Under the pieces are notes generated by a model. It did no database searches. It was not told the origin of the DNA and saw only the letters and a list, made by a program, of their open reading frames with translations. This document shows, piece after piece, positions 1 to 64,000 of a DNA stretch of 64,000 nucleotides. The DNA comes from Maribacter sp. (lineage in GTDB: Bacteria; Bacteroidota; Bacteroidia; Flavobacteriales; Flavobacteriaceae). The DNA lies in assembly GCA_020629415.1 (NCBI GenBank), contig JAHDDL010000018.1, positions 1-64,000 on the forward strand, read 5' to 3'. The translations under genes were made by a program, and so were the position numbers. Within the stretch, counting starts at the first letter, position 1, and each line of letters starts with the position of its first letter.

Positions 1-12
1 TTTAAAAGATTG

Positions 13-20
13 TATATTTG
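13..20 (+). promoter_or_regulatory. -7 promoter element of the SRP RNA gene
   Basis: TATATTTG matches the Bacteroidetes -7 consensus TAnnTTTG exactly and ends six bases before the inferred 5' end of the SRP RNA. The matching -33 TTG would lie outside the window. Confidence 0.75.
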
Positions 21-25
21 CACCC

Positions 26-122
26 GGCAAGTCCTACACGACCAGCTCCTGTAGAATCCCCCAGGGTGGGAACGCAGCAAGGGTATACGGTCGTAGCGGT
101 GCGATGTAGGTAGCTTGCCTTT
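26..122 (+). ncRNA. ffs: Signal recognition particle RNA (small bacterial 4.5S type)
   Basis: The RNA folds as one long hairpin. GGCAAG at 26-31 pairs with CTTGCC at 114-119, and the apex has a GGAA tetraloop at 69-72 followed by the conserved GCAGCAAGGG strand of helix 8, where Ffh binds. A run of T at 120-126 follows the closing helix and should act as terminator. SRP RNA works with Ffh and FtsY in co-translational targeting of membrane proteins. Its length, about 97 nt, fits the short bacterial form without an Alu domain. The ends are inferred from the closing stem and may be off by a few bases. Confidence 0.9.
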
Positions 123-212
123 TTTTGTGCCCTAAAGTGAAATTTTATATTTTAGGCTAACACATTCATAACCAATTCTATATAAAGTTTAGCATCGCTT
201 ATTTTCTATAAA

Positions 213-1022
213 ATGAAAACAAAAGTAGTTCTAATTACAGGGGGGTCTTCGGGTATTGGTAAAGCAATAGGTACATATTTAAAGGAGAAGGGGTATAATG
301 TTTATGGTACAACACGTAGCAAAAGCAAATATCCTTCATTTTCAGAATTTCCACTCTTAGAGATGGATGTAAGAGATGTAACTACTATTAAAAGTTGCAT
401 TGCAGAATTGCTTAAAATTGAAGGTAGAATTGACGTTTTAATCAATAATGCAGGAGTAGGCATAACAGGACCTATGGAAGAGACTCCTCATGAAGAAGTC
501 TTAAAAGCGTTTGCCACAAACTTCAACGGGCCATTGAATGTTATGAACACTGTATTGCCAACAATGCGTAGGCAAAAAGAAGGCCTGATCATTAATATTA
601 CTTCTATTGCAGGTTACATGGGCTTACCGTATAGAGGAGTATATTCAGCTTCTAAAGGAGCTCTTGAAATTGTAACAGAGAGTTATAGAATGGAAACCAA
701 ATCTTTTGGCATTCATCTAACAACATTGGCTCCAGGTGATTTTGCTACCAATATTGCTTCTGGTAGGTACCACACTCCTGTGTACCAAGATTCTGCATAT
801 AAAGAAGCTTATGGTAATACTTTGAAAGCTATAGATGCGGATGTTGATAGTGGTGGTGATCCTTCTGATGTTGCTAAAAAAGTTGCAAAGATAATTGAGA
901 CAAAAAATCCAAAACCCCATTACAAAGTAGGTTCTTTCATTCAAAAGTTTTCGTTGACACTTAAAAATATACTGCCCGGGCGTTGGTTTGAGAAGTTACT
1001 TGAAAGTCATAGTTCTCACTAG
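213..1022 (+). CDS. Short-chain dehydrogenase/reductase (SDR) family oxidoreductase
   Basis: Classical SDR of 269 aa. The Rossmann nucleotide-binding motif TGGSSGIG is at residues 9-16, NNAG at about 78-81, the catalytic Ser at 131, and the YSASK motif gives Tyr144 and Lys148. The Arg-rich segment after the second beta strand (TTRSKSK) suggests NADPH preference; that is inference. The substrate cannot be read from the sequence. It stands alone behind the SRP RNA and its stop overlaps the convergent lipoprotein gene by 4 nt, so no operon context helps. Intact and typical in length for the family. Confidence 0.88.
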   Translation: MKTKVVLITGGSSGIGKAIGTYLKEKGYNVYGTTRSKSKYPSFSEFPLLEMDVRDVTTIKSCIAELLKIEGRIDVLINNAGVGITGPMEETPHEEVLKAFATNFNGPLNVMNTVLPTMRRQKEGLIINITSIAGYMGLPYRGVYSASKGALEIVTESYRMETKSFGIHLTTLAPGDFATNIASGRYHTPVYQDSAYKEAYGNTLKAIDADVDSGGDPSDVAKKVAKIIETKNPKPHYKVGSFIQKFSLTLKNILPGRWFEKLLESHSSH

Positions 1023-2401
1023 TTCTTATATATATTTGAAAAGCCGTCCACAATAACGGAATTGTCTGTTATAATAGCTTTGTTCATAGGATAGAGCACC
1101 AATTTTTCAGTCAGTTCTTTAAAGTCGTTGCTATGGTATTGTAATGAAGGATCAACACCTAATGTGCCAATAATTTTTTTCCATTGCTCAAACTCTGTTT
1201 TAATATTGATACCAATGAGAACATGGTCTGGTTTCTTCTCTCTTAACAATGCTATTCTTTCAAAGATATTTTTATATTGTCTACTGTTGGTGCCGGACCA
1301 AAAATAAAAAAGGACTTTTTTATTGGCGGTAATATCGGTTAGCGTTGTGGTTTCATTTTCAAAAGAAATAACATCTAAGTTAGGAATTATTTTTGTGGGC
1401 TGTAAGTTTGCAATACCCTCATATAGATTTTCTATTTCCTCTAAATGCATATTATTTTTAGAAACTTTCTTAAATTCATTCAAGAAAATTTCAGTGTTTT
1501 CAGGAGCGTCCTTTTTCTTTAACAGATAGTCAAAAGCAACGTTTCTAAAAAGATTGTCTCGCAATTCTTTCTCAACCACAAGACTATCTATTAAATGTAG
1601 TTTATGCTTTTTGTAATGTAGTTGCTTGCTCTCTTGTTTATGTTCGGTATCACAATCATTTAAGCAGCTCATATATGCTAAATTTCCTAAGTGGGCTTTC
1701 ATGAAATCATAATAGGGTCTAAGGTAAGTTAGGGTGTGGTCACCATAATTAACTTGATTTCTGTAGCCGTAAAAATCTTTAGGTAATTCATGAAAATTTT
1801 GTTCTGCAGTTTTTCTTTTATGTCTAAAAGGGTAAATTTCCTTATACCTATTGTACGTATAATCTATACTGCCGTTCAATAACTTTAGCGCTTCATCAGA
1901 AAGTTGGCTTTCAGAATTTAATTCTTTTAACTTATTGACTTTTTCCTGTTTTAATAATGTAATTTTATTTAGGAAATCTAAAGGTTCTAATTCATAATAT
2001 TCAGAATACATTTCAGAATCCTCTTCTTCGGTCGCCAAAAATAATTCTAAAAGAAAATTATTGGTTTCCTCATTACTACCTGAAAAAACAAGGGATTCAT
2101 CAAAATAAATGGTATTCAGTCTAACCATTAAACTATCGCCCTTTTCCAAATAAACATATTGATGTTCTGGCGCTAGATTAAAATGGTACAATCCGTTTTC
2201 AATAGAATTCAGCTTAAACTTAAAGCGGTTTCTATCGTCAAGTTTGGCAGAATCAACTTTAACTCCTCCCTTTAATAAAATAACTTGATCACTTGTAGGG
2301 TTTACGATTTCGCCTGCAAATAGTACGGTTTCAGAATCTTTTTTTTGGGAGGAACAACCCACTAATAAGGCTACGCATGTTGATAGTAAAATTCTTATCA
2401 T
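1019..2401 (-). CDS. Lipoprotein with TlpA-like thioredoxin fold lacking the CxxC pair
   Basis: Start placed at ATG 2401, which gives the type II signal peptide MIRILLSTCVALLVGC with lipobox LVGC; an in-frame codon nine residues upstream would lead with a non-signal sequence. The mature protein (460 aa precursor) has an N-terminal beta-rich region resembling the DUF4369 domain found before TlpA domains, a helical charged middle, and a C-terminal thioredoxin-like fold. At the active-site position the sequence reads FYFWSGTNSRQY, so both cysteines of WCxxC are absent. It cannot be a dithiol oxidoreductase as written; a binding or structural role in the periplasm is more likely. Family assignment is by pattern only. 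Confidence 0.7.
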   Translation of the reverse strand: MIRILLSTCVALLVGCSSQKKDSETVLFAGEIVNPTSDQVILLKGGVKVDSAKLDDRNRFKFKLNSIENGLYHFNLAPEHQYVYLEKGDSLMVRLNTIYFDESLVFSGSNEETNNFLLELFLATEEEDSEMYSEYYELEPLDFLNKITLLKQEKVNKLKELNSESQLSDEALKLLNGSIDYTYNRYKEIYPFRHKRKTAEQNFHELPKDFYGYRNQVNYGDHTLTYLRPYYDFMKAHLGNLAYMSCLNDCDTEHKQESKQLHYKKHKLHLIDSLVVEKELRDNLFRNVAFDYLLKKKDAPENTEIFLNEFKKVSKNNMHLEEIENLYEGIANLQPTKIIPNLDVISFENETTTLTDITANKKVLFYFWSGTNSRQYKNIFERIALLREKKPDHVLIGINIKTEFEQWKKIIGTLGVDPSLQYHSNDFKELTEKLVLYPMNKAIITDNSVIVDGFSNIYKN

Positions 2402-2547
2402 ATAATATATGGGACTGGTAACAGTCAAAATTAAGAAACCTAATCACCAGATGTTGTTAATAGCTAGTTAAATGTTATGTAGTGCCAACTTAAAAATCTT
2501 TTGTGGAATTTGAGGGCAATCTAGGTACGTCAAGCCTATAAATTCAG

Positions 2548-2555
2548 TATTTTTG
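2548..2555 (+). promoter_or_regulatory. -7 promoter element of the ABC-F gene
   Basis: TATTTTTG fits TAnnTTTG and lies 25 bases before the ATG at 2581. No convincing -33 TTG was found at the expected spacing. Confidence 0.55.
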
Positions 2556-2580
2556 CACGGATTTTTAAAATTTTGTTTTT

Positions 2581-4203
2581 ATGTTATCTGTTTCTAATCT
2601 TTCTGTTCAATTTGGAAAACGAGTGTTGTTCGATGAAGTAAACGTTGCCTTTACCCAAGGCAATTGTTACGGTATAATTGGTGCCAATGGTGCTGGTAAG
2701 TCAACGTTTCTAAAGATTCTTGCAGGGCAATTAGATCCTACTTCCGGCCATGTGCATTTAGAGCCGGGAAAGAGGATGTCGATATTGGAGCAAAATCATA
2801 ACTCTGCCGATGAATTTACGGTATTGGAAGCTGTGGTCATGGGTAACAAACCACTTTATGAGATCAAGAAAGAGATTGATGCCCTCTATGCTGATTATGA
2901 TGATAAAAATGCAGATAGAATAGGGGAGTTACAAGTAAAGTTTGAGGAAATGAACGGTTGGAACGCAGATAGTAATGCTGCTGCGTTATTGTCCAACTTA
3001 GGTATCAATGCAGATATGCATTTTACTTTAATGTCAGAGTTAGATTCCAAGTTGAAGGTGCGAGTGCTTTTGGCACAAGCATTGTTTGGAAATCCTGATG
3101 TATTGATTATGGATGAGCCAACCAATGACCTGGATTATGAAACAATTAGTTGGTTAGAAAATTTCTTGGCAGATTATGAAAATACAGTTATTGTCGTAAG
3201 TCATGACCGTCACTTTTTGGATACAGTTTGTACGGATATTGGTGATATTGACTTTGGTAAATTAAATTTATATTCCGGTAATTACACGTTTTGGTATGAA
3301 AGTAGTCAATTGGCCGCTCGCCAACGTGCACAACAAAATAAAAAGGCAGAAGAAAAAGCAAAAGAATTACAAGAATTCATTGCTAGATTTAGTGCTAACG
3401 TTGCAAAGAGTAAACAAGCTACTTCCCGTAAAAAGATGCTTTCAAAATTAAAAGTGGATGATATTAAGCCTTCTAGTAGAAGATATCCGGCAATAATTTT
3501 TGATAGAGAGCGCGAGGCTGGTGACCAAATATTGAATGTAGAAGGACTTTCCGCTTCAACGGAAGAAGGAGAGCTGTTGTTTGATAACGTAAATATTAAT
3601 TTGGCAAAAGGGGATAAAGTAGCTATTATATCAAGGGATTCTAGAGCTACATCTGCATTCTACGAAATTATAAACGGAAATAAGAAAGCTGATAAAGGTA
3701 CCTATCAATGGGGTGTTACTACAACCCAATCTTATTTACCTGCGGACAATTCTGATTTCTTTACCAGTAATATAAATTTAGTAGATTGGTTGCGCCAGTA
3801 CGCTAAAACAGAAGAAGAGCGAGAAGAGGTTTATATACGTGGTTTTTTGGGTAAAATGTTATTTAGCGGAGAAGAAGCGTTGAAAAAATGTACGGTACTT
3901 TCCGGTGGTGAAAAAGTACGTTGTATGTTAAGTAGAATGATGTTAATGCGTGCTAATGTATTAATGTTAGATGAACCTACCAACCACTTAGATTTAGAGA
4001 GTATTACGGCATTCAACAACTCCCTTAAGAATTTTAAGGGCACCGTTATGTTGACAACACATGATCACGAGTTTGCACAAACCGTAGCGAATAGAATTAT
4101 AGAATTGACTCCTAAAGGCAACATTGATAGGTATTCTACGTTTGATGAGTATATGTCTGACAAGGCATTAAAAGATCAGCGTAATAAAATGTACGCTGAT
4201 TAA
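2581..4203 (+). CDS. ABC-F family ATPase, YbiT-like (ribosome-associated)
   Basis: Soluble protein of 540 aa with two ABC ATPase domains and no membrane segments, as in ABC-F translation factors. NBD1 has a full Walker A (GANGAGKST, 34-42) and Walker B (VLIMDE, about 174-179) but its signature is LMSELDSK (150-157) rather than LSGGQ. NBD2 has a proper signature LSGGE (440-444) and Walker B (about 460-465), but its Walker A position reads SRDSRATS (351-358), without the GKS/T lysine. A charged linker (about 245-300) corresponds to the P-site tRNA interaction motif region. ABC-F proteins bind the ribosomal E site and help stalled or initiating ribosomes; YbiT-like members share this asymmetric pattern as far as I recall. 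The exact role here is unknown. Confidence 0.9.
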   Translation: MLSVSNLSVQFGKRVLFDEVNVAFTQGNCYGIIGANGAGKSTFLKILAGQLDPTSGHVHLEPGKRMSILEQNHNSADEFTVLEAVVMGNKPLYEIKKEIDALYADYDDKNADRIGELQVKFEEMNGWNADSNAAALLSNLGINADMHFTLMSELDSKLKVRVLLAQALFGNPDVLIMDEPTNDLDYETISWLENFLADYENTVIVVSHDRHFLDTVCTDIGDIDFGKLNLYSGNYTFWYESSQLAARQRAQQNKKAEEKAKELQEFIARFSANVAKSKQATSRKKMLSKLKVDDIKPSSRRYPAIIFDREREAGDQILNVEGLSASTEEGELLFDNVNINLAKGDKVAIISRDSRATSAFYEIINGNKKADKGTYQWGVTTTQSYLPADNSDFFTSNINLVDWLRQYAKTEEEREEVYIRGFLGKMLFSGEEALKKCTVLSGGEKVRCMLSRMMLMRANVLMLDEPTNHLDLESITAFNNSLKNFKGTVMLTTHDHEFAQTVANRIIELTPKGNIDRYSTFDEYMSDKALKDQRNKMYAD

Positions 4204-4235
4204 ACATAGAATAGATTAACCCAAATCGATGTTTT

Positions 4236-5360
4236 ATGAAAACCTACAAATATGTGGCCTGCTTTGTGCTGGGTTTAAGTTTCTTCGCTTGCGAAAAATC
4301 TTCAGAACAAGTTGAAGATAATATAGCTCCAAACTTACAAGTAGAATACACTGTTTTTTTACAAAATAACAATGTGTTGAACGGAGTTGTTTTAGGGTCT
4401 GGTGAAGATGAATTTTCTGTAAAAAGTAGTTTAAGCACTTTTAGCAATTTCCCTTCCAACGCAATTAAGTATAGAACAAAAACTGATATAAGTTACTTTG
4501 CTACAACAAATTGTAAAGCAACGTTGCAGTGGTTTAATTCAGAAAATTCAGAATCTACATCTGTAGCTCTTTTTGAAGACATAAATGCTTGTGACATCAA
4601 TGTACATGCCATGGCACGTTTCAATGAAATTGTGGCTGTAGCATATGAACGGGATTTGTTGGGTAAGGATAAACAGTTTGTGGTTCGTTTAAACTCTTTT
4701 GTTGGATCGGTCAACAGTCCAACAGAAATTATCTTGGACAAGAAGCCGGTAGATTTGTTGTTTTCATCAAACAGATTGTTTGTTTTGACGTTAAATGAGT
4801 TTGTAACCGAAGAGTATCACCTGTCCGCCATTGATTTGAATACCAATGAGATTTTAATGGAACTTGACTTGGGCTTAGATGCTAAGCGTTTATTTGCCAA
4901 TAATGTAGGTGAGATAATTGTTAGCTATCCCAAATTACACACTATTATTGATCCTGTGACTTTAGATAAATCATACACTTCATATGGTGATAATACAGAA
5001 CCTGGGTTTGTTACAACTTCAGATTTCTTTATGGATAATGCAGGAAAAATCTATTTCCAAAAGAATGTTCCAAGTGCAGAAATAACAGAGGTACCCGCTA
5101 TTTATGACTTTGAAAAAAACAGTACGGTAGTATATCTTTTTGAGAATTTTTTGACAGAAACCGAACTAAACATAAAATATGATATCGCCCAAACAACATC
5201 GGTTGCCTATGACGAAGCGAATAATTACGTTCTAATTGGTTATCAGAAAAAAGGTCAAGTCGATAAAGGCGGAATTCTAAGAATAACTCCTGCACCCGAT
5301 TTCAAATTAATTGATAATATTGATTTGGATGGAGTACCCAATACTATTTTTATAAAATAA
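4236..5360 (+). CDS. Hypothetical lipoprotein, probable beta-propeller
   Basis: 374 aa with a lipoprotein signal (MKTYKYVACFVLGLSFFAC, Cys19). The mature part is beta-rich, with repeating blocks that alternate reading a value (LFVLTLNEF, EIIVSYPKL, YVLIGYQKK) with short turns. This looks like a six- or seven-bladed propeller of the YncE/DUF5074 kind found in Bacteroidetes surface lipoproteins. Starts 33 nt after the ABC-F gene on the same strand, so it may be co-transcribed, but there is no functional link visible. No catalytic residues recognised. Confidence 0.6.
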   Translation: MKTYKYVACFVLGLSFFACEKSSEQVEDNIAPNLQVEYTVFLQNNNVLNGVVLGSGEDEFSVKSSLSTFSNFPSNAIKYRTKTDISYFATTNCKATLQWFNSENSESTSVALFEDINACDINVHAMARFNEIVAVAYERDLLGKDKQFVVRLNSFVGSVNSPTEIILDKKPVDLLFSSNRLFVLTLNEFVTEEYHLSAIDLNTNEILMELDLGLDAKRLFANNVGEIIVSYPKLHTIIDPVTLDKSYTSYGDNTEPGFVTTSDFFMDNAGKIYFQKNVPSAEITEVPAIYDFEKNSTVVYLFENFLTETELNIKYDIAQTTSVAYDEANNYVLIGYQKKGQVDKGGILRITPAPDFKLIDNIDLDGVPNTIFIK

Positions 5361-5368
5361 TTATAGTA

Positions 5369-6091
5369 TTAACTATTAAAATATTTACTGTTCCAGATAG
5401 CAGGATTAAAATTTTTCCCCATAGCAAATCCGTAAAAAATAACTACAGAGGCTATACACTTAAACATAAAGAAAAATAAAATCCAAAATTGGGCATTTGA
5501 GCTTGATTTTGAAAATAATCCATCTGGTATAAGTATTGTAGTTGCAAAACTTATTAGAAGAACTAAGAAAGCAAGGTTTACTATGCTTTTAAAAGGCCAC
5601 ATTAACAACTTGCGTAATGGGTGAAGGTCATTGCCCCATTGGTGTATTAAATAATAATATCCATTGCCAATAGAAGCAAATAACAATGGGTCGTCTTTAT
5701 CTTCCAGCTTAAAAAGTTTAGAAGGCGCTATAATTTTAAAAGCTTTAATTTCCAGATCATGCTCTTTTTCCAATCTCTTGATTTTTGATAAAGCTTCAGC
5801 CGGTATGGTGCCTTTAAAATATTTGGTATCCAGAAAGCGCAATCTGTAGTCAATGCAAATTTGTTTTATCTCTTCAATATGAAAGATTTTAGAACTTTCT
5901 AATAAATCTACATTGAAATTATGATAAATGGTATTGTTAGTCGATGAAATGTTTTGCTCAATTCTGTCAAATTCTTGGTCTAAATTAGAAAGAATGTGAT
6001 AAACCTCTTTCATCCTTGCCTCATCGGATAGCACCTTGCTATTTCTAACTTTTGAAAGTTTTTGTTCAATATTTGTCTTAGGTAAAAACAT
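5369..6091 (-). CDS. Conserved hypothetical inner-membrane protein
   Basis: 240 aa. The first 150 residues are cytosolic-looking and helical; two hydrophobic helices follow near the C-terminus (about 163-190, LMWPFKSIVNLAFLVLLISF, and about 202-228, ILFFFMFKCIASVVIFYGFA). No signal peptide and no recognised catalytic motif. It is convergent with the upstream lipoprotein gene, with only 8 nt between stops. I do not recognise the family; similar two-helix C-tail proteins occur in flavobacteria. No function is claimed. Confidence 0.6.
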   Translation of the reverse strand: MFLPKTNIEQKLSKVRNSKVLSDEARMKEVYHILSNLDQEFDRIEQNISSTNNTIYHNFNVDLLESSKIFHIEEIKQICIDYRLRFLDTKYFKGTIPAEALSKIKRLEKEHDLEIKAFKIIAPSKLFKLEDKDDPLLFASIGNGYYYLIHQWGNDLHPLRKLLMWPFKSIVNLAFLVLLISFATTILIPDGLFSKSSSNAQFWILFFFMFKCIASVVIFYGFAMGKNFNPAIWNSKYFNS

Positions 6092-6294
6092 GTTCTTTTT
6101 TTAGCAATACTCTCAAAATTAATCAATTGGTAATTTTATTAAAATCTTGTTTAACTTAATTAAAAGTTAATAAAATGTTAAAATAATTAATACGTATAAT
6201 TTGGGTTAGGTGTAAAACACATCTAATTGTATATTAACGGAGAAATCGATCCGTTTATCGATTTTTGAACAGTAGCCCCTAAGAACCAACTATC

Positions 6295-6867
6295 ATGAAA
6301 AAATGGACATCCCTCGTGTCCCTGTGTGTCCTATTGCTAGGGCTTTATACCAATGCACAGGACAATGTAATAGAATTTAAACTAGAGAAAATAATTTCTA
6401 CCATTGTCAATGAACAATCAATTTTGGAACGTACAGCGTCAATTGCAGACCATTCTACTTTGTTAAAAGGGCTGAGAGTTACAAACTTGGATAAAGTATT
6501 GGATTACACAGGAGAGTTTACCGTTTTTGCACCATCAAATCTCGCTTTTAATAAACTTTCTAAATCCACTGTGGATAGATTATATAATCCAGAAAATAGG
6601 AAGATATTAAAGGAGATACTTTCCTATCATATCATAGCGGATAAATTATCCGCCTCTAAAATATTAAAAGCAATGTGTAGGGGAAACGGGGTGGCAAAAT
6701 TTACAACTATACAAGGTGAGAAAATTACTGCTACCATGAAGGGTATAGATATAATTCTTACAGATTCTTCAGGAAACGTTGCAACTATTACCAATGCGGA
6801 TGCGAATCAATCTAACGGCATCATTCACGAGGTAGATGCCGTATTTGTTCCACAAGATAGGTTTTGA
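6295..6867 (+). CDS. Secreted fasciclin (FAS1) domain protein
   Basis: 190 aa with a Sec signal peptide (MKKWTSLVSLCVLLLGLYTNAQ) and one FAS1 domain. The H1 box is readable as FTVFAPSNLAFNKL and the C-terminal H2-like region as SNGIIHEVDAVFVPQ. FAS1 domains mediate adhesion to proteins or polysaccharides outside the cell. In flavobacteria such small single-domain proteins are secreted or periplasmic. Its stop abuts the convergent pheT stop directly (6867/6868), leaving no space for a terminator between the two genes. Confidence 0.85.
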   Translation: MKKWTSLVSLCVLLLGLYTNAQDNVIEFKLEKIISTIVNEQSILERTASIADHSTLLKGLRVTNLDKVLDYTGEFTVFAPSNLAFNKLSKSTVDRLYNPENRKILKEILSYHIIADKLSASKILKAMCRGNGVAKFTTIQGEKITATMKGIDIILTDSSGNVATITNADANQSNGIIHEVDAVFVPQDRF

Positions 6868-9297
6868 TCAACGAAGCGTAGCTCCTAAGTTACGCTCGTA
6901 AGCGTTCTGTAATTTTGACATAATTTTCTCAATTTGCTTTTCTGTCAATGTACTTTTATCATCTTGTAAAGTAAAACTTACTGCATAAGACTTTTTACCA
7001 TCCGGTAGGTTTTTGCCTTCATAGACATCAAAAAGGGTCATGTCTTTTAAATACTTGCGTTCTGCACCAAATGCAAGGTCATAAAGCTCTTTGTAAGATG
7101 CATTGTTATCTAGCAAAAGTGCAAAATCTCTTTTAACTTCCGGATGCTTTGGAATTTCTATATAGGAAACAGGTGCGGTGTCAATTTGCTTTAAAACCGC
7201 ATCCCAGTCAAAATCTGCAAAAAGCACATCTTGCTTTATGTCAAAATGCTTTAGAATTGATTTTTTTATCAGCCCAAAAGAAACCAATACTTTTTTCTTG
7301 TGTGTAAAAGATAAGCCTTCAGAAAATATTGTTGCATTGGTTGGTGTACTTTTTAAATTGGATAATCCTAATCTAACAAGCACTGACTCTACTATGGATT
7401 TTAGTTCAAAAAAGCTTGTGGCAACCTGCTTATTTGTCCAACTAACTGGTATTGAGTCTCCGCTAATTAGGATACTCAAGTATTTTGGTTCAATCCTTTT
7501 ATCACCTTTTGTAAAATAGGTCTTACCAAATTCAAATAATTTAAGGTTAGGTTTTCTACGATTGATATTGTAGCTGGCAGCCTCCAAAGCAGAAAACAAA
7601 GACGTTCTTCTAAGTACTGATAAGTCTCCACTTAAAGGATTGATTATCTCTATGGATTTATGCTCCTCGTTCTCCTTGTTTAAAATTGAGGTGTAGTCCG
7701 GGTTCGTTAAGCTGTTGGTCAAAATTTCGTAATACCCCTTTGCTGCCAATGCGTTACCAACAATGTTTTGAACGGTATGGTCTGCTGCAGCTTCGGTTGT
7801 AGCGATAGATGCATTTAATTTCTGACCAAATGCTATATTGTTATAACCGTAAACTCTTAAGATTTCTTCAATAACATCTACCTGTCTCTGAACATCTACA
7901 CGGTAAGAAGGCACTTCAAGACCCATACCTGCCTCGGTTACGTTTTTAACCTTAATATCTAGAGAAGCCAATATTGATTTAATGGTGTCTTGGGGAATTT
8001 CCTGTCCTATAAGCTTATTAATTTTTTCAAAAGCCAAGAACACTTCAAAATTAGGGTGTTTTTTAGGGTAAAGGTCATAGACATCAGAGGTTATTTCCCC
8101 TCCTGCAATTTCTTTGATTAATAGAGCTGCACGTTTTAAGCTGTATTCAACATTTTCAATATCAATACCTCTTTCAAATCTAAATGAAGCATCGGTATTT
8201 AAAGTGTGTCTCTTAGCTGACTTCCTTATGGAAACAGGGTTGAAATACGCACTTTCCAAAAATATAGAAGTGGTTTCCTCGGTTACTCCTGAACCTAATC
8301 CCCCAAATATACCCGCTAGACATAAAGGTTTCTCGGCGTCGCAAATCATTAGGTCATCTTCATGTAAAGTTCTTTCTACTCCGTCAAGAGTAGTGAACTT
8401 TGTGCCTTTCTCTAATGTTTTTACTATTATTTTATTTCCTTTGATTTTTGCTGCATCAAAAGCGTGTAACGGCTGCCCAAGTTCATGTAAAACGTAGTTC
8501 GTAGCATCTACAACATTGTTCTTTGGGGTAAGCCCAATAGCTTTAAGTCTATTCTGTAGCCAAGTAGGTGAAGGCTGTACGATTAAATTGCTTAACGTAA
8601 TGCCGCAATAGCGTGGCGCCAATTCAGGCTTTAAAACATCTATATCAATTTTAAGCGATCTGTCGTTTATATTAAAATGACTTGTTGAAGGCGTAATCAG
8701 TTCTTTGGTAATTTCCTTCTGTTTAAGTCCAGCTTTTAAATCTCTTGCAACACCAAAATGGCTCATGGCATCGGCTCGGTTAGGTGTTAGCCCAATTTCA
8801 AAAATCTCGTCTTCTTTAATATCAAATACTTCAGAACAAGGTGTGCCTACCTTTAGGCTTTTTTCTAGTACCATAATACCTTCGTGACTATTACCAAGAC
8901 CTAATTCGTCTTCTGCGCAAATCATACCAAAGCTTTCCTCTCCTCTAATCTTTCCTTTTTTAATGGTCCATGCTTCACCTTCGGGAGTGTAGAGTGTTGT
9001 CCCGATCGTTGCTACCGGAACTTTTTGGCCAGCAGCTACGTTTTTAGCGCCACATACAATTTGTACCGGTGCATCTAAACCTATATCTACCATGGTAACG
9101 TTCAACTTGTCCGCATTGCTATGTTTTTCGCAACTTAATACATGACCTACTACAATGCCCTTTAATCCGCCTTTAACAGATTCAAATTTTTCTATGCCTT
9201 CAACTTCCAAGCCTAAATCGGTTAAAAGTTCTCCGGTTTTTTGTGATTCCCAATCTATTTGTATGAACTGTTTAAGCCAGTTATATGATATTTTCAT
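6868..9297 (-). CDS. pheT: Phenylalanine--tRNA ligase beta subunit
   Basis: 809 aa, the normal length for bacterial PheT. Domain order fits the family: start MKISYNWLKQFI, tRNA-binding OB domain (about 40-150, with GIVVGHVLSCEKHSNADKLN), B3/B4 editing domain in the middle, B5 domain, catalytic-like core, and C-terminal FDX-ACB anticodon-binding domain (from about 715, with HPEVKRDFALLLDN). It pairs with PheS to charge tRNA-Phe; pheS is not in this window, which is common outside the pheST operon type. It has its own promoter (see 9317-9347). Confidence 0.96.
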   Translation of the reverse strand: MKISYNWLKQFIQIDWESQKTGELLTDLGLEVEGIEKFESVKGGLKGIVVGHVLSCEKHSNADKLNVTMVDIGLDAPVQIVCGAKNVAAGQKVPVATIGTTLYTPEGEAWTIKKGKIRGEESFGMICAEDELGLGNSHEGIMVLEKSLKVGTPCSEVFDIKEDEIFEIGLTPNRADAMSHFGVARDLKAGLKQKEITKELITPSTSHFNINDRSLKIDIDVLKPELAPRYCGITLSNLIVQPSPTWLQNRLKAIGLTPKNNVVDATNYVLHELGQPLHAFDAAKIKGNKIIVKTLEKGTKFTTLDGVERTLHEDDLMICDAEKPLCLAGIFGGLGSGVTEETTSIFLESAYFNPVSIRKSAKRHTLNTDASFRFERGIDIENVEYSLKRAALLIKEIAGGEITSDVYDLYPKKHPNFEVFLAFEKINKLIGQEIPQDTIKSILASLDIKVKNVTEAGMGLEVPSYRVDVQRQVDVIEEILRVYGYNNIAFGQKLNASIATTEAAADHTVQNIVGNALAAKGYYEILTNSLTNPDYTSILNKENEEHKSIEIINPLSGDLSVLRRTSLFSALEAASYNINRRKPNLKLFEFGKTYFTKGDKRIEPKYLSILISGDSIPVSWTNKQVATSFFELKSIVESVLVRLGLSNLKSTPTNATIFSEGLSFTHKKKVLVSFGLIKKSILKHFDIKQDVLFADFDWDAVLKQIDTAPVSYIEIPKHPEVKRDFALLLDNNASYKELYDLAFGAERKYLKDMTLFDVYEGKNLPDGKKSYAVSFTLQDDKSTLTEKQIEKIMSKLQNAYERNLGATLR

Positions 9298-9316
9298 TCA
9301 AAAAATTTATTGGTAG

Positions 9317-9347
9317 CAAAGATAAAACAATGCCCTAATACATTCAA
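9317..9347 (-). promoter_or_regulatory. Promoter of pheT (TTG-N20-TATCTTTG)
   Basis: Read on the minus strand, TTG (9347-9345) is followed by 20 bases and TATCTTTG (9324-9317). Both elements fit the Bacteroidetes sigma consensus TTG/TAnnTTTG. The -7 box is 20 bases upstream of the pheT ATG. Confidence 0.6.
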
Positions 9348-9424
9348 TAAGCTATATAGTCTTTATTTTAATTTTTAATTCTGCCATTTTAATTGTTTAT
9401 TAGAAGTTAATTTAAAAATGAACT

Positions 9425-10648
9425 ATGAGAATTGGTGTTGCAGTACTGGCCGTTTTGATGTTATTTATTGGTTGTAAGGAGGATAAGCAAAACGAGGGCT
9501 TGTCCGAAGGTCTTTGGGTTGTGGAGTTAGAAATAATGGACAACCAGGTTTTGCCATTTAATCTGAAAGTCAATAAAAATGATAACGGCGATTATGCAAT
9601 GCAAATTTTTAATGCGGAAGAAGTTATTAATGTAGATGAGATTGAAATAAAAGGAGACTCCATTGTAATGCGTACACCTGTTTTTGAAGGTTATTTAGCA
9701 GGTACCTTTACCAAGAATAGCATTGAAGGTAAATTCATTAAAGAAAGTTTGGATAGAATAGTACCATTTAAGGCCGTGCAAAGTAAGGCGGAACGTTTTA
9801 CTGCCAAGAACGATAATACCAATAAGAATGTCTCTGGTATTTGGGAAACATATTTTAGCCCTAATGTAGAAGAAGAATATGTGGCTAAAGGTATTTTTCT
9901 ACAGGAGGACAATAGGGTAACGGGTACTTTTAGAACTACTACAGGTGACTACAGGTATTTAGATGGTATACTTGATGGAGATTCATTAAAATTATCGGCT
10001 TTTGACGGTGCCCATGCGTTTCTTTTCAATGCAAAGATTACAGATTCTACTATGAACGGTATTTTTTACTCAGGAAATCATTTTAAGGAACCGTTCGTTG
10101 CAACCAGAAATGACGGGTTTGAATTGCCTGATCCGGATTTATTGACCTTTCTTAATAAAGGTTATGATAAATTGGCGTTTACATTTCCTGATTTGGAGGG
10201 GAAAATGGTTTCTTTAGATGATGAGAAATATAAAGACAAGGTGGTAGTTATACAATTAATGGGAACTTGGTGCCCAAATTGTTTAGACGAAACAAAATTT
10301 TTGGTAGAGTATTTGAAAGAGCATAAAGATATAGAAGTAATTGGTTTGGCGTTCGAATCTGCCAAAACAAAAGAATTGGCTATAAAGGGTATAAAAAGAT
10401 TAAAGGAAAGGGTAGGGGTGACCTATCCAATTTTACTGGCGCAATATGGGACTTATGATAAGCAAAAAGCTCAAGAAAAATTACCGATGCTAAACCATGT
10501 GTTGTCTTACCCTACTACAATATTTATTGATAAAAAAGGGAATGTTAGAAAAATTCATACTGGTTTTAACGGTCCTGCCACCGGAGAGAAATATGAGGAA
10601 TTTAAAACTCATTTCTCTACAATGATTGATGAATTGAGCAATGAATAG
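9425..10648 (+). CDS. Lipoprotein with C-terminal TlpA-type thioredoxin domain
   Basis: 407 aa with lipobox LFIGC (Cys17). Two beta-rich segments follow (about 30-120 and 135-235), each built around a 'GxW...G.F' pattern that looks like an internal duplication. The TlpA-like domain covers about 250-400, with active site GTWCPNC (Cys near 282 and 285) and the cis-Pro region YPTTIFID. This is a periplasmic disulfide reductase or isomerase fold, anchored to a membrane. The protein partner is unknown. Convergent with leuB, one base between stops. Confidence 0.82.
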   Translation: MRIGVAVLAVLMLFIGCKEDKQNEGLSEGLWVVELEIMDNQVLPFNLKVNKNDNGDYAMQIFNAEEVINVDEIEIKGDSIVMRTPVFEGYLAGTFTKNSIEGKFIKESLDRIVPFKAVQSKAERFTAKNDNTNKNVSGIWETYFSPNVEEEYVAKGIFLQEDNRVTGTFRTTTGDYRYLDGILDGDSLKLSAFDGAHAFLFNAKITDSTMNGIFYSGNHFKEPFVATRNDGFELPDPDLLTFLNKGYDKLAFTFPDLEGKMVSLDDEKYKDKVVVIQLMGTWCPNCLDETKFLVEYLKEHKDIEVIGLAFESAKTKELAIKGIKRLKERVGVTYPILLAQYGTYDKQKAQEKLPMLNHVLSYPTTIFIDKKGNVRKIHTGFNGPATGEKYEEFKTHFSTMIDELSNE

Positions 10649-10649
10649 G

Positions 10650-11768
10650 TTATATGATCGTAGATTTTCCCAATCCTATATTTTCATCATTTATATTGAA
10701 GCTTCCATCTAGTTCCATGATGTTATCGGCAATGAAATCTCCAACATAATTGGTGCCGTATTTAGAGCTGCCTAAAATATCTGGAGTAACAATTTTTTTG
10801 GAAAAAGACTTTAATACAGCGGCAACAACGGCATCGGATTCTTCGTTCATTTTAAAATGCTGTAATAACATCGCCATACTTAAAATGGAAGCAACAGGAT
10901 TCGCAATATTTTTCCCTGCCGCATTTGGGTAAGAGCCATGTATGGGTTCAAACATTGCATGTTCAAGTCCTACTGATGCAGAAGGTAAAAGACCGATCGA
11001 GCCAGCTATTACACTACCTTGGTCGGATAGAATATCACCGAACATATTATCGGTCAAAATTACATCGAACTGTGACGGATTTAAAATCATCTGTACAGCT
11101 GCATTATCAATAAATAGGCAATTGAGGGATACATCTGGGTAGCTTTCGGATATGGAACGTACTACACGTCGCCATAAACGAGAAGTTTCTAGCACATTTG
11201 CCTTATCTACGAGAGTTACCTTCTTTTTTCTGGAACGTGCAGATTTGAAGGCTAAATGTGCAATTCTGCTTATTTCAGATTCTGTGTAGGTACATGTGTC
11301 CGTGGCAGAATTTTTTTCTTCATCAATAGACTTGTCCCCATAGTAAATTCCACCGGCAAGTTCTCTAAAAATAACTAAATCTGTATTTTGGACTTGGGTT
11401 TTTGATAATGGTGATTGCTTTACCAATGAAGGAAAAACCTTTACGGGTCTAATATTGGCGAACAGTCCTAATTTCTTACGTAATTTAAGTAGACCTTGTT
11501 CAGGCCAAATTTTTGCTTTGGGGTCGTCATCAAATTCCGGTAAGCCTAATGCACCAAATAACGTTGCATCGGTATTCTTACAAAGTTTTAAGGTCTCTTT
11601 TGGCAATGGGCTGCCGGTCTGTTTGATCGCAGTTGCGCCTATAAGTCCTTTTTTAAAGGTAAAGCTATGGCCAAAGGTCTCTTCTACGGAGCGTAAGCAC
11701 TTAATAGATTGTGCAACGACCTCCGGTCCAATTCCATCTCCTTCTAAAACAGCAATGTCTAAATGCAT
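10650..11768 (-). CDS. leuB: 3-Isopropylmalate dehydrogenase
   Basis: 372 aa, full length for LeuB. It oxidises and decarboxylates (2R,3S)-3-isopropylmalate with NAD+ in leucine synthesis. Diagnostic regions: EGDGIGPEV near the N-terminus, the arginine-bearing LRKKLGLFANIRPVK (substrate binding), RELAGGIYYG, and the metal-binding DNMFGDILSDQ with GSIGLLPSAS. The last segment, EPIHGSYPNAAGKNIANP, is the adenosine-binding loop of the NAD type. Starts 2 nt after leuA stops, so the two are one operon. The C-terminus is a little longer than usual (about 12 residues). Confidence 0.95.
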   Translation of the reverse strand: MHLDIAVLEGDGIGPEVVAQSIKCLRSVEETFGHSFTFKKGLIGATAIKQTGSPLPKETLKLCKNTDATLFGALGLPEFDDDPKAKIWPEQGLLKLRKKLGLFANIRPVKVFPSLVKQSPLSKTQVQNTDLVIFRELAGGIYYGDKSIDEEKNSATDTCTYTESEISRIAHLAFKSARSRKKKVTLVDKANVLETSRLWRRVVRSISESYPDVSLNCLFIDNAAVQMILNPSQFDVILTDNMFGDILSDQGSVIAGSIGLLPSASVGLEHAMFEPIHGSYPNAAGKNIANPVASILSMAMLLQHFKMNEESDAVVAAVLKSFSKKIVTPDILGSSKYGTNYVGDFIADNIMELDGSFNINDENIGLGKSTII

Positions 11769-11770
11769 AA

Positions 11771-12943
11771 TTAGCTAATACTTTGTAAATCTATATTTGA
11801 AGTTTCAATAATTTGATGAATGTCATCATCTTTAATTTCTTTTCTAGTGTCGGCGTATTTCAAGAATTCTTGGTATACATCGTCTAGTTGCGTTTTTGTT
11901 AATTCGTAACCTACTATTTTGGCTCTATAGGCCAAAGCGGCCCTACCACTTCTGGCAGTCAATACAATAGAAGATTCTGTAACGCCAACGTCTGCGGGAT
12001 CAATTATTTCATAAGTTTCTCTATTCTTGATAACACCATCCTGGTGAATGCCAGAGCTATGTGCAAAAGCATTCGCGCCTACAATAGCTTTGTTGGGTTG
12101 TACCATCATACCCATTTTGCGAGAAACCATTAAACTGGTGTCATACAATAATTGGCTGTTTATGGTCGTGTCTAGATTTAGGTTAGGGTGCTGGCGCATG
12201 ATCATGACCACCTCTTCTAAGGAAGTGTTGCCCGCACGTTCGCCAATACCATTAATGGTACATTCAATTTGTCTTGCTCCGTTTATAACACCTGCAATAG
12301 AGTTTGCGGTTGCCAAACCTAGGTCGTTATGGCAATGGCAAGAAAGAATAGCTTTATCTATTCCTTTTACGTTTTCACGTAAGTATTTAATTTTAGCGCC
12401 ATATTCATCTGGTAAGCAATAACCGGTAGTGTCTGGAATGTTAAGAACGGTAGCGCCGGCTTTAATTACGGCCTCACAAACACGTGCCAAAAACTCGTTA
12501 TCCGTACGGCCGGCATCTTCGGCATAAAATTCAACATCTTCAACAAATGTCTTTGCATAGCTGACCGCAGAAACTGCACGTTCTATAATAGCATCTCTGT
12601 TAGAATTGAACTTAAATTTTATATGAGAATCAGATGTACCTATACCTGTATGAATTCTTGGTGTTTTAGCATGTTTTAAAGCTTGGGCCGCAACTTCAAT
12701 GTCATTTTTGACAGCACGCGTCAAACCACATACCGTGGCATTTTTTACGAGCTTGGCTATAGCTTCAACAGATTGAAAGTCACCAGGGCTAGATACGGGA
12801 AAACCAGCTTCAATTATGTTAACCCCCAATACATCTAGGCGTTCTGCAATGACCAGTTTCTGTTCACGGTCTAATTTACAGCCCGGTACTTGCTCCCCGT
12901 CTCTTAATGTAGTGTCAAATATTTGAACGATATCTTTACTCAT
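11771..12943 (-). CDS. leuA: 2-Isopropylmalate synthase, short form without regulatory domain
   Basis: 390 aa. The alpha-isopropylmalate synthase signature is clear: [13 protein letters not shown] at the N-terminus (metal-binding Asp, catalytic Arg), the metal-binding HCHNDLGLA near 205, NGIGERAGN, and [18 protein letters not shown] in the linker subdomain. It condenses acetyl-CoA with 2-oxoisovalerate. Ordinary bacterial LeuA is about 515 aa and ends in an allosteric leucine-binding domain; here the protein stops after the linker helices, so that domain is missing. The short form seems usual in flavobacteria. Homocitrate or citramalate synthase would be the alternative, but the leuB partner argues for IPMS. 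leuC and leuD are not adjacent. Confidence 0.88.
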
Positions 12944-13088
12944 ATTATTTACGTAGTTTTACTCGTCAAACGAATATATAACCTAAAACATAATGCTTAT
13001 AAAAAATGTAAACTTGTTTACAACGTTAAGCTAGTTTTTTAGGTGTATAAAACATTGAATTTCAATTATTTAAACTCATTTTTTTACG

Positions 13089-14633
13089 ATGACAAATGCG
13101 CATAAAGATGCTTTGTTCGTTTTAGTTAAATCACTTTCTAAATCTGAGAAACGTCAATTTAAGCTTTACGTTGGCAGATTAGGGGTGAATACCGATGCCA
13201 AATTTTTGGCATTGTTCAATTTATTGGATAAAATTAAGCAGTATGATGAAAAAATAATTTTACAAAGTGGAATCGTCAAGAAAGCACAGCTATCTAATTT
13301 AAAGGCTCACCTGTATAAGCAGATTTTGGTAAGTTTAAGATTGAATCCGGTCAATCAGAACATAAGGGTTCAAATTCGTGAGCAGTTAGATTTTGCTACT
13401 ATCTTATATCAAAAAGGACTTTACAAGCAGAGTTTAAAAATTTTAGATAAGGTAAAGGGTGTTGCCATTGAGAACGAAGAGAAGAACATAGCGTACGAAA
13501 TAGTAGAGTTAGAAAAAATTATTGAAACTCAGTACATTACTCGTAGTATACCTGACCGCGCAAATGAACTTGCCATACAGGCCAAAGAATTGTCCGGTCA
13601 TAATGTAATGACCAGTAAGCTGTCAAATCTGTCTTTACAGCTTTATGGTATGATGCTCAAAGTTGGTTATGCCCGTAGCGATGAAGATTATCAAAAGGTG
13701 AAAACGTACTTTAACGACCATTTGCCTCTATATAATTTAGAGGATTTGGGTTTTAGGGAAAAATTGTGGCTGTATAAGGCTCATTTATGGTATAGTTTTT
13801 TGACCCAAGATTTTTTATCGTGTTTTAAATATGCAAGTAAATGGGTAGATCTTTTCTACGATAATAAAGACATGATTTATTTAAACCCTGTATTCTTTTT
13901 GAAAGGGAATCATTATTTATTGGAATCACTTTTTTATGTGCAATATAGTTCTCAATTTAAAGAAGTTTTAGAGCGTTTAGAAAATACGATCAAGGAAAAG
14001 GAGTTTCCTGATAACGACAATATCAACTCACTGGTATTCATGTATTTAAATGCGAATAAATTAAACTTGCATTTTCTTGAAGGCACCTTTGAAAAAGGGT
14101 TGTATCTGGTTAAAATTATTGAATACGGTATAAACAAACATCGTGATAGAATAGATGTGCACCATGTAATGGTACTGTACTATAAAATTGCCTGTCTATA
14201 TTTTGGTATTGGAGATAATAAAACTTGTATTCAATATTTAAAAAAGATAATTGAAAATAAAAATTTAAAAATGCGTGAGGACCTTATGTGTTTTGCACGT
14301 GTTTTAAGTTTGGTTGCCCATTATGAAGCTGGTATGGATTATCATTTAGAAGTACAATTAAAAAGTACATATAAGTTTCTTTTAAAAATGGATGATATGC
14401 ATGCCGTACAAAAGGAAATGATCAAGTTTCTTAGGAGTTTGGGGGGTATTTACCCTAATCAGTTAAAGGCAGAATTTCAAAAACTGTACAACGAACTTAA
14501 AAAGTACGAGGATCATCCGTATGAAAAGAGGGCTTTTCTGTATTTGGATATTTTATCGTGGTTAGAGAGTCACTTACAGAACAAACCTGTTTCTCAAATA
14601 ATGAGAGAAAAAGCGTTGGCAAAATCCCGTTAA
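13089..14633 (+). CDS. Conserved Bacteroidetes protein, all-helical TPR-like, function unknown
   Basis: 514 aa, no signal peptide or membrane segment. Nearly all predicted as helix, with pairs of amphipathic helices spaced about 35-40 residues apart, as in a tetratricopeptide-like solenoid. The N-terminus (MTNAHKDALFVLVKSLSKSEKRQFKLYVGR) resembles a conserved Bacteroidetes start of a cytosolic protein of unknown role. It is divergent from leuA and is followed 9 nt later by a DMT transporter gene, so those two probably share a transcript. No catalytic motif seen; a scaffold or protein-binding role is inference. Confidence 0.65.
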   Translation: MTNAHKDALFVLVKSLSKSEKRQFKLYVGRLGVNTDAKFLALFNLLDKIKQYDEKIILQSGIVKKAQLSNLKAHLYKQILVSLRLNPVNQNIRVQIREQLDFATILYQKGLYKQSLKILDKVKGVAIENEEKNIAYEIVELEKIIETQYITRSIPDRANELAIQAKELSGHNVMTSKLSNLSLQLYGMMLKVGYARSDEDYQKVKTYFNDHLPLYNLEDLGFREKLWLYKAHLWYSFLTQDFLSCFKYASKWVDLFYDNKDMIYLNPVFFLKGNHYLLESLFYVQYSSQFKEVLERLENTIKEKEFPDNDNINSLVFMYLNANKLNLHFLEGTFEKGLYLVKIIEYGINKHRDRIDVHHVMVLYYKIACLYFGIGDNKTCIQYLKKIIENKNLKMREDLMCFARVLSLVAHYEAGMDYHLEVQLKSTYKFLLKMDDMHAVQKEMIKFLRSLGGIYPNQLKAEFQKLYNELKKYEDHPYEKRAFLYLDILSWLESHLQNKPVSQIMREKALAKSR

Positions 14634-14642
14634 GTAAAATTC

Positions 14643-15509
14643 ATGCAGAAGAAAAGCAACCATGTAAAACATTTGCTTGAAATTAACCTGGCAATGCTAT
14701 TTGTAGCTACTTCAGGTGCTTTAGGGCGTTATGTTCAGTTACCGGTACCAGTTGCAATTGGTGCTAGGGCGGTTATAGCTTTTTTTGCTTTAGTGCTGTA
14801 TTGTAAATGGAAAGGCTTCAACTTAAAAATCGATAAAAAGGACGCACTTGTAATTTTTTTAAGCGGATTATTGATGGGCGCGCATTGGGTAACCTATTTT
14901 TATTCGTTAAAATTATCTAACGTAGCAATTGGTATGCTTTCCGTTTTCACATATCCTGTAATTACTTCATTTTTAGAGCCAATTCTTCTTAAAACCAAAT
15001 TTCAATTGATGCATTTGCTTCTTGCTTTTTTGGTGCTGACCGGAATGTATTTTCTGAGTCCTACACTAGATTTTGAAAATTCGTATACCATTGCCATTGC
15101 ATTTGGGGTTTTTTCTGCATTGGCATATGCATTAAGAAACATTATATTAAAGCAAAAAGTTTCTAAATATAATGGAACTGTGCTAATGACATATCAAACA
15201 GCAATTGTAGGTGTTATTTTATTTCCTTTTCTATTAACCGTTTCAACAGATGCAATAGTAAATCAATGGGAGGTTTTGGTAGCATTAGCAGTGTTGACCA
15301 CGGCAATTGGCCATACCATGTTTTTAATGACATTTAAACATTTTAATATTACAACAGTTAGCATTTTAAGCAGTGTACAGCCCGTGTATGGTATTTTAAT
15401 TGCAGTTGTTTTTTTGTCTGAAATACCTAAGGGTACAACAATTTTAGGAGGTATACTGATTTTAAGTTCTGTTGTAATAGAAAGTATTCGCTCAAAAAAG
15501 AAGACTTAG
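14643..15509 (+). CDS. DMT superfamily (EamA-type) transporter
   Basis: 288 aa with ten hydrophobic helices arranged as two five-helix halves, each an EamA domain (about 8-138 and 150-282). The N-terminal phrase LFVATSGALGRY and the repeated pattern at the second half (SILSSVQPVYGILIAVVFLSE) are typical. Members export amino acids, metabolites or nucleotide-type compounds; the substrate cannot be read here. It follows the helical protein gene closely on the same strand. Confidence 0.88.
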   Translation: MQKKSNHVKHLLEINLAMLFVATSGALGRYVQLPVPVAIGARAVIAFFALVLYCKWKGFNLKIDKKDALVIFLSGLLMGAHWVTYFYSLKLSNVAIGMLSVFTYPVITSFLEPILLKTKFQLMHLLLAFLVLTGMYFLSPTLDFENSYTIAIAFGVFSALAYALRNIILKQKVSKYNGTVLMTYQTAIVGVILFPFLLTVSTDAIVNQWEVLVALAVLTTAIGHTMFLMTFKHFNITTVSILSSVQPVYGILIAVVFLSEIPKGTTILGGILILSSVVIESIRSKKKT

Positions 15510-15518
15510 AGATATGTT

Positions 15519-16049
15519 TTAATTTTGAGAATTGATGCCAGGTGTACTTGCTCCGAACTGATTAATGATGTTGTCTCCAAATTTGGTAAACTGTTCGTTT
15601 TTTGCCATTTCCCTAACTTTTACCGGATCAAAGTCTCCGTTGAAATATAGAAATGAACCTGTTTGGCTATCGTTGTTATAGATAAGAATTTCTTTAACCA
15701 GGTTCTTTTTCTCTCTGATCGAGACAACGTTACGCTTTAGATTGTCATTTTTTCTAAAAACTTCTATAAAAGAATTGCCGGTAATGCCGTTCATCTGCTG
15801 ATTTAAAAATTGTGTTTTGCTAGAAGTTGCACTCGGAAATTGCATATATCTTAAATCCTTGGCATTGCCGACCATAGCTTTCATTTCAGGCGAAATTTCG
15901 CTGATCATTGAAAGCATAAACTGTGGTACGCGTATAGCGGTTACCTGATTGTCATTTTTATGGGCATCGTAAAAAGAGTCAATAGAATTATAACTGCCGC
16001 ATGAAGTTATACTTACAAATAAAATAAAGGTGAATATTTTCTTTAACAT
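15519..16049 (-). CDS. DUF4252 lipoprotein
   Basis: Start set at ATG 16049, giving lipoprotein signal MLKKIFTFILFVSITSC; the upstream in-frame ATG at 16109 would overlap the RluA gene and precede the signal with 20 unrelated residues. Precursor 176 aa. The mature sequence has the DUF4252 pattern: VTAIRVPQFMLSMI, a helical segment, then DLRYMQF and ILIYNNDSQTGSFLYFNGDFD. DUF4252 proteins are small Bacteroidetes envelope proteins of unknown function. It follows the RluA gene by about 30 nt on the same strand and could be the second gene of that transcript. Confidence 0.8.
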   Translation of the reverse strand: MLKKIFTFILFVSITSCGSYNSIDSFYDAHKNDNQVTAIRVPQFMLSMISEISPEMKAMVGNAKDLRYMQFPSATSSKTQFLNQQMNGITGNSFIEVFRKNDNLKRNVVSIREKKNLVKEILIYNNDSQTGSFLYFNGDFDPVKVREMAKNEQFTKFGDNIINQFGASTPGINSQN

Positions 16050-16080
16050 GGTTATAGTGTTTAAGTTAAAAGTAAGAAAA

Positions 16081-16779
16081 TTAAAGACATGCATTCCAAA
16101 TAGGGTCAATAGGAGGAGGGGCTATAATTTCTAAAGGTTCTTTTTTTACCGGATGCATCAACTTTAATTTTCTAGCATGTAGATGTATGCTTCCATCGGC
16201 ATTGCTTCTGCTGAAACCGTATTTTAAATCTCCTTTTATAGGGCTTCCTATTGCGGTAAGTTGAGAGCGTATTTGATGATGACGACCGGTTTCCAAGTCT
16301 ACTTCAAGAAGAAAATAGCGATCAAGTTTTTTTAATATTCTATAGCTTAAAATAGCTTTTTTACTATCCGGAACCTCTTTAATGTTAGCGTAAGATTTAT
16401 TTTGTTTGTTGTTTCGCCTCAACCAATGAACCAGTCTTTTCTGGGGTTCGGTAGGACTGTCCTTTACAATTGCCCAATATGTTTTTTTGGCATCTTTTTC
16501 CGCGAACATTTTGTTTAGCCTAGGCAATGCCTTAGAAGTTTTTGCAAACACTACAATGCCCGATGTAGGTCTATCTAAACGATGCACTACGCCTAAATAA
16601 ACATTTCCTGGTTTATTGTACTTCTTTTTAAGAAAAGCCTTAACGGTGTCGCTTAAAGGTTTATCCCCGGTTTTATCACCTTGTACAATATCTCCAGGCC
16701 GTTTATTGATTACGATCAAGTGGTTGTCTTCAAACAGAACTTGAAGATTATCTACGGTAGAATGTTGTTTTTTTGACAA
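16081..16779 (-). CDS. RluA-family pseudouridine synthase
   Basis: 232 aa. Motif II with the catalytic aspartate reads HRLDRPTSG (Asp69) and is followed by the usual FAKTSKALPRLN; the C-terminal LETGRHHQIRSQL motif is intact. RluA-type enzymes isomerise uridine in rRNA or tRNA. There is no S4 domain, so it is the short RluA/TruC-like form; the target RNA cannot be deduced. The reading frame opens with TTG at 16779 and no ATG occurs before the conserved VLFEDNHLIVINK, so a non-ATG start is required. GAAATTTG just upstream is one base from the -7 consensus, so the real start may be slightly downstream. Confidence 0.9.
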   Translation of the reverse strand: MSKKQHSTVDNLQVLFEDNHLIVINKRPGDIVQGDKTGDKPLSDTVKAFLKKKYNKPGNVYLGVVHRLDRPTSGIVVFAKTSKALPRLNKMFAEKDAKKTYWAIVKDSPTEPQKRLVHWLRRNNKQNKSYANIKEVPDSKKAILSYRILKKLDRYFLLEVDLETGRHHQIRSQLTAIGSPIKGDLKYGFSRSNADGSIHLHARKLKLMHPVKKEPLEIIAPPPIDPIWNACL

Positions 16780-16856
16780 ATTTCAGACGTATCTCATTAA
16801 CTTTTCAACAGTATAAATTTGCAATATCCTTAAGGTGTTTGGATAGTGGATCTTGT

Positions 16857-17675
16857 TTAATATTGCTCTTCGTCATTAGGGAAATCTTGACTTTTTACGT
16901 CACTGACATAATTTGATATTGCCTTCCCCATTTCCTCGTAAAGGTTCATGTATCTACGTAAAAATCTAGGGTTAAATTCGTGGGTCATACCTAATAGGTC
17001 ATGCACCACTAAAACTTGACCGTCAGCATGTTTTCCTCCGCCAATTCCAATAGTAGGAATGGTCAAACTTTCAGAAACCTTTTTTGTGAGTTGAGCAGGT
17101 ATTTTCTCTAATACCAAACCAAAACATCCTAACTTTTCTAATAATTTTGCATCCTCCATCAGTTTTTCCGCTTCTTCCTCTTCTTTTGCACGAACTGTAT
17201 AGGTTCCAAATTTGTAAATAGACTGTGGCGTTAGGCCTAAATGTCCCATTACCGGTATTCCTGCTGCTAGAATTCTCTTTACGGATTCTTTAATTTCGGC
17301 ACCACCTTCTAATTTTACAGCGTGGGCTCCACTTTCCTTCATAATTCTAATTGCAGAACGTAAAGCTTCTTTTGGATCACTTTGGTAACTACCAAAAGGT
17401 AAATCTACAACTACCAAAGCTCTGTCTATAGCTCTAATGACCGATGATGCATGGTAAATCATTTGGTCTAAGGTAATGGGTAGGGTTGTTTCATGACCGG
17501 CCATTACATTACTGGCAGAATCGCCAACTAAAATAACATCTACCTTGGCATCGTCCACAATTTTGGCCATGGAATAGTCATATGCAGTAAGCATAGAGAT
17601 CTTTTCTCCATTCTTCTTCATATCTACAAGTGATTTCACCGTTACTCTTTTATATTCTTTTTTGGCTACAGACAT
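16857..17675 (-). CDS. panB: 3-Methyl-2-oxobutanoate hydroxymethyltransferase
   Basis: First committed enzyme of pantothenate synthesis: it transfers a hydroxymethyl group from 5,10-methylene-THF to 2-oxoisovalerate. Conserved segments: [39 protein letters not shown] (metal-binding Asp), [15 protein letters not shown], and [10 protein letters not shown], all in order. Length with ATG 17675 is 272 aa, the normal size; an ATG eight codons upstream (17699) is possible but adds a non-conserved MALNQYKN. The enzyme shares its substrate with the leucine pathway of leuAB 4 kb away, but the genes are separate units. Confidence 0.94.
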
Positions 17676-17798
17676 ATTTTTATATTGATTAAGAGCCATA
17701 AAAGTAAGGAGTTTTAACGAGATCTAAATAGAATCCATTGGAAAGTGTTGGTGCTAAATTTGATTATTTTTACCGCAAGTAACTTTTTATAAGAATCC

Positions 17799-18275
17799 AT
17801 GAAATATTTTGCTTTCCTTTTACCATTCTTGTTTATCAACCTAATTAAGGCACAAGCAGATGAAGAGGTAAAGGTCAAATACGCGGTTGAAACTTTTTTT
17901 TACGCATTAAATGGTAAAAATGAACATGCAATGAAACGTGTAGTCAAATCTGATATTTTAATGCAGACCGTAGTTACCTTAAATGAATCAGGTAAAATGG
18001 ATTACCGAAAAAACGGTATTCAGGATTTAATATATTTCATGTCTTCCACACCGGATTCAATACCTTTTCACGAAAAAATATTGGATTATAAATTGCAAAT
18101 AGACGGGGGTATTGCCCACGTCTGGGCCCCATACGAATTTTGGTATAATGGTGAGTTCAGTCACTGCGGTGTTAATTCTTTTCAGTTAATGAAAGAAAAA
18201 GATGCATGGAAAATCATCCACTTGCTAGATTCTAGGAGAAGAGAAGACTGTAAACCAATATCCGATCAACATTAA
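17799..18275 (+). CDS. Secreted NTF2-like (SnoaL/DUF4440-type) protein
   Basis: 158 aa with a Sec signal peptide (MKYFAFLLPFLFINLIKAQA). The rest is one cone-shaped NTF2-like domain: long N-terminal helix with AVETFFYALNGKN, then strands DGGIAHVWAPYEFWYNGEFSHCG and a final strand DAWKIIHLLDSRR. Such domains bind small molecules or act as isomerase folds; the secreted forms are of unknown role. A TAAATTTG box at 17755-17762 fits the -7 promoter consensus. Convergent with the ThuA gene. Confidence 0.8.
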   Translation: MKYFAFLLPFLFINLIKAQADEEVKVKYAVETFFYALNGKNEHAMKRVVKSDILMQTVVTLNESGKMDYRKNGIQDLIYFMSSTPDSIPFHEKILDYKLQIDGGIAHVWAPYEFWYNGEFSHCGVNSFQLMKEKDAWKIIHLLDSRRREDCKPISDQH

Positions 18276-18279
18276 AAAT

Positions 18280-19323
18280 CTATTTCCATGATCGGGAACT
18301 GGAGGTCTCCGCTGATGGAAAATCTTTAGGAATCTTTTGGGTAACCTTGCCTGTAGCTGCCCATTCGGTACCGCGCTGTAACGTAGTTATAAAACCAACA
18401 CACTCCATAGAATAATCAAAATGTCCTAAGGTAGAATGAAAAATACGCCCCTTACCGTAATTAATGACCATGAGTTGAGGAACATTCTGACCTAAACCTG
18501 TAATTGAAGGGTCCCAAGGCGGGGCATTCTTTTCAACGTCTGCAAATGCCGTCGCCAATATGGTTGCATTTTCAAAAGGACCTCTCATGCGCTCGTACAT
18601 TTCATCGGGTGTATGTAGCCATTTTTCAGGAATACCTTTCATAATCGGGTGATCCGGTGCCCTATTGGTCAATTCAAACTCATATTCAGGACCGTGAGAA
18701 CCACAGATTCCCTCAGAGGTGTCTATTATCAATTCCCCGTTAGCATCATAGTACACATATGGTCCGGATTTCTCATCACGACCTCCCCATGCTCCTAAAC
18801 CGATCATTTTATTATATTCTTCCCAGTCTCCCCATGCGTTATCGGCAGAATGTATTACCACTAGACCTCCACCGTTTTTCATATATTCCTCAAAATCTTT
18901 TCTGGTCTGTTCTGGCCACAGAGGAGAATCGGCCCCTAGATTGGAAATTATAACATCATAATCGTTAAAAGGGAATTTAAAATCAGAAGTTTTTATAGGA
19001 CTTTCAGATATGTGATATACTTTATCGTTCAAAGGATAGGATTCTATGAAAGAAGTATAGCTTTCAGGTCTTGTCTTATTATATTTTATGCCCAACCAGA
19101 TTGAATCCATTCTTTGAATATCTACCGTGAATAAATTAGTCTGCTCTAAATAATCTTTCATCATCATGGTAGTCTTTGGCCACACATAATGATTATTCTG
19201 TCCATCAATAATTAATGCTTTTAGTTTAGAAGGTGGTTGGGCTTGTTCGGCAATTTCTTTCTTTTTCTCGCCACAAGCGGTGAACATTAAGCTACATAAA
19301 ATTATTGCCATTAAATTTTTCAT
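18280..19323 (-). CDS. ThuA domain lipoprotein
   Basis: 347 aa. Lipoprotein signal MKNLMAIILCSLMFTAC (Cys17). The mature protein is a ThuA-like fold, related to class I glutamine amidotransferases: LKALIIDGQNNHYVWPKT, DVIISNLGADSPLWPEQ, GGLVVIHSADNAWGDW, GSHGPEYEFE, and the late YGKGRIFHSTLGH motif. ThuA proteins accompany sugar utilisation in several bacteria, including trehalose in rhizobia; the biochemical activity is not established. It stands alone here. Cell-surface or periplasmic location follows from the lipobox. Confidence 0.88.
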   Translation of the reverse strand: MKNLMAIILCSLMFTACGEKKKEIAEQAQPPSKLKALIIDGQNNHYVWPKTTMMMKDYLEQTNLFTVDIQRMDSIWLGIKYNKTRPESYTSFIESYPLNDKVYHISESPIKTSDFKFPFNDYDVIISNLGADSPLWPEQTRKDFEEYMKNGGGLVVIHSADNAWGDWEEYNKMIGLGAWGGRDEKSGPYVYYDANGELIIDTSEGICGSHGPEYEFELTNRAPDHPIMKGIPEKWLHTPDEMYERMRGPFENATILATAFADVEKNAPPWDPSITGLGQNVPQLMVINYGKGRIFHSTLGHFDYSMECVGFITTLQRGTEWAATGKVTQKIPKDFPSAETSSSRSWK

Positions 19324-19478
19324 ATTGATGGGTTACGATTATTGTTGACTTTAAATGTACATGAAGAAGTTAAGATGACAAAAAACTTGGTACAATAAGT
19401 ATAGAGTAAAAAATAGACATCTTTTTGCTGAAGATAAAAACTGATCTTAAATTAGCATGGAAATTAAAGCACAGCAGA

Positions 19479-20009
19479 ATGAAAATATTAGGAATAGGGT
19501 CAAGAATAATACATAAAGAATACGGCAAAGGAGTAATTACCAATGTTTCAAGCAATATGTATTGGGTCACATTCATTGATAAAGGATTGGAGACCATAGA
19601 AATTGATGCGGATATAGAGGTTGTTGAAGCAATTGAAAATGAAGTGGATACCGTTAGTTTTTTTGATGTAGAAAGTTCTTTGGTAGCTATTTTGCAAAAA
19701 TGGAGTGATGCAACACAGCGAGTGGCCATTGCCGATAAGTGGAAGGGTGGAAGTTTAATTTTAGAGCCCGGGGAAGTAGGTATGAGCAATAAAGAAATTC
19801 CAATAAATACGTTCTTTCATAAAATTGTGATGGTGCGTGACCGTATACGGGTTATGGAGCAAAAAATAAATTCAAGCAAGAATTTAGATGATCAAGAGAA
19901 AATAGATTTGCAACAGTATATTACTCGTATCTATGGTAGTTTAACAACATTTAATGTTCTTTTTAAGGCAAAAAGCGATCATTTTGTTGGCGAGAAATCG
20001 GGTAAATAG
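19479..20009 (+). CDS. Hypothetical protein with N-terminal KOW/Tudor-like segment
   Basis: 176 aa using ATG 19479, chosen because the preceding in-frame residues (MLKIKTDLKLAWKLKHSR) are unlike a conserved start. The first 55 residues, GIGSRIIHKEYGKGVITNVSS, read like the small beta-barrel at the C-terminus of UvrD/PcrA helicases, which binds RNA polymerase or nucleic acid. The rest is helical with a probable coiled segment near 125-155. No catalytic motif. A nucleic-acid or polymerase contact is inference from the barrel alone. Confidence 0.6.
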   Translation: MKILGIGSRIIHKEYGKGVITNVSSNMYWVTFIDKGLETIEIDADIEVVEAIENEVDTVSFFDVESSLVAILQKWSDATQRVAIADKWKGGSLILEPGEVGMSNKEIPINTFFHKIVMVRDRIRVMEQKINSSKNLDDQEKIDLQQYITRIYGSLTTFNVLFKAKSDHFVGEKSGK

Positions 20010-20018
20010 ATTTCCGGT

Positions 20019-20912
20019 TCAATGTTGAACACGAAGCGCTTTTACAATTTCATATTGTTTTTTAACAATAGCTTCATTTACCATATGGGCCGCTTTTGAA
20101 ACGATTACAAATTCTTTTCTTGGGGCCCTAATTTTATCAAAATAAGGTTTGGTCAATTCCTTTGGGCATAAAACGTCATTTTCTCCTTGAATTAAATAAA
20201 CCGGTAGCTTAAATGTTACTGCTGTTTTATCAAAATCAATGTGTGTGGTCATTGCGGGTACCCCCAAATACTCATCGCCCACAAGATTTAGAAAAGTATA
20301 ATCATCGCCATCGTATCTATTTTTACTATCATGGTTGTTGTCATATTCATCTGCAATTTTTCGCCATTTAGAGGGTACAGGTTCTGAATGTTCTTTTTCA
20401 AACCGTTGCACTACATTTAGTAGCTGACCATAATCTTTTGCTCTCCGGTATGGTGGCGCGCCCAGATCATTAAGTTTTTTTACGGCTTGATCATCTAACT
20501 TTTCTTTGGCAAATTTAAAAACTTCACAATAGGCATTATTGATATTTCTAGTAAATTTTACAAATTGAGCATGGCCAAGATAGGCGTGAAATAAATCTGG
20601 ATTTTTTTGCGCCATTTGTGTCGCCAATATAGAGCCCCAAGAAGTGCCGATCAATATTAATTTGCTCTTATCTAATCGATTTAATACATACTCTGAAACT
20701 GCAATACCATCATTGGCCATTTGTTCAAATGAAAGTAGATTATTGGTATAAAAATCATTGTTCATTTCTTTAGGTCGATTAATACCAAATGTTTTACCGG
20801 AGCCTCGTTGATCCCAATGTACTATGGTATACTCTTTCATCCAACCAGCAAAGACATTTTCTTTATAATAGCTCATGGTGCTTCCCGGACCACCGTGAAC
20901 CAGCAACACCAC
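20019..20912 (-). CDS. Alpha/beta hydrolase (proline iminopeptidase-like), 5' end lost
   Basis: The catalytic core is intact: oxyanion motif HGGPGS, nucleophile elbow GTSWGS, acid QGENDVLCP and histidine SKAAHMV. The frame starts with GTG at 20912 in the middle of what should be the first core strand. Translating further upstream in the same frame gives clear hydrolase sequence (IGGIEQWVSISG, then NDTNNPVVLLVHGG) back to about 20999, but a TAA at 21005-21003 closes it and no ATG, GTG or TTG start is visible between. A normal gene would continue to a start about 20-40 codons earlier. So the gene is N-truncated and fused out of frame to a GyrI-like fragment. It may be dead, or expressed from GTG or by frameshifting. 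Confidence 0.7.
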   Translation of the reverse strand: MVLLVHGGPGSTMSYYKENVFAGWMKEYTIVHWDQRGSGKTFGINRPKEMNNDFYTNNLLSFEQMANDGIAVSEYVLNRLDKSKLILIGTSWGSILATQMAQKNPDLFHAYLGHAQFVKFTRNINNAYCEVFKFAKEKLDDQAVKKLNDLGAPPYRRAKDYGQLLNVVQRFEKEHSEPVPSKWRKIADEYDNNHDSKNRYDGDDYTFLNLVGDEYLGVPAMTTHIDFDKTAVTFKLPVYLIQGENDVLCPKELTKPYFDKIRAPRKEFVIVSKAAHMVNEAIVKKQYEIVKALRVQH

Positions 20913-21187
20913 GGGATTATTGGTGTCATTTCCGCTAATGGATACCCATTGTTCAATACCGCCAATACTTCTGGTAAGACATCTGTTTTCTTTAAAGTCA
21001 TTTTAATAGCATATGCAAGACTGTACAGTGCCTGAATATATTCTGTAAAAGTTGCACTAGTAGGATTACCCTCACCGTGGATACTTAAATATTTAAACTT
21101 TGGTATGGTTACTAATTCTGGGGTACTCTTAGGCAAATAAATACCTTTTTCCGTTTTTCTCCATTCATGTTTTACTATCGCCTTCAT
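20873..21187 (-). pseudogene. GyrI-like domain gene, 5' fragment only, running out of frame into a hydrolase
   Basis: Starting at ATG 21187 (MKAIVKHEWRKTEKGIYLP), about 65 residues match the start of GyrI-like small-molecule-binding proteins of flavobacteria, including PELVTIPKFKYLSIHGEGNP and TFTEYIQALYSLAYAIKM. Family members continue for about 200 residues with a YYEYTVYPLEGVW-type region; here that is missing. After MTLK at about 20990 the frame reads hydrolase DNA in the wrong frame and ends at 20873. The join lies at ACTTTAAAGAAA (20998-20987), which fits recombination at a short direct repeat. The remaining 104-residue product is probably non-functional. Confidence 0.72.
20990..20996 (-). 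other. Canonical -1 frameshift heptamer T TTA AAG at the gene junction
   Basis: On the minus strand the GyrI-like frame reads ACT TTA AAG, so T TTA AAG sits in the X XXY YYZ register. A -1 slip there would continue with GAA AAC AGA, exactly the frame of the hydrolase downstream. No stop separates the two after the slip. This may be a coincidence of the microhomology that created the junction. Confidence 0.5.
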
Positions 21188-21367
21188 ATAAACAAAGTAA
21201 GTGAATAAGGCAAAAGGTTGCACGGTTCATATAATTAACTTGTAGTTTTTAGTACCGTATAAAGCTTTATCACGCAGTTATTATTCATTTGTTAGCTGTT
21301 TTATTATATTTTATAATAAGACTTGTTTTTAATTGTGCATTGGCTATTTTAGAATAAAATTTATATC

Positions 21368-22372
21368 ATGGGTAAGGTGGTTACGTTCGGTGAAGTATTA
21401 ATGAGAATCTCACCTAGAGGCAACAAAAAATTCGTTCAATCCAATATTGTTGAGTTTTATTTTGGCGGGACGGAGTTAAATGTGGGAATTTCCATTTCTA
21501 ATTTTGGAGGCAATGTAAAACACATTAGTGCCGTATCCGATGATTTTATTGGAGTTACTGCCTTGACCTATATTCAAAAATTTGGGGTAGATACATCTGC
21601 AGTTGTAAAGTCTAAAAGACCTTTGGGTGTTTATTTTCTAGAAGTAGGCGCAGTAATAAGGCCCAGCATGATATCTTATAACCGATCTCATTCAGCATTT
21701 TCTGAAATAGAGCCCTCTAGAGTAAATTGGGAAAATGCATTGGAAGATGCAGGGTGGATGCATTGGACAGGTATAACACCTGCATTGTCAGAGGGAGCTT
21801 ATGTTACCTTGAAAGAAGGATTAAAATTAGCAAGAGAAAAAGGTATTGCCGTTTCTGCGGACCCTACCTATCGTAGTGGTTTATGGAAATATGGTCAAGA
21901 TCCAAAAGAAGCATTAATAGAATTATTGCATTATTCTACCATATTTATTGGTGGCGTAAATGAAATTAATGAGGTTTTGGGAACCGACTTTGGATATGAA
22001 AACGATGACTTTATAGCGGCTAGTAAACAACTGATGAAGGAATTTCCAAACATTGAAAAAGTATTTGATAAAATTAGGACTTCATTAAATTCTTCTTGGC
22101 ATAAAATAAGGGCAAGAATGTGGAATGGTAAAGAGTTTAGGGAGACGCAGGATATAGATATAACCCACGTTGTTGACCGTATAGGAACAGGTGATGCGTT
22201 TGCTGCAGGATTGATTTACGGGTTACAACAATATGGTGATTATAAAGCCATGGAGTTTGCCAGTGCAGCATGTGCTTTAAAGCATACTTATGAAGGTGAT
22301 GTAAATTTTGCAACCGTAAATGAGGTCAACAATATAATTGCGGGCAATATTACGGGCAGATTGGTACGATAG
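21368..22372 (+). CDS. PfkB-family sugar kinase, 2-dehydro-3-deoxygluconate kinase-like
   Basis: 334 aa ribokinase-like kinase. PfkB signature 1 is at the start (FYFGGTELNVGISISNFGG), and signature 2 with the catalytic Asp reads DRIGTGDAFAAGLIYGL (near residue 275). The opening VVTFGEVLMRISP and the YNRSHSAFSE region are those of KDG kinases, which phosphorylate 2-keto-3-deoxygluconate in uronate and alginate or pectin breakdown. No uronate-pathway neighbour is in the window, so the substrate is inferred from sequence flavour only. Other PfkB sugars remain possible. Confidence 0.82.
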   Translation: MGKVVTFGEVLMRISPRGNKKFVQSNIVEFYFGGTELNVGISISNFGGNVKHISAVSDDFIGVTALTYIQKFGVDTSAVVKSKRPLGVYFLEVGAVIRPSMISYNRSHSAFSEIEPSRVNWENALEDAGWMHWTGITPALSEGAYVTLKEGLKLAREKGIAVSADPTYRSGLWKYGQDPKEALIELLHYSTIFIGGVNEINEVLGTDFGYENDDFIAASKQLMKEFPNIEKVFDKIRTSLNSSWHKIRARMWNGKEFRETQDIDITHVVDRIGTGDAFAAGLIYGLQQYGDYKAMEFASAACALKHTYEGDVNFATVNEVNNIIAGNITGRLVR

Positions 22373-22380
22373 AATTAAGA

Positions 22381-22812
22381 CTATTGTAAACTTTCAACTT
22401 TTATCATGCCTGTAATTTGGCATGAGCGTTTTACCGTGTTGTATATAGTACCGTGTTTTTCAATATTTTTTTTCAAAAGTCTTGTATTTAGTTTTTCATC
22501 ATTGCTATAAATAATTAAACTGTAAACAATGTTATCCATTCTCGGTGGATTTTCAAGCCTATCTGCGTTAATTTCTAAATCGGTTTTCTGATATTCAAAC
22601 TTCATCATTTTAGAAAAACGTTCAACATTTTTTAACATGCAAGCAGCAAAAGAACCCAAAAATAATTCCGCAGGATTTGGAAGACTTTTTGAAGTTGAAT
22701 TGGTAGTTACAAAATCTATACTGGATTTTTTAATATGAATTGTAGCGTCATCGTTAGATTTAGAATTAGCATTTATTCTATAGTTTATGTAGCAATTTTT
22801 ATATTTTAACAA
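22381..22812 (-). CDS. OsmC family protein
   Basis: 143 aa. Both cysteines of the OsmC/Ohr fold are readable: FAACMLKNVERF (central helix) and KRSCQITGMI near the C-terminus. OsmC/Ohr proteins reduce organic hydroperoxides through this Cys pair; the YhfA-like branch is less defined. The frame opens with TTG at 22812 (MLKYKNCYINY) and has no ATG before the conserved core, so a non-ATG start is needed. It opens a minus-strand neighbourhood of stress and repair proteins reaching to 25.7 kb, though each gene has its own gap upstream. Confidence 0.85.
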   Translation of the reverse strand: MLKYKNCYINYRINANSKSNDDATIHIKKSSIDFVTTNSTSKSLPNPAELFLGSFAACMLKNVERFSKMMKFEYQKTDLEINADRLENPPRMDNIVYSLIIYSNDEKLNTRLLKKNIEKHGTIYNTVKRSCQITGMIKVESLQ

Positions 22813-22825
22813 TACCGTATTAGTA

Positions 22826-22835
22826 TACCATTGTA
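22826..22835. promoter_or_regulatory. TACCATTGTA inverted repeat upstream of osmC-like gene
   Basis: Imperfect palindrome TACCA/TTGTA, 13 bases before the OsmC start. Similar TACC-containing palindromes lie before the next two minus-strand genes (23438-23447 and 24331-24344). Operator role is inference. Confidence 0.3.
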
Positions 22836-22929
22836 ATATTTAGTAGTGTAAAATTACAATTGAATGCGCTACTAAAAACTGATTAAAGTCACACTTATTC
22901 AGTTAAACATAAAAGCATGAAAAAAGAAT

Positions 22930-23388
22930 TTAGGGGTTAGGGGATGAGAACTTGTTTTTAAAATCGAATACTTTTTCTGAAGCACCGTTTATTTGAAGGT
23001 AATCAAGAAGAGCAACAGCGTTCTGCACAGTAGGGTAATCACCCTTATTGATCCACCACATTGCATTAGATGCCTTACCATATTTTAAAAACCATTCTTT
23101 TCTTCTTCTTAAAAAATCTGTATGGAAAGTTCTGTATACAAATTTTTCTAAAGTTTCAGTAGATTCCCAAACAGATATGTTTACAATTACTTGTTCATCA
23201 TTGTAAGGGTTGAAGCTGGTAGCATCATTGGTTTCATCTTTAAGTCGCCATATAAAACCTTCACTTTGTTCTGCTAGCTGGTTGACCTTGTCTAAGTTGT
23301 CGACAAACTCTTTCATAATTGGGTCGTTAATGCTTACTCCCCTCATTCTGGCAATATTGATCTGTGCTAATTGGTAATGGTTCTCCAT
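22930..23388 (-). CDS. DUF3291 domain protein
   Basis: 152 aa covering one DUF3291 domain: YQLAQINIARMRG at the start, EGFIWRLKDE, VNISVWESTETLEKFVY and the late MWWINKGDYPTV are all typical. The fold is a ferredoxin-like alpha-beta dimer resembling antibiotic-biosynthesis monooxygenases, without recognised cofactor residues. Function unknown. Cytoplasmic. The gene stands between OsmC and the TIGR03915 repair protein in the same direction. Confidence 0.82.
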   Translation of the reverse strand: MENHYQLAQINIARMRGVSINDPIMKEFVDNLDKVNQLAEQSEGFIWRLKDETNDATSFNPYNDEQVIVNISVWESTETLEKFVYRTFHTDFLRRRKEWFLKYGKASNAMWWINKGDYPTVQNAVALLDYLQINGASEKVFDFKNKFSSPNP

Positions 23389-23437
23389 GTAATCAATGCT
23401 TATAAATATGAGCTTAATAAAATATATTACATATTTA

Positions 23438-23447
23438 TACCAAGGTA
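23438..23447. promoter_or_regulatory. TACCAAGGTA inverted repeat upstream of DUF3291 gene
   Basis: TACC-AA-GGTA, with four-base arms, 50 bases before the DUF3291 start. It resembles the palindromes in the two neighbouring gaps. Operator role unproven. Confidence 0.3.
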
Positions 23448-23479
23448 AATTACCAAATTAACAAAAATGAATTATAAAT

Positions 23480-24256
23480 CTACACGGCTTCCTTTTTTTC
23501 AGATAAATATTTCCAATAACGCTTTGGTACATGTTGAACATGTAATTTGGTATTGATTCTAGACTTAATAGTGGTACTTTTAAAATAGTTGTTCCATAAG
23601 TCTTGATAATTGTATTCTTCCTTTGTAAATACAGCGCTTTTTTCAATACTATTAGTGTGAATATCCGTTAAATCAAGTGATATGATTTCTACGGTCTGTA
23701 AATCATAAAATATCCCGTATTTACGCTTAACATCATAAATAATCCATTGCTGATCGGCATATCTATTTCTAAAGTGTTTTGATATTAGTGGTAGTACATC
23801 AAAATCTGGCTCAATATTGGCAAAATAAACATCGTCTTTAGTGAGTTGAAATCGAACAAAGGCTTCCATTCTGTGTTTTTCTCTACCTACTTTATGAGCT
23901 ATTTGATTTATTTTCAAAATTGCATCATCGCCAAAATCTGTTGAGCCCAAGTACTTGCCACCCATTAATTTTTGTATGTAGTGATAGAGTAGTGCCTCAA
24001 TATTATTTTGCTCACTTAAAAAAGCAAAGTAAATATTCTTAATTGCCGAATTATTTTTTTTTCGTACACCATTCCAAACACGCTGTGCTTTTTCAATATT
24101 TGTAAAAATTGTTTCGGTTTCGGCAAAGAGTCCTTTTTGAAATTGACTGTTTTTTTGAATATCGGCATGAGCTAATTTTTGTTCAAAGCCAATAAAAACA
24201 GCAGTCAAAAAACCATTGAAACTACCATCGTAAACTAGAATTTTTGAAGTATTCAT
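23480..24256 (-). CDS. TIGR03915 (DUF4130) family DNA metabolism protein
   Basis: 258 aa. The start KILVYDGSFNGFLTAVF and the later GREKHRMEAFVRFQL and FANIEPDFDVLPLI are diagnostic of the DUF4130/TIGR03915 family. Members occur almost always beside the radical-SAM protein TIGR03916, as here (25.7-24.5 kb, same strand, 208-nt gap), and the pair is annotated as putative DNA modification or repair. In proteobacterial homologues the domain is fused to a uracil-DNA glycosylase-like domain. The reaction is not known. The C-terminal VPKRYWKYLSEK is the usual end, so the gene is intact. Confidence 0.88.
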   Translation of the reverse strand: MNTSKILVYDGSFNGFLTAVFIGFEQKLAHADIQKNSQFQKGLFAETETIFTNIEKAQRVWNGVRKKNNSAIKNIYFAFLSEQNNIEALLYHYIQKLMGGKYLGSTDFGDDAILKINQIAHKVGREKHRMEAFVRFQLTKDDVYFANIEPDFDVLPLISKHFRNRYADQQWIIYDVKRKYGIFYDLQTVEIISLDLTDIHTNSIEKSAVFTKEEYNYQDLWNNYFKSTTIKSRINTKLHVQHVPKRYWKYLSEKKEAV

Positions 24257-24265
24257 ATTATAGTT

Positions 24266-24442
24266 TTAGAAGTTAAAAAAAAATATACGAGTAATGATTT
24301 TTAGTCTTTTTTTAATTTTAGTTTTTAATAATACCAATTGGTATCCTAAAGTTAAAATTTGACTCTGACTACGGTTCAAAACAATGTTCAAAATTGAAAT
24401 GTTTTGTGTATTTAATGGGCTGTTTAGATTTTCCATAGTCAT
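24266..24442 (-). CDS. Possible small protein of 58 aa between the two repair genes
   Basis: An ATG-started frame (MTMENLNSPLN...) fills most of the 208-nt gap between the radical-SAM gene and the DUF4130 gene and ends 10 nt before the latter. Its C-terminal third is hydrophobic and basic (QLVLLKTKIKKRLKII, then FFFNF). No homologue recognised, codon use is AT-rich and it covers a 14-bp palindrome, so it may be only a chance frame. Confidence 0.2.
   Translation of the reverse strand: MTMENLNSPLNTQNISILNIVLNRSQSQILTLGYQLVLLKTKIKKRLKIITRIFFFNF
24331..24344. promoter_or_regulatory. Perfect 14-bp palindrome ATACCAATTGGTAT upstream of the DUF4130 gene
   Basis: The sequence equals its own reverse complement and lies about 75 bases upstream of the DUF4130 ATG, in a gap that otherwise shows only AT-rich sequence. 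It looks like a binding site for a dimeric repressor; the protein is unknown. Confidence 0.4.
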
Positions 24443-24464
24443 AAAATTATAATTAAGTTATACT

Positions 24465-25724
24465 TTAGTTAAATAGTGATAATTGATTGTTATATTGATT
24501 TTTGAATTTCCCGTTTTGAGATTGTAAAATCATTCCTTTAATTTTAGGTGCGTCTAAATCTCTACGTTCCCAATCATTAGAATTACAGATAATAAAATAC
24601 TTAGCTCTATTGAGCGCGATTCCCATTTTTTTAAGATGTTCCCAATTTAAACTACGATATTTTCTTGCACTTATTATTTTATGTACAGAGCCCATACCTA
24701 TTCCCGGTATTCTTGCCAGCATTCGTGGTTCTGCTTTGTTGATGTCTACCGGAAAATGATTTAGGTTACGTAACGCCCACATTAATTTGGGGTCAATATC
24801 CATATCTAAATTTGGATTGTCAGCATCCAATATTTCATTTACACTAAAACCATAAAAACGAAGGAGCCAATCTGTCTGATATAACCTGTTTTCACGAAGC
24901 ATAGGAACTTCTGAGCCTAATGACGGTAGTCTACTATCTGTAGAAATAGGAACATAGCCGGAGTAATACACACGTTTCATTTTATAATTTTTATAAAAAT
25001 GTGTGGCAGAGTACATAATGTCCTTGTCACTTTCTCCTGTAGCACCAACTATCATTTGGGTGCTCTGACCTGCAGGAGCATATTTGGCGGTACTTTTAAT
25101 GATTTTACGTTCTTCTTTGTAACGTATAATTTCATCTTTAACCTTTTGCATAGGCTTAATGAAATCTTCATGTTTTTTATCTGGGGCCAATAGTTTAAGG
25201 CCGGAAATAGTGGGGATTTCAATGTTGACCGATAAACGGTCAGCATATAAACCGGCCTCATACATTAGTTCGTCACTGGCGCCAGGTATGGACTTTAAAT
25301 GAATATAGCCGTTAAAACTTTCTTCTTCACGCAATTTTTTAGCTACGGCAATAAGTCGTTCCATAGTGTGGTCGGCACTTTTGAAAATACCGGAACTTAA
25401 GAACAGACCCTCTATATAATTTCTCCTATAAAAATTAATGGTTAGGTCTACTACTTCTTGTATTTTAAAAGCAGCTCTTTGTATGTCGTTACTTTTACGA
25501 GTAACACAATATGCACAATCAAAAATACAATGATTGGTTAACAATATCTTTAACAAGGAGACGCAACGCCCATCTTCTGTGTAGGTATGGCAAATTCCGG
25601 TACCGGTGTCTCCCAAACCATTATTTTTGTTTTTACGATTACTGCCGCTACTTGAGCAAGACACATCATATTTAGCGGCATCTGCCAAAATATTCAATTT
25701 TTCTTTAATTCGATTAAAATCCAT
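24465..25724 (-). CDS. Putative DNA modification/repair radical SAM protein (TIGR03916)
   Basis: 419 aa. The radical-SAM cluster motif CxxxCxxC is NHCIFDCAYC (Cys66, Cys70, Cys73). Upstream is a second Cys-rich region (VSCSSS, GTGICH, GRCVSLL) that includes residues conserved in the family. The C-terminus holds a helix-hairpin-helix DNA-binding segment (RIPGIGMGSVHKIISARKY). Radical SAM enzymes cleave S-adenosylmethionine to start radical chemistry; together with the HhH this supports work on DNA, as for spore photoproduct lyase, although the substrate is unknown. It is divergent from an S24 repressor and its promoter carries the repeat operators, suggesting damage-inducible control. Confidence 0.9.
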   Translation of the reverse strand: MDFNRIKEKLNILADAAKYDVSCSSSGSNRKNKNNGLGDTGTGICHTYTEDGRCVSLLKILLTNHCIFDCAYCVTRKSNDIQRAAFKIQEVVDLTINFYRRNYIEGLFLSSGIFKSADHTMERLIAVAKKLREEESFNGYIHLKSIPGASDELMYEAGLYADRLSVNIEIPTISGLKLLAPDKKHEDFIKPMQKVKDEIIRYKEERKIIKSTAKYAPAGQSTQMIVGATGESDKDIMYSATHFYKNYKMKRVYYSGYVPISTDSRLPSLGSEVPMLRENRLYQTDWLLRFYGFSVNEILDADNPNLDMDIDPKLMWALRNLNHFPVDINKAEPRMLARIPGIGMGSVHKIISARKYRSLNWEHLKKMGIALNRAKYFIICNSNDWERRDLDAPKIKGMILQSQNGKFKNQYNNQLSLFN

Positions 25725-25742
25725 AGCAATTAGTAATTAATC

Positions 25743-25750
25743 CAAAATTA
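25743..25750 (-). promoter_or_regulatory. -7 promoter element of the radical SAM repair gene
   Basis: Minus-strand TAATTTTG fits TAnnTTTG and lies 18 bases before the ATG at 25724. The first GGAAATATTCC operator begins two bases further upstream, inside the promoter spacer. Confidence 0.5.
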
Positions 25751-25804
25751 TGGAAATATTCCTAATTATGGAAATATTCCTAATTATTTTTTGGATATAA
25801 TCCA
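25746..25804. promoter_or_regulatory. Operator cluster between S24 repressor and DNA-repair operon
   Basis: Two tandem 18-bp units (25746-25763 and 25764-25781), each containing GGAAATATTCC (25752-25762 and 25770-25780), are followed by a related inverted repeat TGGATATAATCCA (25792-25804). The first two fall in the promoter of the radical-SAM gene and the third overlaps the -33 element of the repressor gene. The arrangement suggests autoregulation and co-regulation by the S24 repressor; this is inference. Confidence 0.6.
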
Positions 25805-25819
25805 TATTCACTATATTTG
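25791..25819 (+). promoter_or_regulatory. Promoter of the S24 repressor (TTG-N18-TATATTTG)
   Basis: TTG at 25791-25793, an 18-base spacer and TATATTTG at 25812-25819 match the Bacteroidetes consensus fully. The element ends 45 bases before the ATG at 25864. Confidence 0.7.
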
Positions 25820-25863
25820 AAGTATCGAGAATGCTAAATACTTGATTGATAACGAGCTATATT

Positions 25864-26631
25864 ATGGAAAACGAATTGACGTTAAAACGGTTTACAGATT
25901 TGAGACGGGAATTAGGATATACCCAGGCAGATTTTGCCAAGTTGATCGGAGTCTCTAATACCACTGCTGATATAGAACGGGGCAGAACAAAACTTTCAGG
26001 TAAAGTGGTTTCCGAGTTATTGAAGCAATTTAAAATTAATCCGCTTTGGCTTTTTGGCGAAAGTGAAGAACAATATTTAGAAACGTCAAAGACAAGCGTT
26101 ATACCCAAAGTTGTAACGGTTGATTCCGCTAATAGGGATAACATGGTTTTGGTGAATGCGAAAGCTGCGGCCGGGTATCCTCAAAATATTTCGGATACCA
26201 GTTGGTATCAGCAATTACCTGCTTTTGATTTGCCTATTCCCGAATTTAGAAATGCTACTTATCGTGGCTTTCAAGTAGAGGGAGATAGTATGTTGCCCAA
26301 TTTACATCCGGGTGAATGGGTTTTGGCCAGGGCAATTGAACATATAGATTATGTAAGTGCGAATAAAATGTATGTAGTGGTTTTGCAAGATTCTATAATG
26401 GTAAAAAAGGTGGAGAAAAGACCGAATTCAAATAATGTAACACTGATTTCTTTAAACGAAACATACCCTCCTTATGATATAAAACCTTTTCAAATTCAAG
26501 AAATTTGGGAGGTGAGCAGTAAAATTACGTTCAATGTAGATGCTACAACGGATAGTGGATTGCTGCGACAGCTTCAAGAGTCTATGAAAGAGTTAAAAGA
26601 TCAATTACAACATGTTAAGAAGGTTAATTAA
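25864..26631 (+). CDS. LexA-like transcriptional repressor (XRE HTH plus S24 peptidase domain)
   Basis: 255 aa from ATG 25864; the upstream in-frame TTG was rejected because it precedes a typical MENELTLKRF start. Residues 8-62 form an XRE helix-turn-helix (LRRELGYTQADFAKLIGVS). The C-terminal S24 domain has the catalytic Ser in VEGDSMLPN (Ser142) and Lys in IMVKKV (Lys181 or 182). A candidate autocleavage bond Ala-Gly sits in AKAAAGYP (103-104), where LexA and CI proteins are cut. Such proteins repress damage genes until RecA stimulates cleavage. Bacteroidetes often lack standard LexA and use XRE-S24 proteins instead. Its divergent partner is the DNA-repair pair. Confidence 0.88.
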   Translation: MENELTLKRFTDLRRELGYTQADFAKLIGVSNTTADIERGRTKLSGKVVSELLKQFKINPLWLFGESEEQYLETSKTSVIPKVVTVDSANRDNMVLVNAKAAAGYPQNISDTSWYQQLPAFDLPIPEFRNATYRGFQVEGDSMLPNLHPGEWVLARAIEHIDYVSANKMYVVVLQDSIMVKKVEKRPNSNNVTLISLNETYPPYDIKPFQIQEIWEVSSKITFNVDATTDSGLLRQLQESMKELKDQLQHVKKVN

Positions 26632-26640
26632 ATAAATACT

Positions 26641-27072
26641 TTAAATTTTTTTAATATATATTCCGCTTTCTTTTAACGTAAATCCTAAGCTTTTGTAAAG
26701 CGCTATAGCGGCAGTTCTATGGTGACCGCTAAATAGTAATACATCGTCTAGTTTTGATGCTTCAGCACGTTCTAAAAGTTTTTCCATTAGTTTTCTTCCA
26801 ATACCTTGACCTCTATAATCTGATGATACGATTACATCCTCAACCATACCTTTATGTCCTGATACTACTTTGTATTTTGCCATCATGGCAATACCTACTA
26901 GTTTTTTATCTACCAAACAAACTACGGCTTCAGTAGTATTGTAATCGGACAATGCTGTGGCAATGTCCAATTGTGTTAATTCCGAATTAAGTTGCTTGTA
27001 TAGTTCGGTCAGTTGGGATTGTAGTTCGGAGGTGACTTCGTTAAGCGTTATTAATTTAATTTCCATATTCAT
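26641..27072 (-). CDS. GNAT family N-acetyltransferase
   Basis: 143 aa, one GNAT domain. The acetyl-CoA pyrophosphate loop is YRGQGIGRKLMEKLLERA, preceded by the strand MVEDVIVSSD and followed by LLFSGHHRTAAIALYKSLGF. The fold and length are standard for small-molecule or peptide acetyltransferases. Substrate unknown. Convergent with the S24 repressor (9 nt between stops). Confidence 0.88.
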   Translation of the reverse strand: MNMEIKLITLNEVTSELQSQLTELYKQLNSELTQLDIATALSDYNTTEAVVCLVDKKLVGIAMMAKYKVVSGHKGMVEDVIVSSDYRGQGIGRKLMEKLLERAEASKLDDVLLFSGHHRTAAIALYKSLGFTLKESGIYIKKI

Positions 27073-27581
27073 ATTTCAAAAATTGAAGTAATTTCATTTA
27101 TTGTATCTAATGTAATCTGGTATTACTTTTTATACTATTTATGCTAGCTGAGTTTAAATTGTTTATAAGCTAAGTATATATCTAAATAAAGTGATGCGCT
27201 GTGGCAAAATTTTATAGTTTTTAAAGCATGAGTAGAGCCATCTGTACCATTTGTTAATAAAGCTTAAAGCATTTTGATTTCCATTAAACTTTTGCAACAT
27301 AGCTGGTAAAGCGTAGGTAAGCTATGAACTTTCCACGCTTACAAGTATTCCGGTTAGTTCATTTTATAAAATATCCAAGCAAACTAAATTTAGAATGAAG
27401 CCTTTAAATACTTGAAAAATAAAAACTAGCAACTCAAAAAGTCAAAAATCATGGTACAGGTTTACGGCAGAGTAATCATTGAACAAGGTTCTAAATAGAA
27501 AAAAAATCTTCAAAAGAGTTTTTCTCTTGTTAGAACAAATTATCAGTGATACAATATTCTAATAACGATTTGCAATATGTG
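27073..27581. other. 509-nt region without a recognisable gene
   Basis: No frame of useful length is present on either strand; the longest starts (such as ATG 27450, 15 codons) are not convincing. The sequence is AT-rich, with a short inverted repeat ATAGCT/AGCTAT near 27300-27330 and an imperfect hairpin of the CAAAAGAG/CTCTTG kind near 27513-27535 that ends before the convergent-facing gene. It may be a decayed gene or leader region. Nothing in it is supported further. Confidence 0.5.
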
Positions 27582-28280
27582 TTAGCGACCAATAACATCG
27601 CCCATAGAAATTGAAAGCGGTCCTAATTTGTGTTGTGTTGGTAAAAACACTCCGCTTTCGGTTTTAACCCACTCTTCCCAACTAGCCTCAATTCCGCCTA
27701 TAGGAATTATTTTTGTCCATAATTTAAAACTTTTAGGTCTTCCACTGGGTTCAATAATCCACATATAAGAATCACCTGGGGTATCTCCACCTTTCGTATA
27801 AGTAACCAGTAGTGCTTCTGAACCATCTTCCATATCTATTAAATAGCGCTCTGTGCCTTGGTCAAAGGCTTTAAATGGCGCTACCAGCCAGAAAGAATCA
27901 TTGTTAAAATAACTTTGTGCTTTTTCAATAAGGTCCTGTGTTTTTTCGTAGGATACAGATTCGTTATTTATACTTGCCGTACTAGAAGAAGGGGTGATCA
28001 AGTCTAATTGAACAATAATATTGTCCCATGAAACTGTAACAATCTCCTTCTCTCTATTCCATTTGTAATGGTGGTCGTCACGAAAAGACCATTCTAAAAT
28101 TTTAGTTTTATTATAATTTTTATAATTAAGGGCATCTAACATTCTATAGGCCAAAGCGTCCGCTTCAGGTCCAGATTCCCCTGTAGGTAATGGCTCATTA
28201 TAGAGGTAGTAAAGAATTCCATAACCTATTAATCCAAGTAAAAATAGAATTCCGATTATTTTAAATAGTTTCTTAATCAT
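27582..28280 (-). CDS. Hypothetical single-pass membrane protein
   Basis: 232 aa. An N-terminal hydrophobic helix (KLFKIIGILFLLGLIGYGILYYLY) anchors a soluble domain that would face the periplasm. The domain contains LAYRMLDALNYKNYNKTKILEWSF and HHYKWNREKEIVTVSWD, a pattern I associate with conserved Bacteroidetes proteins of unknown function. It is downstream of ggt on the same strand with 61 nt between, so it could be in its transcript. No function is claimed. Confidence 0.65.
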   Translation of the reverse strand: MIKKLFKIIGILFLLGLIGYGILYYLYNEPLPTGESGPEADALAYRMLDALNYKNYNKTKILEWSFRDDHHYKWNREKEIVTVSWDNIIVQLDLITPSSSTASINNESVSYEKTQDLIEKAQSYFNNDSFWLVAPFKAFDQGTERYLIDMEDGSEALLVTYTKGGDTPGDSYMWIIEPSGRPKSFKLWTKIIPIGGIEASWEEWVKTESGVFLPTQHKLGPLSISMGDVIGR

Positions 28281-28341
28281 AATGTATATAAATTATTGTA
28301 CAGTAAATATTTATAAAATAATAAAAGTTTGTTTAATAAGT

Positions 28342-30033
28342 TTAAAATCCTACGGCTGCATCATCTCCACGTTTATCGGCACCGCCCTCAAGCTTTCCAT
28401 TATCCAATATACGAATGGCATCTACTTTGCCAATGATAGGTGTTCTTTCTTCATTAATAATATAACCTTTGGCCTTGAGTTCATCCTTTAAGCTGGCGGA
28501 GAATCCGTCTGGTTCAAAAATGACCATATCAGGTAACCATTGATGGTGAAAACGTGGAGCGTCAACCGCTTCTTGCATGCTCATTTTAAATTCGTATCCG
28601 TTTAGAATAGTTTGTGCAACGGCAGTAATGATCGTAGATCCGCCTGGGGTACCTACTACCATATATAATTTTCCATTACGTTCAACTATAGTAGGAGTCA
28701 TGCTACTAAGCATTCTTTTTTCGGCGGCAATACTGTTAGCTTCCGCACCTACTAGACCAAACATATTTGGTACACCTGCTTTGGCACTGAAATCATCCAT
28801 TTCATTGTTCAAAAAGAATCCAAGCTCATCTGAATATAACTTAGAGCCATACGCACCGTTTAAAGTAGTTGTTACGGAAACGGCATTACCATCTTGATCA
28901 ACAATAGAGTAGTGGGTGGTCTCCATACTTTCAACAACATCAATTTTACCATGCTCTACCTCAGAAGATTTTGTTGCCTTGTCAAATGTAAAATTGGCCA
29001 TTCTTTCGGCTAGGTAGTCCTCACTTAATAATTTGTCATATGGAATTTTAACAAAGTCGGGGTCACCTAAAAAATAATTTCTATCGGCATAGGCCCTTCT
29101 AGATGCCTCGGTAAATAATTGTACCATTTTAGGGGTATTGTGACCTAGTTTTGCTACATCATATTTTTCCATCATTTTGAATATCTGATTGATGGTTACG
29201 CCGCCACTGCTTGGCGGACTCATGGAAATGATGTGCAAATCTTTATAATCAAAAGTAATTGGGTCTCTCCATACCGCCTGGTATTTTTCTAAGTCCTCTA
29301 CAGTAACGTAACCACCTTTTTCTTGGATGAATGCTGCCAGTTTCTTGGCAATCTCACCTTTGTAAAATCCGTCTCTTCCATGCTTTGCAATACTTCTAAA
29401 AGTATTTGCTAATGCCGGGTATTTAATGGTGTCGTTTGTTTTGTAAACAGTTGCAAATTTGGTGCTGTCACCATTTACCTCAATAAATTTATCTCTTTGG
29501 CTGGATAGTCTTTTTTCTTGATTAGCGGTAACGACAACACCGCGTTCCGCTAGAGCAATAACGGGAGCCATAATTTCTTCTAAGGGGAGAGAGCCGAATT
29601 TTTTGTGTACTTCAATAATTCCGGCAACCGTACCCGGTACCCCAACAGCAGTAGCACCTAATGTGCTTTTGCCGGGAATTACATTGCCCAATGAATCTAA
29701 ATACATGTCTTTATGAGCGGATAAAGGTGCTTTTTCACGATAATCCAAAGCACCGACTTCACCGTTTGCTTGTCTGTAGACCATGAAACCGCCGCCGCCA
29801 AGATTACCTGCAAAGGGGTAGGCGACTACCAAAGCCATTTCTGTAGCTACCATAGCATCAAAAGCGTTACCGCCTTTTTGCATGATGTCACTACCAATTT
29901 TTGAAGCTTCTTCACGTGCCGAAACTACCATTGCTTTATCCGTTACCCTACCTGTAGGTGCCGCAGGATTCTCTTTGCAACTGCCTAATATTACAAATGC
30001 AGCTAACCAGAATATAAATTTTGTTTGGTTCAT
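28342..30033 (-). CDS. ggt: Gamma-glutamyltransferase
   Basis: 563 aa with lipoprotein-type signal (lipobox LGSC, Cys19). The enzyme is made as a proenzyme that self-cleaves before a catalytic threonine; the site is visible in SMETTHYSIVD. GNLGGGGFMV near the start (substrate Arg region), GNAVSVTTTLNGAYGS, and PGGSTIITAVAQT are all conserved. It hydrolyses glutathione and related gamma-glutamyl compounds in the periplasm. Length and motif order are normal. Confidence 0.94.
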   Translation of the reverse strand: MNQTKFIFWLAAFVILGSCKENPAAPTGRVTDKAMVVSAREEASKIGSDIMQKGGNAFDAMVATEMALVVAYPFAGNLGGGGFMVYRQANGEVGALDYREKAPLSAHKDMYLDSLGNVIPGKSTLGATAVGVPGTVAGIIEVHKKFGSLPLEEIMAPVIALAERGVVVTANQEKRLSSQRDKFIEVNGDSTKFATVYKTNDTIKYPALANTFRSIAKHGRDGFYKGEIAKKLAAFIQEKGGYVTVEDLEKYQAVWRDPITFDYKDLHIISMSPPSSGGVTINQIFKMMEKYDVAKLGHNTPKMVQLFTEASRRAYADRNYFLGDPDFVKIPYDKLLSEDYLAERMANFTFDKATKSSEVEHGKIDVVESMETTHYSIVDQDGNAVSVTTTLNGAYGSKLYSDELGFFLNNEMDDFSAKAGVPNMFGLVGAEANSIAAEKRMLSSMTPTIVERNGKLYMVVGTPGGSTIITAVAQTILNGYEFKMSMQEAVDAPRFHHQWLPDMVIFEPDGFSASLKDELKAKGYIINEERTPIIGKVDAIRILDNGKLEGGADKRGDDAAVGF

Positions 30034-30095
30034 AGATGGTTAAATTAATTATTTATATAAATGAGTTTAAATATTTGGTCAATAGTAAATAATAT

Positions 30096-30692
30096 TTATA
30101 CTTTTTTTATTAATGATGTGTATTTTTGTTTTGAAAAAGTAATAAGTTCTTCAAAAAACGCTGTAAACTCGGCCTCAAAAGCATCATAATGTTCTTCAAG
30201 GTCTAGAATGGCAAAATTCATTTTGGACTTATTGTTGGTTCTACGGTTCATACCGTTAAGTACGCGAGCTATTCCATCCATCTTAGAATAGTTATATATC
30301 CAATTATCGGCAATCATATAAGGCATCATCTTTTTGACTCCTATAGGCAGAATCTCGTAATTATCTTCTAAGAGGTCATAAAAATTATCTACAAAAACAT
30401 CTAACGGAACGTCAGAATATTTAGACCAATTCTTTGCCAAAAAATGGTCATAGTAAATATCGACGATAACTCTACTGTAATGGCTGTAGTTTGCATGAAG
30501 CCGCTTACTGCTCAACTTTGGTATAACATGACTATCTGTATAGGTATCTATATGGCGATGTAATTTTATGCCTTTTTGTACCTTAATAGGTAAATGTTCA
30601 AATTTATTGGCACGAATACTATCGGCTATAAAGTTGCCAATAGTAATTTCTTTATCGTTGAAAGAAAGATAAATATGTGCTAAAAAATTCAT
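30096..30692 (-). CDS. acpH: Acyl carrier protein phosphodiesterase (AcpH family)
   Basis: 198 aa. The family start NFLAHIYLS and the metal-ligand segments IGNFIADSI, LHRHIDTYTDSH and VIVDIYYDHFLAKNW are intact; these belong to the HD-like fold of AcpH. The enzyme removes 4'-phosphopantetheine from holo-ACP. It is one of a few lipid-related genes here (see LpxL-type at 32.2 kb), but it lies alone between ggt and glmM. Confidence 0.88.
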   Translation of the reverse strand: MNFLAHIYLSFNDKEITIGNFIADSIRANKFEHLPIKVQKGIKLHRHIDTYTDSHVIPKLSSKRLHANYSHYSRVIVDIYYDHFLAKNWSKYSDVPLDVFVDNFYDLLEDNYEILPIGVKKMMPYMIADNWIYNYSKMDGIARVLNGMNRRTNNKSKMNFAILDLEEHYDAFEAEFTAFFEELITFSKQKYTSLIKKV

Positions 30693-30758
30693 TGGATTAA
30701 ATTAAGCTTAGTAGTTCGAATTTACAAAGAAGGGCAATAGTGGTAAGTATGATCCGTT

Positions 30759-30766
30759 TATATTTG
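30759..30766 (+). promoter_or_regulatory. -7 promoter element of glmM
   Basis: TATATTTG fits TAnnTTTG and lies 21 bases before the glmM ATG at 30788. No TTG at the expected distance. Confidence 0.55.
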
Positions 30767-30787
30767 CAAAAAACTTATTAAGATTAT

Positions 30788-32176
30788 ATGACACTAATAA
30801 AATCTATTTCAGGAATACGGGGCACTATTGGGGGAAAGCCAGGAGACAATCTTACACCTATAGACGCGGTAAAATTTGCTGCTTCTTACGGCATTTGGCT
30901 AAAAGACTATTCCATAAAAGATAAGTTAAAAGTGGTTATAGGTCGTGATGCACGTTTGTCTGGCGAGATGATTCAAAACCTTGTAGTTTCTACTTTGGTG
31001 GGTTTAGGTATTGATGTTGTAGATTTAAATTTATCTACCACGCCCACCGTTGAAATTGCGGTGCCTATGGAAAATGCAGATGGTGGTATCATCTTAACTG
31101 CCAGCCATAACCCAAAGCAATGGAATGCACTTAAGCTCTTGAATGAAAAGGGTGAATTTTTAGATGCTGCACAAGGTGCCAAGATTTTGGAAATAGCGGA
31201 GAAAGAAGATTTTAATTTCTCTAAGGTTGATGATTTAGGTATTATCAATAAGAATGACAGTTATATAGATATACATATAGACGAAGTTTTAAATCTTTCT
31301 TTGGTTGACGCCGAAGTGGTCAAGAAAGCTAAGTTTAAGGTTGTTGTTGATGGGGTAAATTCTACAGGTGGAATTGCCATACCAAAACTTTTAAAGGAAT
31401 TTGGTGTAGAAGTGGTAGAACTGTATTGCGATCCTACTGGTCATTTTCCTCATAATCCAGAGCCCTTAAAAGAACACCTAAAGGATATCTGCGAATTGGT
31501 GGTAAAAGAAAGAGCTGACTTTGGTATTGTTGTAGATCCGGATGTTGACCGTTTGGCGTTCATTAGCAACGATGGTGAAATGTTTGGGGAGGAATATACC
31601 TTGGTTGCCTGTGCGGATTATGTTTTAAGTAAAACAAAGGGCAATACGGTCTCCAATTTATCGTCTTCGCGAGCATTACGGGATATTACCCTAAAACATG
31701 GCGGAACTTATGAAGCTGCAGCTGTAGGTGAGGTTAACGTTGTTACTAAAATGAAGGCTAACAATGCAGTAATAGGTGGTGAAGGTAATGGCGGTATTAT
31801 TTATCCTGAAAGTCACTATGGTCGTGATTCTTTAGTGGGTACGGCATTGTTTTTAATGCTAATGGCAGAAAAAGGCGGTACCGCTGCCGAGCTTAGGGCT
31901 AGCTACCCAAGTTATTATATGAGTAAAAAGAAAATTCAATTAACACCTGGTTTAGATGTTGATGGTATTTTAAAATCTATGGCAGAAAAGTATGCCAATG
32001 AAGATATTTCAACCATTGATGGTGTAAAGGTAGATTTTGCGGAAAACTGGGTTCATCTTAGAAAGTCGAATACAGAACCTATAATAAGAATTTACACAGA
32101 AGCCAAGAGTCAAATTGAAGCTGATGCACTAGCGGATAGAATTATTGGTGAGATAAAAACAATTGCAGGTTTGTAG
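30788..32176 (+). CDS. glmM: Phosphoglucosamine mutase
   Basis: 462 aa alpha-D-phosphohexomutase. The phosphoserine loop is TASHNPKQWN (Ser106), the metal loop DPDVDRLAF (near 250), the sugar-binding loop GEGNGGIIYP and the phosphate loop RKSNTEPIIRIY at the C-terminus. It interconverts glucosamine-6- and 1-phosphate for UDP-GlcNAc, hence peptidoglycan and LPS. Bacteroidetes may use the same protein family as phosphomannomutase (ManB); GlmM is the likelier role. Followed by a strong terminator. Confidence 0.9.
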   Translation: MTLIKSISGIRGTIGGKPGDNLTPIDAVKFAASYGIWLKDYSIKDKLKVVIGRDARLSGEMIQNLVVSTLVGLGIDVVDLNLSTTPTVEIAVPMENADGGIILTASHNPKQWNALKLLNEKGEFLDAAQGAKILEIAEKEDFNFSKVDDLGIINKNDSYIDIHIDEVLNLSLVDAEVVKKAKFKVVVDGVNSTGGIAIPKLLKEFGVEVVELYCDPTGHFPHNPEPLKEHLKDICELVVKERADFGIVVDPDVDRLAFISNDGEMFGEEYTLVACADYVLSKTKGNTVSNLSSSRALRDITLKHGGTYEAAAVGEVNVVTKMKANNAVIGGEGNGGIIYPESHYGRDSLVGTALFLMLMAEKGGTAAELRASYPSYYMSKKKIQLTPGLDVDGILKSMAEKYANEDISTIDGVKVDFAENWVHLRKSNTEPIIRIYTEAKSQIEADALADRIIGEIKTIAGL

Positions 32177-32204
32177 GGTATACTTCTAAAATTTGAGATA
32201 AAAA

Positions 32205-32243
32205 AGAAACCGGAAATAGTTCAGCTATAACCGGTTTTTTTTT
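32205..32243. terminator. Bidirectional intrinsic terminator after glmM
   Basis: AACCGG (32208-32213) pairs with CCGGTT (32231-32236), with an inner ATAG/CTAT extension, followed by a T run to 32243 and preceded by an A-rich stretch. It lies between the convergent glmM and LpxL-type genes and can serve both. Confidence 0.8.
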
Positions 32244-32249
32244 ATGATT

Positions 32250-33146
32250 TTAATTTACATCTGCAAATGACGCAGGTTTTTTGCCCCTATGTTTCCAGCG
32301 TTTATGCGTCCATAGGTAATATTCCGGTTTTTCTCTAATTTGTTTTTCTGTAAGTCTAAGGAACTTATCGGTTATTTCGTGCTCTTTGGTTTCTTTGCTG
32401 TTAATGGATATAGGAATAAATTCTGCCTTATAAAAACCTCGTTTTACTTTACTGACTTTTAGAAATACCGTAGCAATCCCTGTCTTACGGGCCAAAGCTT
32501 CGCCGCCATTGAATATAGGTACCGTAATCCCCATAAAATCTGTCCAATAATGAGCTTTGTGTGCTTGTGGAGATTGGTCGCTCACCATGCCGTAGGTTGC
32601 CCTTACATTGTTTCGGTAGTTTTGAATAATCGTTTTAGCTGTTTGGGCCTGTGTAATCAATACGGTATTCCAGCGTGCCCTAACTTTTTTAATGAATTTG
32701 TCAAAATAAGAATTGTTTATTTTTTGATAGACCGCATAGCCTTTAGAATTAACGTAATTATTGATACTTACGTTCCATTCCCAATTGGCGTAATGAGCGC
32801 ATAAAATTATAATACTACGCTCTTTTTCTATTTCCAACAAAACTTCAGGATTGACCAGCTGGTATTTTTTTGCAACGGCCTCTTTGCTCAAATTCATGGT
32901 TTTGACCATTTCTAGGAACATATCACAAAGGTGTTTGTAAAAATTCTTCTCAATACGCTCAATTTCCTGTTGAGACTTTTCAGGGAAGACCAAATTTAAG
33001 TTCTCTTGAACTACTTTTCTTCTATAACCAAAAACACGATAGATAAAGAAACAGGCAATATCGGATAAACCATAAAAAAGGCGATGCGGCAAAATGGAAA
33101 CGACCCATAAAAAAGGATAGATTAAAACAAAGGCCAATAGTTGCAT
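32250..33146 (-). CDS. Lipid A biosynthesis acyltransferase (LpxL/HtrB family)
   Basis: 298 aa from ATG 33146; the frame's first codon at 33167 is TTG and overlaps the -7 box, so it is unlikely. N-terminal membrane helix LLAFVLIYPFLWVVSILP, catalytic HX4E motif in LCAHYANWEW, and the late KRWKHRGKKPASF. Transfers a secondary acyl chain to Kdo2-lipid IVA at the inner membrane, from acyl-ACP. No Kdo or LPS genes are adjacent. Confidence 0.9.
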   Translation of the reverse strand: MQLLAFVLIYPFLWVVSILPHRLFYGLSDIACFFIYRVFGYRRKVVQENLNLVFPEKSQQEIERIEKNFYKHLCDMFLEMVKTMNLSKEAVAKKYQLVNPEVLLEIEKERSIIILCAHYANWEWNVSINNYVNSKGYAVYQKINNSYFDKFIKKVRARWNTVLITQAQTAKTIIQNYRNNVRATYGMVSDQSPQAHKAHYWTDFMGITVPIFNGGEALARKTGIATVFLKVSKVKRGFYKAEFIPISINSKETKEHEITDKFLRLTEKQIREKPEYYLWTHKRWKHRGKKPASFADVN

Positions 33147-33164
33147 TCTCAAAAAAATTATGGA

Positions 33165-33172
33165 CAAATATA
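33165..33172 (-). promoter_or_regulatory. -7 promoter element of the LpxL-type gene
   Basis: Minus-strand TATATTTG, TAnnTTTG match, 18 bases before ATG 33146. It lies two bases from the opposite-direction -7 box of the rhomboid gene, so the two promoters overlap. Confidence 0.55.
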
Positions 33173-33174
33173 GT

Positions 33175-33182
33175 TATATTTG
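33175..33182 (+). promoter_or_regulatory. -7 promoter element of the rhomboid protease gene
   Basis: TATATTTG, TAnnTTTG match, 21 bases before ATG 33204. Overlaps the footprint of the divergent LpxL-type promoter. Confidence 0.55.
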
Positions 33183-33203
33183 ACGCCAAATAAAGGGCAG
33201 TAA

Positions 33204-33854
33204 ATGTACAACATTGATATAGCGACCATAGCAATAATAGCGGCAAATGTATTAGTATCAATAAAAGGGTTTAATGATACTACGTTTTTTGAACGTTATA
33301 AATTTAGTATTGGTGCTATTAAAGCGGGGCAAAAAGACCGGATGGCCACATCAGGTTTTTTACATGTAGATGTTTCTCACTTGCTATTTAATATGTTGAC
33401 ACTTTATTTCTTTGCAGGCGTTGTAATTAATTGGTTCGACACAACAAAATTTCTGATTATATATGCAATAAGCCTTGTAGGCGGTAGTTTATTAGCGCTA
33501 AGTTTTCATAAGGATGAGCCGTACTATTCCGCAGTAGGTGCCAGTGGTGCCGTAACCGGTATTTTGTATTCAGCAATTCTTCTTCAGCCTAATATGCGTT
33601 TAGGTATTATGTTTATTCCAATCCCCGTACCTGCCTACGTAGTAGGTATCGGTTATTTATTGTATTCAATTTATGGTATGAAAAAACGTTTGGGCAACAT
33701 TGGGCATACCGCACACTTTGGTGGTGCAATAGGGGGTTATCTGACTACACTTTTATTTATGCCAAGTCTTTTACAGACCGAGACACTAATGGTAGGCTTG
33801 CTTGCCTTACCGATTATCTTATTGATAGTACTTGAAAAAATGGGTAAGATTTAG
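33204..33854 (+). CDS. Rhomboid family intramembrane serine protease
   Basis: 216 aa with about six hydrophobic helices. The catalytic serine is in YSAVGASGAVTGILY (GASG) and the histidine in GHTAHFGGAIGGYL, the two residues of the rhomboid dyad; the L1-loop signature HLLFNMLTLYFF with its Asn/His region also fits. The protease cleaves transmembrane substrates within the inner membrane. Substrate unknown. The divergent neighbour is an LPS acyltransferase. Confidence 0.92.
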   Translation: MYNIDIATIAIIAANVLVSIKGFNDTTFFERYKFSIGAIKAGQKDRMATSGFLHVDVSHLLFNMLTLYFFAGVVINWFDTTKFLIIYAISLVGGSLLALSFHKDEPYYSAVGASGAVTGILYSAILLQPNMRLGIMFIPIPVPAYVVGIGYLLYSIYGMKKRLGNIGHTAHFGGAIGGYLTTLLFMPSLLQTETLMVGLLALPIILLIVLEKMGKI

Positions 33855-33981
33855 ACCACTTTCAGTAGTATTTATCGATGAAGTGTATTTTTTACGTTAA
33901 AAACATGCATTTCATCGTATTTCTCTGTGTATAGACAACAAGAGGGCAATTCGGTACGTTAAAACCGAAACCCCGAATTAA

Positions 33982-35646
33982 ATGAAATCAAACCTATCTG
34001 TAAGAAAAGTATGGTTTTTATCAATTGCTGCATCCTTCTTTGCGGCAAGTTGTAGTGATGAAACCACAATTTTTGAAAACCCTGAAGATAATTTAGTAAG
34101 TGAAACTGATCAATCTAAACTGGATAACAGTATTAGTTTTGAGCGTGCCGGTGTATTGGATATTTTTGAAGATCCGTCGGTCAGCGGAAAAAGATCAACT
34201 ATTACCGGTAAAGATGAAGAGGAACAAGCAGGTGATTATCCACTTTCTCTAGTTGCTCAAATAGAGCCTCCTACATTTACTAACGGACAAAATTTAGCGG
34301 CTACACATGTTGCCTTAGATGGTGATTATGGTTATGTATCTTATAATACGGTTGGCCTAGACTATGTTGGTGCCATTGATGTTATAAATATTAGTGATCC
34401 AACAAGCCCTAGAGTTACGTCAAGAGTATATTATACGAATGCCGATTTAAATTCTATTGCGTATGATAATGGGTATATATATGTTGCAGGTGGCGTAGAT
34501 GCGGAACAGTCCGTTACCGCAACGGCAAATTCCCTTGTGGCCAAAATAGCTGTTAGTGGTGGTAGAATGAATACGTCTAACATAACTTATGGTTTTCAAG
34601 AGGGCTTTAATGCAACAGATGTACGTATAATCAATAATAATGTAGTGGTTACAAGTGGTCAAGATGGCTTTGTGGTCGTTTATGATAAAAATGATTTAAG
34701 TGTGTTGAACGAGGCAGCATTTTCAGATTTACGTTCCGTTGCTTATAATGGTAATGAAATGGCTGTTTTGGACGCTGCGCAAGGAGTGAGCTTTTTAGAT
34801 CAGAATTTGAATACCACGCGTAGTATTGCTATAGATTCCGATTTTGGAATAGATGCCAAACGTACATTAGATTTTTTAAATGACAATATTGTTGTTTCGG
34901 AAGGAACCAGAGGAGCAGGTGTATATAACGCAACTTCAGGTAGCTTTATAGAATACTTGCCAATATTGACGAGTCCTGAAAATGCCGAGCCGGGAGAAAT
35001 AGTGACCAATGGTGTAGCCGTCAATGAAAATGTATTATTAATGGCAAACGGTGCAGGAGGGTTAAGTCTTTCTGAAACCAATGATGATAATACGGTTGGT
35101 GTAGGTGTAATTGAGCTTACAGGTTCTATTAACTATGTAGCTACAAAAGGCGATTATATTTTTGCAGCTTCAGGAAAACAAGGTTTTCAGATTATAAAAC
35201 TAAATAGGCCAGATGATAGTTTGGTTACACGATGTGAGGATTTGAATGCATACTCAGGTAGTTCCTATTTAAACGTTAATAACGAAGATACCCTTGCTTA
35301 TAGAGGTTCTAAAAGATTCAACAATATTAATGTTGGAGGAAATTTATTGCTATGTGGATCATGGACCGTAAGGGATGGTGTTAATGTAAATGCAGATGGA
35401 TTGTTTGAAATAAACGGTACATTGGTTGTTGGTAGAAATAATAGACAAAGAAATGTAACCATTAATTCTGGTGCAACATTAAGGGTAGAAGGTAATTTGA
35501 CCATTTATGGCGATTTAATTCTTAATGATGGTGCTTCCATTGAATTTATAGGAGATGACTCTGTAGTAAATATCTTTGGTAGAGTTACTAGAGCAGCTAA
35601 TACTACGATAGAAGGTACCTTTAGAGATGTAAGAGATGTGTTTTGA
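33982..35646 (+). CDS. Lipoprotein with LVIVD-like propeller and C-terminal beta-helix segment
   Basis: 554 aa with a lipoprotein signal (SIAASFFAASC, Cys24). Residues 75-410 carry about seven repeats in which a strand IDVINISDPTSPRV is the clearest LVIVD-repeat unit; others read VVTSGQDGFVVVY and YIFAASGKQGFQII. The last 120 residues (from CEDLNAY) are Asn/Gly-rich with evenly spaced hydrophobics (LFEINGTLVVG, LTIYGDLILNDG), like a beta-helix with stacked rungs. A cell-surface binding or adhesion role is inference; LVIVD proteins have no known activity. Followed by a strong terminator. Confidence 0.72.
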   Translation: MKSNLSVRKVWFLSIAASFFAASCSDETTIFENPEDNLVSETDQSKLDNSISFERAGVLDIFEDPSVSGKRSTITGKDEEEQAGDYPLSLVAQIEPPTFTNGQNLAATHVALDGDYGYVSYNTVGLDYVGAIDVINISDPTSPRVTSRVYYTNADLNSIAYDNGYIYVAGGVDAEQSVTATANSLVAKIAVSGGRMNTSNITYGFQEGFNATDVRIINNNVVVTSGQDGFVVVYDKNDLSVLNEAAFSDLRSVAYNGNEMAVLDAAQGVSFLDQNLNTTRSIAIDSDFGIDAKRTLDFLNDNIVVSEGTRGAGVYNATSGSFIEYLPILTSPENAEPGEIVTNGVAVNENVLLMANGAGGLSLSETNDDNTVGVGVIELTGSINYVATKGDYIFAASGKQGFQIIKLNRPDDSLVTRCEDLNAYSGSSYLNVNNEDTLAYRGSKRFNNINVGGNLLLCGSWTVRDGVNVNADGLFEINGTLVVGRNNRQRNVTINSGATLRVEGNLTIYGDLILNDGASIEFIGDDSVVNIFGRVTRAANTTIEGTFRDVRDVF

Positions 35647-35673
35647 TCATTTTGATATAAGGACATAAAAAAA

Positions 35674-35709
35674 AAGCCCGAACATTTAATGTTCGGGCTT
35701 TTTTTTTAA
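35674..35709. terminator. Bidirectional intrinsic terminator
   Basis: AAGCCCGAACAT (35674-35685), loop TTA, then the perfect complement ATGTTCGGGCTT (35689-35700) and nine further T. A-run upstream and T-run downstream let it serve both convergent genes. Confidence 0.92.
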
Positions 35710-35720
35710 TACTTTAAAAT

Positions 35721-36839
35721 CTAGTTGAGTAATTCTGCCACTTTAGCTTCTAAGGCGGGTCCTCTTAAGTTTTTGGCAACAATAATCCCGTTTTCATCTA
35801 GTAAAAAAGCCGCAGGTATAGCATCAACATTATATAGCTTTGCAATTTTATCATCAAAATAAGAAATATTAGAAATATGGTTCCACTCCAATCCGTCTTC
35901 CGCAATTGCTTTCTTCCAAGCTTCTTCCGTTCTATCTAAAGAAACCCCAAGTATATTTAATCCTTTGTCATGATATTTATTGTAAACTGCAACAATATTA
36001 GGGTTTTCTGCTCTACAAGGCCTACACCAACCGGCCCAAAAATCTATTAGGGTTACCTTACCCATAACATCCTTTAGTGCAATTTCTGTGCCGTCAAGAC
36101 TTGGACCTGAAAATTCTGGAGCCTTTGCACCAATACTTGAGTTTTTACCGGCAGCTTCAGAAGCCTTTAGCTTTTCAATACCTTCTAAAATCTGTTTTCC
36201 GGGCTTGGAGTTTTTTATTTCATCGGATAATGTCTTGTAAATTTCCTCGGCTTCTTGTAGTTCAATTGCTTTGGTAGCAACTGCTCTGTCCAGCACCAAA
36301 GCAGAGATTAGTGCCTTAGGATGCTTCTTTACATAGTCAAGCTCAAAAGTTTTATATTCCTCTTGCAACTCTTTCATCTCGTCTTGTAGTGCCAATGCCG
36401 CTTCGCCAGATGCAGATTTCATATCTTGCTGTATAGATTGTGCTTGTAACGATATTTCCCTGGACTGTTCCATGTAATCAGCAAAGGTGTCGTTCTGAAA
36501 AGTTCCGCCTATATCTGCAAAACCCATACTATCTCTTTGAGCGCTAAATTGTATTTCCCCATTTTCTAAAATAACTGCGGTATAGCCCGGCAACTGTTCA
36601 ACGAAGATGTAGTGAAGCTCAGGAATATCAGCAGTACCTGTAAAGGTAAACTCACCATTGGTGGTCGTAGCCGTGTCTACTTCCATAGGTTGGTTGTTTT
36701 CTCCTATTTTCTTCAAAAAAACACGAGTTCCATCGGTCATTTCACCTCTTAATTTACCATTAAGGGTAAAGCCTTCCGGTTTTGAATTACAGCTGAACAA
36801 TAAGACGCCTGCAAGCAGTATTAAAATACTATTTTTCAT
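35721..36839 (-). CDS. TlpA family lipoprotein, thiol-disulfide reductase with DUF4369-like N-terminus
   Basis: 372 aa from ATG 36839; an in-frame GTG three codons upstream is unnecessary since MKNSILILLAGVLLFSC gives a lipoprotein signal. The N-terminal ~115 residues are the beta-rich DUF4369 (GFTLNGKLRGEM, then FTFTGTADIPELHYI). A helical charged part about 130-225 follows, then a TlpA-like domain with active site FWAGWCRPCRAENP and cis-Pro site AIPAAFLLDE. Periplasmic, membrane-anchored reductant for cytochrome maturation or other thiols. A -7 box TACATTTG lies at 36862-36869. Confidence 0.9.
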   Translation of the reverse strand: MKNSILILLAGVLLFSCNSKPEGFTLNGKLRGEMTDGTRVFLKKIGENNQPMEVDTATTTNGEFTFTGTADIPELHYIFVEQLPGYTAVILENGEIQFSAQRDSMGFADIGGTFQNDTFADYMEQSREISLQAQSIQQDMKSASGEAALALQDEMKELQEEYKTFELDYVKKHPKALISALVLDRAVATKAIELQEAEEIYKTLSDEIKNSKPGKQILEGIEKLKASEAAGKNSSIGAKAPEFSGPSLDGTEIALKDVMGKVTLIDFWAGWCRPCRAENPNIVAVYNKYHDKGLNILGVSLDRTEEAWKKAIAEDGLEWNHISNISYFDDKIAKLYNVDAIPAAFLLDENGIIVAKNLRGPALEAKVAELLN

Positions 36840-36887
36840 AAATTTCACTTAGGTTAAGTTGCAAATGTACTTATATATAGGATATAA

Positions 36888-36923
36888 AAAAAGACCCTTG
36901 GCGCAATGGCCAAAGGTCTTTTT
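36888..36923. terminator. Intrinsic terminator with bidirectional potential
   Basis: AAAAGACC pairs with GGTCTTTT, extended by TTGG/CCAA around a short loop, with flanking A and T runs. It ends the outer-membrane-like gene on the minus strand (stop 36943) and lies upstream of the TlpA gene. Confidence 0.75.
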
Positions 36924-36942
36924 AATATTGTTTTATTTAGTT

Positions 36943-37422
36943 TTAAAATTGATAGCGAATACCTAATCCAATATCAAAATCAAAATTATCAGAGAATCCG
37001 TCATAGCCTACAACGCCTAGTTCTGGTCTAAAATCTAAAGATAGGATCAGTGGTATGTTAAAATTGTATTCAATACCAACATCGCCTGCGGCAAAAACAA
37101 ATAGCCCTCCATCGTCACCGGGAAAATCAACATTGCCCAATCCGCCACCAACACCGTAGTACCATTGAAAGTCACCTTCAATGGGTCTTACCCATTGGTA
37201 AAGTCCTGCAATTTTAAAGGCATTAAAATTTCTGCTATCCCTCCAACCTAGGTCAAACTCCAGCCTGGTGTCCCTAGTTAATGACTTTTGATAACTGACT
37301 TCTGCTCCAAATCCGTCACTATCCCCTAATCGTAATCCTAAGGCGTGATTAGCTATTTCTTGAGCGGAAAGCGAGCAGGTTGCCATAAAAATCAATACGG
37401 TAATACCCTTTAAAATCTTCAT
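36943..37422 (-). CDS. Hypothetical outer-membrane beta-barrel protein
   Basis: 159 aa with Sec signal (MKILKGITVLIFMATCSLSAQ). The mature part has eight alternating amphipathic strands with Gly- and aromatic-rich turns (ALGLRLGDSDGFGAEV, WRDSRNFNAFKIAGLYQW, YGVGGGLGNVDFPG) and ends in strand IGLGIRYQF, with the C-terminal phenylalanine that BAM recognises. This resembles a small OmpW/OmpX-like barrel. Function not evident. Divergent from the large FAD oxidase gene. Confidence 0.75.
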   Translation of the reverse strand: MKILKGITVLIFMATCSLSAQEIANHALGLRLGDSDGFGAEVSYQKSLTRDTRLEFDLGWRDSRNFNAFKIAGLYQWVRPIEGDFQWYYGVGGGLGNVDFPGDDGGLFVFAAGDVGIEYNFNIPLILSLDFRPELGVVGYDGFSDNFDFDIGLGIRYQF

Positions 37423-37512
37423 ATAGTTGTATTTTTTTGTGATGAAAAATGAGCTAATTTGTAATGTAGCTCACACAATAAAACTTAATTTAGCAATCAA
37501 AATTGTGTTACG

Positions 37513-40428
37513 TTGGATAATAATTCGCTGTTAAAGTTACAACAAGATATAGAGGGAGATGTACGATTTGATAATCTTACCAAGACTATTTACGCTACAG
37601 ATGCGTCCGTATATAGAAAAATACCTTTAGGGGCCGCTTTTCCAAAGAGTGTAGATGATATCAAAAAAATAATACAATTTGCAAATAAGGAAGGAATAGG
37701 AATTATTCCTAGAACTGCTGGTACCTCTTTGGCCGGACAATGCGTGGGTGATGGTCTGGTAGTGGATGTCTCAAAATATTTTACAGAGATCATTAGGGTA
37801 GATAAAGAAAAGAAACAGGTAACCGTTCAGCCAGGTGTTATTAGAGATGAGCTAAACCAGTTCTTAAAACCCTACGGTCTGTTTTTTGGGCCCAACACCT
37901 CTACCTCTAATAGATGTATGATCGGTGGTATGGTAGGTAATAATTCATCGGGCACCACATCCATACAATATGGGGTTACTAGAGATAAGGTTGTTTCTAT
38001 CAAAACCATATTGTCAGATGGTAGTGAAGCTCAATTTGGAAGAATTTCAGCAGCTGAATTCAAACAAAAACAACAAGGTAATTCACTTGAAGCATCTCTT
38101 TACAATAACATATTTAATGAACTAGTTGATAAAGATGTAGCTTCTGAAATAAAAGAACATTTTCCAAAACCTGAAATTCATAGAAGGAGTACCGGTTATG
38201 CCGTGGACGAATTATTAAAATCAGAAGTGCTGGGAGGTGAATTGCCGTATTTTAATATGGCGGAATTATTATGTGGCAGTGAGGGTACATTGGCTTTTAC
38301 CACCGAAATTACGGTTCAATTAGATGACCTTCCGCCAGCATTGTCGGCAATGGTAGTTACGCATTATACCTCTTTGGAAGATTGCTTAATGGATGTAGTT
38401 CCGGTAATGGAACACCCCTTGCAATTGTGTGAAATGATGGATAAGGTCATTTTAGATTGTACCAAAAATAACCGTGCGCAGTTGGCCAATCGGTTTTTTG
38501 TTGAAGGCGATCCGGCAGCGCTGTTAATGTTACAGGTATCGGCACATACCGAACAGGAATTGAATGCATCTGTGGCTTCTTTGCAGAAAACTATAGCGGA
38601 ATCAGGTCTTAGTTATGCCAACCCTGTCCTATATGGCAATCAAATTCCCAAAGCCATTGAGTTGCGTAAAGCAGGATTAGGTTTGTTGGGAAATATTGTA
38701 GGTGATATGAAGGCCGTAGCCTGTATTGAGGATACTGCAGTGGCTTTACCGGATTTAAAAGATTTTATTACAGAGTTTTCCGTAATTATGAAAGGTTATG
38801 GGCAAAGTGCGGTGTATTATGCACATGCAGGTGCTGGTGAATTGCATTTGCGTCCTATTCTGAATTTAAAGAAATCAAGCGATGTAGGTCTTTTCCGTGC
38901 CATAACTACAGATGTGGCTAAGCTGACCAAAAAATATAGAGGTTCTTTTAGTGGCGAACATGGCGACGGGATTGTTCGTGCGGAATTTATACCTGTAATG
39001 ATAGGTGAGAAGAATTATCAATTGCTAAGAAGAATTAAGTATTACTTTGATCCAAAAGGTATATTTAATCCGGGTAAGATTGTAGACGCTTATCCAATGG
39101 ATCAATCTTTTCGTTATGAGGTGGATCGTAAAGAGCCGGATATCAATACATTAATGGATTTTTCGGACAGTGAAGGTATACTCAAGGCTGCCGAAAAATG
39201 TAATGGCAGTGGTGATTGCAGGAAAACCCATCATATGAAGGGTGGCATGTGTCCAAGTTATCATGCGACCAAGAATGAAAAAGATACAACCAGAGGAAGG
39301 GCCAATACGTTAAGAGAGTTTCTGACAAACCCTAACAGTACTGCAAAAAATAGTTTTGATAGTCCTGAAATCAAGGAAGCTTTTGATCTTTGTTTAAGTT
39401 GTAAGGCATGTGCTAGCGAATGTCCAAGTAACGTAGATGTATCTACACTAAAGGCAGAATTTTTATATCAGTATCAAGAGGCCAATGGTTATTCCTTAAG
39501 AGGAAAATTGTTTGCCTATAATACAAAGTTGAACGGATTGGGAAGTAAGGTTTCCGCGCTTACAAATGCCATGTACGATTCTAAATTGATTGGCGGTTTA
39601 TTGAAAAAAACTAGCGGAGTTGCCAAAGAAAGGAGTCTTCCAAAAGTTTATAGCTTTAATTTTGATAAGCATCTTCAAAAATCTAATAATCAAAATACTA
39701 AAAAAAATAAAAAGGTAATTTTATTTATTGATGAATTTACGAAATATTTAGATATTGAAGTAGGTCAAGATGCCATTGAACTTTTAACGGCTTTAGGGTA
39801 CAATGTAGAGTTGTATTATGCAGAAAGCGGTAGAACATTTTTGTCAAAAGGCTTTTTAAGGCAAGCTCAAGAATTGGCAATTAAAAATGTTCTGGAGTTA
39901 AAGAAATTCGCAGAATCAAATTTACCGGTTTTAGGTTTGGAGCCTTCTGCAATATTATCGTTTAGGGATGAATACAAACGTTTAACCTCTGATAAGAAAA
40001 CAGCACAGGCAATAGCCGACAATTCGTTTTTAATAGAGGAGTTTTTGGCAAATGAAATAGCGGAAGGTAATTTAAGTTCATCTAATTTTACCGATGAAGC
40101 TAGGGATATTAAAATTCATAATCACTGTCATCAAAAGGCATTGAGTAATCAAAAAGTAACTTTTGATGTTTTAAATCTTCCCGTAAATTATAAGGTAACC
40201 ATTATAGCTTCTGGCTGCTGTGGTATGGCGGGTTCTTTTGGGTATGAAGAAGAGCATTATGAGACCAGTATGAAAATTGGGTCGTTAAAATTATTTCCGG
40301 CAGTAAATAAATCAGCTCCTGAAACAATAATTGCGGCAAATGGCACTAGTTGCAGGCATCAAATATTTGATGGTACTAAGAGAATAGCAAAACATCCGGT
40401 AAGTATTTTAAAAGAGGCTTTATTATAA
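37513..40428 (+). CDS. FAD-linked oxidase fused to 4Fe-4S and CCG domains (YdiJ-like D-2-hydroxyacid dehydrogenase)
   Basis: 971 aa. Residues about 10-250 hold the FAD-binding PCMH domain (PRTAGTSLAGQCVGDGLVVD, GGMVGNNSSGTTSIQYG), then a C-terminal FAD oxidase domain to about 540 (AHAGAGELHLRP, GEHGDGIVRAEF), then Fe-S motifs CNGSGDCR...CPSYHAT and CLSCKACASECPSNVD (about 575-645), and a CCG-type end (HNHCHQKA, ASGCCGMAGSFGYE). The architecture is that of E. coli YdiJ, which oxidises D-2-hydroxyglutarate or D-lactate-like acids. The frame begins with TTG 37513; no ATG precedes the conserved part. Substrate is inferred only. Confidence 0.9.
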   Translation: MDNNSLLKLQQDIEGDVRFDNLTKTIYATDASVYRKIPLGAAFPKSVDDIKKIIQFANKEGIGIIPRTAGTSLAGQCVGDGLVVDVSKYFTEIIRVDKEKKQVTVQPGVIRDELNQFLKPYGLFFGPNTSTSNRCMIGGMVGNNSSGTTSIQYGVTRDKVVSIKTILSDGSEAQFGRISAAEFKQKQQGNSLEASLYNNIFNELVDKDVASEIKEHFPKPEIHRRSTGYAVDELLKSEVLGGELPYFNMAELLCGSEGTLAFTTEITVQLDDLPPALSAMVVTHYTSLEDCLMDVVPVMEHPLQLCEMMDKVILDCTKNNRAQLANRFFVEGDPAALLMLQVSAHTEQELNASVASLQKTIAESGLSYANPVLYGNQIPKAIELRKAGLGLLGNIVGDMKAVACIEDTAVALPDLKDFITEFSVIMKGYGQSAVYYAHAGAGELHLRPILNLKKSSDVGLFRAITTDVAKLTKKYRGSFSGEHGDGIVRAEFIPVMIGEKNYQLLRRIKYYFDPKGIFNPGKIVDAYPMDQSFRYEVDRKEPDINTLMDFSDSEGILKAAEKCNGSGDCRKTHHMKGGMCPSYHATKNEKDTTRGRANTLREFLTNPNSTAKNSFDSPEIKEAFDLCLSCKACASECPSNVDVSTLKAEFLYQYQEANGYSLRGKLFAYNTKLNGLGSKVSALTNAMYDSKLIGGLLKKTSGVAKERSLPKVYSFNFDKHLQKSNNQNTKKNKKVILFIDEFTKYLDIEVGQDAIELLTALGYNVELYYAESGRTFLSKGFLRQAQELAIKNVLELKKFAESNLPVLGLEPSAILSFRDEYKRLTSDKKTAQAIADNSFLIEEFLANEIAEGNLSSSNFTDEARDIKIHNHCHQKALSNQKVTFDVLNLPVNYKVTIIASGCCGMAGSFGYEEEHYETSMKIGSLKLFPAVNKSAPETIIAANGTSCRHQIFDGTKRIAKHPVSILKEALL

Positions 40429-41301
40429 TTATAAATCGTTAAGACCGTCTTTTTCTTTCTGATTTTTTAGTTTTCTGGCCTTACGTTCGGTTATGGTCGC
40501 AATTAATTCGTTCATATCCATAGATTTAAGTTCCTCATCCATGTAAAATGAAGCTAGCTTGTCATTTTCATAGCGGTACAGTTTCCAACGTTTAAAAGAA
40601 TATTCTAGGGCGGTCATATGTTTTACCCAATCGCCAGAGTTTAGATATAGGCATTCTCCTTTTTTAGTTTCAAAAAGTTTTTTGTTAGGTGCGTGGCTAT
40701 GACCACAAACAACATTGTCATAGTGTTGCTTTATTGCCATTTTGGCTACGTTTTTTTCGAACAAGGCAATTTGCTCCGGGTCACGATCGCCCTGTTCTAA
40801 ATCTGGATTTGTAAAAGGTTTGTTTTTCTTTCCAAATAGTTCTAACCCCTTTGTTTTTAATTTTGCCAATTTTAAAAGTGCATCGAAACCAAATTCTCCA
40901 AAATTTAATAGCCACTGTGAGTGACGAAAAGAAAAGTCAAATATATCACCGTGAAAGAATAACGTGTTTTTGCCATTAAGTTTAAGTGTTAGCCTATTGG
41001 AAACTTGTATGGCGCCCATATAAATGTCATCTATTTTACGAAAAGGTTCATCTCGGTTACCGGTAATATAATGTACGACGGTACCTTTTGCCGCTAAAGA
41101 GAAAATCTTCTTTACTACTTTTAAGTGCGAAGGGGGAAAGTAGTTGTTACGCATTTTCTTTGCATCAAGTATATCACCGTTTAGAATTAAGATTTTCGGG
41201 TCTATACTAGATAGATAGGTCAATAGTTCCTCTGCATGACAAGCGTAGGAACCCAAATGAACATCCGATAAAACAGCTATTTCAAGACGTCGTTTTTTCA
41301 A
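40429..41301 (-). CDS. Metallophosphoesterase, UDP-2,3-diacylglucosamine hydrolase-like
   Basis: 290 aa. All five metallophosphoesterase blocks are in order: SDVHLGS, NGDILDA, TGNRDEP, FFHGDIFDF, and CGHSHAP. The layout matches LpxH-type enzymes, which cleave UDP-2,3-diacyl-GlcN to lipid X in LPS synthesis. A C-terminal tail rich in Lys/Glu (ERKARKLKNQKEK) is extra. The frame opens with TTG 41301 and no ATG is present in the first 90 residues. A -7 box TAATTTTG is at 41326-41319 on the minus strand. Convergent with the FAD oxidase, no gap. Function inferred from motifs. Confidence 0.85.
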   Translation of the reverse strand: MKKRRLEIAVLSDVHLGSYACHAEELLTYLSSIDPKILILNGDILDAKKMRNNYFPPSHLKVVKKIFSLAAKGTVVHYITGNRDEPFRKIDDIYMGAIQVSNRLTLKLNGKNTLFFHGDIFDFSFRHSQWLLNFGEFGFDALLKLAKLKTKGLELFGKKNKPFTNPDLEQGDRDPEQIALFEKNVAKMAIKQHYDNVVCGHSHAPNKKLFETKKGECLYLNSGDWVKHMTALEYSFKRWKLYRYENDKLASFYMDEELKSMDMNELIATITERKARKLKNQKEKDGLNDL

Positions 41302-41530
41302 GGGGATAAATTTTAGGTCAAAATTAATGCTAACGCTATAGTTGACAGTAGTTTAGTTGGTCAACAATTATTAATCTTTAGGTTAAATAATCATTATCAC
41401 AAAAGAGTAAGGTTAAGCTAATATTAAGCGCTTTTTAAATTTTTCTTTCATGCTTTTAACATTTACCTTTGATGTCAATTAAATTGTAATTTTTTACAAT
41501 AAGTAAAATATCATATAGAACGTACGTATT

Positions 41531-42595
41531 ATGGCCGGAAATACTTTTGGAAACCTTTTTAGGGTCAGCACTTTTGGAGAATCTCATGGAAAAGCAATTG
41601 GGGGAGTTATAGACGGCTGTCCTTCAGAAATATCTTTGGACTTCGCTGCTATTCAAAAAGATCTTGATCGTCGTAAACCTGGGCAGTCCGCCATTGTTAC
41701 CCAAAGAAAGGAGCCGGATGAAGTAGAGTTTTATTCAGGAATATTTGAAGGAAAGACAACGGGTACACCTATAGGATTTGCAATTCATAATACCAATCAA
41801 AAATCTAAAGATTACGGACATATTAAAGATTCTTACAGACCATCTCATGCAGATTACGTTTATGATCAGAAATATGGATTTAGGGATTACCGTGGCGGAG
41901 GTAGAAGTTCTGCTAGGGAAACTGCCAGTAGGGTAGTGGCGGGCGCTATTGCAAAACAATTTTTGAAAGGAATAGAAATACAGGCGTTCGTTTCTCAAGT
42001 AGGAGACATGAGTTTGGGCAAACATTATACAGATTTGGATTTATCGTTGACAGAATCTAACGCAGTTAGGTGTCCCGACCCGGAAATGGCGGTAAAAATG
42101 GAGGATTATATTAAGTCCATTAAAAAGGACGGAGATACTATTGGTGGAATTATTACCTGTGTTGCCAAAAATGTACCGATTGGTTTGGGTGAGCCCGTAT
42201 TCGACAAGTTGCACGCAGAATTGGGTAAGGCAATGTTATCCATAAATGCGGTCAAAGGTTTTGAATATGGTAGCGGCTTTGACGGTGTAAAGATGAAGGG
42301 CAGCGAGCATAATGATCAATTTAATAGTGATGGCTCTACAAAAACAAATTACAGTGGGGGTATACAAGGCGGTATAAGCAACGGAATGGATATATATTTC
42401 AATGTAGCCTTTAAACCCGTTGCTACAGTGATCCAGGGTTACGAAACTATTGATAAAGAGGGGAATATGGTTAAGACTCAAGGTAAGGGAAGACATGATC
42501 CCTGTGTTGTGCCAAGAGCCGTACCTATTGTTGAGGCGATGACTGCTTTGGTCTTGGCGGACTATACTCTAATGAACAGGACCATTAAATTATAG
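41531..42595 (+). CDS. aroC: Chorismate synthase
   Basis: 354 aa. The first signature [17 protein letters not shown] is complete, then [29 protein letters not shown], and the final [17 protein letters not shown] are all in order. It makes chorismate from EPSP with reduced FMN for aromatic amino acids and folate. Length is normal. Other shikimate genes are not nearby. 61 nt before the next gene, on the same strand. Confidence 0.97.
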
Positions 42596-42655
42596 GTTCC
42601 TTTTTAGCACTTTTCCTAGCAAAATACTATCTTACTTCCCTAAACTAATTTATAT

Positions 42656-43957
42656 ATGAGGAAGCTTGAGTTGCATTGGCAAATACTGATAGGAATGTTG
42701 GCAGGTGTTTTATTTGCATTGGCAATGGTTCAATTGGAATGGGGACCAAAATTCATTTCGGATTGGATTAAACCTTTTGGTAACATTTTTATCAATTCAT
42801 TAAAGCTTATAGCCGTTCCTCTTATTTTAGGCTCATTGATCAAAGGTGTATCCGATTTAAAGGATATCTCCAAGCTTTCCCAAATGGGCGGTCGTACCAT
42901 CGGTATTTATATTGCTACAACAGTAATTGCTGTTACTATAGGATTAGGAGTGGTAAATATTGTAAAACCTGGTGCCTCCATTACGGAAGAAACCAGGGTA
43001 GAACTTGTTGAGAACTACAAAGGTGATGCGGATGCAATTAAAAGCAAAGCCGATAAGCAAAAAGAAGCAGGACCGTTGCAGGCTTTAGAAGATTTGGTTC
43101 CTAGTAATATTTTTAAAGCTGCTTCAGATAACGGTAATATGTTACAGGTAATTTTCTTTGCAATATTTTTTGGTATAGGACTTATTCTAATACCTGAAGA
43201 ACAGGCTACACCGGTAAAAAAATTCTTTGACGGATTTAATGAAGTTATTCTAAAACTGATCGATTTGATTATGCTGGCCGCACCGTTCGGTGTATTTGCG
43301 TTACTGGCCGCTTTAATAGTAGAATCGCCAAGTTTAGATCTATTCAAAGCTTTGGCGTGGTATGCCTTTTGCGTGGTTTTAGGACTTTCGCTAATGTTAG
43401 GGGTCTATTTAATAATGGTCTGGGTATTTACCAAAACATCGCCCAATACGTTTATGAAAGGTATGTCGCCCGCTCAACTGCTTGCTTTTTCCACAAGTTC
43501 AAGTGCTGCTACCTTACCGGTAACCATGGAAAGGGTTGAGGAGCATTTGGGTGTAGACGAGGAGGTAACAAGTTTTGTATTGCCAATTGGTGCAACGGTA
43601 AACATGGATGGTACTAGTCTTTATCAAGCTATAGCAGCTGTCTTCATAGCACAGGCATTTGGGATGGAGTTGAGCTTGTCCGCCCAACTAGGGATTATAG
43701 TTACCGCAACTTTGGCCTCTATAGGTAGTGCGGCAGTACCTGGGGCAGGTATGGTCATGTTGGTCATAGTTCTTGCCCAAGCAGGTATACCGGAAGCGGG
43801 CTTAGCTTTAATATTTGCCGTAGATAGACCCTTGGATATGTGTAGAACGGTCATAAATGTATCCGGTGATGCATCTGTTTCTATGATGGTGGCTAAATCT
43901 GTAGGGAAATTACATGAACCAAAAATTAAGAATTGGGATGATAACTACAAAAAGTAA
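42656..43957 (+). CDS. Dicarboxylate/amino-acid:cation symporter (DAACS family)
   Basis: 433 aa with eight hydrophobic helices and two hairpins, like GltP/DctA. The serine-rich hairpin STSSSAATLPVTMERVEE and the NMDGTSLYQ signature in helix 7 are exact family marks; helix 8 contains DRPLDMCRTVINVSGDA. It takes up glutamate, aspartate or C4-dicarboxylates with Na+ or H+. A non-transmembrane insert rich in Glu/Lys (about 115-150) follows helix 3. The substrate is not decided. Confidence 0.95.
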   Translation: MRKLELHWQILIGMLAGVLFALAMVQLEWGPKFISDWIKPFGNIFINSLKLIAVPLILGSLIKGVSDLKDISKLSQMGGRTIGIYIATTVIAVTIGLGVVNIVKPGASITEETRVELVENYKGDADAIKSKADKQKEAGPLQALEDLVPSNIFKAASDNGNMLQVIFFAIFFGIGLILIPEEQATPVKKFFDGFNEVILKLIDLIMLAAPFGVFALLAALIVESPSLDLFKALAWYAFCVVLGLSLMLGVYLIMVWVFTKTSPNTFMKGMSPAQLLAFSTSSSAATLPVTMERVEEHLGVDEEVTSFVLPIGATVNMDGTSLYQAIAAVFIAQAFGMELSLSAQLGIIVTATLASIGSAAVPGAGMVMLVIVLAQAGIPEAGLALIFAVDRPLDMCRTVINVSGDASVSMMVAKSVGKLHEPKIKNWDDNYKK

Positions 43958-43968
43958 ATATATCTATT

Positions 43969-45063
43969 TTACTCTTTAAGTTTATCTGCGCCGTCAGTGG
44001 CATCCTTAAAACTAAGGTCATTGTCAACAACATCTTTATAGGCTTGAATCCATGCATTTCTAAATATTCTTGTAACGGTAGGTAAAATCTTTGTTTTTAC
44101 GTTGTTTAAATCGCCTTCAACGGGTATTTTGGTCGCAAGGGTATCTTGTTTATGATTTTTTAAAATGAACTTAAAAAAGCCGACAAATCCCTCCCATAGG
44201 GTTTTTAAAAATCCATCGTCTTTACCAATAAGTTTTGCATTTTTTAAAATTGGTTTAAACGATCCCTTCATATAACCATCGGCAATGGCAAGTTCGCCGA
44301 AGAGATCAAAAGAGCCCTCGTCAAAATCAATACCTGCGTAATAATTGGTAAAATCATTAAGAGCTTTAGCATTGGCACTTTCCAAGCTAAAAGAAATATC
44401 CATATCAGGTATTTCCTTTACCAGGTTCATCTTGCCATCTAGAACAACGTTTCCATTTCCTATTGAAGTTGCTGTGGCGTGAATATTAGAAGGTAAAGTC
44501 CTTGTCTTTTCTACCACATTTCTAAGGTTTGATGCAGACAATTGTACGTTGGCCAAATGTAAATCAATGTTAGGATCTGCCTGTAATTGTAGAAAAGCAA
44601 ATTTGCCATTTTTAACGGTAAATTGATTTATATCAATTGGTACTAAATCTGTAAGTGCTTTTGACCAATCCTCGGTATCTGCCACACCAGTAGTATCTTG
44701 TTGGTCTTCAAATACATATAATATTGTAGGTTCGGTCATCTCAATTTCGCTTACTATTTTACCATGAAAAAGAGCATTCCATTCTACTGAAATATCGGTC
44801 TCTTTAATATCCAAAAACGGCAACTCGTTATTGCCATTGACCGTGTTTAAGTACATTCCATGAATGGTATATGCTCCGCGGATCAGCGATATGTCTATAT
44901 CTTCAACATGACCGTAATAACCAGGTATATCTGCAAGTACTTTGTTAACGTAATTTTTTGCTAAAGAGGGCAGAGATAAACGAAGTATAAGCAGAAATAC
45001 TACCAATAGGATGGGGATTATGTATCTCTTCTTCTTGTAGCGTGATTTATGTACCTCGTTCAT
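43969..45063 (-). CDS. DUF748 (AsmA-like) membrane-anchored protein
   Basis: 364 aa. After a basic N-terminus (HKSRYKKKR) a single helix YIIPILLVVFLLILRLSLP anchors a periplasmic domain rich in beta strands, with VNKVLADIPGYYGHVEDIDISLIRGAYTI resembling the DUF748 start. Repeating strand blocks (KNGKFAFLQLQ, IADGYMKGSFKPI) fit an AsmA-like groove protein thought to move or bind lipids in the envelope. Function unproven. Confidence 0.72.
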   Translation of the reverse strand: MNEVHKSRYKKKRYIIPILLVVFLLILRLSLPSLAKNYVNKVLADIPGYYGHVEDIDISLIRGAYTIHGMYLNTVNGNNELPFLDIKETDISVEWNALFHGKIVSEIEMTEPTILYVFEDQQDTTGVADTEDWSKALTDLVPIDINQFTVKNGKFAFLQLQADPNIDLHLANVQLSASNLRNVVEKTRTLPSNIHATATSIGNGNVVLDGKMNLVKEIPDMDISFSLESANAKALNDFTNYYAGIDFDEGSFDLFGELAIADGYMKGSFKPILKNAKLIGKDDGFLKTLWEGFVGFFKFILKNHKQDTLATKIPVEGDLNNVKTKILPTVTRIFRNAWIQAYKDVVDNDLSFKDATDGADKLKE

Positions 45064-45195
45064 CTAATTCAAAATTTATTTAAAACATTTATAATATAAA
45101 CGTTTTAAATTAAAACTATTGATATACAAGGCGATAGAAGTAAAAAAATTAAGGTTAGAATTAAAAATAGCTTTTTAAATGTCTAAAGGCGGTAT

Positions 45196-45600
45196 TTAAA
45201 TGAATTTACGTTTTAAATCCTCAGTAGGAATCATGCAAGCTTCTTTTTTACCGTACCATTTATATCTGTTTGCGGCTATAAAATCGTATACGATATTGCG
45301 AAAAGACTCGGGAAGCCACAGTAAAATGGAGGAAATAGTACGCAAGCCTCTTAAATTTTTTCCAATTTCAAGTGCTGCGGTAGATTTAGTGTAGTAAGCA
45401 ATGTTAGGTTCAATAAGAATTATAGAGTCCACTTTCTTAGTGTCAATACTTCGTTCTTCCAATAACCTTTTACCGGTTTCACTCTGTAGGGCAGCATATC
45501 TAAAAATGTCATTTTCATCTCTTTTAATGGCAAACTGAACACTGCTATTGCAAAGATTGCAAATGCCATCAAAAAGAATAATTTTTTTATTTGATTCCAC
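45196..45600 (-). CDS. DCC family thiol-disulfide oxidoreductase (DUF393)
   Basis: 134 aa. The DUF393 mark is FDGICNLCNSSVQF (DxxCxxC, Cys close to 13 and 16), followed by a helical part and the late GIDTKK-type region (STKSTAALEIG) seen in these proteins. Such enzymes may be redox-active thioredoxin-fold proteins; their partners are unknown. The start is GTG at 45600 with no upstream ATG in frame. The palindrome ATCGTATACGAT occurs inside the C-terminal third (45283-45294). Confidence 0.85.
   Translation of the reverse strand: MESNKKIILFDGICNLCNSSVQFAIKRDENDIFRYAALQSETGKRLLEERSIDTKKVDSIILIEPNIAYYTKSTAALEIGKNLRGLRTISSILLWLPESFRNIVYDFIAANRYKWYGKKEACMIPTEDLKRKFI
45283..45294. repeat. Palindrome ATCGTATACGAT, copy 1 (in DCC protein gene)
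   Basis: Perfect 12-bp palindrome lying within the 3' third of the minus-strand DCC gene, where it encodes part of NIVYDF. One of four exact copies in the window (others at 45721, 52483 and 60315). Confidence 0.85.
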
Positions 45601-45719
45601 TTTGTAAAATTAAGACAAATGACAAACAACTATTCACAACATATTTATAATTTCTTAACTTAAAACTGCTTTTGAATAATAGTCGGTAGCTCTAGATATG
45701 CGTATTACATCTGTTTTTT

Positions 45720-45733
45720 AATCGTATACGATT
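45720..45733. repeat. Palindrome AATCGTATACGATT, copy 2 (intergenic)
   Basis: Perfect 14-bp palindrome in the gap between the MutS2-like stop (45760) and the DCC gene (45600), upstream of the latter by 120 bases. Confidence 0.85.
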
Positions 45734-45759
45734 TAATGTAACTATTTGAAATTGAGTTG

Positions 45760-47931
45760 CTATTTCTTTTTTTCTACCATTTCTAATTGATCAACGCTAA
45801 CATTAGTGGTAAAAATGCCATAGTTAACAATTGCCTTGCCTTTTTCCAGGGAGTCAATGCTGCCAACAGCTTTACCATCTAGCATGCGAACACGATCACC
45901 AATTTTAAATACTGGTCTTGGCTTGTTTTTTTCTTTGAAAAGGGCTTTTTTCTTTTCAACCTTCTTTTTTTCTCGAATTACCTTTACCTCTTTTTGAACT
46001 TCCTGGGCCACTTTTGCTTTTTTAGCACGTTCTGCCTTTGCCTGGTTTGCGGTCTTCTTCTTACGCTTACTGTTCTCGGTTTCAACTATTCTTAATAGTT
46101 CGGAAACTAAAGGTCTTTTCTTGTTGTCTTGAAAATATTTATCAGCGGCAACGTTAACTTTATTGCCCAATTGTATCATACGCTGATCATGATCGTAGAG
46201 TTCTTGGTAGTTCTCTAGTTTTGACTTTATTTTGGCGTTCAATTTTTCTAACCTTTCATTTTCTTCCCTGGCCCTGTCTTCTTCCTCTTTTAACCTAGAG
46301 CCGGTCTGCGCCATTTTACTACGTTCTTTTTGTAGTTTGGCAATGGTGGCATCAAATCGGACCTTGCCGCGTTCAATCTTCTTTTTCGCCTTATTGATAA
46401 GCGAATATGGAATACCATTTTTCTGGGCGACCTCAAATGTAAATGAGCTTCCTGCTTGTCCCAAAATCAGCTGAAAAGTAGGTTCAAGTGTTTTACCGTC
46501 AAAAAGCATATTGGCATTGGTCACATGAGGCAGTTCATTGGCAAGTGCCTTCAAGTTGGCATAGTGTGTCGTAATTACGCCGTATGAACCTCTTTCATAA
46601 AAAACTTCTAGAAAGGCTTCTGCAAGCGCTCCGCCAAGTTCAGGATCACTACCGGTACCGAATTCATCAATTAGAAATAAGGTGTTATCATCGCACCGTT
46701 TTAAAAATTGGTTCATGTTTTTAAGGCGATAACTGTATGTACTTAGATGGTTTTCAATACTTTGGTTATCTCCAATATCGGTTAAAATCTTTTTGAAGAA
46801 GCAAACCTCGCTTCTTTCATGAACAGGGATCAGCATTCCGCTTTGAAGCATTACTTGAAGTAACCCAATGGTTTTTAAGGTAATACTTTTACCACCGGCA
46901 TTAGGACCGGAAATGACTATGATTCTATTTTCTTGATGAAGCTCAATGGTTTGTGGATAGGTTTTTTCATTCTTGCGCTTGTTGTTCAAGAATAACAGCG
47001 GGTGATAGGCATCACGTAGAAACAACCTATTGTTGGAATTGATATTGGGCAATAAAGCGTTGATATCTTGCGCGTACTTAGCTTTTGCCGCAATAACATC
47101 TGCTTGACTTAGAAAGTCTTGATAATCGCTTAAAAGTGCTCTAAATGGTCTTATTTGATTTGTTAGCTCCTTAAGAATGCGTTGAACTTCTTCTTTTTCT
47201 TCGAATTCCAAATTGTTGAGCTCTCTGCTGTATTTTAAGGCCGCCTCAGGCTCTATATAAATAATACTGCCTGTTTTAGAAGTACCCATAACCGCACCTT
47301 TTACTTTTTTACGGTACATTGCCTTCACCGCCAGCACTCTTCTGTTCTCAACAACGGACTCTCTAATTTCGTCTAAATAATCAGATGATTGATAGCTGTT
47401 TAGTGCGGAACCAAAGCTTTGGCTGATTTTTCCACGAACTACATTGATCTGTCTTCTAATAATCAATAATTCATTGGAGGCATTGTCCTTGACCTCTCCA
47501 AACCGGTCTATTACGTTATTGATCAGTACTGGGATTTCAGTATTTTGCTCTAATCTCAAAGCAAAATCATGCAATAGAGGATAATAATCCTTGAATTTTT
47601 TAAAAAATCTTTGGTGTTCAACTACTGCGGTACAAATACTTGCAATTCTTTTAAATCCCTGTAGTTCTAGTGTTGTATTTTCTATCTTTAAGAGTTTCAG
47701 GTCAGCACTTATGGAGTCGAATCCATGATTGGGGATTCTATTTTCGCTTATAAACGAAGACAGGTATTCTGCAGTTTTGCCCAGTTCTAATTTTATGACC
47801 TCTTCCGTTATAAAAGGTGTTATGTTCAATGCTGCTTCTTTGCCCAGCTCTGTATGGCAACGAGTAGAAACTTGTTGCAATACAGAAGGGAATTCTAAGT
47901 CTTGTAATGTTTTGGAATGTATGTTTGCCAC
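45760..47931 (-). CDS. MutS2-like DNA mismatch/recombination ATPase without Smr domain
   Basis: 723 aa. The start is placed at GTG 47931 (ANIHSKTLQDLEFPSVL follows); the frame's TTG at 47952 overlaps a -7 box and is therefore unlikely. The MutS-type ATPase has Walker A ISGPNAGGKSITLKTIG (near 330) and Walker B LIDEFGTGSDPELGGAL. A long Lys/Glu-rich coil (about 520-650) and a KOW-like end (FKIGDRVRMLDGKAVGSI) follow. The Smr nuclease domain that usually ends MutS2 (about 780 aa) is missing. MutS2 limits recombination or rescues collided ribosomes; loss of Smr leaves the role uncertain. Confidence 0.88.
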   Translation of the reverse strand: MANIHSKTLQDLEFPSVLQQVSTRCHTELGKEAALNITPFITEEVIKLELGKTAEYLSSFISENRIPNHGFDSISADLKLLKIENTTLELQGFKRIASICTAVVEHQRFFKKFKDYYPLLHDFALRLEQNTEIPVLINNVIDRFGEVKDNASNELLIIRRQINVVRGKISQSFGSALNSYQSSDYLDEIRESVVENRRVLAVKAMYRKKVKGAVMGTSKTGSIIYIEPEAALKYSRELNNLEFEEKEEVQRILKELTNQIRPFRALLSDYQDFLSQADVIAAKAKYAQDINALLPNINSNNRLFLRDAYHPLLFLNNKRKNEKTYPQTIELHQENRIIVISGPNAGGKSITLKTIGLLQVMLQSGMLIPVHERSEVCFFKKILTDIGDNQSIENHLSTYSYRLKNMNQFLKRCDDNTLFLIDEFGTGSDPELGGALAEAFLEVFYERGSYGVITTHYANLKALANELPHVTNANMLFDGKTLEPTFQLILGQAGSSFTFEVAQKNGIPYSLINKAKKKIERGKVRFDATIAKLQKERSKMAQTGSRLKEEEDRAREENERLEKLNAKIKSKLENYQELYDHDQRMIQLGNKVNVAADKYFQDNKKRPLVSELLRIVETENSKRKKKTANQAKAERAKKAKVAQEVQKEVKVIREKKKVEKKKALFKEKNKPRPVFKIGDRVRMLDGKAVGSIDSLEKGKAIVNYGIFTTNVSVDQLEMVEKKK

Positions 47932-47949
47932 GTTCTTTTTAATGAGTTG

Positions 47950-47957
47950 CAAAGGTA
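47950..47957 (-). promoter_or_regulatory. -7 promoter element of the MutS2-like gene
   Basis: Minus-strand TACCTTTG fits TAnnTTTG. It covers the frame's first TTG codon, so translation should begin at GTG 47931. Confidence 0.5.
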
Positions 47958-48027
47958 CGCATTGGCAATGATATTTTGTAGATAGTATTCGGCCGGCTAA
48001 AACAGGTAATAGGTGTTTATTAGTTCA

Positions 48028-48058
48028 TTGACTTTTGACATGGTTAATAGTAACTTTG
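48028..48058 (+). promoter_or_regulatory. Promoter of ung (TTG-N20-TAACTTTG)
   Basis: TTG at 48028-48030, a 20-base spacer, and TAACTTTG at 48051-48058. The inferred transcription start lies near 48065, which supports translation from ATG 48085 rather than further upstream. Confidence 0.55.
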
Positions 48059-48084
48059 ATGTTGAAATGGAATACGATACTATT

Positions 48085-48750
48085 ATGAATGTTTATTTAG
48101 ATCAAAGTTGGAGAAATGAACTGGAACAAGAGTTTGATAAGCCTTACTATAAAAACTTGATGCAATTTGTAAAAAGCGAGTATGAGCAACATACCTGTTA
48201 TCCGGAATATTCAAATATCTTTTCCGCGTTCAATCACTGCAAATTCCAGGACACCAAGGTGGTGATTATTGGTCAAGATCCTTATCACGGTCCTGATCAG
48301 GCAAATGGTTTATGTTTTTCGGTCAAGGAGGGAATTAAGCATCCACCATCATTGGTCAACATTTTTAAAGAAATTGAAAGTGATTTAGGTAATCCCTATC
48401 CTGAAAGTGGCAATCTCGAGAAATGGGGAAAACAAGGTGTTTTACTATTAAATGCTACGCTTACCGTAAGGGCTCATGAGCCGGGAAGTCATCAAAGACA
48501 AGGTTGGGAGGTATTTACGGATGCAGTGATTTCCAAATTGTCCAAGAATAGAGATAATTTAATTTTTATGCTTTGGGGCGGATATGCAAAAAAAAAGGTA
48601 AAACTTATAGATACTAATAAACATCATATATTGACATCGGGCCATCCTTCACCATTAAGTGCAAATCGTGGCTATTGGTTTGGTAACGAACATTTTTCAT
48701 CTTGTAATAAAATATTGACCAATTTGGGCAATAAATGTATAGCGTGGTAA
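48085..48750 (+). CDS. ung: Uracil-DNA glycosylase
   Basis: 221 aa from ATG 48085, the size of family 1 UNG; an open frame runs back to 48013 but a promoter covers that part. Catalytic motif GQDPYHGPDQANGLCFSV holds the general-base Asp, and the HPSPLSANRGY loop carries the catalytic His. It removes uracil from DNA after cytosine deamination or dUTP incorporation. Stands between the divergent MutS2-like gene and a response regulator. Confidence 0.95.
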   Translation: MNVYLDQSWRNELEQEFDKPYYKNLMQFVKSEYEQHTCYPEYSNIFSAFNHCKFQDTKVVIIGQDPYHGPDQANGLCFSVKEGIKHPPSLVNIFKEIESDLGNPYPESGNLEKWGKQGVLLLNATLTVRAHEPGSHQRQGWEVFTDAVISKLSKNRDNLIFMLWGGYAKKKVKLIDTNKHHILTSGHPSPLSANRGYWFGNEHFSSCNKILTNLGNKCIAW

Positions 48751-48782
48751 GTTAGATATTTATTAAAAGCATTAAATTTAGC

Positions 48783-48800
48783 TTGTACTTAAGGGTACAA
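48783..48800. promoter_or_regulatory. Inverted repeat TTGTAC/GTACAA upstream of the response regulator
   Basis: Six-base perfect arms around TTAAGG, ending 31 bases before the ATG at 48832. Could be an operator or 5' UTR hairpin. A near-consensus -7 box (TAAATTTA, one mismatch) lies just upstream. Confidence 0.35.
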
Positions 48801-48831
48801 TCTAAGATTCTAACTTAAACAACAACTCAAA

Positions 48832-49260
48832 ATGAATAATTTAGATAGACTAAATACCATTTTATTGGTAGACGATGATGATGCCAGTAACTTCTTACAT
48901 TCCATCTTTATCAATAAATTGGATATGGATGTAAATATCAATTCTGCTTTAAATGGTCAAGAAGCTATAGATTTTATACTTGGTAAAGGTCAAGAGCAAT
49001 TGGAATTGCCATGTATGGTCATGTTGGATTTAAGAATGCCCGTTATGGATGGCTGGCAGTTTATGGATGCTTACGAAGATTTAGTACCTAAAAAATTGAA
49101 AGATCAAATTACCATTGTTCTGGTTACCATAAGTGATAATAAGGAGGATAAACAACGTGCAATTGATAACAAGCATATTGCGGATTTTGCCCAGAAACCA
49201 CTTTCTGATGAAACCTTTAAGGCTTTAATTCAAAAACATTATAGTCTAGCCGCAATTTAA
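48832..49260 (+). CDS. Single-domain response regulator
   Basis: 142 aa, receiver domain only. The acidic pair is in LLVDDDDAS (near 13-16), phospho-acceptor Asp in MLDLRMPVMDGW (Asp66), the Thr/Ser site in VLVTIS and the conserved Lys in DFAQKPLS. With no output domain it acts by protein contact, as CheY- or Rcp1-like regulators do. No histidine kinase is near. The Arg/Lys tail of the receiver is normal. Confidence 0.9.
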   Translation: MNNLDRLNTILLVDDDDASNFLHSIFINKLDMDVNINSALNGQEAIDFILGKGQEQLELPCMVMLDLRMPVMDGWQFMDAYEDLVPKKLKDQITIVLVTISDNKEDKQRAIDNKHIADFAQKPLSDETFKALIQKHYSLAAI

Positions 49261-49266
49261 TTCAAT

Positions 49267-50112
49267 TCAATTCAATATTTCTTCTGAGGGAAGAATACTG
49301 TCAATCAAATTCAATTTCTTTAGCGTATTCTGAACATTGGTCAATGTAGGCTCCGGTAATTGTTTTTGGCTCCATTCCGTAATGTTCAGCCATTCTTGAA
49401 TATCTTCCAATTTTTGTTGATATCGATTTGCCAAGGTACTGTCTATTCTAGGAATTTGTTTAAATTCTGCCGTGTACATATTAATTATTTCAAGGATATG
49501 ATTCAGTAGGTTTCCATTTTCTTTCAGAAAAGAATTCGTACCCACCAAAACAAAGCATGGCCATGGTGTAGGGCAATTTCCTAAGTGTTTAAAAATCCCT
49601 TTGTCAACAAGAGGCTTTGTGGTAAAACGCTCCCACATGAAATAATCTGCCGTACCTGTAGAAAGACCCTCAACGGCCCCGTCAAGGTTGTTTATTATAT
49701 TGAATTTCAAATTTTCAGTGTCCCAGCCCATGTTTGTTGCTTGAACATAGGACATTAGGTGGCTACCACTACCATAACGGCTTATGGCAGCTGTAGTGTC
49801 TTTTAAATCGTCTAAAGAGTTGAAAGAACTTTTTGCAGCTACATGAATAGCCCAAAGAAGGGGAGATGCAATATATTCTTGAATAATTTTTACAGGATTG
49901 CCCTCTGTAATACTTTTTACGATACCCTCAGTTAAAATGATAGCCAGGTCGGTATCGTTATTCCTGAGCATTTGGCTCATTCTGCCAGTACCTTCAGGAA
50001 CTTCCGTCCATTCCAAGTTAATACCTCTTTCTTCAAAAGCACCTTCTTCAATGGCTAAATGCCATGGTAGGTTAAAGTGTTCTGGAACACCTATGATCTT
50101 AACGGTTTTCAT
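49267..50112 (-). CDS. Substrate-binding protein-like domain (NMT1/ABC type), cytosolic
   Basis: 281 aa with two-lobe periplasmic-binding-protein folds: VKIIGVPEHFNLPWHLAIEEGAFEERGI at the start, then TDLAIILTEG, AISRYGSGSHLMSYVQATNMG and MWERFTTKPLVDKG. The pattern resembles NMT1/THI5-like and nitrate/sulfonate binding proteins. Unlike transporter components there is no signal peptide or lipobox, and no ABC transporter gene is next to it. It overlaps the 3' end of ppk1 by 14 nt and looks co-transcribed and translationally coupled. A cytosolic ligand sensor or enzyme is possible; ligand unknown. Confidence 0.72.
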   Translation of the reverse strand: MKTVKIIGVPEHFNLPWHLAIEEGAFEERGINLEWTEVPEGTGRMSQMLRNNDTDLAIILTEGIVKSITEGNPVKIIQEYIASPLLWAIHVAAKSSFNSLDDLKDTTAAISRYGSGSHLMSYVQATNMGWDTENLKFNIINNLDGAVEGLSTGTADYFMWERFTTKPLVDKGIFKHLGNCPTPWPCFVLVGTNSFLKENGNLLNHILEIINMYTAEFKQIPRIDSTLANRYQQKLEDIQEWLNITEWSQKQLPEPTLTNVQNTLKKLNLIDSILPSEEILN

Positions 50113-52135
50113 CTAATTTGTTTTTAAGGTAATCGTAAATGGCATATTGAGAACGTATACTTTTTTCATTAGGCAATTTTTCAACTTTTCTGTTAGAGTT
50201 TTCTAAATCCAATATACGGGCCTTTTGATTGTCCTTCAGTTGAAGGGTAAGAATGTGTTTTAATTCATCAAAAATGTCTTCATCTAAAATTGGCGTCAAT
50301 ACTTCAATTCGTCTGTCAAGATTACGGGTCATCCAGTCAGCAGAACCAATATACATTAATTCATCCCCACCATTTTCAAATACATAAATTCTACCATGTT
50401 CTAAATAACGATCTACTATGCTGGTGATATATACATTGTCTTTCATACCCTCCGTAAGGCTATTATTTGCGGTCAAATAACAACAAAAGCCCCTAACTAT
50501 AAGTCTTACGTTAACTCCTGCATTTACAGCTCTATACAACGCCCTGATCATGTCAGAATCTTCTAGACTGTTCATTTTGGCTGTGATTGAAGCTTTTTTG
50601 CCTTCTCTAGCAGCATTTATTTCGTTTTGTATAAGGTTCAGGAAAGTAATTCTAGTGGTAAACGGAGAAACCAATAGACGTTTTAGCTTTGGCACAATAA
50701 TTTTGCGCTCTAGGACCTGAAAAACCTGACCTAAATCTTTTGTAATTTTCTTATTAGCTGTAAATAGGCCGTGGTCACAATAAATTTTAGAGGTTTTGGC
50801 ATTGAAATTACCGGTACCAATGTATGCATATCGTTTTAATTTGCTGTTTTCCTTTCTAAATACCATAGCTATTTTAGAATGCACTTTTACTTGTGGTATA
50901 CTAAAAATTACTTTGGCACCTTTTTCCTCAAAAATACGTCCCCATTTTATATTGTTGGCTTCATCGAACCTAGCTTGTGCTTCTACGAATAGGGTGACGT
51001 TCTTACCATTTTCTAATGCTTTTAAAATAGCATCTGCCAAAGAAGAAGTTTCGGCAATACGGTAAATAGTCATTTTTATAGCGGTAACATGTGGATCGGT
51101 AGCTGCAGAACTCAAAAAATCTTCAACAACTTTAAAATCTTGATACGGAAAATGTACCAATTGGTCTTTTTGGGCAATACTTTCAAAAATATTTTCGCTA
51201 AAAGATAATTTAGGATGTGGTAATGGCGGCTTTTCTTGATATTGCAAATGTTCTGTGCCTTCCGGAAGAGGGAAAGAAAAGAAATCTGACAAGTTGTGAT
51301 AGATACCTCCTGGGGAAAGATCTACAGTACCCAGATCAAAATCGGACTTTAGGGATTCTATTAACCAGCTTGGCATAGATTCATCGTAAAGTAATCGCGT
51401 GGCTTGTCCATGTAAGCGTTTATCCAGCGAATTATAAATTTTTTCTACTAGTTCAATATCGGAATAGTCGTCTTCTAGATATAATTCCGCATCCCTGGAA
51501 AGTTTAATGGAATAGCAGCCTATAATTTCTTTTTCAGGTAGCAATTTTTTAATATTCAATCTAATGGCATCGTCCAGAAAACAAAATTGATGTCCAATTC
51601 CAGGTAAACTAATAAATCTATCTTGGTTGCGGGTAGGTATCTCAACAATACTATATTCTTGGTTAGGATGCGAAACCACCATGTACAGAGCTCCGTCCGT
51701 TAACTCTAAATTTTCCTTGTGCACCGCACACAATTCTTTGATACTCTTGTCAAATAAAGACGCTACGTATTGTTCTTGTTCATCTGTAAAGTTGGAAGCA
51801 TTGCGAATATAAATATCATGCTTCTCTAATTCGGAAAGCGTGTTTTTTATAACATTGCCAAATTCAACTTGTTGCTGGTTTATTGTTTGTAGTATATGTT
51901 GTAAGGTAGTGTTGGCCTTAAACATTAATTTCTTTCGAAATTTTTTGTCCAATTGCTTTATTTGACGTAGTTGAGAAACACGTACTTTAAAGTACTCATC
52001 TAGGTTAGATGAAAAAATGGCTAAAAATTTTAATCGTTCTAATAATGGCGTGTCGGCACTTTTAGCTTCAAGCAAAACACGTTCATTAAAATAAAGCCAA
52101 TTAATATCTCTATGCTTAAAGTTGTCTTTTTTCAT
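50099..52135 (-). CDS. ppk1: Polyphosphate kinase 1
   Basis: 678 aa, normal for PPK1. N-terminal four-helix region (INWLYFNERVLLEAK), then phospholipase-D-like folds. The first active-site His is in VKVHSKIAMVF and the second in KIYCDHGLFTA; GTGNFNAKTSK and GSADWMTRNLDRRIE are also conserved. It makes inorganic polyphosphate from ATP at the membrane and cytosol interface. It heads a minus-strand pair with the binding-protein-like gene. Confidence 0.95.
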   Translation of the reverse strand: MKKDNFKHRDINWLYFNERVLLEAKSADTPLLERLKFLAIFSSNLDEYFKVRVSQLRQIKQLDKKFRKKLMFKANTTLQHILQTINQQQVEFGNVIKNTLSELEKHDIYIRNASNFTDEQEQYVASLFDKSIKELCAVHKENLELTDGALYMVVSHPNQEYSIVEIPTRNQDRFISLPGIGHQFCFLDDAIRLNIKKLLPEKEIIGCYSIKLSRDAELYLEDDYSDIELVEKIYNSLDKRLHGQATRLLYDESMPSWLIESLKSDFDLGTVDLSPGGIYHNLSDFFSFPLPEGTEHLQYQEKPPLPHPKLSFSENIFESIAQKDQLVHFPYQDFKVVEDFLSSAATDPHVTAIKMTIYRIAETSSLADAILKALENGKNVTLFVEAQARFDEANNIKWGRIFEEKGAKVIFSIPQVKVHSKIAMVFRKENSKLKRYAYIGTGNFNAKTSKIYCDHGLFTANKKITKDLGQVFQVLERKIIVPKLKRLLVSPFTTRITFLNLIQNEINAAREGKKASITAKMNSLEDSDMIRALYRAVNAGVNVRLIVRGFCCYLTANNSLTEGMKDNVYITSIVDRYLEHGRIYVFENGGDELMYIGSADWMTRNLDRRIEVLTPILDEDIFDELKHILTLQLKDNQKARILDLENSNRKVEKLPNEKSIRSQYAIYDYLKNKLDENR

Positions 52136-52189
52136 GATAGGGTTTGCGTAAAAATAAGAAGTACAATAGTAAAATATTGTAAAAGAATG

Positions 52190-53056
52190 TTAAGCCAATT
52201 GTTTTAGACAAAATTCTATCAATCTGTCAACAGATTCGGTTGGGGTAATGGAGAATTCGCCCGTTGACCTATTGGCTAAAATACAGTTCATTGAAACTGC
52301 CTCATGACCTAATAGTTGAGCCAGGGCATAAATACCCGAAGTTTCCATCTCCAGGTTCGTCAATTTGAGCTCCTTGAATTTAAAGGTCGATAATTTTTCC
52401 ATTAACTCCATCTGGCTGGGCTTGATTCTTAATTGTCGTTGCTGGGGTCCGTAAAACCCGGTATTTGTTGCTGTAAAGCCTAATCGTATACGATTATCGC
52501 TGAACCGCTTTCCAAGTTTTTCCGAGTATGAGAGAACGTAAGGTCTCGCTTTGTGGGCATTCCATGAGGTATGTGCAATAAATTCATCTTCTATTTCAGG
52601 ATAGTTGATTTTATCATGCTCGTAGAAATGTAACAAGCCGTCAAAACCTATGGAGTATTTACTGATCAGAAAAGAATCGATAGGAATATCTGGCTGTATA
52701 GCTCCGGTTGTACCAATTCGTATAATATCTAAAGAAGTATGTTTTTCTTTAAGCGTTCTTGTTTTAAAATCAATGTTTACCAGAGCATCCAACTCGTTTA
52801 GTACAATATCAATATTGTCCGTACCAATTCCGGTAGATATTACAGATATACGCTTGCCGTTTAAGTGCCCGGTGTGCGTATGAAATTCGCGTTTTCCCTT
52901 TTTTACTTCAATAGTATCAAAATGTTGGGAAACCTGACGAACCCTATCCGGGTCGCCTACGGTGATAACGGTTGTTGCAATATCTTCTGGTAATAAGTTG
53001 AGATGGTAGATACTACCATCTTCATTGATGATAAGCTCAGCAGGCTTTAGTTGCAT
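52190..53056 (-). CDS. Nucleoside phosphorylase (uridine phosphorylase-like)
   Basis: 288 aa. The PNP_UDP_1 pattern is clear: VITVGDPDRVRQVSQHFD near the start, ISTGIGTDNIDIVLNEL, RIGTTGAIQPDI and the nucleoside-binding LEMETSGIYALAQLLGHE. It splits nucleosides with phosphate. It follows the DUF1835 gene with one base between, so the two are surely one transcript. The palindrome ATCGTATACGAT lies in this gene (52483-52494). Confidence 0.9.
   Translation of the reverse strand: MQLKPAELIINEDGSIYHLNLLPEDIATTVITVGDPDRVRQVSQHFDTIEVKKGKREFHTHTGHLNGKRISVISTGIGTDNIDIVLNELDALVNIDFKTRTLKEKHTSLDIIRIGTTGAIQPDIPIDSFLISKYSIGFDGLLHFYEHDKINYPEIEDEFIAHTSWNAHKARPYVLSYSEKLGKRFSDNRIRLGFTATNTGFYGPQQRQLRIKPSQMELMEKLSTFKFKELKLTNLEMETSGIYALAQLLGHEAVSMNCILANRSTGEFSITPTESVDRLIEFCLKQLA
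52481..52496. repeat. Palindrome TAATCGTATACGATTA, copy 3 (in nucleoside phosphorylase gene)
   Basis: Perfect 16-bp palindrome. On the coding minus strand it encodes NRIRL, unlike the peptides at copies 1 and 4, so shared protein sequence does not explain it. Confidence 0.85.
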
Positions 53057-53057
53057 G

Positions 53058-53990
53058 CTATAATTTTAAGATTCGGTTTGTACTGGTGTTATATAGGAAA
53101 TTGTACTTTAAAGCACCTCCTAAATACACATCGTTGTCTTGAATACAAGAATAATAACTAGTTTGTCCGTCCAAAATTTCTTTTCCTTTTTTAGAAAGTC
53201 TAACCGGGTTAAGGCTTGTTATCAAAGGTTTTAACCTTGTTAGTGCACGGTCATATTGCGTGTTGGAAAATCCTAAGTTACCCTGGTTTTTAAGCAGAAT
53301 ATCCATGTATTCTGTTTTTGATTTTGGTTTTTTGTCAATAGCGAGTTGTAAAATGGTGTTCTCCATTTCGTTTAGACCGTTATTAATACTAGGGAAACGC
53401 TTTAAATGAGACTTTACGGCATCACCTAGATAATCAAACTGATAATCATTGAAGTCCGTTAGGTTTTCTAAACGAATAGGATTGTTGCTGCAATACAATT
53501 GCCAAACATAATCGGCATATTCCGTATCGTCTTGGGACAATATTTTTTTATTCTTATAAAGACTCAACAATTGGTCGTCCGTAAGCTCGTTAAGACTATA
53601 TAGTTTATCGGAATTATCTTCCTTGCCACTACAGACCAAAGATATTTGAGCGTATTTTCTATGCGTTAGTAACCAACTAATCACCGCTAGCATATTTACC
53701 TGGCAGAAAAGATCATATTCAAACCATAGTACAATATGGTCTTGTTGCTTATGGCTACATAAGGATCTATATTCTTTAAGGGTCTTTTCAATAAACCATG
53801 ACTTGGAAACTTTGTAGTTTTTATGCAGAAATTCAAAACGAGCTTTCCAGAAAGATTCCGTACCTACATTGGGTAGCGTTTTTCCTTCACATAACATTTC
53901 GCGCCATGTGATGACATCGCCATCTAAATTTAATTTTTTAAGACGTTCTGTGAAAACATCGCCATTGGTTATGTGCAAGAGAGAACTCAT
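53058..53990 (-). CDS. DUF1835 domain protein
   Basis: 310 aa. The N-terminus LLHITNGDVFTERLKKLNLDGDVITWREMLCEG is the DUF1835 signature; a second helical region ends in KKGKEILDGQ near the C-terminus. DUF1835 proteins in Bacteroidetes and Firmicutes have no known activity. The tight pairing with the downstream nucleoside phosphorylase is the only clue and suggests a link to nucleoside or RNA metabolism; that is inference. Confidence 0.82.
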   Translation of the reverse strand: MSSLLHITNGDVFTERLKKLNLDGDVITWREMLCEGKTLPNVGTESFWKARFEFLHKNYKVSKSWFIEKTLKEYRSLCSHKQQDHIVLWFEYDLFCQVNMLAVISWLLTHRKYAQISLVCSGKEDNSDKLYSLNELTDDQLLSLYKNKKILSQDDTEYADYVWQLYCSNNPIRLENLTDFNDYQFDYLGDAVKSHLKRFPSINNGLNEMENTILQLAIDKKPKSKTEYMDILLKNQGNLGFSNTQYDRALTRLKPLITSLNPVRLSKKGKEILDGQTSYYSCIQDNDVYLGGALKYNFLYNTSTNRILKL

Positions 53991-54098
53991 ACCAGGTTTG
54001 ATTTAGTTTGATTAGATTAAAAATAATACTAAAAACAACGTTATAAAATAATTTAACAGAAAACAAATAGAACTTTCAAGGTAGTGTTTTTAGCATTA

Positions 54099-54428
54099 TT
54101 AACCACCTACACGCTTCACCGCGAAGCCTTTATCCTTAAGTATAGTCATGATTTTGTCTCTGTAATCACCTTGAATAATAATTTTATCGTCTTTAAAACT
54201 GCCTCCTACACTAAGTTTGGTCTTCAATTCTTTGGCCAATTTTTTGAAATCTTCATCGGCACCGGTGTATCCTTCTAATATAGTTATCGGTTTTCCTTTG
54301 CGTTTTTCATATTTACAAATAATTGGGTCGTCTTGAAGCCAAATGGCATTGTCCGCTTTTTTCTCAACAGGTGTTTCCTCTATTTCGAGATCGGGAAATA
54401 AATTTTTTAATTGGTCTTTGAGGTCCAT
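54099..54428 (-). CDS. SUI1/YciH family translation initiation factor (eIF1-like)
   Basis: 109 aa with the SUI1 core at about 40-105: GKPITILEGYTG, LAKELKTKLSVGGSFKDDKIIIQGDYRDKIMTILKDKGF. E. coli YciH and eukaryotic eIF1 bind the small ribosomal subunit and help select start codons. It is 5 nt downstream of the oxygenase gene in the same direction, so they are co-transcribed. Ends VKRVGG, as usual. Confidence 0.92.
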   Translation of the reverse strand: MDLKDQLKNLFPDLEIEETPVEKKADNAIWLQDDPIICKYEKRKGKPITILEGYTGADEDFKKLAKELKTKLSVGGSFKDDKIIIQGDYRDKIMTILKDKGFAVKRVGG

Positions 54429-54433
54429 AGTTA

Positions 54434-55384
54434 TTACTTTTTGATTAACCCAAGGTCTATTAATCTTTCATGCAAAAATTCACCTGCCGTAATATCTTCG
54501 TACAACTTTGGGTGGTCCTCATCAATACAGTTCTCCAGGCAATTTAAGGGCATTTCGCTAACCGGATGCATAAAGAATGGAATTGAATATCTGGAAGTTC
54601 CCCATAACTCTCTTGGAGGATTTACTACTTGGTGAATAGTTGATAACAATTTATTATTGGTCAAGCGGCTAAGCATGTCCCCAACATTGATCATCAATTG
54701 ATCGGGTCTTGCAATGGCATCAACCCATTCTCCATCGTGGTTTTGTACCTGAAGACCTTTACCATGAGCCCCCATTAGCAGAGTTATGAGATTTATATCT
54801 CCATGGGCTGCCGCTCTTACCGCATTTTTAGGTTCAGTTGTAATAGGGGGGTAGTGTATTGGTCGTAAAATTGAATTTCCATTTTTAATGAAATCGTCAA
54901 AATAATATTCATCTAAATTTAGATGTAACGCTAGGGCACGTAAAACGTATCTGGCTGTTTTTTCTAGCATTTTATAGGTTTCTTTACCTACTTCGTTAAA
55001 TTTGGGAAGCTCCTTGACAATGACGTTTGCCGGGTATTCTTTTTCTAATTGTTCATTATCTTCAACATATTGTCCAAAATGCCAGAACTCTTTTAGATCT
55101 CCTTCTTTTCTACCTTTGGCATGCTCTTTACCAAAAGAGGTATAACCACGTTGACCACCAATACCTTCTATTTCATAGCTGTCTTTTACATCACTTGGCA
55201 AATCAAAGAATTTTTTGATTTCTGAATATAAGGTATCTACAAATTCTTCCGATAGAAAATGTCCACTTAGGGCTACAAACCCTATATCTTCAAACGCTTT
55301 TCCAATTTCATCAATAAACTTTTGTTTTCTTTTAGGGTCTTCAGAAAGAAAATCCCTCAAATCAACACTGGGTACTAAGCTCAT
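54434..55384 (-). CDS. Isopenicillin N synthase family Fe(II)/2-oxoglutarate-type dioxygenase
   Basis: 316 aa. N-terminal DIOX_N region (LVPSVDLRDFLSEDPK) and C-terminal 2OG-FeII oxygenase. The metal facial triad reads HGDINLITLLMG (His-x-Asp) and the distal His in STIHQVVNPP, with the cosubstrate-binding RYSIPFF about 10 residues later. The bacterial members of this family are mostly uncharacterised; plant hormones and antibiotics use related enzymes. The neighbour is an eIF1 homologue. Substrate unknown. Confidence 0.9.
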   Translation of the reverse strand: MSLVPSVDLRDFLSEDPKRKQKFIDEIGKAFEDIGFVALSGHFLSEEFVDTLYSEIKKFFDLPSDVKDSYEIEGIGGQRGYTSFGKEHAKGRKEGDLKEFWHFGQYVEDNEQLEKEYPANVIVKELPKFNEVGKETYKMLEKTARYVLRALALHLNLDEYYFDDFIKNGNSILRPIHYPPITTEPKNAVRAAAHGDINLITLLMGAHGKGLQVQNHDGEWVDAIARPDQLMINVGDMLSRLTNNKLLSTIHQVVNPPRELWGTSRYSIPFFMHPVSEMPLNCLENCIDEDHPKLYEDITAGEFLHERLIDLGLIKK

Positions 55385-55506
55385 ATTTATAAAGATTTTA
55401 CGTAAAATTAATAATTATTGTCCAGTTATTGGCGTTGTTACAATCGATAGTTACTATAGGTAATTTCGTTACATTTATGTTTTAATAGCCAAAATTGATC
55501 CAATCA

Positions 55507-57483
55507 ATGAATTATACTGATTTTAAGGTAGCTCACGATGTTAAGTTAAAACTTTACAAATCAATGCTTAAGCCTCGTATGGTAGAAGAAAAGATGTTGG
55601 TTCTATTGAGGCAGGGCAAAGTTTCTAAATGGTTTAGTGGTATTGGTCAAGAAGCAATTTCTGTAGGGGTTGCTATGGCCTTAAATGATGATGAGTACAT
55701 ATTGCCAATGCATAGAAATCTAGGTGTTTTTACTACACGGGAAATACCCCTTTACAGATTATTTGCCCAGTGGCAAGGTAAGGCAAGCGGTTTTACCCAA
55801 GGTAGGGATCGCAGCTTTCATTTTGGCAGCCAAGATTTTAAAATTGTAGGAATGATTTCACATCTGGGTCCGCAATTAGGTGTGGCCGATGGTATTGCAC
55901 TTGCCCATAAATTAAAAAACGAGAAAAAGATTACCGCCGTTTTTACGGGAGAAGGAGCTACTAGCGAAGGAGATTTTCATGAAGCCTTAAATGTGGCTTC
56001 AGTTTGGGATTTGCCCGTTCTTTTCTGTGTAGAGAACAACGGTTATGGCTTGTCAACACCAACAAATGAGCAATTTAGGTGTAAACATATAGCGGATAAG
56101 GGAGTTGGTTACGGAATGGAATCTCATATCATAGATGGCAATAACATATTGGAAGTCTTTTTTAAGGTCTCTCATTTGGTCAGGGATATGCGAATAAATC
56201 CTAGACCGGTTTTATTGGAATTTAAAACATTTCGTATGCGCGGACATGAAGAAGCTAGCGGTACGCACTATGTACCCCAAGAACTTTTAGATGCTTGGGC
56301 AGAGAAAGATCCACTGGAAAATTTTACGCAATATCTTATTGAAGAAAAACTTTTGACAAAAGAAAGTATTGCAAATTATAAGGCGGATATTAAAGCTGAA
56401 ATTGACGAGCACCTAAGGATAGCCTTCACCGAAGATGCAATTAGACCAGGTGAAAGTAAAGAATTAAATGAGGTATATCAAAAATTTGATTTAAAAGAAA
56501 TTAGACCAAGTAGATTTGTCACCAATATACGATTAGTAGATGCCATTTCAGAGGGGTTGCGACAATCTATGAAGAAGTTTGATAACCTAGTAATTATGGG
56601 TCAAGACGTTGCCGAGTATGGTGGTGTATTCAAAATTACGGATGGTTTTGTAAACGATTTTGGTAAAGAACGCGTGCGCAATACCCCCATATGTGAATCT
56701 GCCATTGTTTCTGCGGCAATGGGTTTGTCGATCAATGGAATGAAAGCCGTTATGGAAATGCAATTTGCGGATTTTGCCAGTAGTGGTTTCAACCCAATAG
56801 TAAATTATTTGGCAAAAAGTTATTACAGATGGGGCGAGAAAGCGGATGTAGTTATAAGAATGCCCTGTGGTGGCGGTGTTGCCGCTGGTCCTTTTCATTC
56901 ACAGACAAATGAAGCTTGGTTTACAAAAACGCCAGGACTTAAAGTGGTATATCCAGCTTTTCCTTATGATGCCAAAGGGTTATTGGCAACGTCAATAGAA
57001 GATCCTAATCCCGTTTTGTTCTTTGAGCACAAAGGTTTGTACAGAAGTCTTTATCAAGAAGTGCCCGTAGACTACTATACTTTGCCCTTAGGTAAGGCCA
57101 GTGTTTTAAAGCAAGGTGATCAAATTTCTATTGTAACCTATGGCGCAGGTGTACATTGGGCTTTGGAGGTTTTAGAAAAAAATCCGGAAATACGTGCAGA
57201 CTTACTAGATCTAAGAACATTACAGCCATTGGACACCAAGGCCATTTTTGATTCTGTAGTGAGAACTGGAAAATTAATAATTCTTCAAGAAGATAGTCTC
57301 TTTGGTGGTATTGCAAGTGATATTTCGGCAATGGTCACTGAAAATTGTTTTGAATATTTAGACGGACCAATAAAACGGGTGGGTAGTTTAGATACTCCAA
57401 TTCCTTTTAATACAAAGTTAGAACAGCAATATCTGGCAAAATCAAGGTTTGAAGCTGATTTAAAAGAGTTAATAGCATATTAA
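55507..57483 (+). CDS. 2-Oxoacid dehydrogenase E1 component, alpha and beta fused
   Basis: 658 aa from ATG 55507. The alpha half (about 5-325) has the thiamine-PP motif GEGATSEGDFHEALNVASVWDLPVLFCVENN split as GEG...NN, and the beta half (about 345-658) has MGQDVAEYGGVFKITDGF and EHKGLYRS. Substrate is a branched-chain 2-oxoacid or pyruvate; fused E1 is known in Bacteroidetes, where it works with E2 (lipoyl) and E3. Neither E2 nor E3 is adjacent. The metabolic link to leucine and pantothenate genes in the window is suggestive only. Confidence 0.92.
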   Translation: MNYTDFKVAHDVKLKLYKSMLKPRMVEEKMLVLLRQGKVSKWFSGIGQEAISVGVAMALNDDEYILPMHRNLGVFTTREIPLYRLFAQWQGKASGFTQGRDRSFHFGSQDFKIVGMISHLGPQLGVADGIALAHKLKNEKKITAVFTGEGATSEGDFHEALNVASVWDLPVLFCVENNGYGLSTPTNEQFRCKHIADKGVGYGMESHIIDGNNILEVFFKVSHLVRDMRINPRPVLLEFKTFRMRGHEEASGTHYVPQELLDAWAEKDPLENFTQYLIEEKLLTKESIANYKADIKAEIDEHLRIAFTEDAIRPGESKELNEVYQKFDLKEIRPSRFVTNIRLVDAISEGLRQSMKKFDNLVIMGQDVAEYGGVFKITDGFVNDFGKERVRNTPICESAIVSAAMGLSINGMKAVMEMQFADFASSGFNPIVNYLAKSYYRWGEKADVVIRMPCGGGVAAGPFHSQTNEAWFTKTPGLKVVYPAFPYDAKGLLATSIEDPNPVLFFEHKGLYRSLYQEVPVDYYTLPLGKASVLKQGDQISIVTYGAGVHWALEVLEKNPEIRADLLDLRTLQPLDTKAIFDSVVRTGKLIILQEDSLFGGIASDISAMVTENCFEYLDGPIKRVGSLDTPIPFNTKLEQQYLAKSRFEADLKELIAY

Positions 57484-57742
57484 ATAATTTGTATTTAATT
57501 CAAACCATTTATATAGAGCTTCTAGAATTAACTTTAGTATCCTCATTTCAGCATTATCAAGTATCCATTTTAGGTTGTTAGCTATCTGTTCATTAAGTAA
57601 ACCCGTTAACAATAGTATTAAAAGAGGTAATAGGTTTTTGGGTTTAGCTACATCTTTGCCATGTCATTTGGTCGATTAAATATTGATTTTTAATCTAAAA
57701 AATGATTTAAAACGTATATGAATCAAACCTAAATAATTACTT

Positions 57743-58222
57743 ATGAAAAAAATGATTTGGCTTTTAAGCATTGTGCTTTTGGCATCCTCTTGTTCAGTTT
57801 CTAAAAATGCGAGAGAAAAGCGTAACCTTTTAAGTGGCACATGGGCATTGAACAATGTGTCCTTTGAAGGCAATACCGGTAATGTAAAAGCTGTTTTGTT
57901 CAATGATGTAGAAGATATTTGTCTAGAAGGCAGTGAATGGTTCTTTCGTGATAACAACAGTACGGGAAGGTATACAATTAGTCCATCTACTTTTTGTACC
58001 GGTGGCGATCGTTATATTAGATGGTCTGTAGTTGAGCGTGAAGAAAACTATACGAGCCAGCTGCAATTTAAATTTATTAATGAGAAAAATCAAGATATAT
58101 CTGGAGGCGTAGGATATCGTTTAAATATAGAGAACCTTACAGAATACGCCATGACTTTAAAGTCCAATGTTATGGTAGAAGGTGCTCCAGTAAATGTTGT
58201 ATACGAATTCACAAAAAAATAA
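57743..58222 (+). CDS. Lipocalin-like lipoprotein
   Basis: 159 aa. Lipoprotein signal MKKMIWLLSIVLLASSC (Cys17). The start of the mature domain, LLSGTWALNNVSFEG, carries the GxW motif of lipocalin folds, followed by strand blocks GSEWFFRDNN and IRWSVVEREENYTSQLQFKF. Bacteroidetes lipocalin-family lipoproteins sit in the outer membrane and bind unknown ligands. It is 24 nt upstream of the OmpA-like gene and likely its operon partner. Confidence 0.8.
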   Translation: MKKMIWLLSIVLLASSCSVSKNAREKRNLLSGTWALNNVSFEGNTGNVKAVLFNDVEDICLEGSEWFFRDNNSTGRYTISPSTFCTGGDRYIRWSVVEREENYTSQLQFKFINEKNQDISGGVGYRLNIENLTEYAMTLKSNVMVEGAPVNVVYEFTKK

Positions 58223-58246
58223 CCTACTTCAATTAAAATTAAACAT

Positions 58247-58939
58247 ATGAAAACAATGATATTACGTAGAACTAGTTACTTTCTTGCTCTTGCATTGGTA
58301 ATGAGCTGTAGTACGGTAAAAAATGCAAATAAGACACAAAAAGGAGCTGTAATCGGTGCCACTGGAGGTGCGGTGATCGGTGGTGTTTTAGGGAACAATG
58401 TAGGCAGTGGTAATAATACCGCTCTTGGTGCAATTTTAGGAGCTGCCATTGGTGGGGCCGCAGGTGGATATATTGGCAATAGAATGGACCGTCAAGCAGA
58501 ACGTATAGAGGAAGAGATACCAGGGGCAGAGGTAAAACGTGTGGGTGAAGGTATTAACGTAACCTTCAACGAAGATGCCGGTGTTTATTTTGATACCAAC
58601 AAAAGTAATGTACAGGGTACATCAGCGGCTACTTTAGATAAGCTAGTGAACATTTTTAAGGAGTACCCACAGTCTAATATTCTAGTTGAAGGGCATACGG
58701 ATAGTGCCGGTGCAGAAGAGTATAATCTAAATCTTTCTAAACAAAGAGCGGAATCTGTTACCAATTATCTTATTAGTCAAGGTGTAGCCGCTAGCCGTTT
58801 TGATACCAAGTGGTATGGTGAAACGCAGCCAGTAGGTGATAATGCCACTACAGCAGGTAAAGCTAAAAATAGACGTGTAGAATTAGCTATTGTTGCAAGT
58901 GAGTCCTTGAAACAAGAGGCACAGACGCAAACCAACTAA
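58247..58939 (+). CDS. OmpA family lipoprotein with glycine-zipper region
   Basis: 230 aa. Lipobox with Cys21 (ALVMSC), then a glycine-zipper stretch (GAVIGATGGAVIGGVLG and GAAIGGAAGGYIG, about 33-82) and an OmpA C-terminal peptidoglycan-binding domain from about 110 (LVEGHTDSAGAEEYN, LSKQRAESVTNYL, GKAKNRRVELAI). The architecture is that of YiaD/PAL-like cell-envelope proteins that link outer membrane and wall. Ends in a strong terminator. Confidence 0.9.
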   Translation: MKTMILRRTSYFLALALVMSCSTVKNANKTQKGAVIGATGGAVIGGVLGNNVGSGNNTALGAILGAAIGGAAGGYIGNRMDRQAERIEEEIPGAEVKRVGEGINVTFNEDAGVYFDTNKSNVQGTSAATLDKLVNIFKEYPQSNILVEGHTDSAGAEEYNLNLSKQRAESVTNYLISQGVAASRFDTKWYGETQPVGDNATTAGKAKNRRVELAIVASESLKQEAQTQTN

Positions 58940-58971
58940 TAGATACGAATTTTAGTATTGAGTTAAAATTA

Positions 58972-58997
58972 AAGCCCTGCATTTGCAGGGCTTTTTT
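58972..58997 (+). terminator. Intrinsic terminator after the OmpA-family gene
   Basis: AAGCCCTGC (58972-58980), loop ATTT, then GCAGGGCTT (58985-58993) with a T run to 58997. It lies only 24 bases upstream of the GTG start of the biosynthetic operon. Confidence 0.9.
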
Positions 58998-59020
58998 GTT
59001 TTTGGTGTAACTTCCATGCA

Positions 59021-60142
59021 GTGAAAGAGCATGGCATATTAATTATTGGAGGCGGATTGGCAGGTTTGACTGCTGCCATTCATTTGGCTTTGGAAGGCTT
59101 AGACGTTGCCGTTATTGAAATTCAGCAATATCCGCAACATAAAGTATGCGGCGAGTATGTCTCAAAGGAAATTGAGCCCTATTTGAAGGGATTAGGTGTA
59201 GACTTAAAAATTTCTGGTGCCTTGGCTATTTCAAAATTTCAAATAAGTACGCAAGACGGATTTATGGTGCAAACAGAATTACCATTGGGCGGATTCGGGA
59301 TCAGTAGGTATGCATTTGATAATTTATTATTTAAAAGAGCTCAGGAATTAGGTGTCCATTTTTATTTTGAAAAGGTTGTTGAAACAGTTTTTAAAGAAGA
59401 TTCTTTTACTATCAAAACCAAGACCGGATGTTATTCTTCTAAAATGGCCATAGGTGCTTATGGTAAACGTTCCGTTCTTGATAAAAATTTAAATCGGGAT
59501 TTTAGTAAGAATAAACAATCTTGGTTAGCGGTAAAGGCGCATTATAACAATAACGATTTTCCAGAGAATTTGGTTGCGCTACATAATTTTAAAGGAGGTT
59601 ATGGGGGATTGTCAAAAACAGAGACCGGGGCGGTAAATTTCTGTTATTTGGCACATTATGATAGTTTCAAGACGTATAAAGATGTAAATAGTTTTAATAA
59701 GGCGGTAGTTGCTGAAAATCCTTTTTTAAAGAAATTCTTGTCAACTTCAGAGTCTATATTTGAACGGCCCATGACCATTGCCCAAATAGCTTTCGATAAA
59801 AAAGAAACCATTGTCGATCATATGCTTATGTGCGGAGATACGGCAGGTCTTATACATCCACTATGCGGTAATGGAATGGCAATTGCCATTCATAGCGCCA
59901 AAATAGCTTCTGAATTAATTGTACGGTTTTTTAGTGATGCAGATTATTCGAGAAACCTATTAGAACAAGATTATAAGTTGGCTTGGGCAAAAGCTTTTAA
60001 AAAACGCCTATGGTTTGGTAGAAAGTTACAAGGTATTCTAATGAACAAAGCATTGGTTTCGTTAGGAATAAAATCCGTTGGAAGGTCCAGTTCAATATTG
60101 AAATATATAATCTCTAAAACCCACGGGGACTTGATAACATAA
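59021..60142 (+). CDS. FAD-dependent oxidoreductase (geranylgeranyl reductase/monooxygenase-like)
   Basis: 373 aa, starts with GTG 59021; an ATG four bases earlier is out of frame and stops at once. The FAD dinucleotide fold is LIIGGGLAGLTAA (7-19), with the second FAD motif MLMCGDTAGLIHPLCGNGM near 270-288. KVCGEYVSKE (41-50) is the mark of the geranylgeranyl-reductase branch of the family. Possible roles are aromatic hydroxylation or alkene reduction on the product of the type III PKS downstream. The gene overlaps the methyltransferase gene by one base (TAATG). Confidence 0.85.
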   Translation: MKEHGILIIGGGLAGLTAAIHLALEGLDVAVIEIQQYPQHKVCGEYVSKEIEPYLKGLGVDLKISGALAISKFQISTQDGFMVQTELPLGGFGISRYAFDNLLFKRAQELGVHFYFEKVVETVFKEDSFTIKTKTGCYSSKMAIGAYGKRSVLDKNLNRDFSKNKQSWLAVKAHYNNNDFPENLVALHNFKGGYGGLSKTETGAVNFCYLAHYDSFKTYKDVNSFNKAVVAENPFLKKFLSTSESIFERPMTIAQIAFDKKETIVDHMLMCGDTAGLIHPLCGNGMAIAIHSAKIASELIVRFFSDADYSRNLLEQDYKLAWAKAFKKRLWFGRKLQGILMNKALVSLGIKSVGRSSSILKYIISKTHGDLIT

Positions 60143-60849
60143 TGGTAGATTTTACACATAGAAGTAGCGAGGTGGAGATTATGGATACCTTTTCTGGTAA
60201 CATAAGTGAGCTCGAAACTATTCTACAAGATATCAATAGGGTAAATAAGTTGTTGGGTGGTTATAGTATTACTTTAAGTGCTGTATTTGAGATGATTAAC
60301 AAAGGGCATAAAGAATCGTATACGATTTTAGATGTGGGTTGTGCTGAGGGAACCATGTTACGAAAGCTGGCGGATGAAGCAAGAAAGCACAATATCAAGG
60401 TAAAATTGATTGGAGTTGATTTTAACGAACAAGCCTTACGATTGGCACAACAGTATTCATCTAACTATCCAGAAATCAGTTACGTTAATACCGATATTTT
60501 AAAGACCGATTTTTCTAATAGTGATATTGATGTGGTAATGTCTACGTTGACCTTGCATCATTTTACGGATAATGGAATCATAAAATTTGTAAATAGATTT
60601 GTGGAAATAGCAAAATTAGGGGTGGTTATAAATGATTTGGAACGTAGTCCTGTAGCGTATTCTTTGTTTAAGGCATTTAGTTTCTTTTTTATAAAAACAG
60701 ATATTGCCAAAAAGGACGGATTATTATCTATACGTAGGGCATTTAAAGAAGAGGAATTAAAACATTTTGCAAGTAGGGTTACCAATGCATCCCATAAAAT
60801 AAAATGGAAATGGGCATTTAGATATGTGTGGATTTTAAAAAAGAAATAG
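60142..60849 (+). CDS. SAM-dependent class I methyltransferase
   Basis: 235 aa. Motif I is ILDVGCAEGTMLRKLA (62-77), motif II region IGVDFNEQALRLA and the later VVMSTLTLHHF. It transfers a methyl from S-adenosylmethionine; in context an O- or C-methylation of a polyketide ring. Translationally coupled to the FAD enzyme. The palindrome ATCGTATACGAT falls in it (60315-60326, in KESYTILD). Confidence 0.87.
   Translation: MVDFTHRSSEVEIMDTFSGNISELETILQDINRVNKLLGGYSITLSAVFEMINKGHKESYTILDVGCAEGTMLRKLADEARKHNIKVKLIGVDFNEQALRLAQQYSSNYPEISYVNTDILKTDFSNSDIDVVMSTLTLHHFTDNGIIKFVNRFVEIAKLGVVINDLERSPVAYSLFKAFSFFFIKTDIAKKDGLLSIRRAFKEEELKHFASRVTNASHKIKWKWAFRYVWILKKK
60314..60327. repeat. Palindrome AATCGTATACGATT, copy 4 (in methyltransferase gene)
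   Basis: Perfect 14-bp palindrome within the methyltransferase reading frame (encoding ESYTI). Fourth exact copy of the 12-bp core in the window. Confidence 0.85.
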
Positions 60850-60873
60850 GTAGATTGAAGATTAAGAATAGCT

Positions 60874-61929
60874 ATGGGTCATACAAGAATTGTTAATGTT
60901 GTTAAAGAATTGCCACCGTATTCTAGAGATACAAAGGATATTATTCCCCTTGTAGAATATTGGTTGAGTGATCAGGAAGATCGTTTTACCAGAAAGGTGG
61001 TTAAGATTTTTGAAGGTGCTGCCGTAGATAAACGCTATTCTATTATGCCTCCTGAAGATGTGTTCATAACTACATCTTTTGAAGATAAAAACAAGATTTA
61101 CAGTAGAGAAGCTAAACGAATGGGCGCAAATGTCCTAAAAAACGCATTACGGAAAAGTGAATGGGCGGCTTCATCAATAGATTATATCATTACGGTTAGC
61201 TGTACAGGTATTATGATTCCGTCTTTAGATGCCTATTTGATCAATGATGTAGGATTGCGACAAGATGTTGTTAGGCTTCCGGTCACAGAAATGGGTTGCG
61301 CTGCAGGGGTATCGGGTCTTATTTATGCCCATAATTTCTTGAAAGCCAATCCTGGTAAGCGCTTAGCATTAGTCGCGGTAGAAAGTCCTACCGCAACCTT
61401 TCAGCTTCAGGATTTTTCTATGGCAAATATGGTCAGTGCCGCAATTTTTGGAGATGGTGCGGCTTGCGTGCTATTATCATCAGAAGAAGATGCAGTTGGT
61501 CCTAGGATAGTAGGAGAAGAAATGTATCACTTTAAGGATGCTACCGAAATGATGGGTTTCGATTTAACCAACCACGGATTAAAAATGATTCTAGATCCAG
61601 CGGTACCAGAAACTATTTCCGATCATTTTGAGGATATCGTTCATCCATTTCTAAAAAAGTATGAGAGTAATATAAATAAAGTAGATCATTTAATATTTCA
61701 TCCCGGAGGAAAAAAAATAGTGCAGACAGTAGAATCGCTTTTTGGTGCCCTTGGTAAGAATATTGATGATACTAGAGAAGTGTTACGCCTGTATGGTAAT
61801 ATGAGTAGTGCAACTGTTTTATACGTTTTGGAGCGTTTTTTAGAGAAAGACATAGCAGCAGGTGAGCAGGGGTTAATATTGAGTTTTGGTCCCGGTTTCT
61901 CGGCACAACGCGTTTTAATTGAATGGTAG
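60874..61929 (+). CDS. Type III polyketide synthase (chalcone synthase superfamily)
   Basis: 351 aa, typical length. The catalytic triad is present: Cys142 in VTEMGCAAGVSG, His276 in DHLIFHPGGKK and Asn309 in LYGNMSSATV. The VSCTGIMIPSLD segment is also a family mark. The enzyme extends an acyl starter with malonyl-CoA units and folds it to a pyrone, resorcinol, phloroglucinol or naphthalene ring. The dedicated reductase, dehydratase and synthase genes behind it suggest a fatty-acyl starter. It is not a plant-type chalcone synthase. The product is not readable from sequence. Confidence 0.93.
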   Translation: MGHTRIVNVVKELPPYSRDTKDIIPLVEYWLSDQEDRFTRKVVKIFEGAAVDKRYSIMPPEDVFITTSFEDKNKIYSREAKRMGANVLKNALRKSEWAASSIDYIITVSCTGIMIPSLDAYLINDVGLRQDVVRLPVTEMGCAAGVSGLIYAHNFLKANPGKRLALVAVESPTATFQLQDFSMANMVSAAIFGDGAACVLLSSEEDAVGPRIVGEEMYHFKDATEMMGFDLTNHGLKMILDPAVPETISDHFEDIVHPFLKKYESNINKVDHLIFHPGGKKIVQTVESLFGALGKNIDDTREVLRLYGNMSSATVLYVLERFLEKDIAAGEQGLILSFGPGFSAQRVLIEW

Positions 61930-61944
61930 AACTATTAAATTACG

Positions 61945-62730
61945 ATGATGAGAGGTAAGTATTGGGCATTAATATTAGGAGGAAGTAGTGGATTAGGACT
62001 TGCAACGGCAAAGAAATTAGCTCGTCATGGTTATCATGTTCTTATAATGCACCGTGATCGCCGTGCCGCTATGGATGAAATAGAAAAGGATTTTACTGAA
62101 ATTAGAAGCTACGGAAATGACTTTTTATCAATGAACGTAGATGTGCTAAATGCCGATAAACGGGCAGGTATTATTTCTGATATTCAGCAACAACTGCCGC
62201 AAGGGCATCTAATAAAGGTCATGGTTCACAGTGTCGCAAAAGGTACTTTAAAACCAATGTATTCACGTAGTGAAGCATCGTTAAGCGATACTGATTTTAG
62301 AATTACGTTTAATGCGATGGCTTTAAGTCTGTATGATTGGACCAAGGCATTGGTAACTGCAGATTTGTTTGCTGAAGATACCAGAATCGTATCTTTTACA
62401 AGTGAAGGAAATACGAAAGCATTGCCAAATTATAGTGCCGTCTCTGTAGCTAAAGTAGCTTTAGAGGCGCTGACCAGAAGTATTGCCCTAGAATTTGCAC
62501 CAATAGGTATAAAAGCAAATTGTATTCAGGCCGGTATTACCATGACAAAATCTTTATCTATGATTCCCGGTTTTGAAAAGATAAAAGAAAATGCGTTGAA
62601 GAGAAATCCGCAAAATCGGTTAACATTACCTGAAGATGTTGCAAATGCCGTGTATTTATTAACAATGGATGAAGCTAAGTGGATTACCGGTACAGTAATC
62701 AAAGTAGATGGTGGCGAAAGTTTGATTTAA
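61945..62730 (+). CDS. SDR enoyl-ACP reductase-like protein (FabI/FabL type)
   Basis: 261 aa. The nucleotide fold is ALILGGSSGLGLATA (8-22). The active site reads NYSAVSVAKVALEAL, so Tyr163 and Lys170 are spaced Y-x6-K, the FabI/FabL enoyl-reductase pattern rather than Y-x3-K of ketoreductases. The final GTVIKVDGGESLI matches enoyl-reductase ends. It would reduce an enoyl-ACP made by the dehydratase encoded 11 nt behind it. Intact; start MMRG, where either ATG may serve. Confidence 0.85.
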   Translation: MMRGKYWALILGGSSGLGLATAKKLARHGYHVLIMHRDRRAAMDEIEKDFTEIRSYGNDFLSMNVDVLNADKRAGIISDIQQQLPQGHLIKVMVHSVAKGTLKPMYSRSEASLSDTDFRITFNAMALSLYDWTKALVTADLFAEDTRIVSFTSEGNTKALPNYSAVSVAKVALEALTRSIALEFAPIGIKANCIQAGITMTKSLSMIPGFEKIKENALKRNPQNRLTLPEDVANAVYLLTMDEAKWITGTVIKVDGGESLI

Positions 62731-62741
62731 TAGGGAAGAAA

Positions 62742-63191
62742 ATGAAAGAAACATATGATTGGATATTGAATAAACTTCCATATTCGGATCCATTCCTTTT
62801 TGTGCATGAAATTTTGGATATTAATGATACAATGGTGGAAGGCAGTTATAGGTTTTCGCCAAAATTGGATTTTTATCAAGGCCATTTTAAAAACGACCCA
62901 ATTACACCAGGAGTAATTTTAACGGAGTGTTGTGCTCAAATTGGCCTGGTTTGTTTAGGTATTTATCTTTTAGGGCAAAAGACCAAATTAGAAAATTTTA
63001 CCATTGGTATGAGCAGCTCTCAAATGGAGTTTTTGCTTCCGGTATTACCTGGAGAACGAGTTAGGGTGGTTTCAAATTTGATATATTTTAGATTTCAGAA
63101 ATTAAAGTGCGAGGTTAAAATGTACAATGAAGATGATAAACTGGTCTGCAAAGGAATTTTAGCGGGCATGATAGGTGTAGCCAATGAATAG
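62742..63191 (+). CDS. 3-Hydroxyacyl-ACP dehydratase (FabZ/FabA-like hotdog fold)
   Basis: 149 aa from ATG 62742; the frame is open further upstream but that part lies inside the reductase gene. The catalytic His is in YQGHFKNDPITPGVILTE (His48) with the partner Glu62 and CCAQIG after it, as in FabZ. It dehydrates 3-hydroxyacyl-ACP. It overlaps the ketosynthase gene by 8 nt. Its position between reductase and synthase supports a dedicated fatty-acid cycle. Confidence 0.85.
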   Translation: MKETYDWILNKLPYSDPFLFVHEILDINDTMVEGSYRFSPKLDFYQGHFKNDPITPGVILTECCAQIGLVCLGIYLLGQKTKLENFTIGMSSSQMEFLLPVLPGERVRVVSNLIYFRFQKLKCEVKMYNEDDKLVCKGILAGMIGVANE

Positions 63192-64000
63192 ACGTGTAGT
63201 TATTACAGGGTTAGGGGTATGTGCACCAAATGGTGTAGGTTTAACCGATTTCACAAATGCCTTGCTGGAAGGTAAAAGTGGGCTTCGGCATCAACCAATT
63301 TTAGAGCAGTTGGGTTTTGGTTGCCAAGTAGCTGGCGAGCCACTGGTAGCGGATAAAACTATAGATAACTATTTTACGCCACTTGAACGTAGAGGCTTAA
63401 ATGCAACGGGAATTGTATATGGAGTAATTGCAGGTCTGGATGCCTGGAAAGATGCGGGGTTGGATAAGAACAATACGGATGAACCAAGCTGGGATCGGGG
63501 TATCATTTTTGGTACCGGAATTTTAGGTGTGGATAAGTTTAGGGAAGCCATACATTTAATAGATGATGGTAATGTACGTAGGCTTGGCAGTACCTCGGTA
63601 ATACAAACTATGGCGAGTGGTATAAGTGCCTATTTAGGCGGAATACTAGGTTGTGGAAATCAAGTGACCACGAACTCCGCGGCATGTACTACAGGTACCG
63701 AAGGTATTATCATGGCGTACGAAAGAATTCGTCAAGGAAAGGCCGACATAATGTTAACGGGCAGTTGTAGTGATAGTGGTCCGTATGTGTGGGGCGGTTT
63801 TGATGCCATGCGTATTTTACCAAGAGGTTACAATAATAAGCCTACGGAGGCAAGCCGGCCTATGAGTGCCACAGCTGCGGGATTTGTTCCCGGCAGTGGA
63901 GCCGGGGCATTGGTTCTTGAGTCTTTGGAAAGCGCCCAAAAACGAGGTGCAAATATTTATGCAGAAGTATTGGGAGGGGAAATCAATAGTGGTGGGCAGA
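63184..64000 (+). CDS. Beta-ketoacyl-ACP synthase (FabF-like), truncated by window end
   Basis: Starts ATG 63184 inside the dehydratase stop region. The visible 272 residues are a KAS I/II fold: RRVVITGLGVCAPNGVG, the nucleophile Cys168 in TTNSAACTTGTEG, then GSCSDSGPYVWGGFDAM and PMSATAAGFVPGSGAGALVLE. The His pair of the active site lies beyond the window, so only the Cys is confirmed. It condenses acyl-ACP with malonyl-ACP. The shared operon suggests a starter-chain synthase for the type III PKS. Confidence 0.9.
   Translation, partial: MNRRVVITGLGVCAPNGVGLTDFTNALLEGKSGLRHQPILEQLGFGCQVAGEPLVADKTIDNYFTPLERRGLNATGIVYGVIAGLDAWKDAGLDKNNTDEPSWDRGIIFGTGILGVDKFREAIHLIDDGNVRRLGSTSVIQTMASGISAYLGGILGCGNQVTTNSAACTTGTEGIIMAYERIRQGKADIMLTGSCSDSGPYVWGGFDAMRILPRGYNNKPTEASRPMSATAAGFVPGSGAGALVLESLESAQKRGANIYAEVLGGEINSGGQ

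Follow-up and report, generated by a model that had tools for sequence, protein, structure and literature searches.

A Flavobacteriaceae operon that joins a type III polyketide synthase to fatty-acid-type chain-building genes, with a predicted phenolic-type lipid product

Gene content and borders of the operon

We analyzed a 64,000-nucleotide stretch of Maribacter sp. DNA (contig JAHDDL010000018.1, positions 1 to 64,000), here called the window. At its right end, at positions 59,021–64,000, six ORFs lie tightly packed on the forward strand, i.e., the genes for a FAD-dependent oxidoreductase (FAD), a methyltransferase (MT), a type III polyketide synthase (T3PKS), an SDR, a dehydratase (DH) and a ketosynthase (KS). 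Each of the six has separate Pfam support, and coordinates and Pfam matches agree with a sequence-only reading of this DNA that had described six same-strand genes with overlaps or short gaps. The KS gene runs beyond the window edge and is complete on the contig. It is followed by an ACP gene, with which the operon ends, and then by a convergent TerC-like gene. The sequence-only reading had placed an ACP, a ketoreductase and a starter ligase possibly past the edge; the ACP was found there, whereas neither a ketoreductase nor a CoA ligase was seen between the operon and the end of the contig (82,538) in ORF lists inspected by eye.

Upstream, a terminator-like hairpin parts the operon from an OmpA-like lipoprotein gene. 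It is the longest of seven terminator-like sites, compared with 4.2 expected by chance, and carries a T tail. A sigma-70 scan gave 23 promoter-like sites against 20.6 expected.

Table 1 Features at the operon locus (window positions unless stated otherwise)
Feature	Position	Strand	Domain or remark
Terminator-like hairpin, T tail	58971..58994 (= L004 1972-1995)	+	10-pair stem, 6 GC pairs
FAD-dependent oxidoreductase	59021..60142	+	FAD_binding_3
SAM-dependent methyltransferase (MT)	60142..60849	+	Methyltransf_25
Type III polyketide synthase (T3PKS)	60874..61929	+	Chal_sti_synt_N, Chal_sti_synt_C
FabL-like SDR, proposed enoyl-ACP reductase	61945..62730	+	adh_short_C2
FabZ/FabA-type dehydratase (DH)	62742..63191	+	FabA, PF07977
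FabF-like ketosynthase (KS)	63184..64000, on to contig position 64452	+	PF00109, PF02801 (ketoacyl-synt)
ACP gene, 84 aa, outside window	~64496-64750		after KS; seventh operon gene

The operon is a conserved unit in Flavobacteriaceae

The gene order, which the sequence-only reading had expected to recur in relatives, is conserved. FAD-MT-T3PKS-SDR-DH-KS-ACP on one strand was complete in 51 of 65 loci from whole genomes (L004, L035–L095, L123–L125) and in 66 of 80 named loci (L175–L254), the best 80 of at least 547 candidates; the two sets overlap, and their counts are therefore not independent. The MT was present in 65/65 and 80/80 loci, and the T3PKS had MT and FAD oxidoreductase as neighbors in the same 65/65 and 80/80, the latter again the best 80 of at least 547. 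Named loci with the unit, within these best 80, include Maribacter, Zobellia, Salegentibacter and Aquimarina. Among the 51 complete loci, L095 has FAD and T3PKS each as two ORFs and some others contain an additional ORF within the block; in the named set, short contigs cut the operon at L183, L199, L230 and L237, and L252 has FAD and DH each as two ORFs.

Of 199 sampled Flavobacteriaceae genomes, 63 carry the T3PKS, which is of one orthologous type throughout, and 62 carry the operon-type KS. We read 62 of the 63 T3PKS loci, leaving out genome G066, where the gene lies at a contig end, and in nearly all of them the T3PKS sits within one conserved unit that includes the chain-building genes. 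In two genomes, G190 and G144, the operon is split: the FAD-MT-T3PKS-SDR block stands apart from its former neighbors, and DH, KS and ACP lie together elsewhere. Genomes of two other families have the unit too (L123, L124, L125) and are nested inside the Flavobacteriaceae tree. By contrast, no KS was found near the T3PKS in 17 more distant Bacteroidota loci, three of which have MT and FAD and a fourth MT; because a short ACP or a divergent DH could escape detection at the first-look limit of E 1e-5, only the KS absence is firm there.

A YceI-type gene lay within the retrieved stretch at 21 of 64 loci and at 29 of the 80 named loci (best 80 of at least 547). The sole YceI gene of the Maribacter genome sits on another contig than the operon and these are raw frequencies, so that the link is a hint only.

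Ketosynthase, dehydratase and carrier protein

The KS active-site residues Cys168, His310 and His347 are kept in 62/62 sequences. We compared 16 of these 62 operon KS and two split-locus rows with 14 FabF rows, labeled by us and taken from 14 T3PKS-bearing genomes, and with six others, two of which group with FabF. The operon rows (18 versus 14 FabF rows) formed a clade apart from FabF with support of 100/100, in a tree for which the program flagged long branches. The operon KS is thus distinct from the FabF of T3PKS-bearing genomes, in line with the sequence-only reading, and tree and co-occurrence with the T3PKS argue against a stray housekeeping copy. DH residues His69 and Glu83, in the numbering of the longer form, are kept in 61/61; an alternative in-frame GTG start is possible at 62,679. 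The carrier protein scored 20.6 bits against PP-binding (cut-off 20.8), and its modification-site Ser is kept in 62/62 relatives. At 17 of 64 loci the gene directly after the ACP is one for which the representative has a match in the phosphopantetheinyl transferase (PPTase) superfamily; a gene of this type was found at 21 of the 80 named loci (best 80 of at least 547).

The KS-DH-SDR-ACP block could instead merely top up or alter the general fatty acid pool, with the T3PKS using ordinary acyl-CoA and no direct hand-over. The KS is FabF-like, the SDR is absent from some loci in a way that suggests stand-in enzymes (10/65, see below), and genome G138 has the T3PKS and lacks the operon-type KS, all of which would fit. 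However, none of the 199 genomes has the operon-type KS without the T3PKS, the KS was kept elsewhere after the operon had split, and a PPTase-type gene is often next to the ACP. We hence regard a mere pool function as unlikely. The ACP past the window edge, the conserved order and the co-occurrence of KS and T3PKS uphold the earlier view that a dedicated type II chain builder and a T3PKS are combined in one operon.

The SDR resembles FabL and is the gene most often absent

The Y-x6-K motif named in the sequence-only reading is present as TS[E/D]G-x7-Y-x6-K in 126/126 SDR sequences from two partly overlapping locus sets. FabL (3oic) was the best PDB profile match with E 4.8e-37, the next having 9.3e-27; 3oic and 3oid lead the profile matches, and a FabL model and 3oid lead the fold matches. 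With 160 bits against the NCBIfam equivalog PRK08063, below its cut-off of 328, the protein is FabL-like rather than to be filed as FabL, and we propose it as a putative enoyl-ACP reductase.

At 10 of 65 loci the SDR is absent while KS, DH and ACP remain, and three loci without DH-KS-ACP still carry it; the link between the SDR and the chain-building genes is therefore not a strict one. It is also absent from nine of the 80 named loci, among them all seven Arenibacter loci (best 80 of at least 547). Relocation of the gene was rejected, since across all 10 SDR-less genomes the best match reached 70 bits, compared with 346 bits in G138, which retains the SDR. On a quick, midpoint-rooted tree of 63 of the 65 rows (L081 and L095 omitted; no bootstrap), presence and absence need seven gains or losses, and absence is only somewhat clustered.

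The type III PKS and the order of assembly

The T3PKS residues Cys142, His276 and Asn309 are kept in 65/65 sequences. Its closest solved relatives by score are Pks11, the THNS-type 1u0m and CylI, and its best NCBIfam match is DpgA (NF042429) with 184.9 bits, short of the cut-off of 425. Because the enzyme is distant from solved and named ones, resorcinol or pyrone formation is not readable from its sequence; Trp281 in ArsB and Gly284 in ArsC are reported as a determinant between the two (review PMC6274091).

Assembly might also run head first. In that case a DpgA-like T3PKS would make a small aromatic acyl-CoA that primes KS, DH and ACP, giving an aryl-polyene-like or aryl-alkanoyl product. 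DpgA does top the NCBIfam matches at 185 bits, and the SDR-less loci retain KS-DH-ACP, with which polyenes would be possible without an enoyl reductase. Nevertheless, this score is far below the cut-off and the FabL-like reductase is retained in 55/65 loci. Clusters for aryl polyenes and flexirubins are known to carry at least two KS genes or a KS/CLF pair; the operon has a single KS gene with no second one seen, and it was not assigned to that cluster type. We consider the head-first order rather improbable.

Flavoprotein and methyltransferase as tailoring candidates

The FAD oxidoreductase scored 117 bits against NCBIfam GG-red-SF (cut-off 158.8), and its profile and fold neighbors are halogenases, geranylgeranyl-reductase-like proteins and aromatic hydroxylases. 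It belongs to the geranylgeranyl reductase/monooxygenase/halogenase superfamily, and we propose that it acts as a ring hydroxylase (or reductase). Were it a halogenase, the product would be a halogenated phenolic lipid; ChlB4, PltA, Bmp2 and Mpy16 are among its top neighbors and the relatives are marine. Yet WxWxIP, the motif of flavin-dependent halogenases, occurs in 0/145 sequences, whereas GGYxGLS occurs in 124/145, and other neighbors are hydroxylases and reductases. The halogenase reading was thus rejected as highly improbable. The MT reached 138 bits against NCBIfam PRK06202 (cut-off 243), and we propose C- or O-methylation of an aromatic or pyrone head.

Relation to known systems

In srsABC of Streptomyces griseus, a T3PKS is accompanied by a methyltransferase and a flavoprotein, as in the Maribacter operon; we know of no chain-building genes in srs. 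Likewise, MT, FAD oxidoreductase and T3PKS are adjacent on one strand in hidABC (hierridin, cyanobacteria) and in Planctomycetota operons, the latter described as three-gene operons and variations, with alkylresorcinol synthase activity in a heterologous host (PMC10896814). The likeness to Hid concerns gene content, and the order here is FAD-MT-T3PKS, followed by the four chain-building genes SDR, DH, KS and ACP.

Dedicated fatty-acid machinery beside T3PKS genes, as found here, is described for the ars operon of Azotobacter vinelandii (PMC6274091, PMC3098273), where ArsB and ArsC are reported to receive acyl chains directly from the ArsA ACP domain (review PMC6274091). The ars operon, however, uses type I FAS proteins, whereas KS, DH, SDR and ACP are discrete in Maribacter, and in this respect the operon differs from the ars type. 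The solved relative CylI, the T3PKS of cylindrocyclophane biosynthesis, is described as starting from a free-standing ACP and ending the chain bound to the carrier as an alkylresorcinol (PMC8086630); there, type I PKSs carry out the elongation instead.

A proposed pathway

We consider it likely that the operon builds its own acyl chain on the dedicated ACP and passes it to the T3PKS, yielding a modified phenolic-type lipid. KS, DH and the FabL-like enoyl reductase, together with a ketoreductase borrowed from the housekeeping set, would elongate the chain on the operon ACP. The T3PKS would accept the acyl group from this ACP (or from CoA), add two or three malonyl-CoA and cyclise the chain to an alkylresorcinol or alkylpyrone. 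The MT would then methylate the head, and the flavoprotein would oxidise it, most likely by hydroxylation, to an alkyl-hydroquinone or quinone. Our best reading of the product is accordingly worded as a methylated, probably oxidised alkylresorcinol or alkylpyrone. Enzyme families, catalytic residues, the conserved unit and co-inheritance support this scheme, while we infer the housekeeping ketoreductase, substrate, chain length, direct ACP-to-PKS transfer, ring type, tailoring order and product location. The pathway is a supported prediction, and the product is one predicted from the genes.

More tentatively, the operon may encode a discrete type II synthase dedicated to the T3PKS with direct acyl-ACP hand-over, in which absence of the SDR shifts the tail from saturated to polyunsaturated across lineages. 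The repeated absence of the enoyl reductase described above would, on this more doubtful reading, mean that lineages differ in the tail unsaturation of a single conserved phenolic lipid. Some lineages would moreover have a phosphopantetheinyl transferase of their own.

Two Flavobacteriaceae surveys report T3PKS shares of 9% and 10.74% among the gene clusters that they predicted (PMC7440613, PMC10734526), and we found no characterized product for this kind of operon in the open literature searched. The triad of T3PKS, MT and flavoprotein is known; what is new here, on our best reading, is its union with a dedicated type II fatty-acid-type chain builder. Should acyl-ACP be handed over directly, the operon would offer a small, separable system in which to study how a carrier protein feeds a T3PKS, and would match the type I system of Azotobacter with discrete proteins.

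Organization and conservation of the operon

All six genes named by the sequence-only reading, i.e., those for a flavoprotein (FAD), a methyltransferase (MT), a type III polyketide synthase (T3PKS), an SDR, a dehydratase (DH) and a ketosynthase (KS), are present on the + strand, overlapping or with gaps of at most 24 bases, and Pfam agrees for each of them. The window genome has 3.9 Mb. Beyond the window edge, KS is completed and followed by a gene for an 84-residue carrier protein (ACP) and then by a convergent TerC-like gene. The earlier reading had supposed that an ACP, a ketoreductase or a starter ligase might lie there; the ACP does, but by eye the ORF lists contained neither a ketoreductase nor an acyl-CoA ligase between the operon and the contig end. 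A terminator-like hairpin is located immediately 5' of the FAD gene; we hence conclude that the operon most likely extends from FAD to ACP. Among the matches listed, the closest named relative of the window T3PKS is that of Maribacter huludaoensis (99%).

Coordinates of the window and of individual features
Feature	Contig or locus	Position	Remark
Window	C75	1-64000	
143-residue protein, cluster c17 (example)	L037	5326-5757	
Large genes with KS and carrier domains	C48 of window genome (G000)	~8900-16900	ORFs 1320 and 2470 aa long

We searched 199 Flavobacteriaceae genomes for the T3PKS (threshold E 1e-10) and obtained matches in 71, of which 63 were close (at least 58% identity) and eight weak (at most 35%). 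Two overlapping locus sets were compared, one of 65 loci from whole genomes (62 of the 63 close family loci and three from outside the family) and one of named loci, the best 80 of 547 candidates. FAD, MT and T3PKS occurred in all 65 whole-genome loci, SDR in 55, DH in 61, KS and ACP in 62 each, and the complete seven-gene set in 51. The exact seven-gene order was found in 66 of the best 80 named loci and the same order without SDR in nine; the remaining five are truncated at a contig end or have split ORFs. Median intergenic gaps of the seven-gene form were -8 to 26 bases. Active-site residues were invariant in all rows tested, i.e., Cys-His-Asn in T3PKS, Cys-His-His in KS, His and Glu in DH, Ser in ACP, and Tyr and Lys in SDR. 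Gene order, for which the sequence-only reading had proposed a comparison with relatives, is thus conserved, and there is strong support for the seven genes being a single functional unit. Two loci, L081 and L095, appear decayed or poorly assembled: in each of them FAD reads as two ORFs, as does the T3PKS in L095, and no DH was found in L081.

The FAD-MT-T3PKS part resembles the hid and Planctomycetota operons; the dedicated fatty-acid part is like that of Azotobacter ars, although here it consists of discrete proteins. In the accessible parts of two Flavobacteriaceae surveys, T3PKS account for 9% (PMC7440613) and 10.74% (PMC10734526) of clusters, and an Aequorivita 'T3pks-arylpolyene' cluster is described whose T3PKS shares 69% identity with the Zobellia galactanivorans enzyme (accessible part of PMC6139392). 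In our searches of the open-access literature, we found neither the seven-gene unit nor its product described.

Chain-building genes and the T3PKS

Three lines of sequence evidence indicate that the chain-building genes belong with the T3PKS. First, an operon-type KS (E 1e-80 or better) was present in 62 of the same 199 genomes, every one of them T3PKS-bearing, and G138 was the only genome with a T3PKS but without this KS. Second, where the locus lacks the genes after SDR (genomes G190 and G144), DH-KS-ACP are grouped at a second site. Third, 18 operon KS rows formed a clade separate from that of 14 FabF rows, which came from genomes with the T3PKS, and support was 100/100 for each of the two clades; a grouping of KS with the housekeeping set, named earlier as counter-evidence, was thus not seen.

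Near its C-terminal end, the operon KS reads SFGFGDVN in 61 of 62 cases, where FabF usually reads GFGGTN; this could mark the KS type. The window genome also has a separate FabF-like KS with an adjoining ACP gene, and its sole other FabA/FabZ match sits in a 468-residue gene, which we take to be probably an LpxC-FabZ fusion. The large genes on contig C48 are probably a separate NRPS/PKS-like cluster.

The best NCBIfam match of the SDR was FabL (160 bits). As this is below the equivalog cut-off of 328 bits, we name the enzyme FabL-like on sequence and model grounds. FabL was also the best PDB profile match (E 4.8e-37; next 9.3e-27) and gave the top fold matches of the model (mean pLDDT 91.5), with FabI and FabG folds ranking behind by no more than some two to three orders of magnitude. 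Full-length SDR matches elsewhere in the window genome were at most 29% identical; in contrast to the Y-x6-K form of the operon SDR, 17 of these 18 have Y-x3-K at the likely active site and the 18th has neither. SDR is missing from 10 of the 65 whole-genome loci, and a search found it at no other site in those genomes, whereas three loci without DH-KS-ACP retain it, which counts against SDR being essential for chain building. A quick tree required seven gains or losses, and all seven Arenibacter loci among the best 80 of 547 named candidates lack the gene. SDR-less loci would either use a substitute enoyl reductase or yield an unsaturated tail.

Occurrence outside Flavobacteriaceae and neighboring genes

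Two other families contain units of seven (G437) or six genes (G275, G328). These nest within the Flavobacteriaceae tree, and for the other matching genomes sampled from both families E values reach only 1e-31 to 1e-57, which suggests that a working unit was transferred; the evidence is moderate because the tree is midpoint-rooted and has one long branch. Near 17 more distant Bacteroidota T3PKS loci KS was not found, with absence of ACP and DH less firm.

A phosphopantetheinyl transferase superfamily gene (Pfam, one representative) directly follows ACP in 17 of 64 loci and is present in 21 of the best 80 of 547 named loci. The c17 protein is encoded near the operon in 17 of 64 loci (31 of the best 80 of 547 named), in many lineages one to a few genes past KS/ACP; it was not seen next to ACP in the window genome. 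It has no Pfam match and is hydrophobic by eye, perhaps a membrane protein, and may assist in transport or assembly. YceI-family (lipid-binding) genes occur near 21 of 64 loci (29 of the best 80 of 547 named), either upstream of FAD (L064, L074, L083, L086) or downstream (L037 and others); these two arrangements hint that the association arose repeatedly. In the accessible part of PMC10896814, a five-gene T3PKS operon contains a lipid/isoprenoid-binding protein, possibly a parallel case.

Flavoprotein and proposed pathway

The flavoprotein model (mean pLDDT 87.7) matched several kinds of protein about equally well, namely halogenases, a Cytophaga flavoprotein, geranylgeranyl-reductase-like proteins and aromatic hydroxylases. 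A halogenase was rejected, with the halogenase motif missing in 145 of 145 sequences. We favor a hydroxylase because of the analogy to hierridin B, which bears an additional hydroxyl group on its ring (accessible part of PMC10896814).

We propose as most likely that the dedicated module would assemble an acyl-ACP, aided by a putative housekeeping ketoreductase, that the T3PKS would lengthen and cyclize the acyl chain, and that MT and the flavoprotein would decorate the head. Acyl transfer straight from ACP to T3PKS is a plausible if tentative step, by analogy with the precedents in Azotobacter and germicidin synthase (accessible part of PMC6274091). The product of the unit would likely be an alkyl-chain phenolic or pyrone lipid, with a head of either the resorcinol or the pyrone type.
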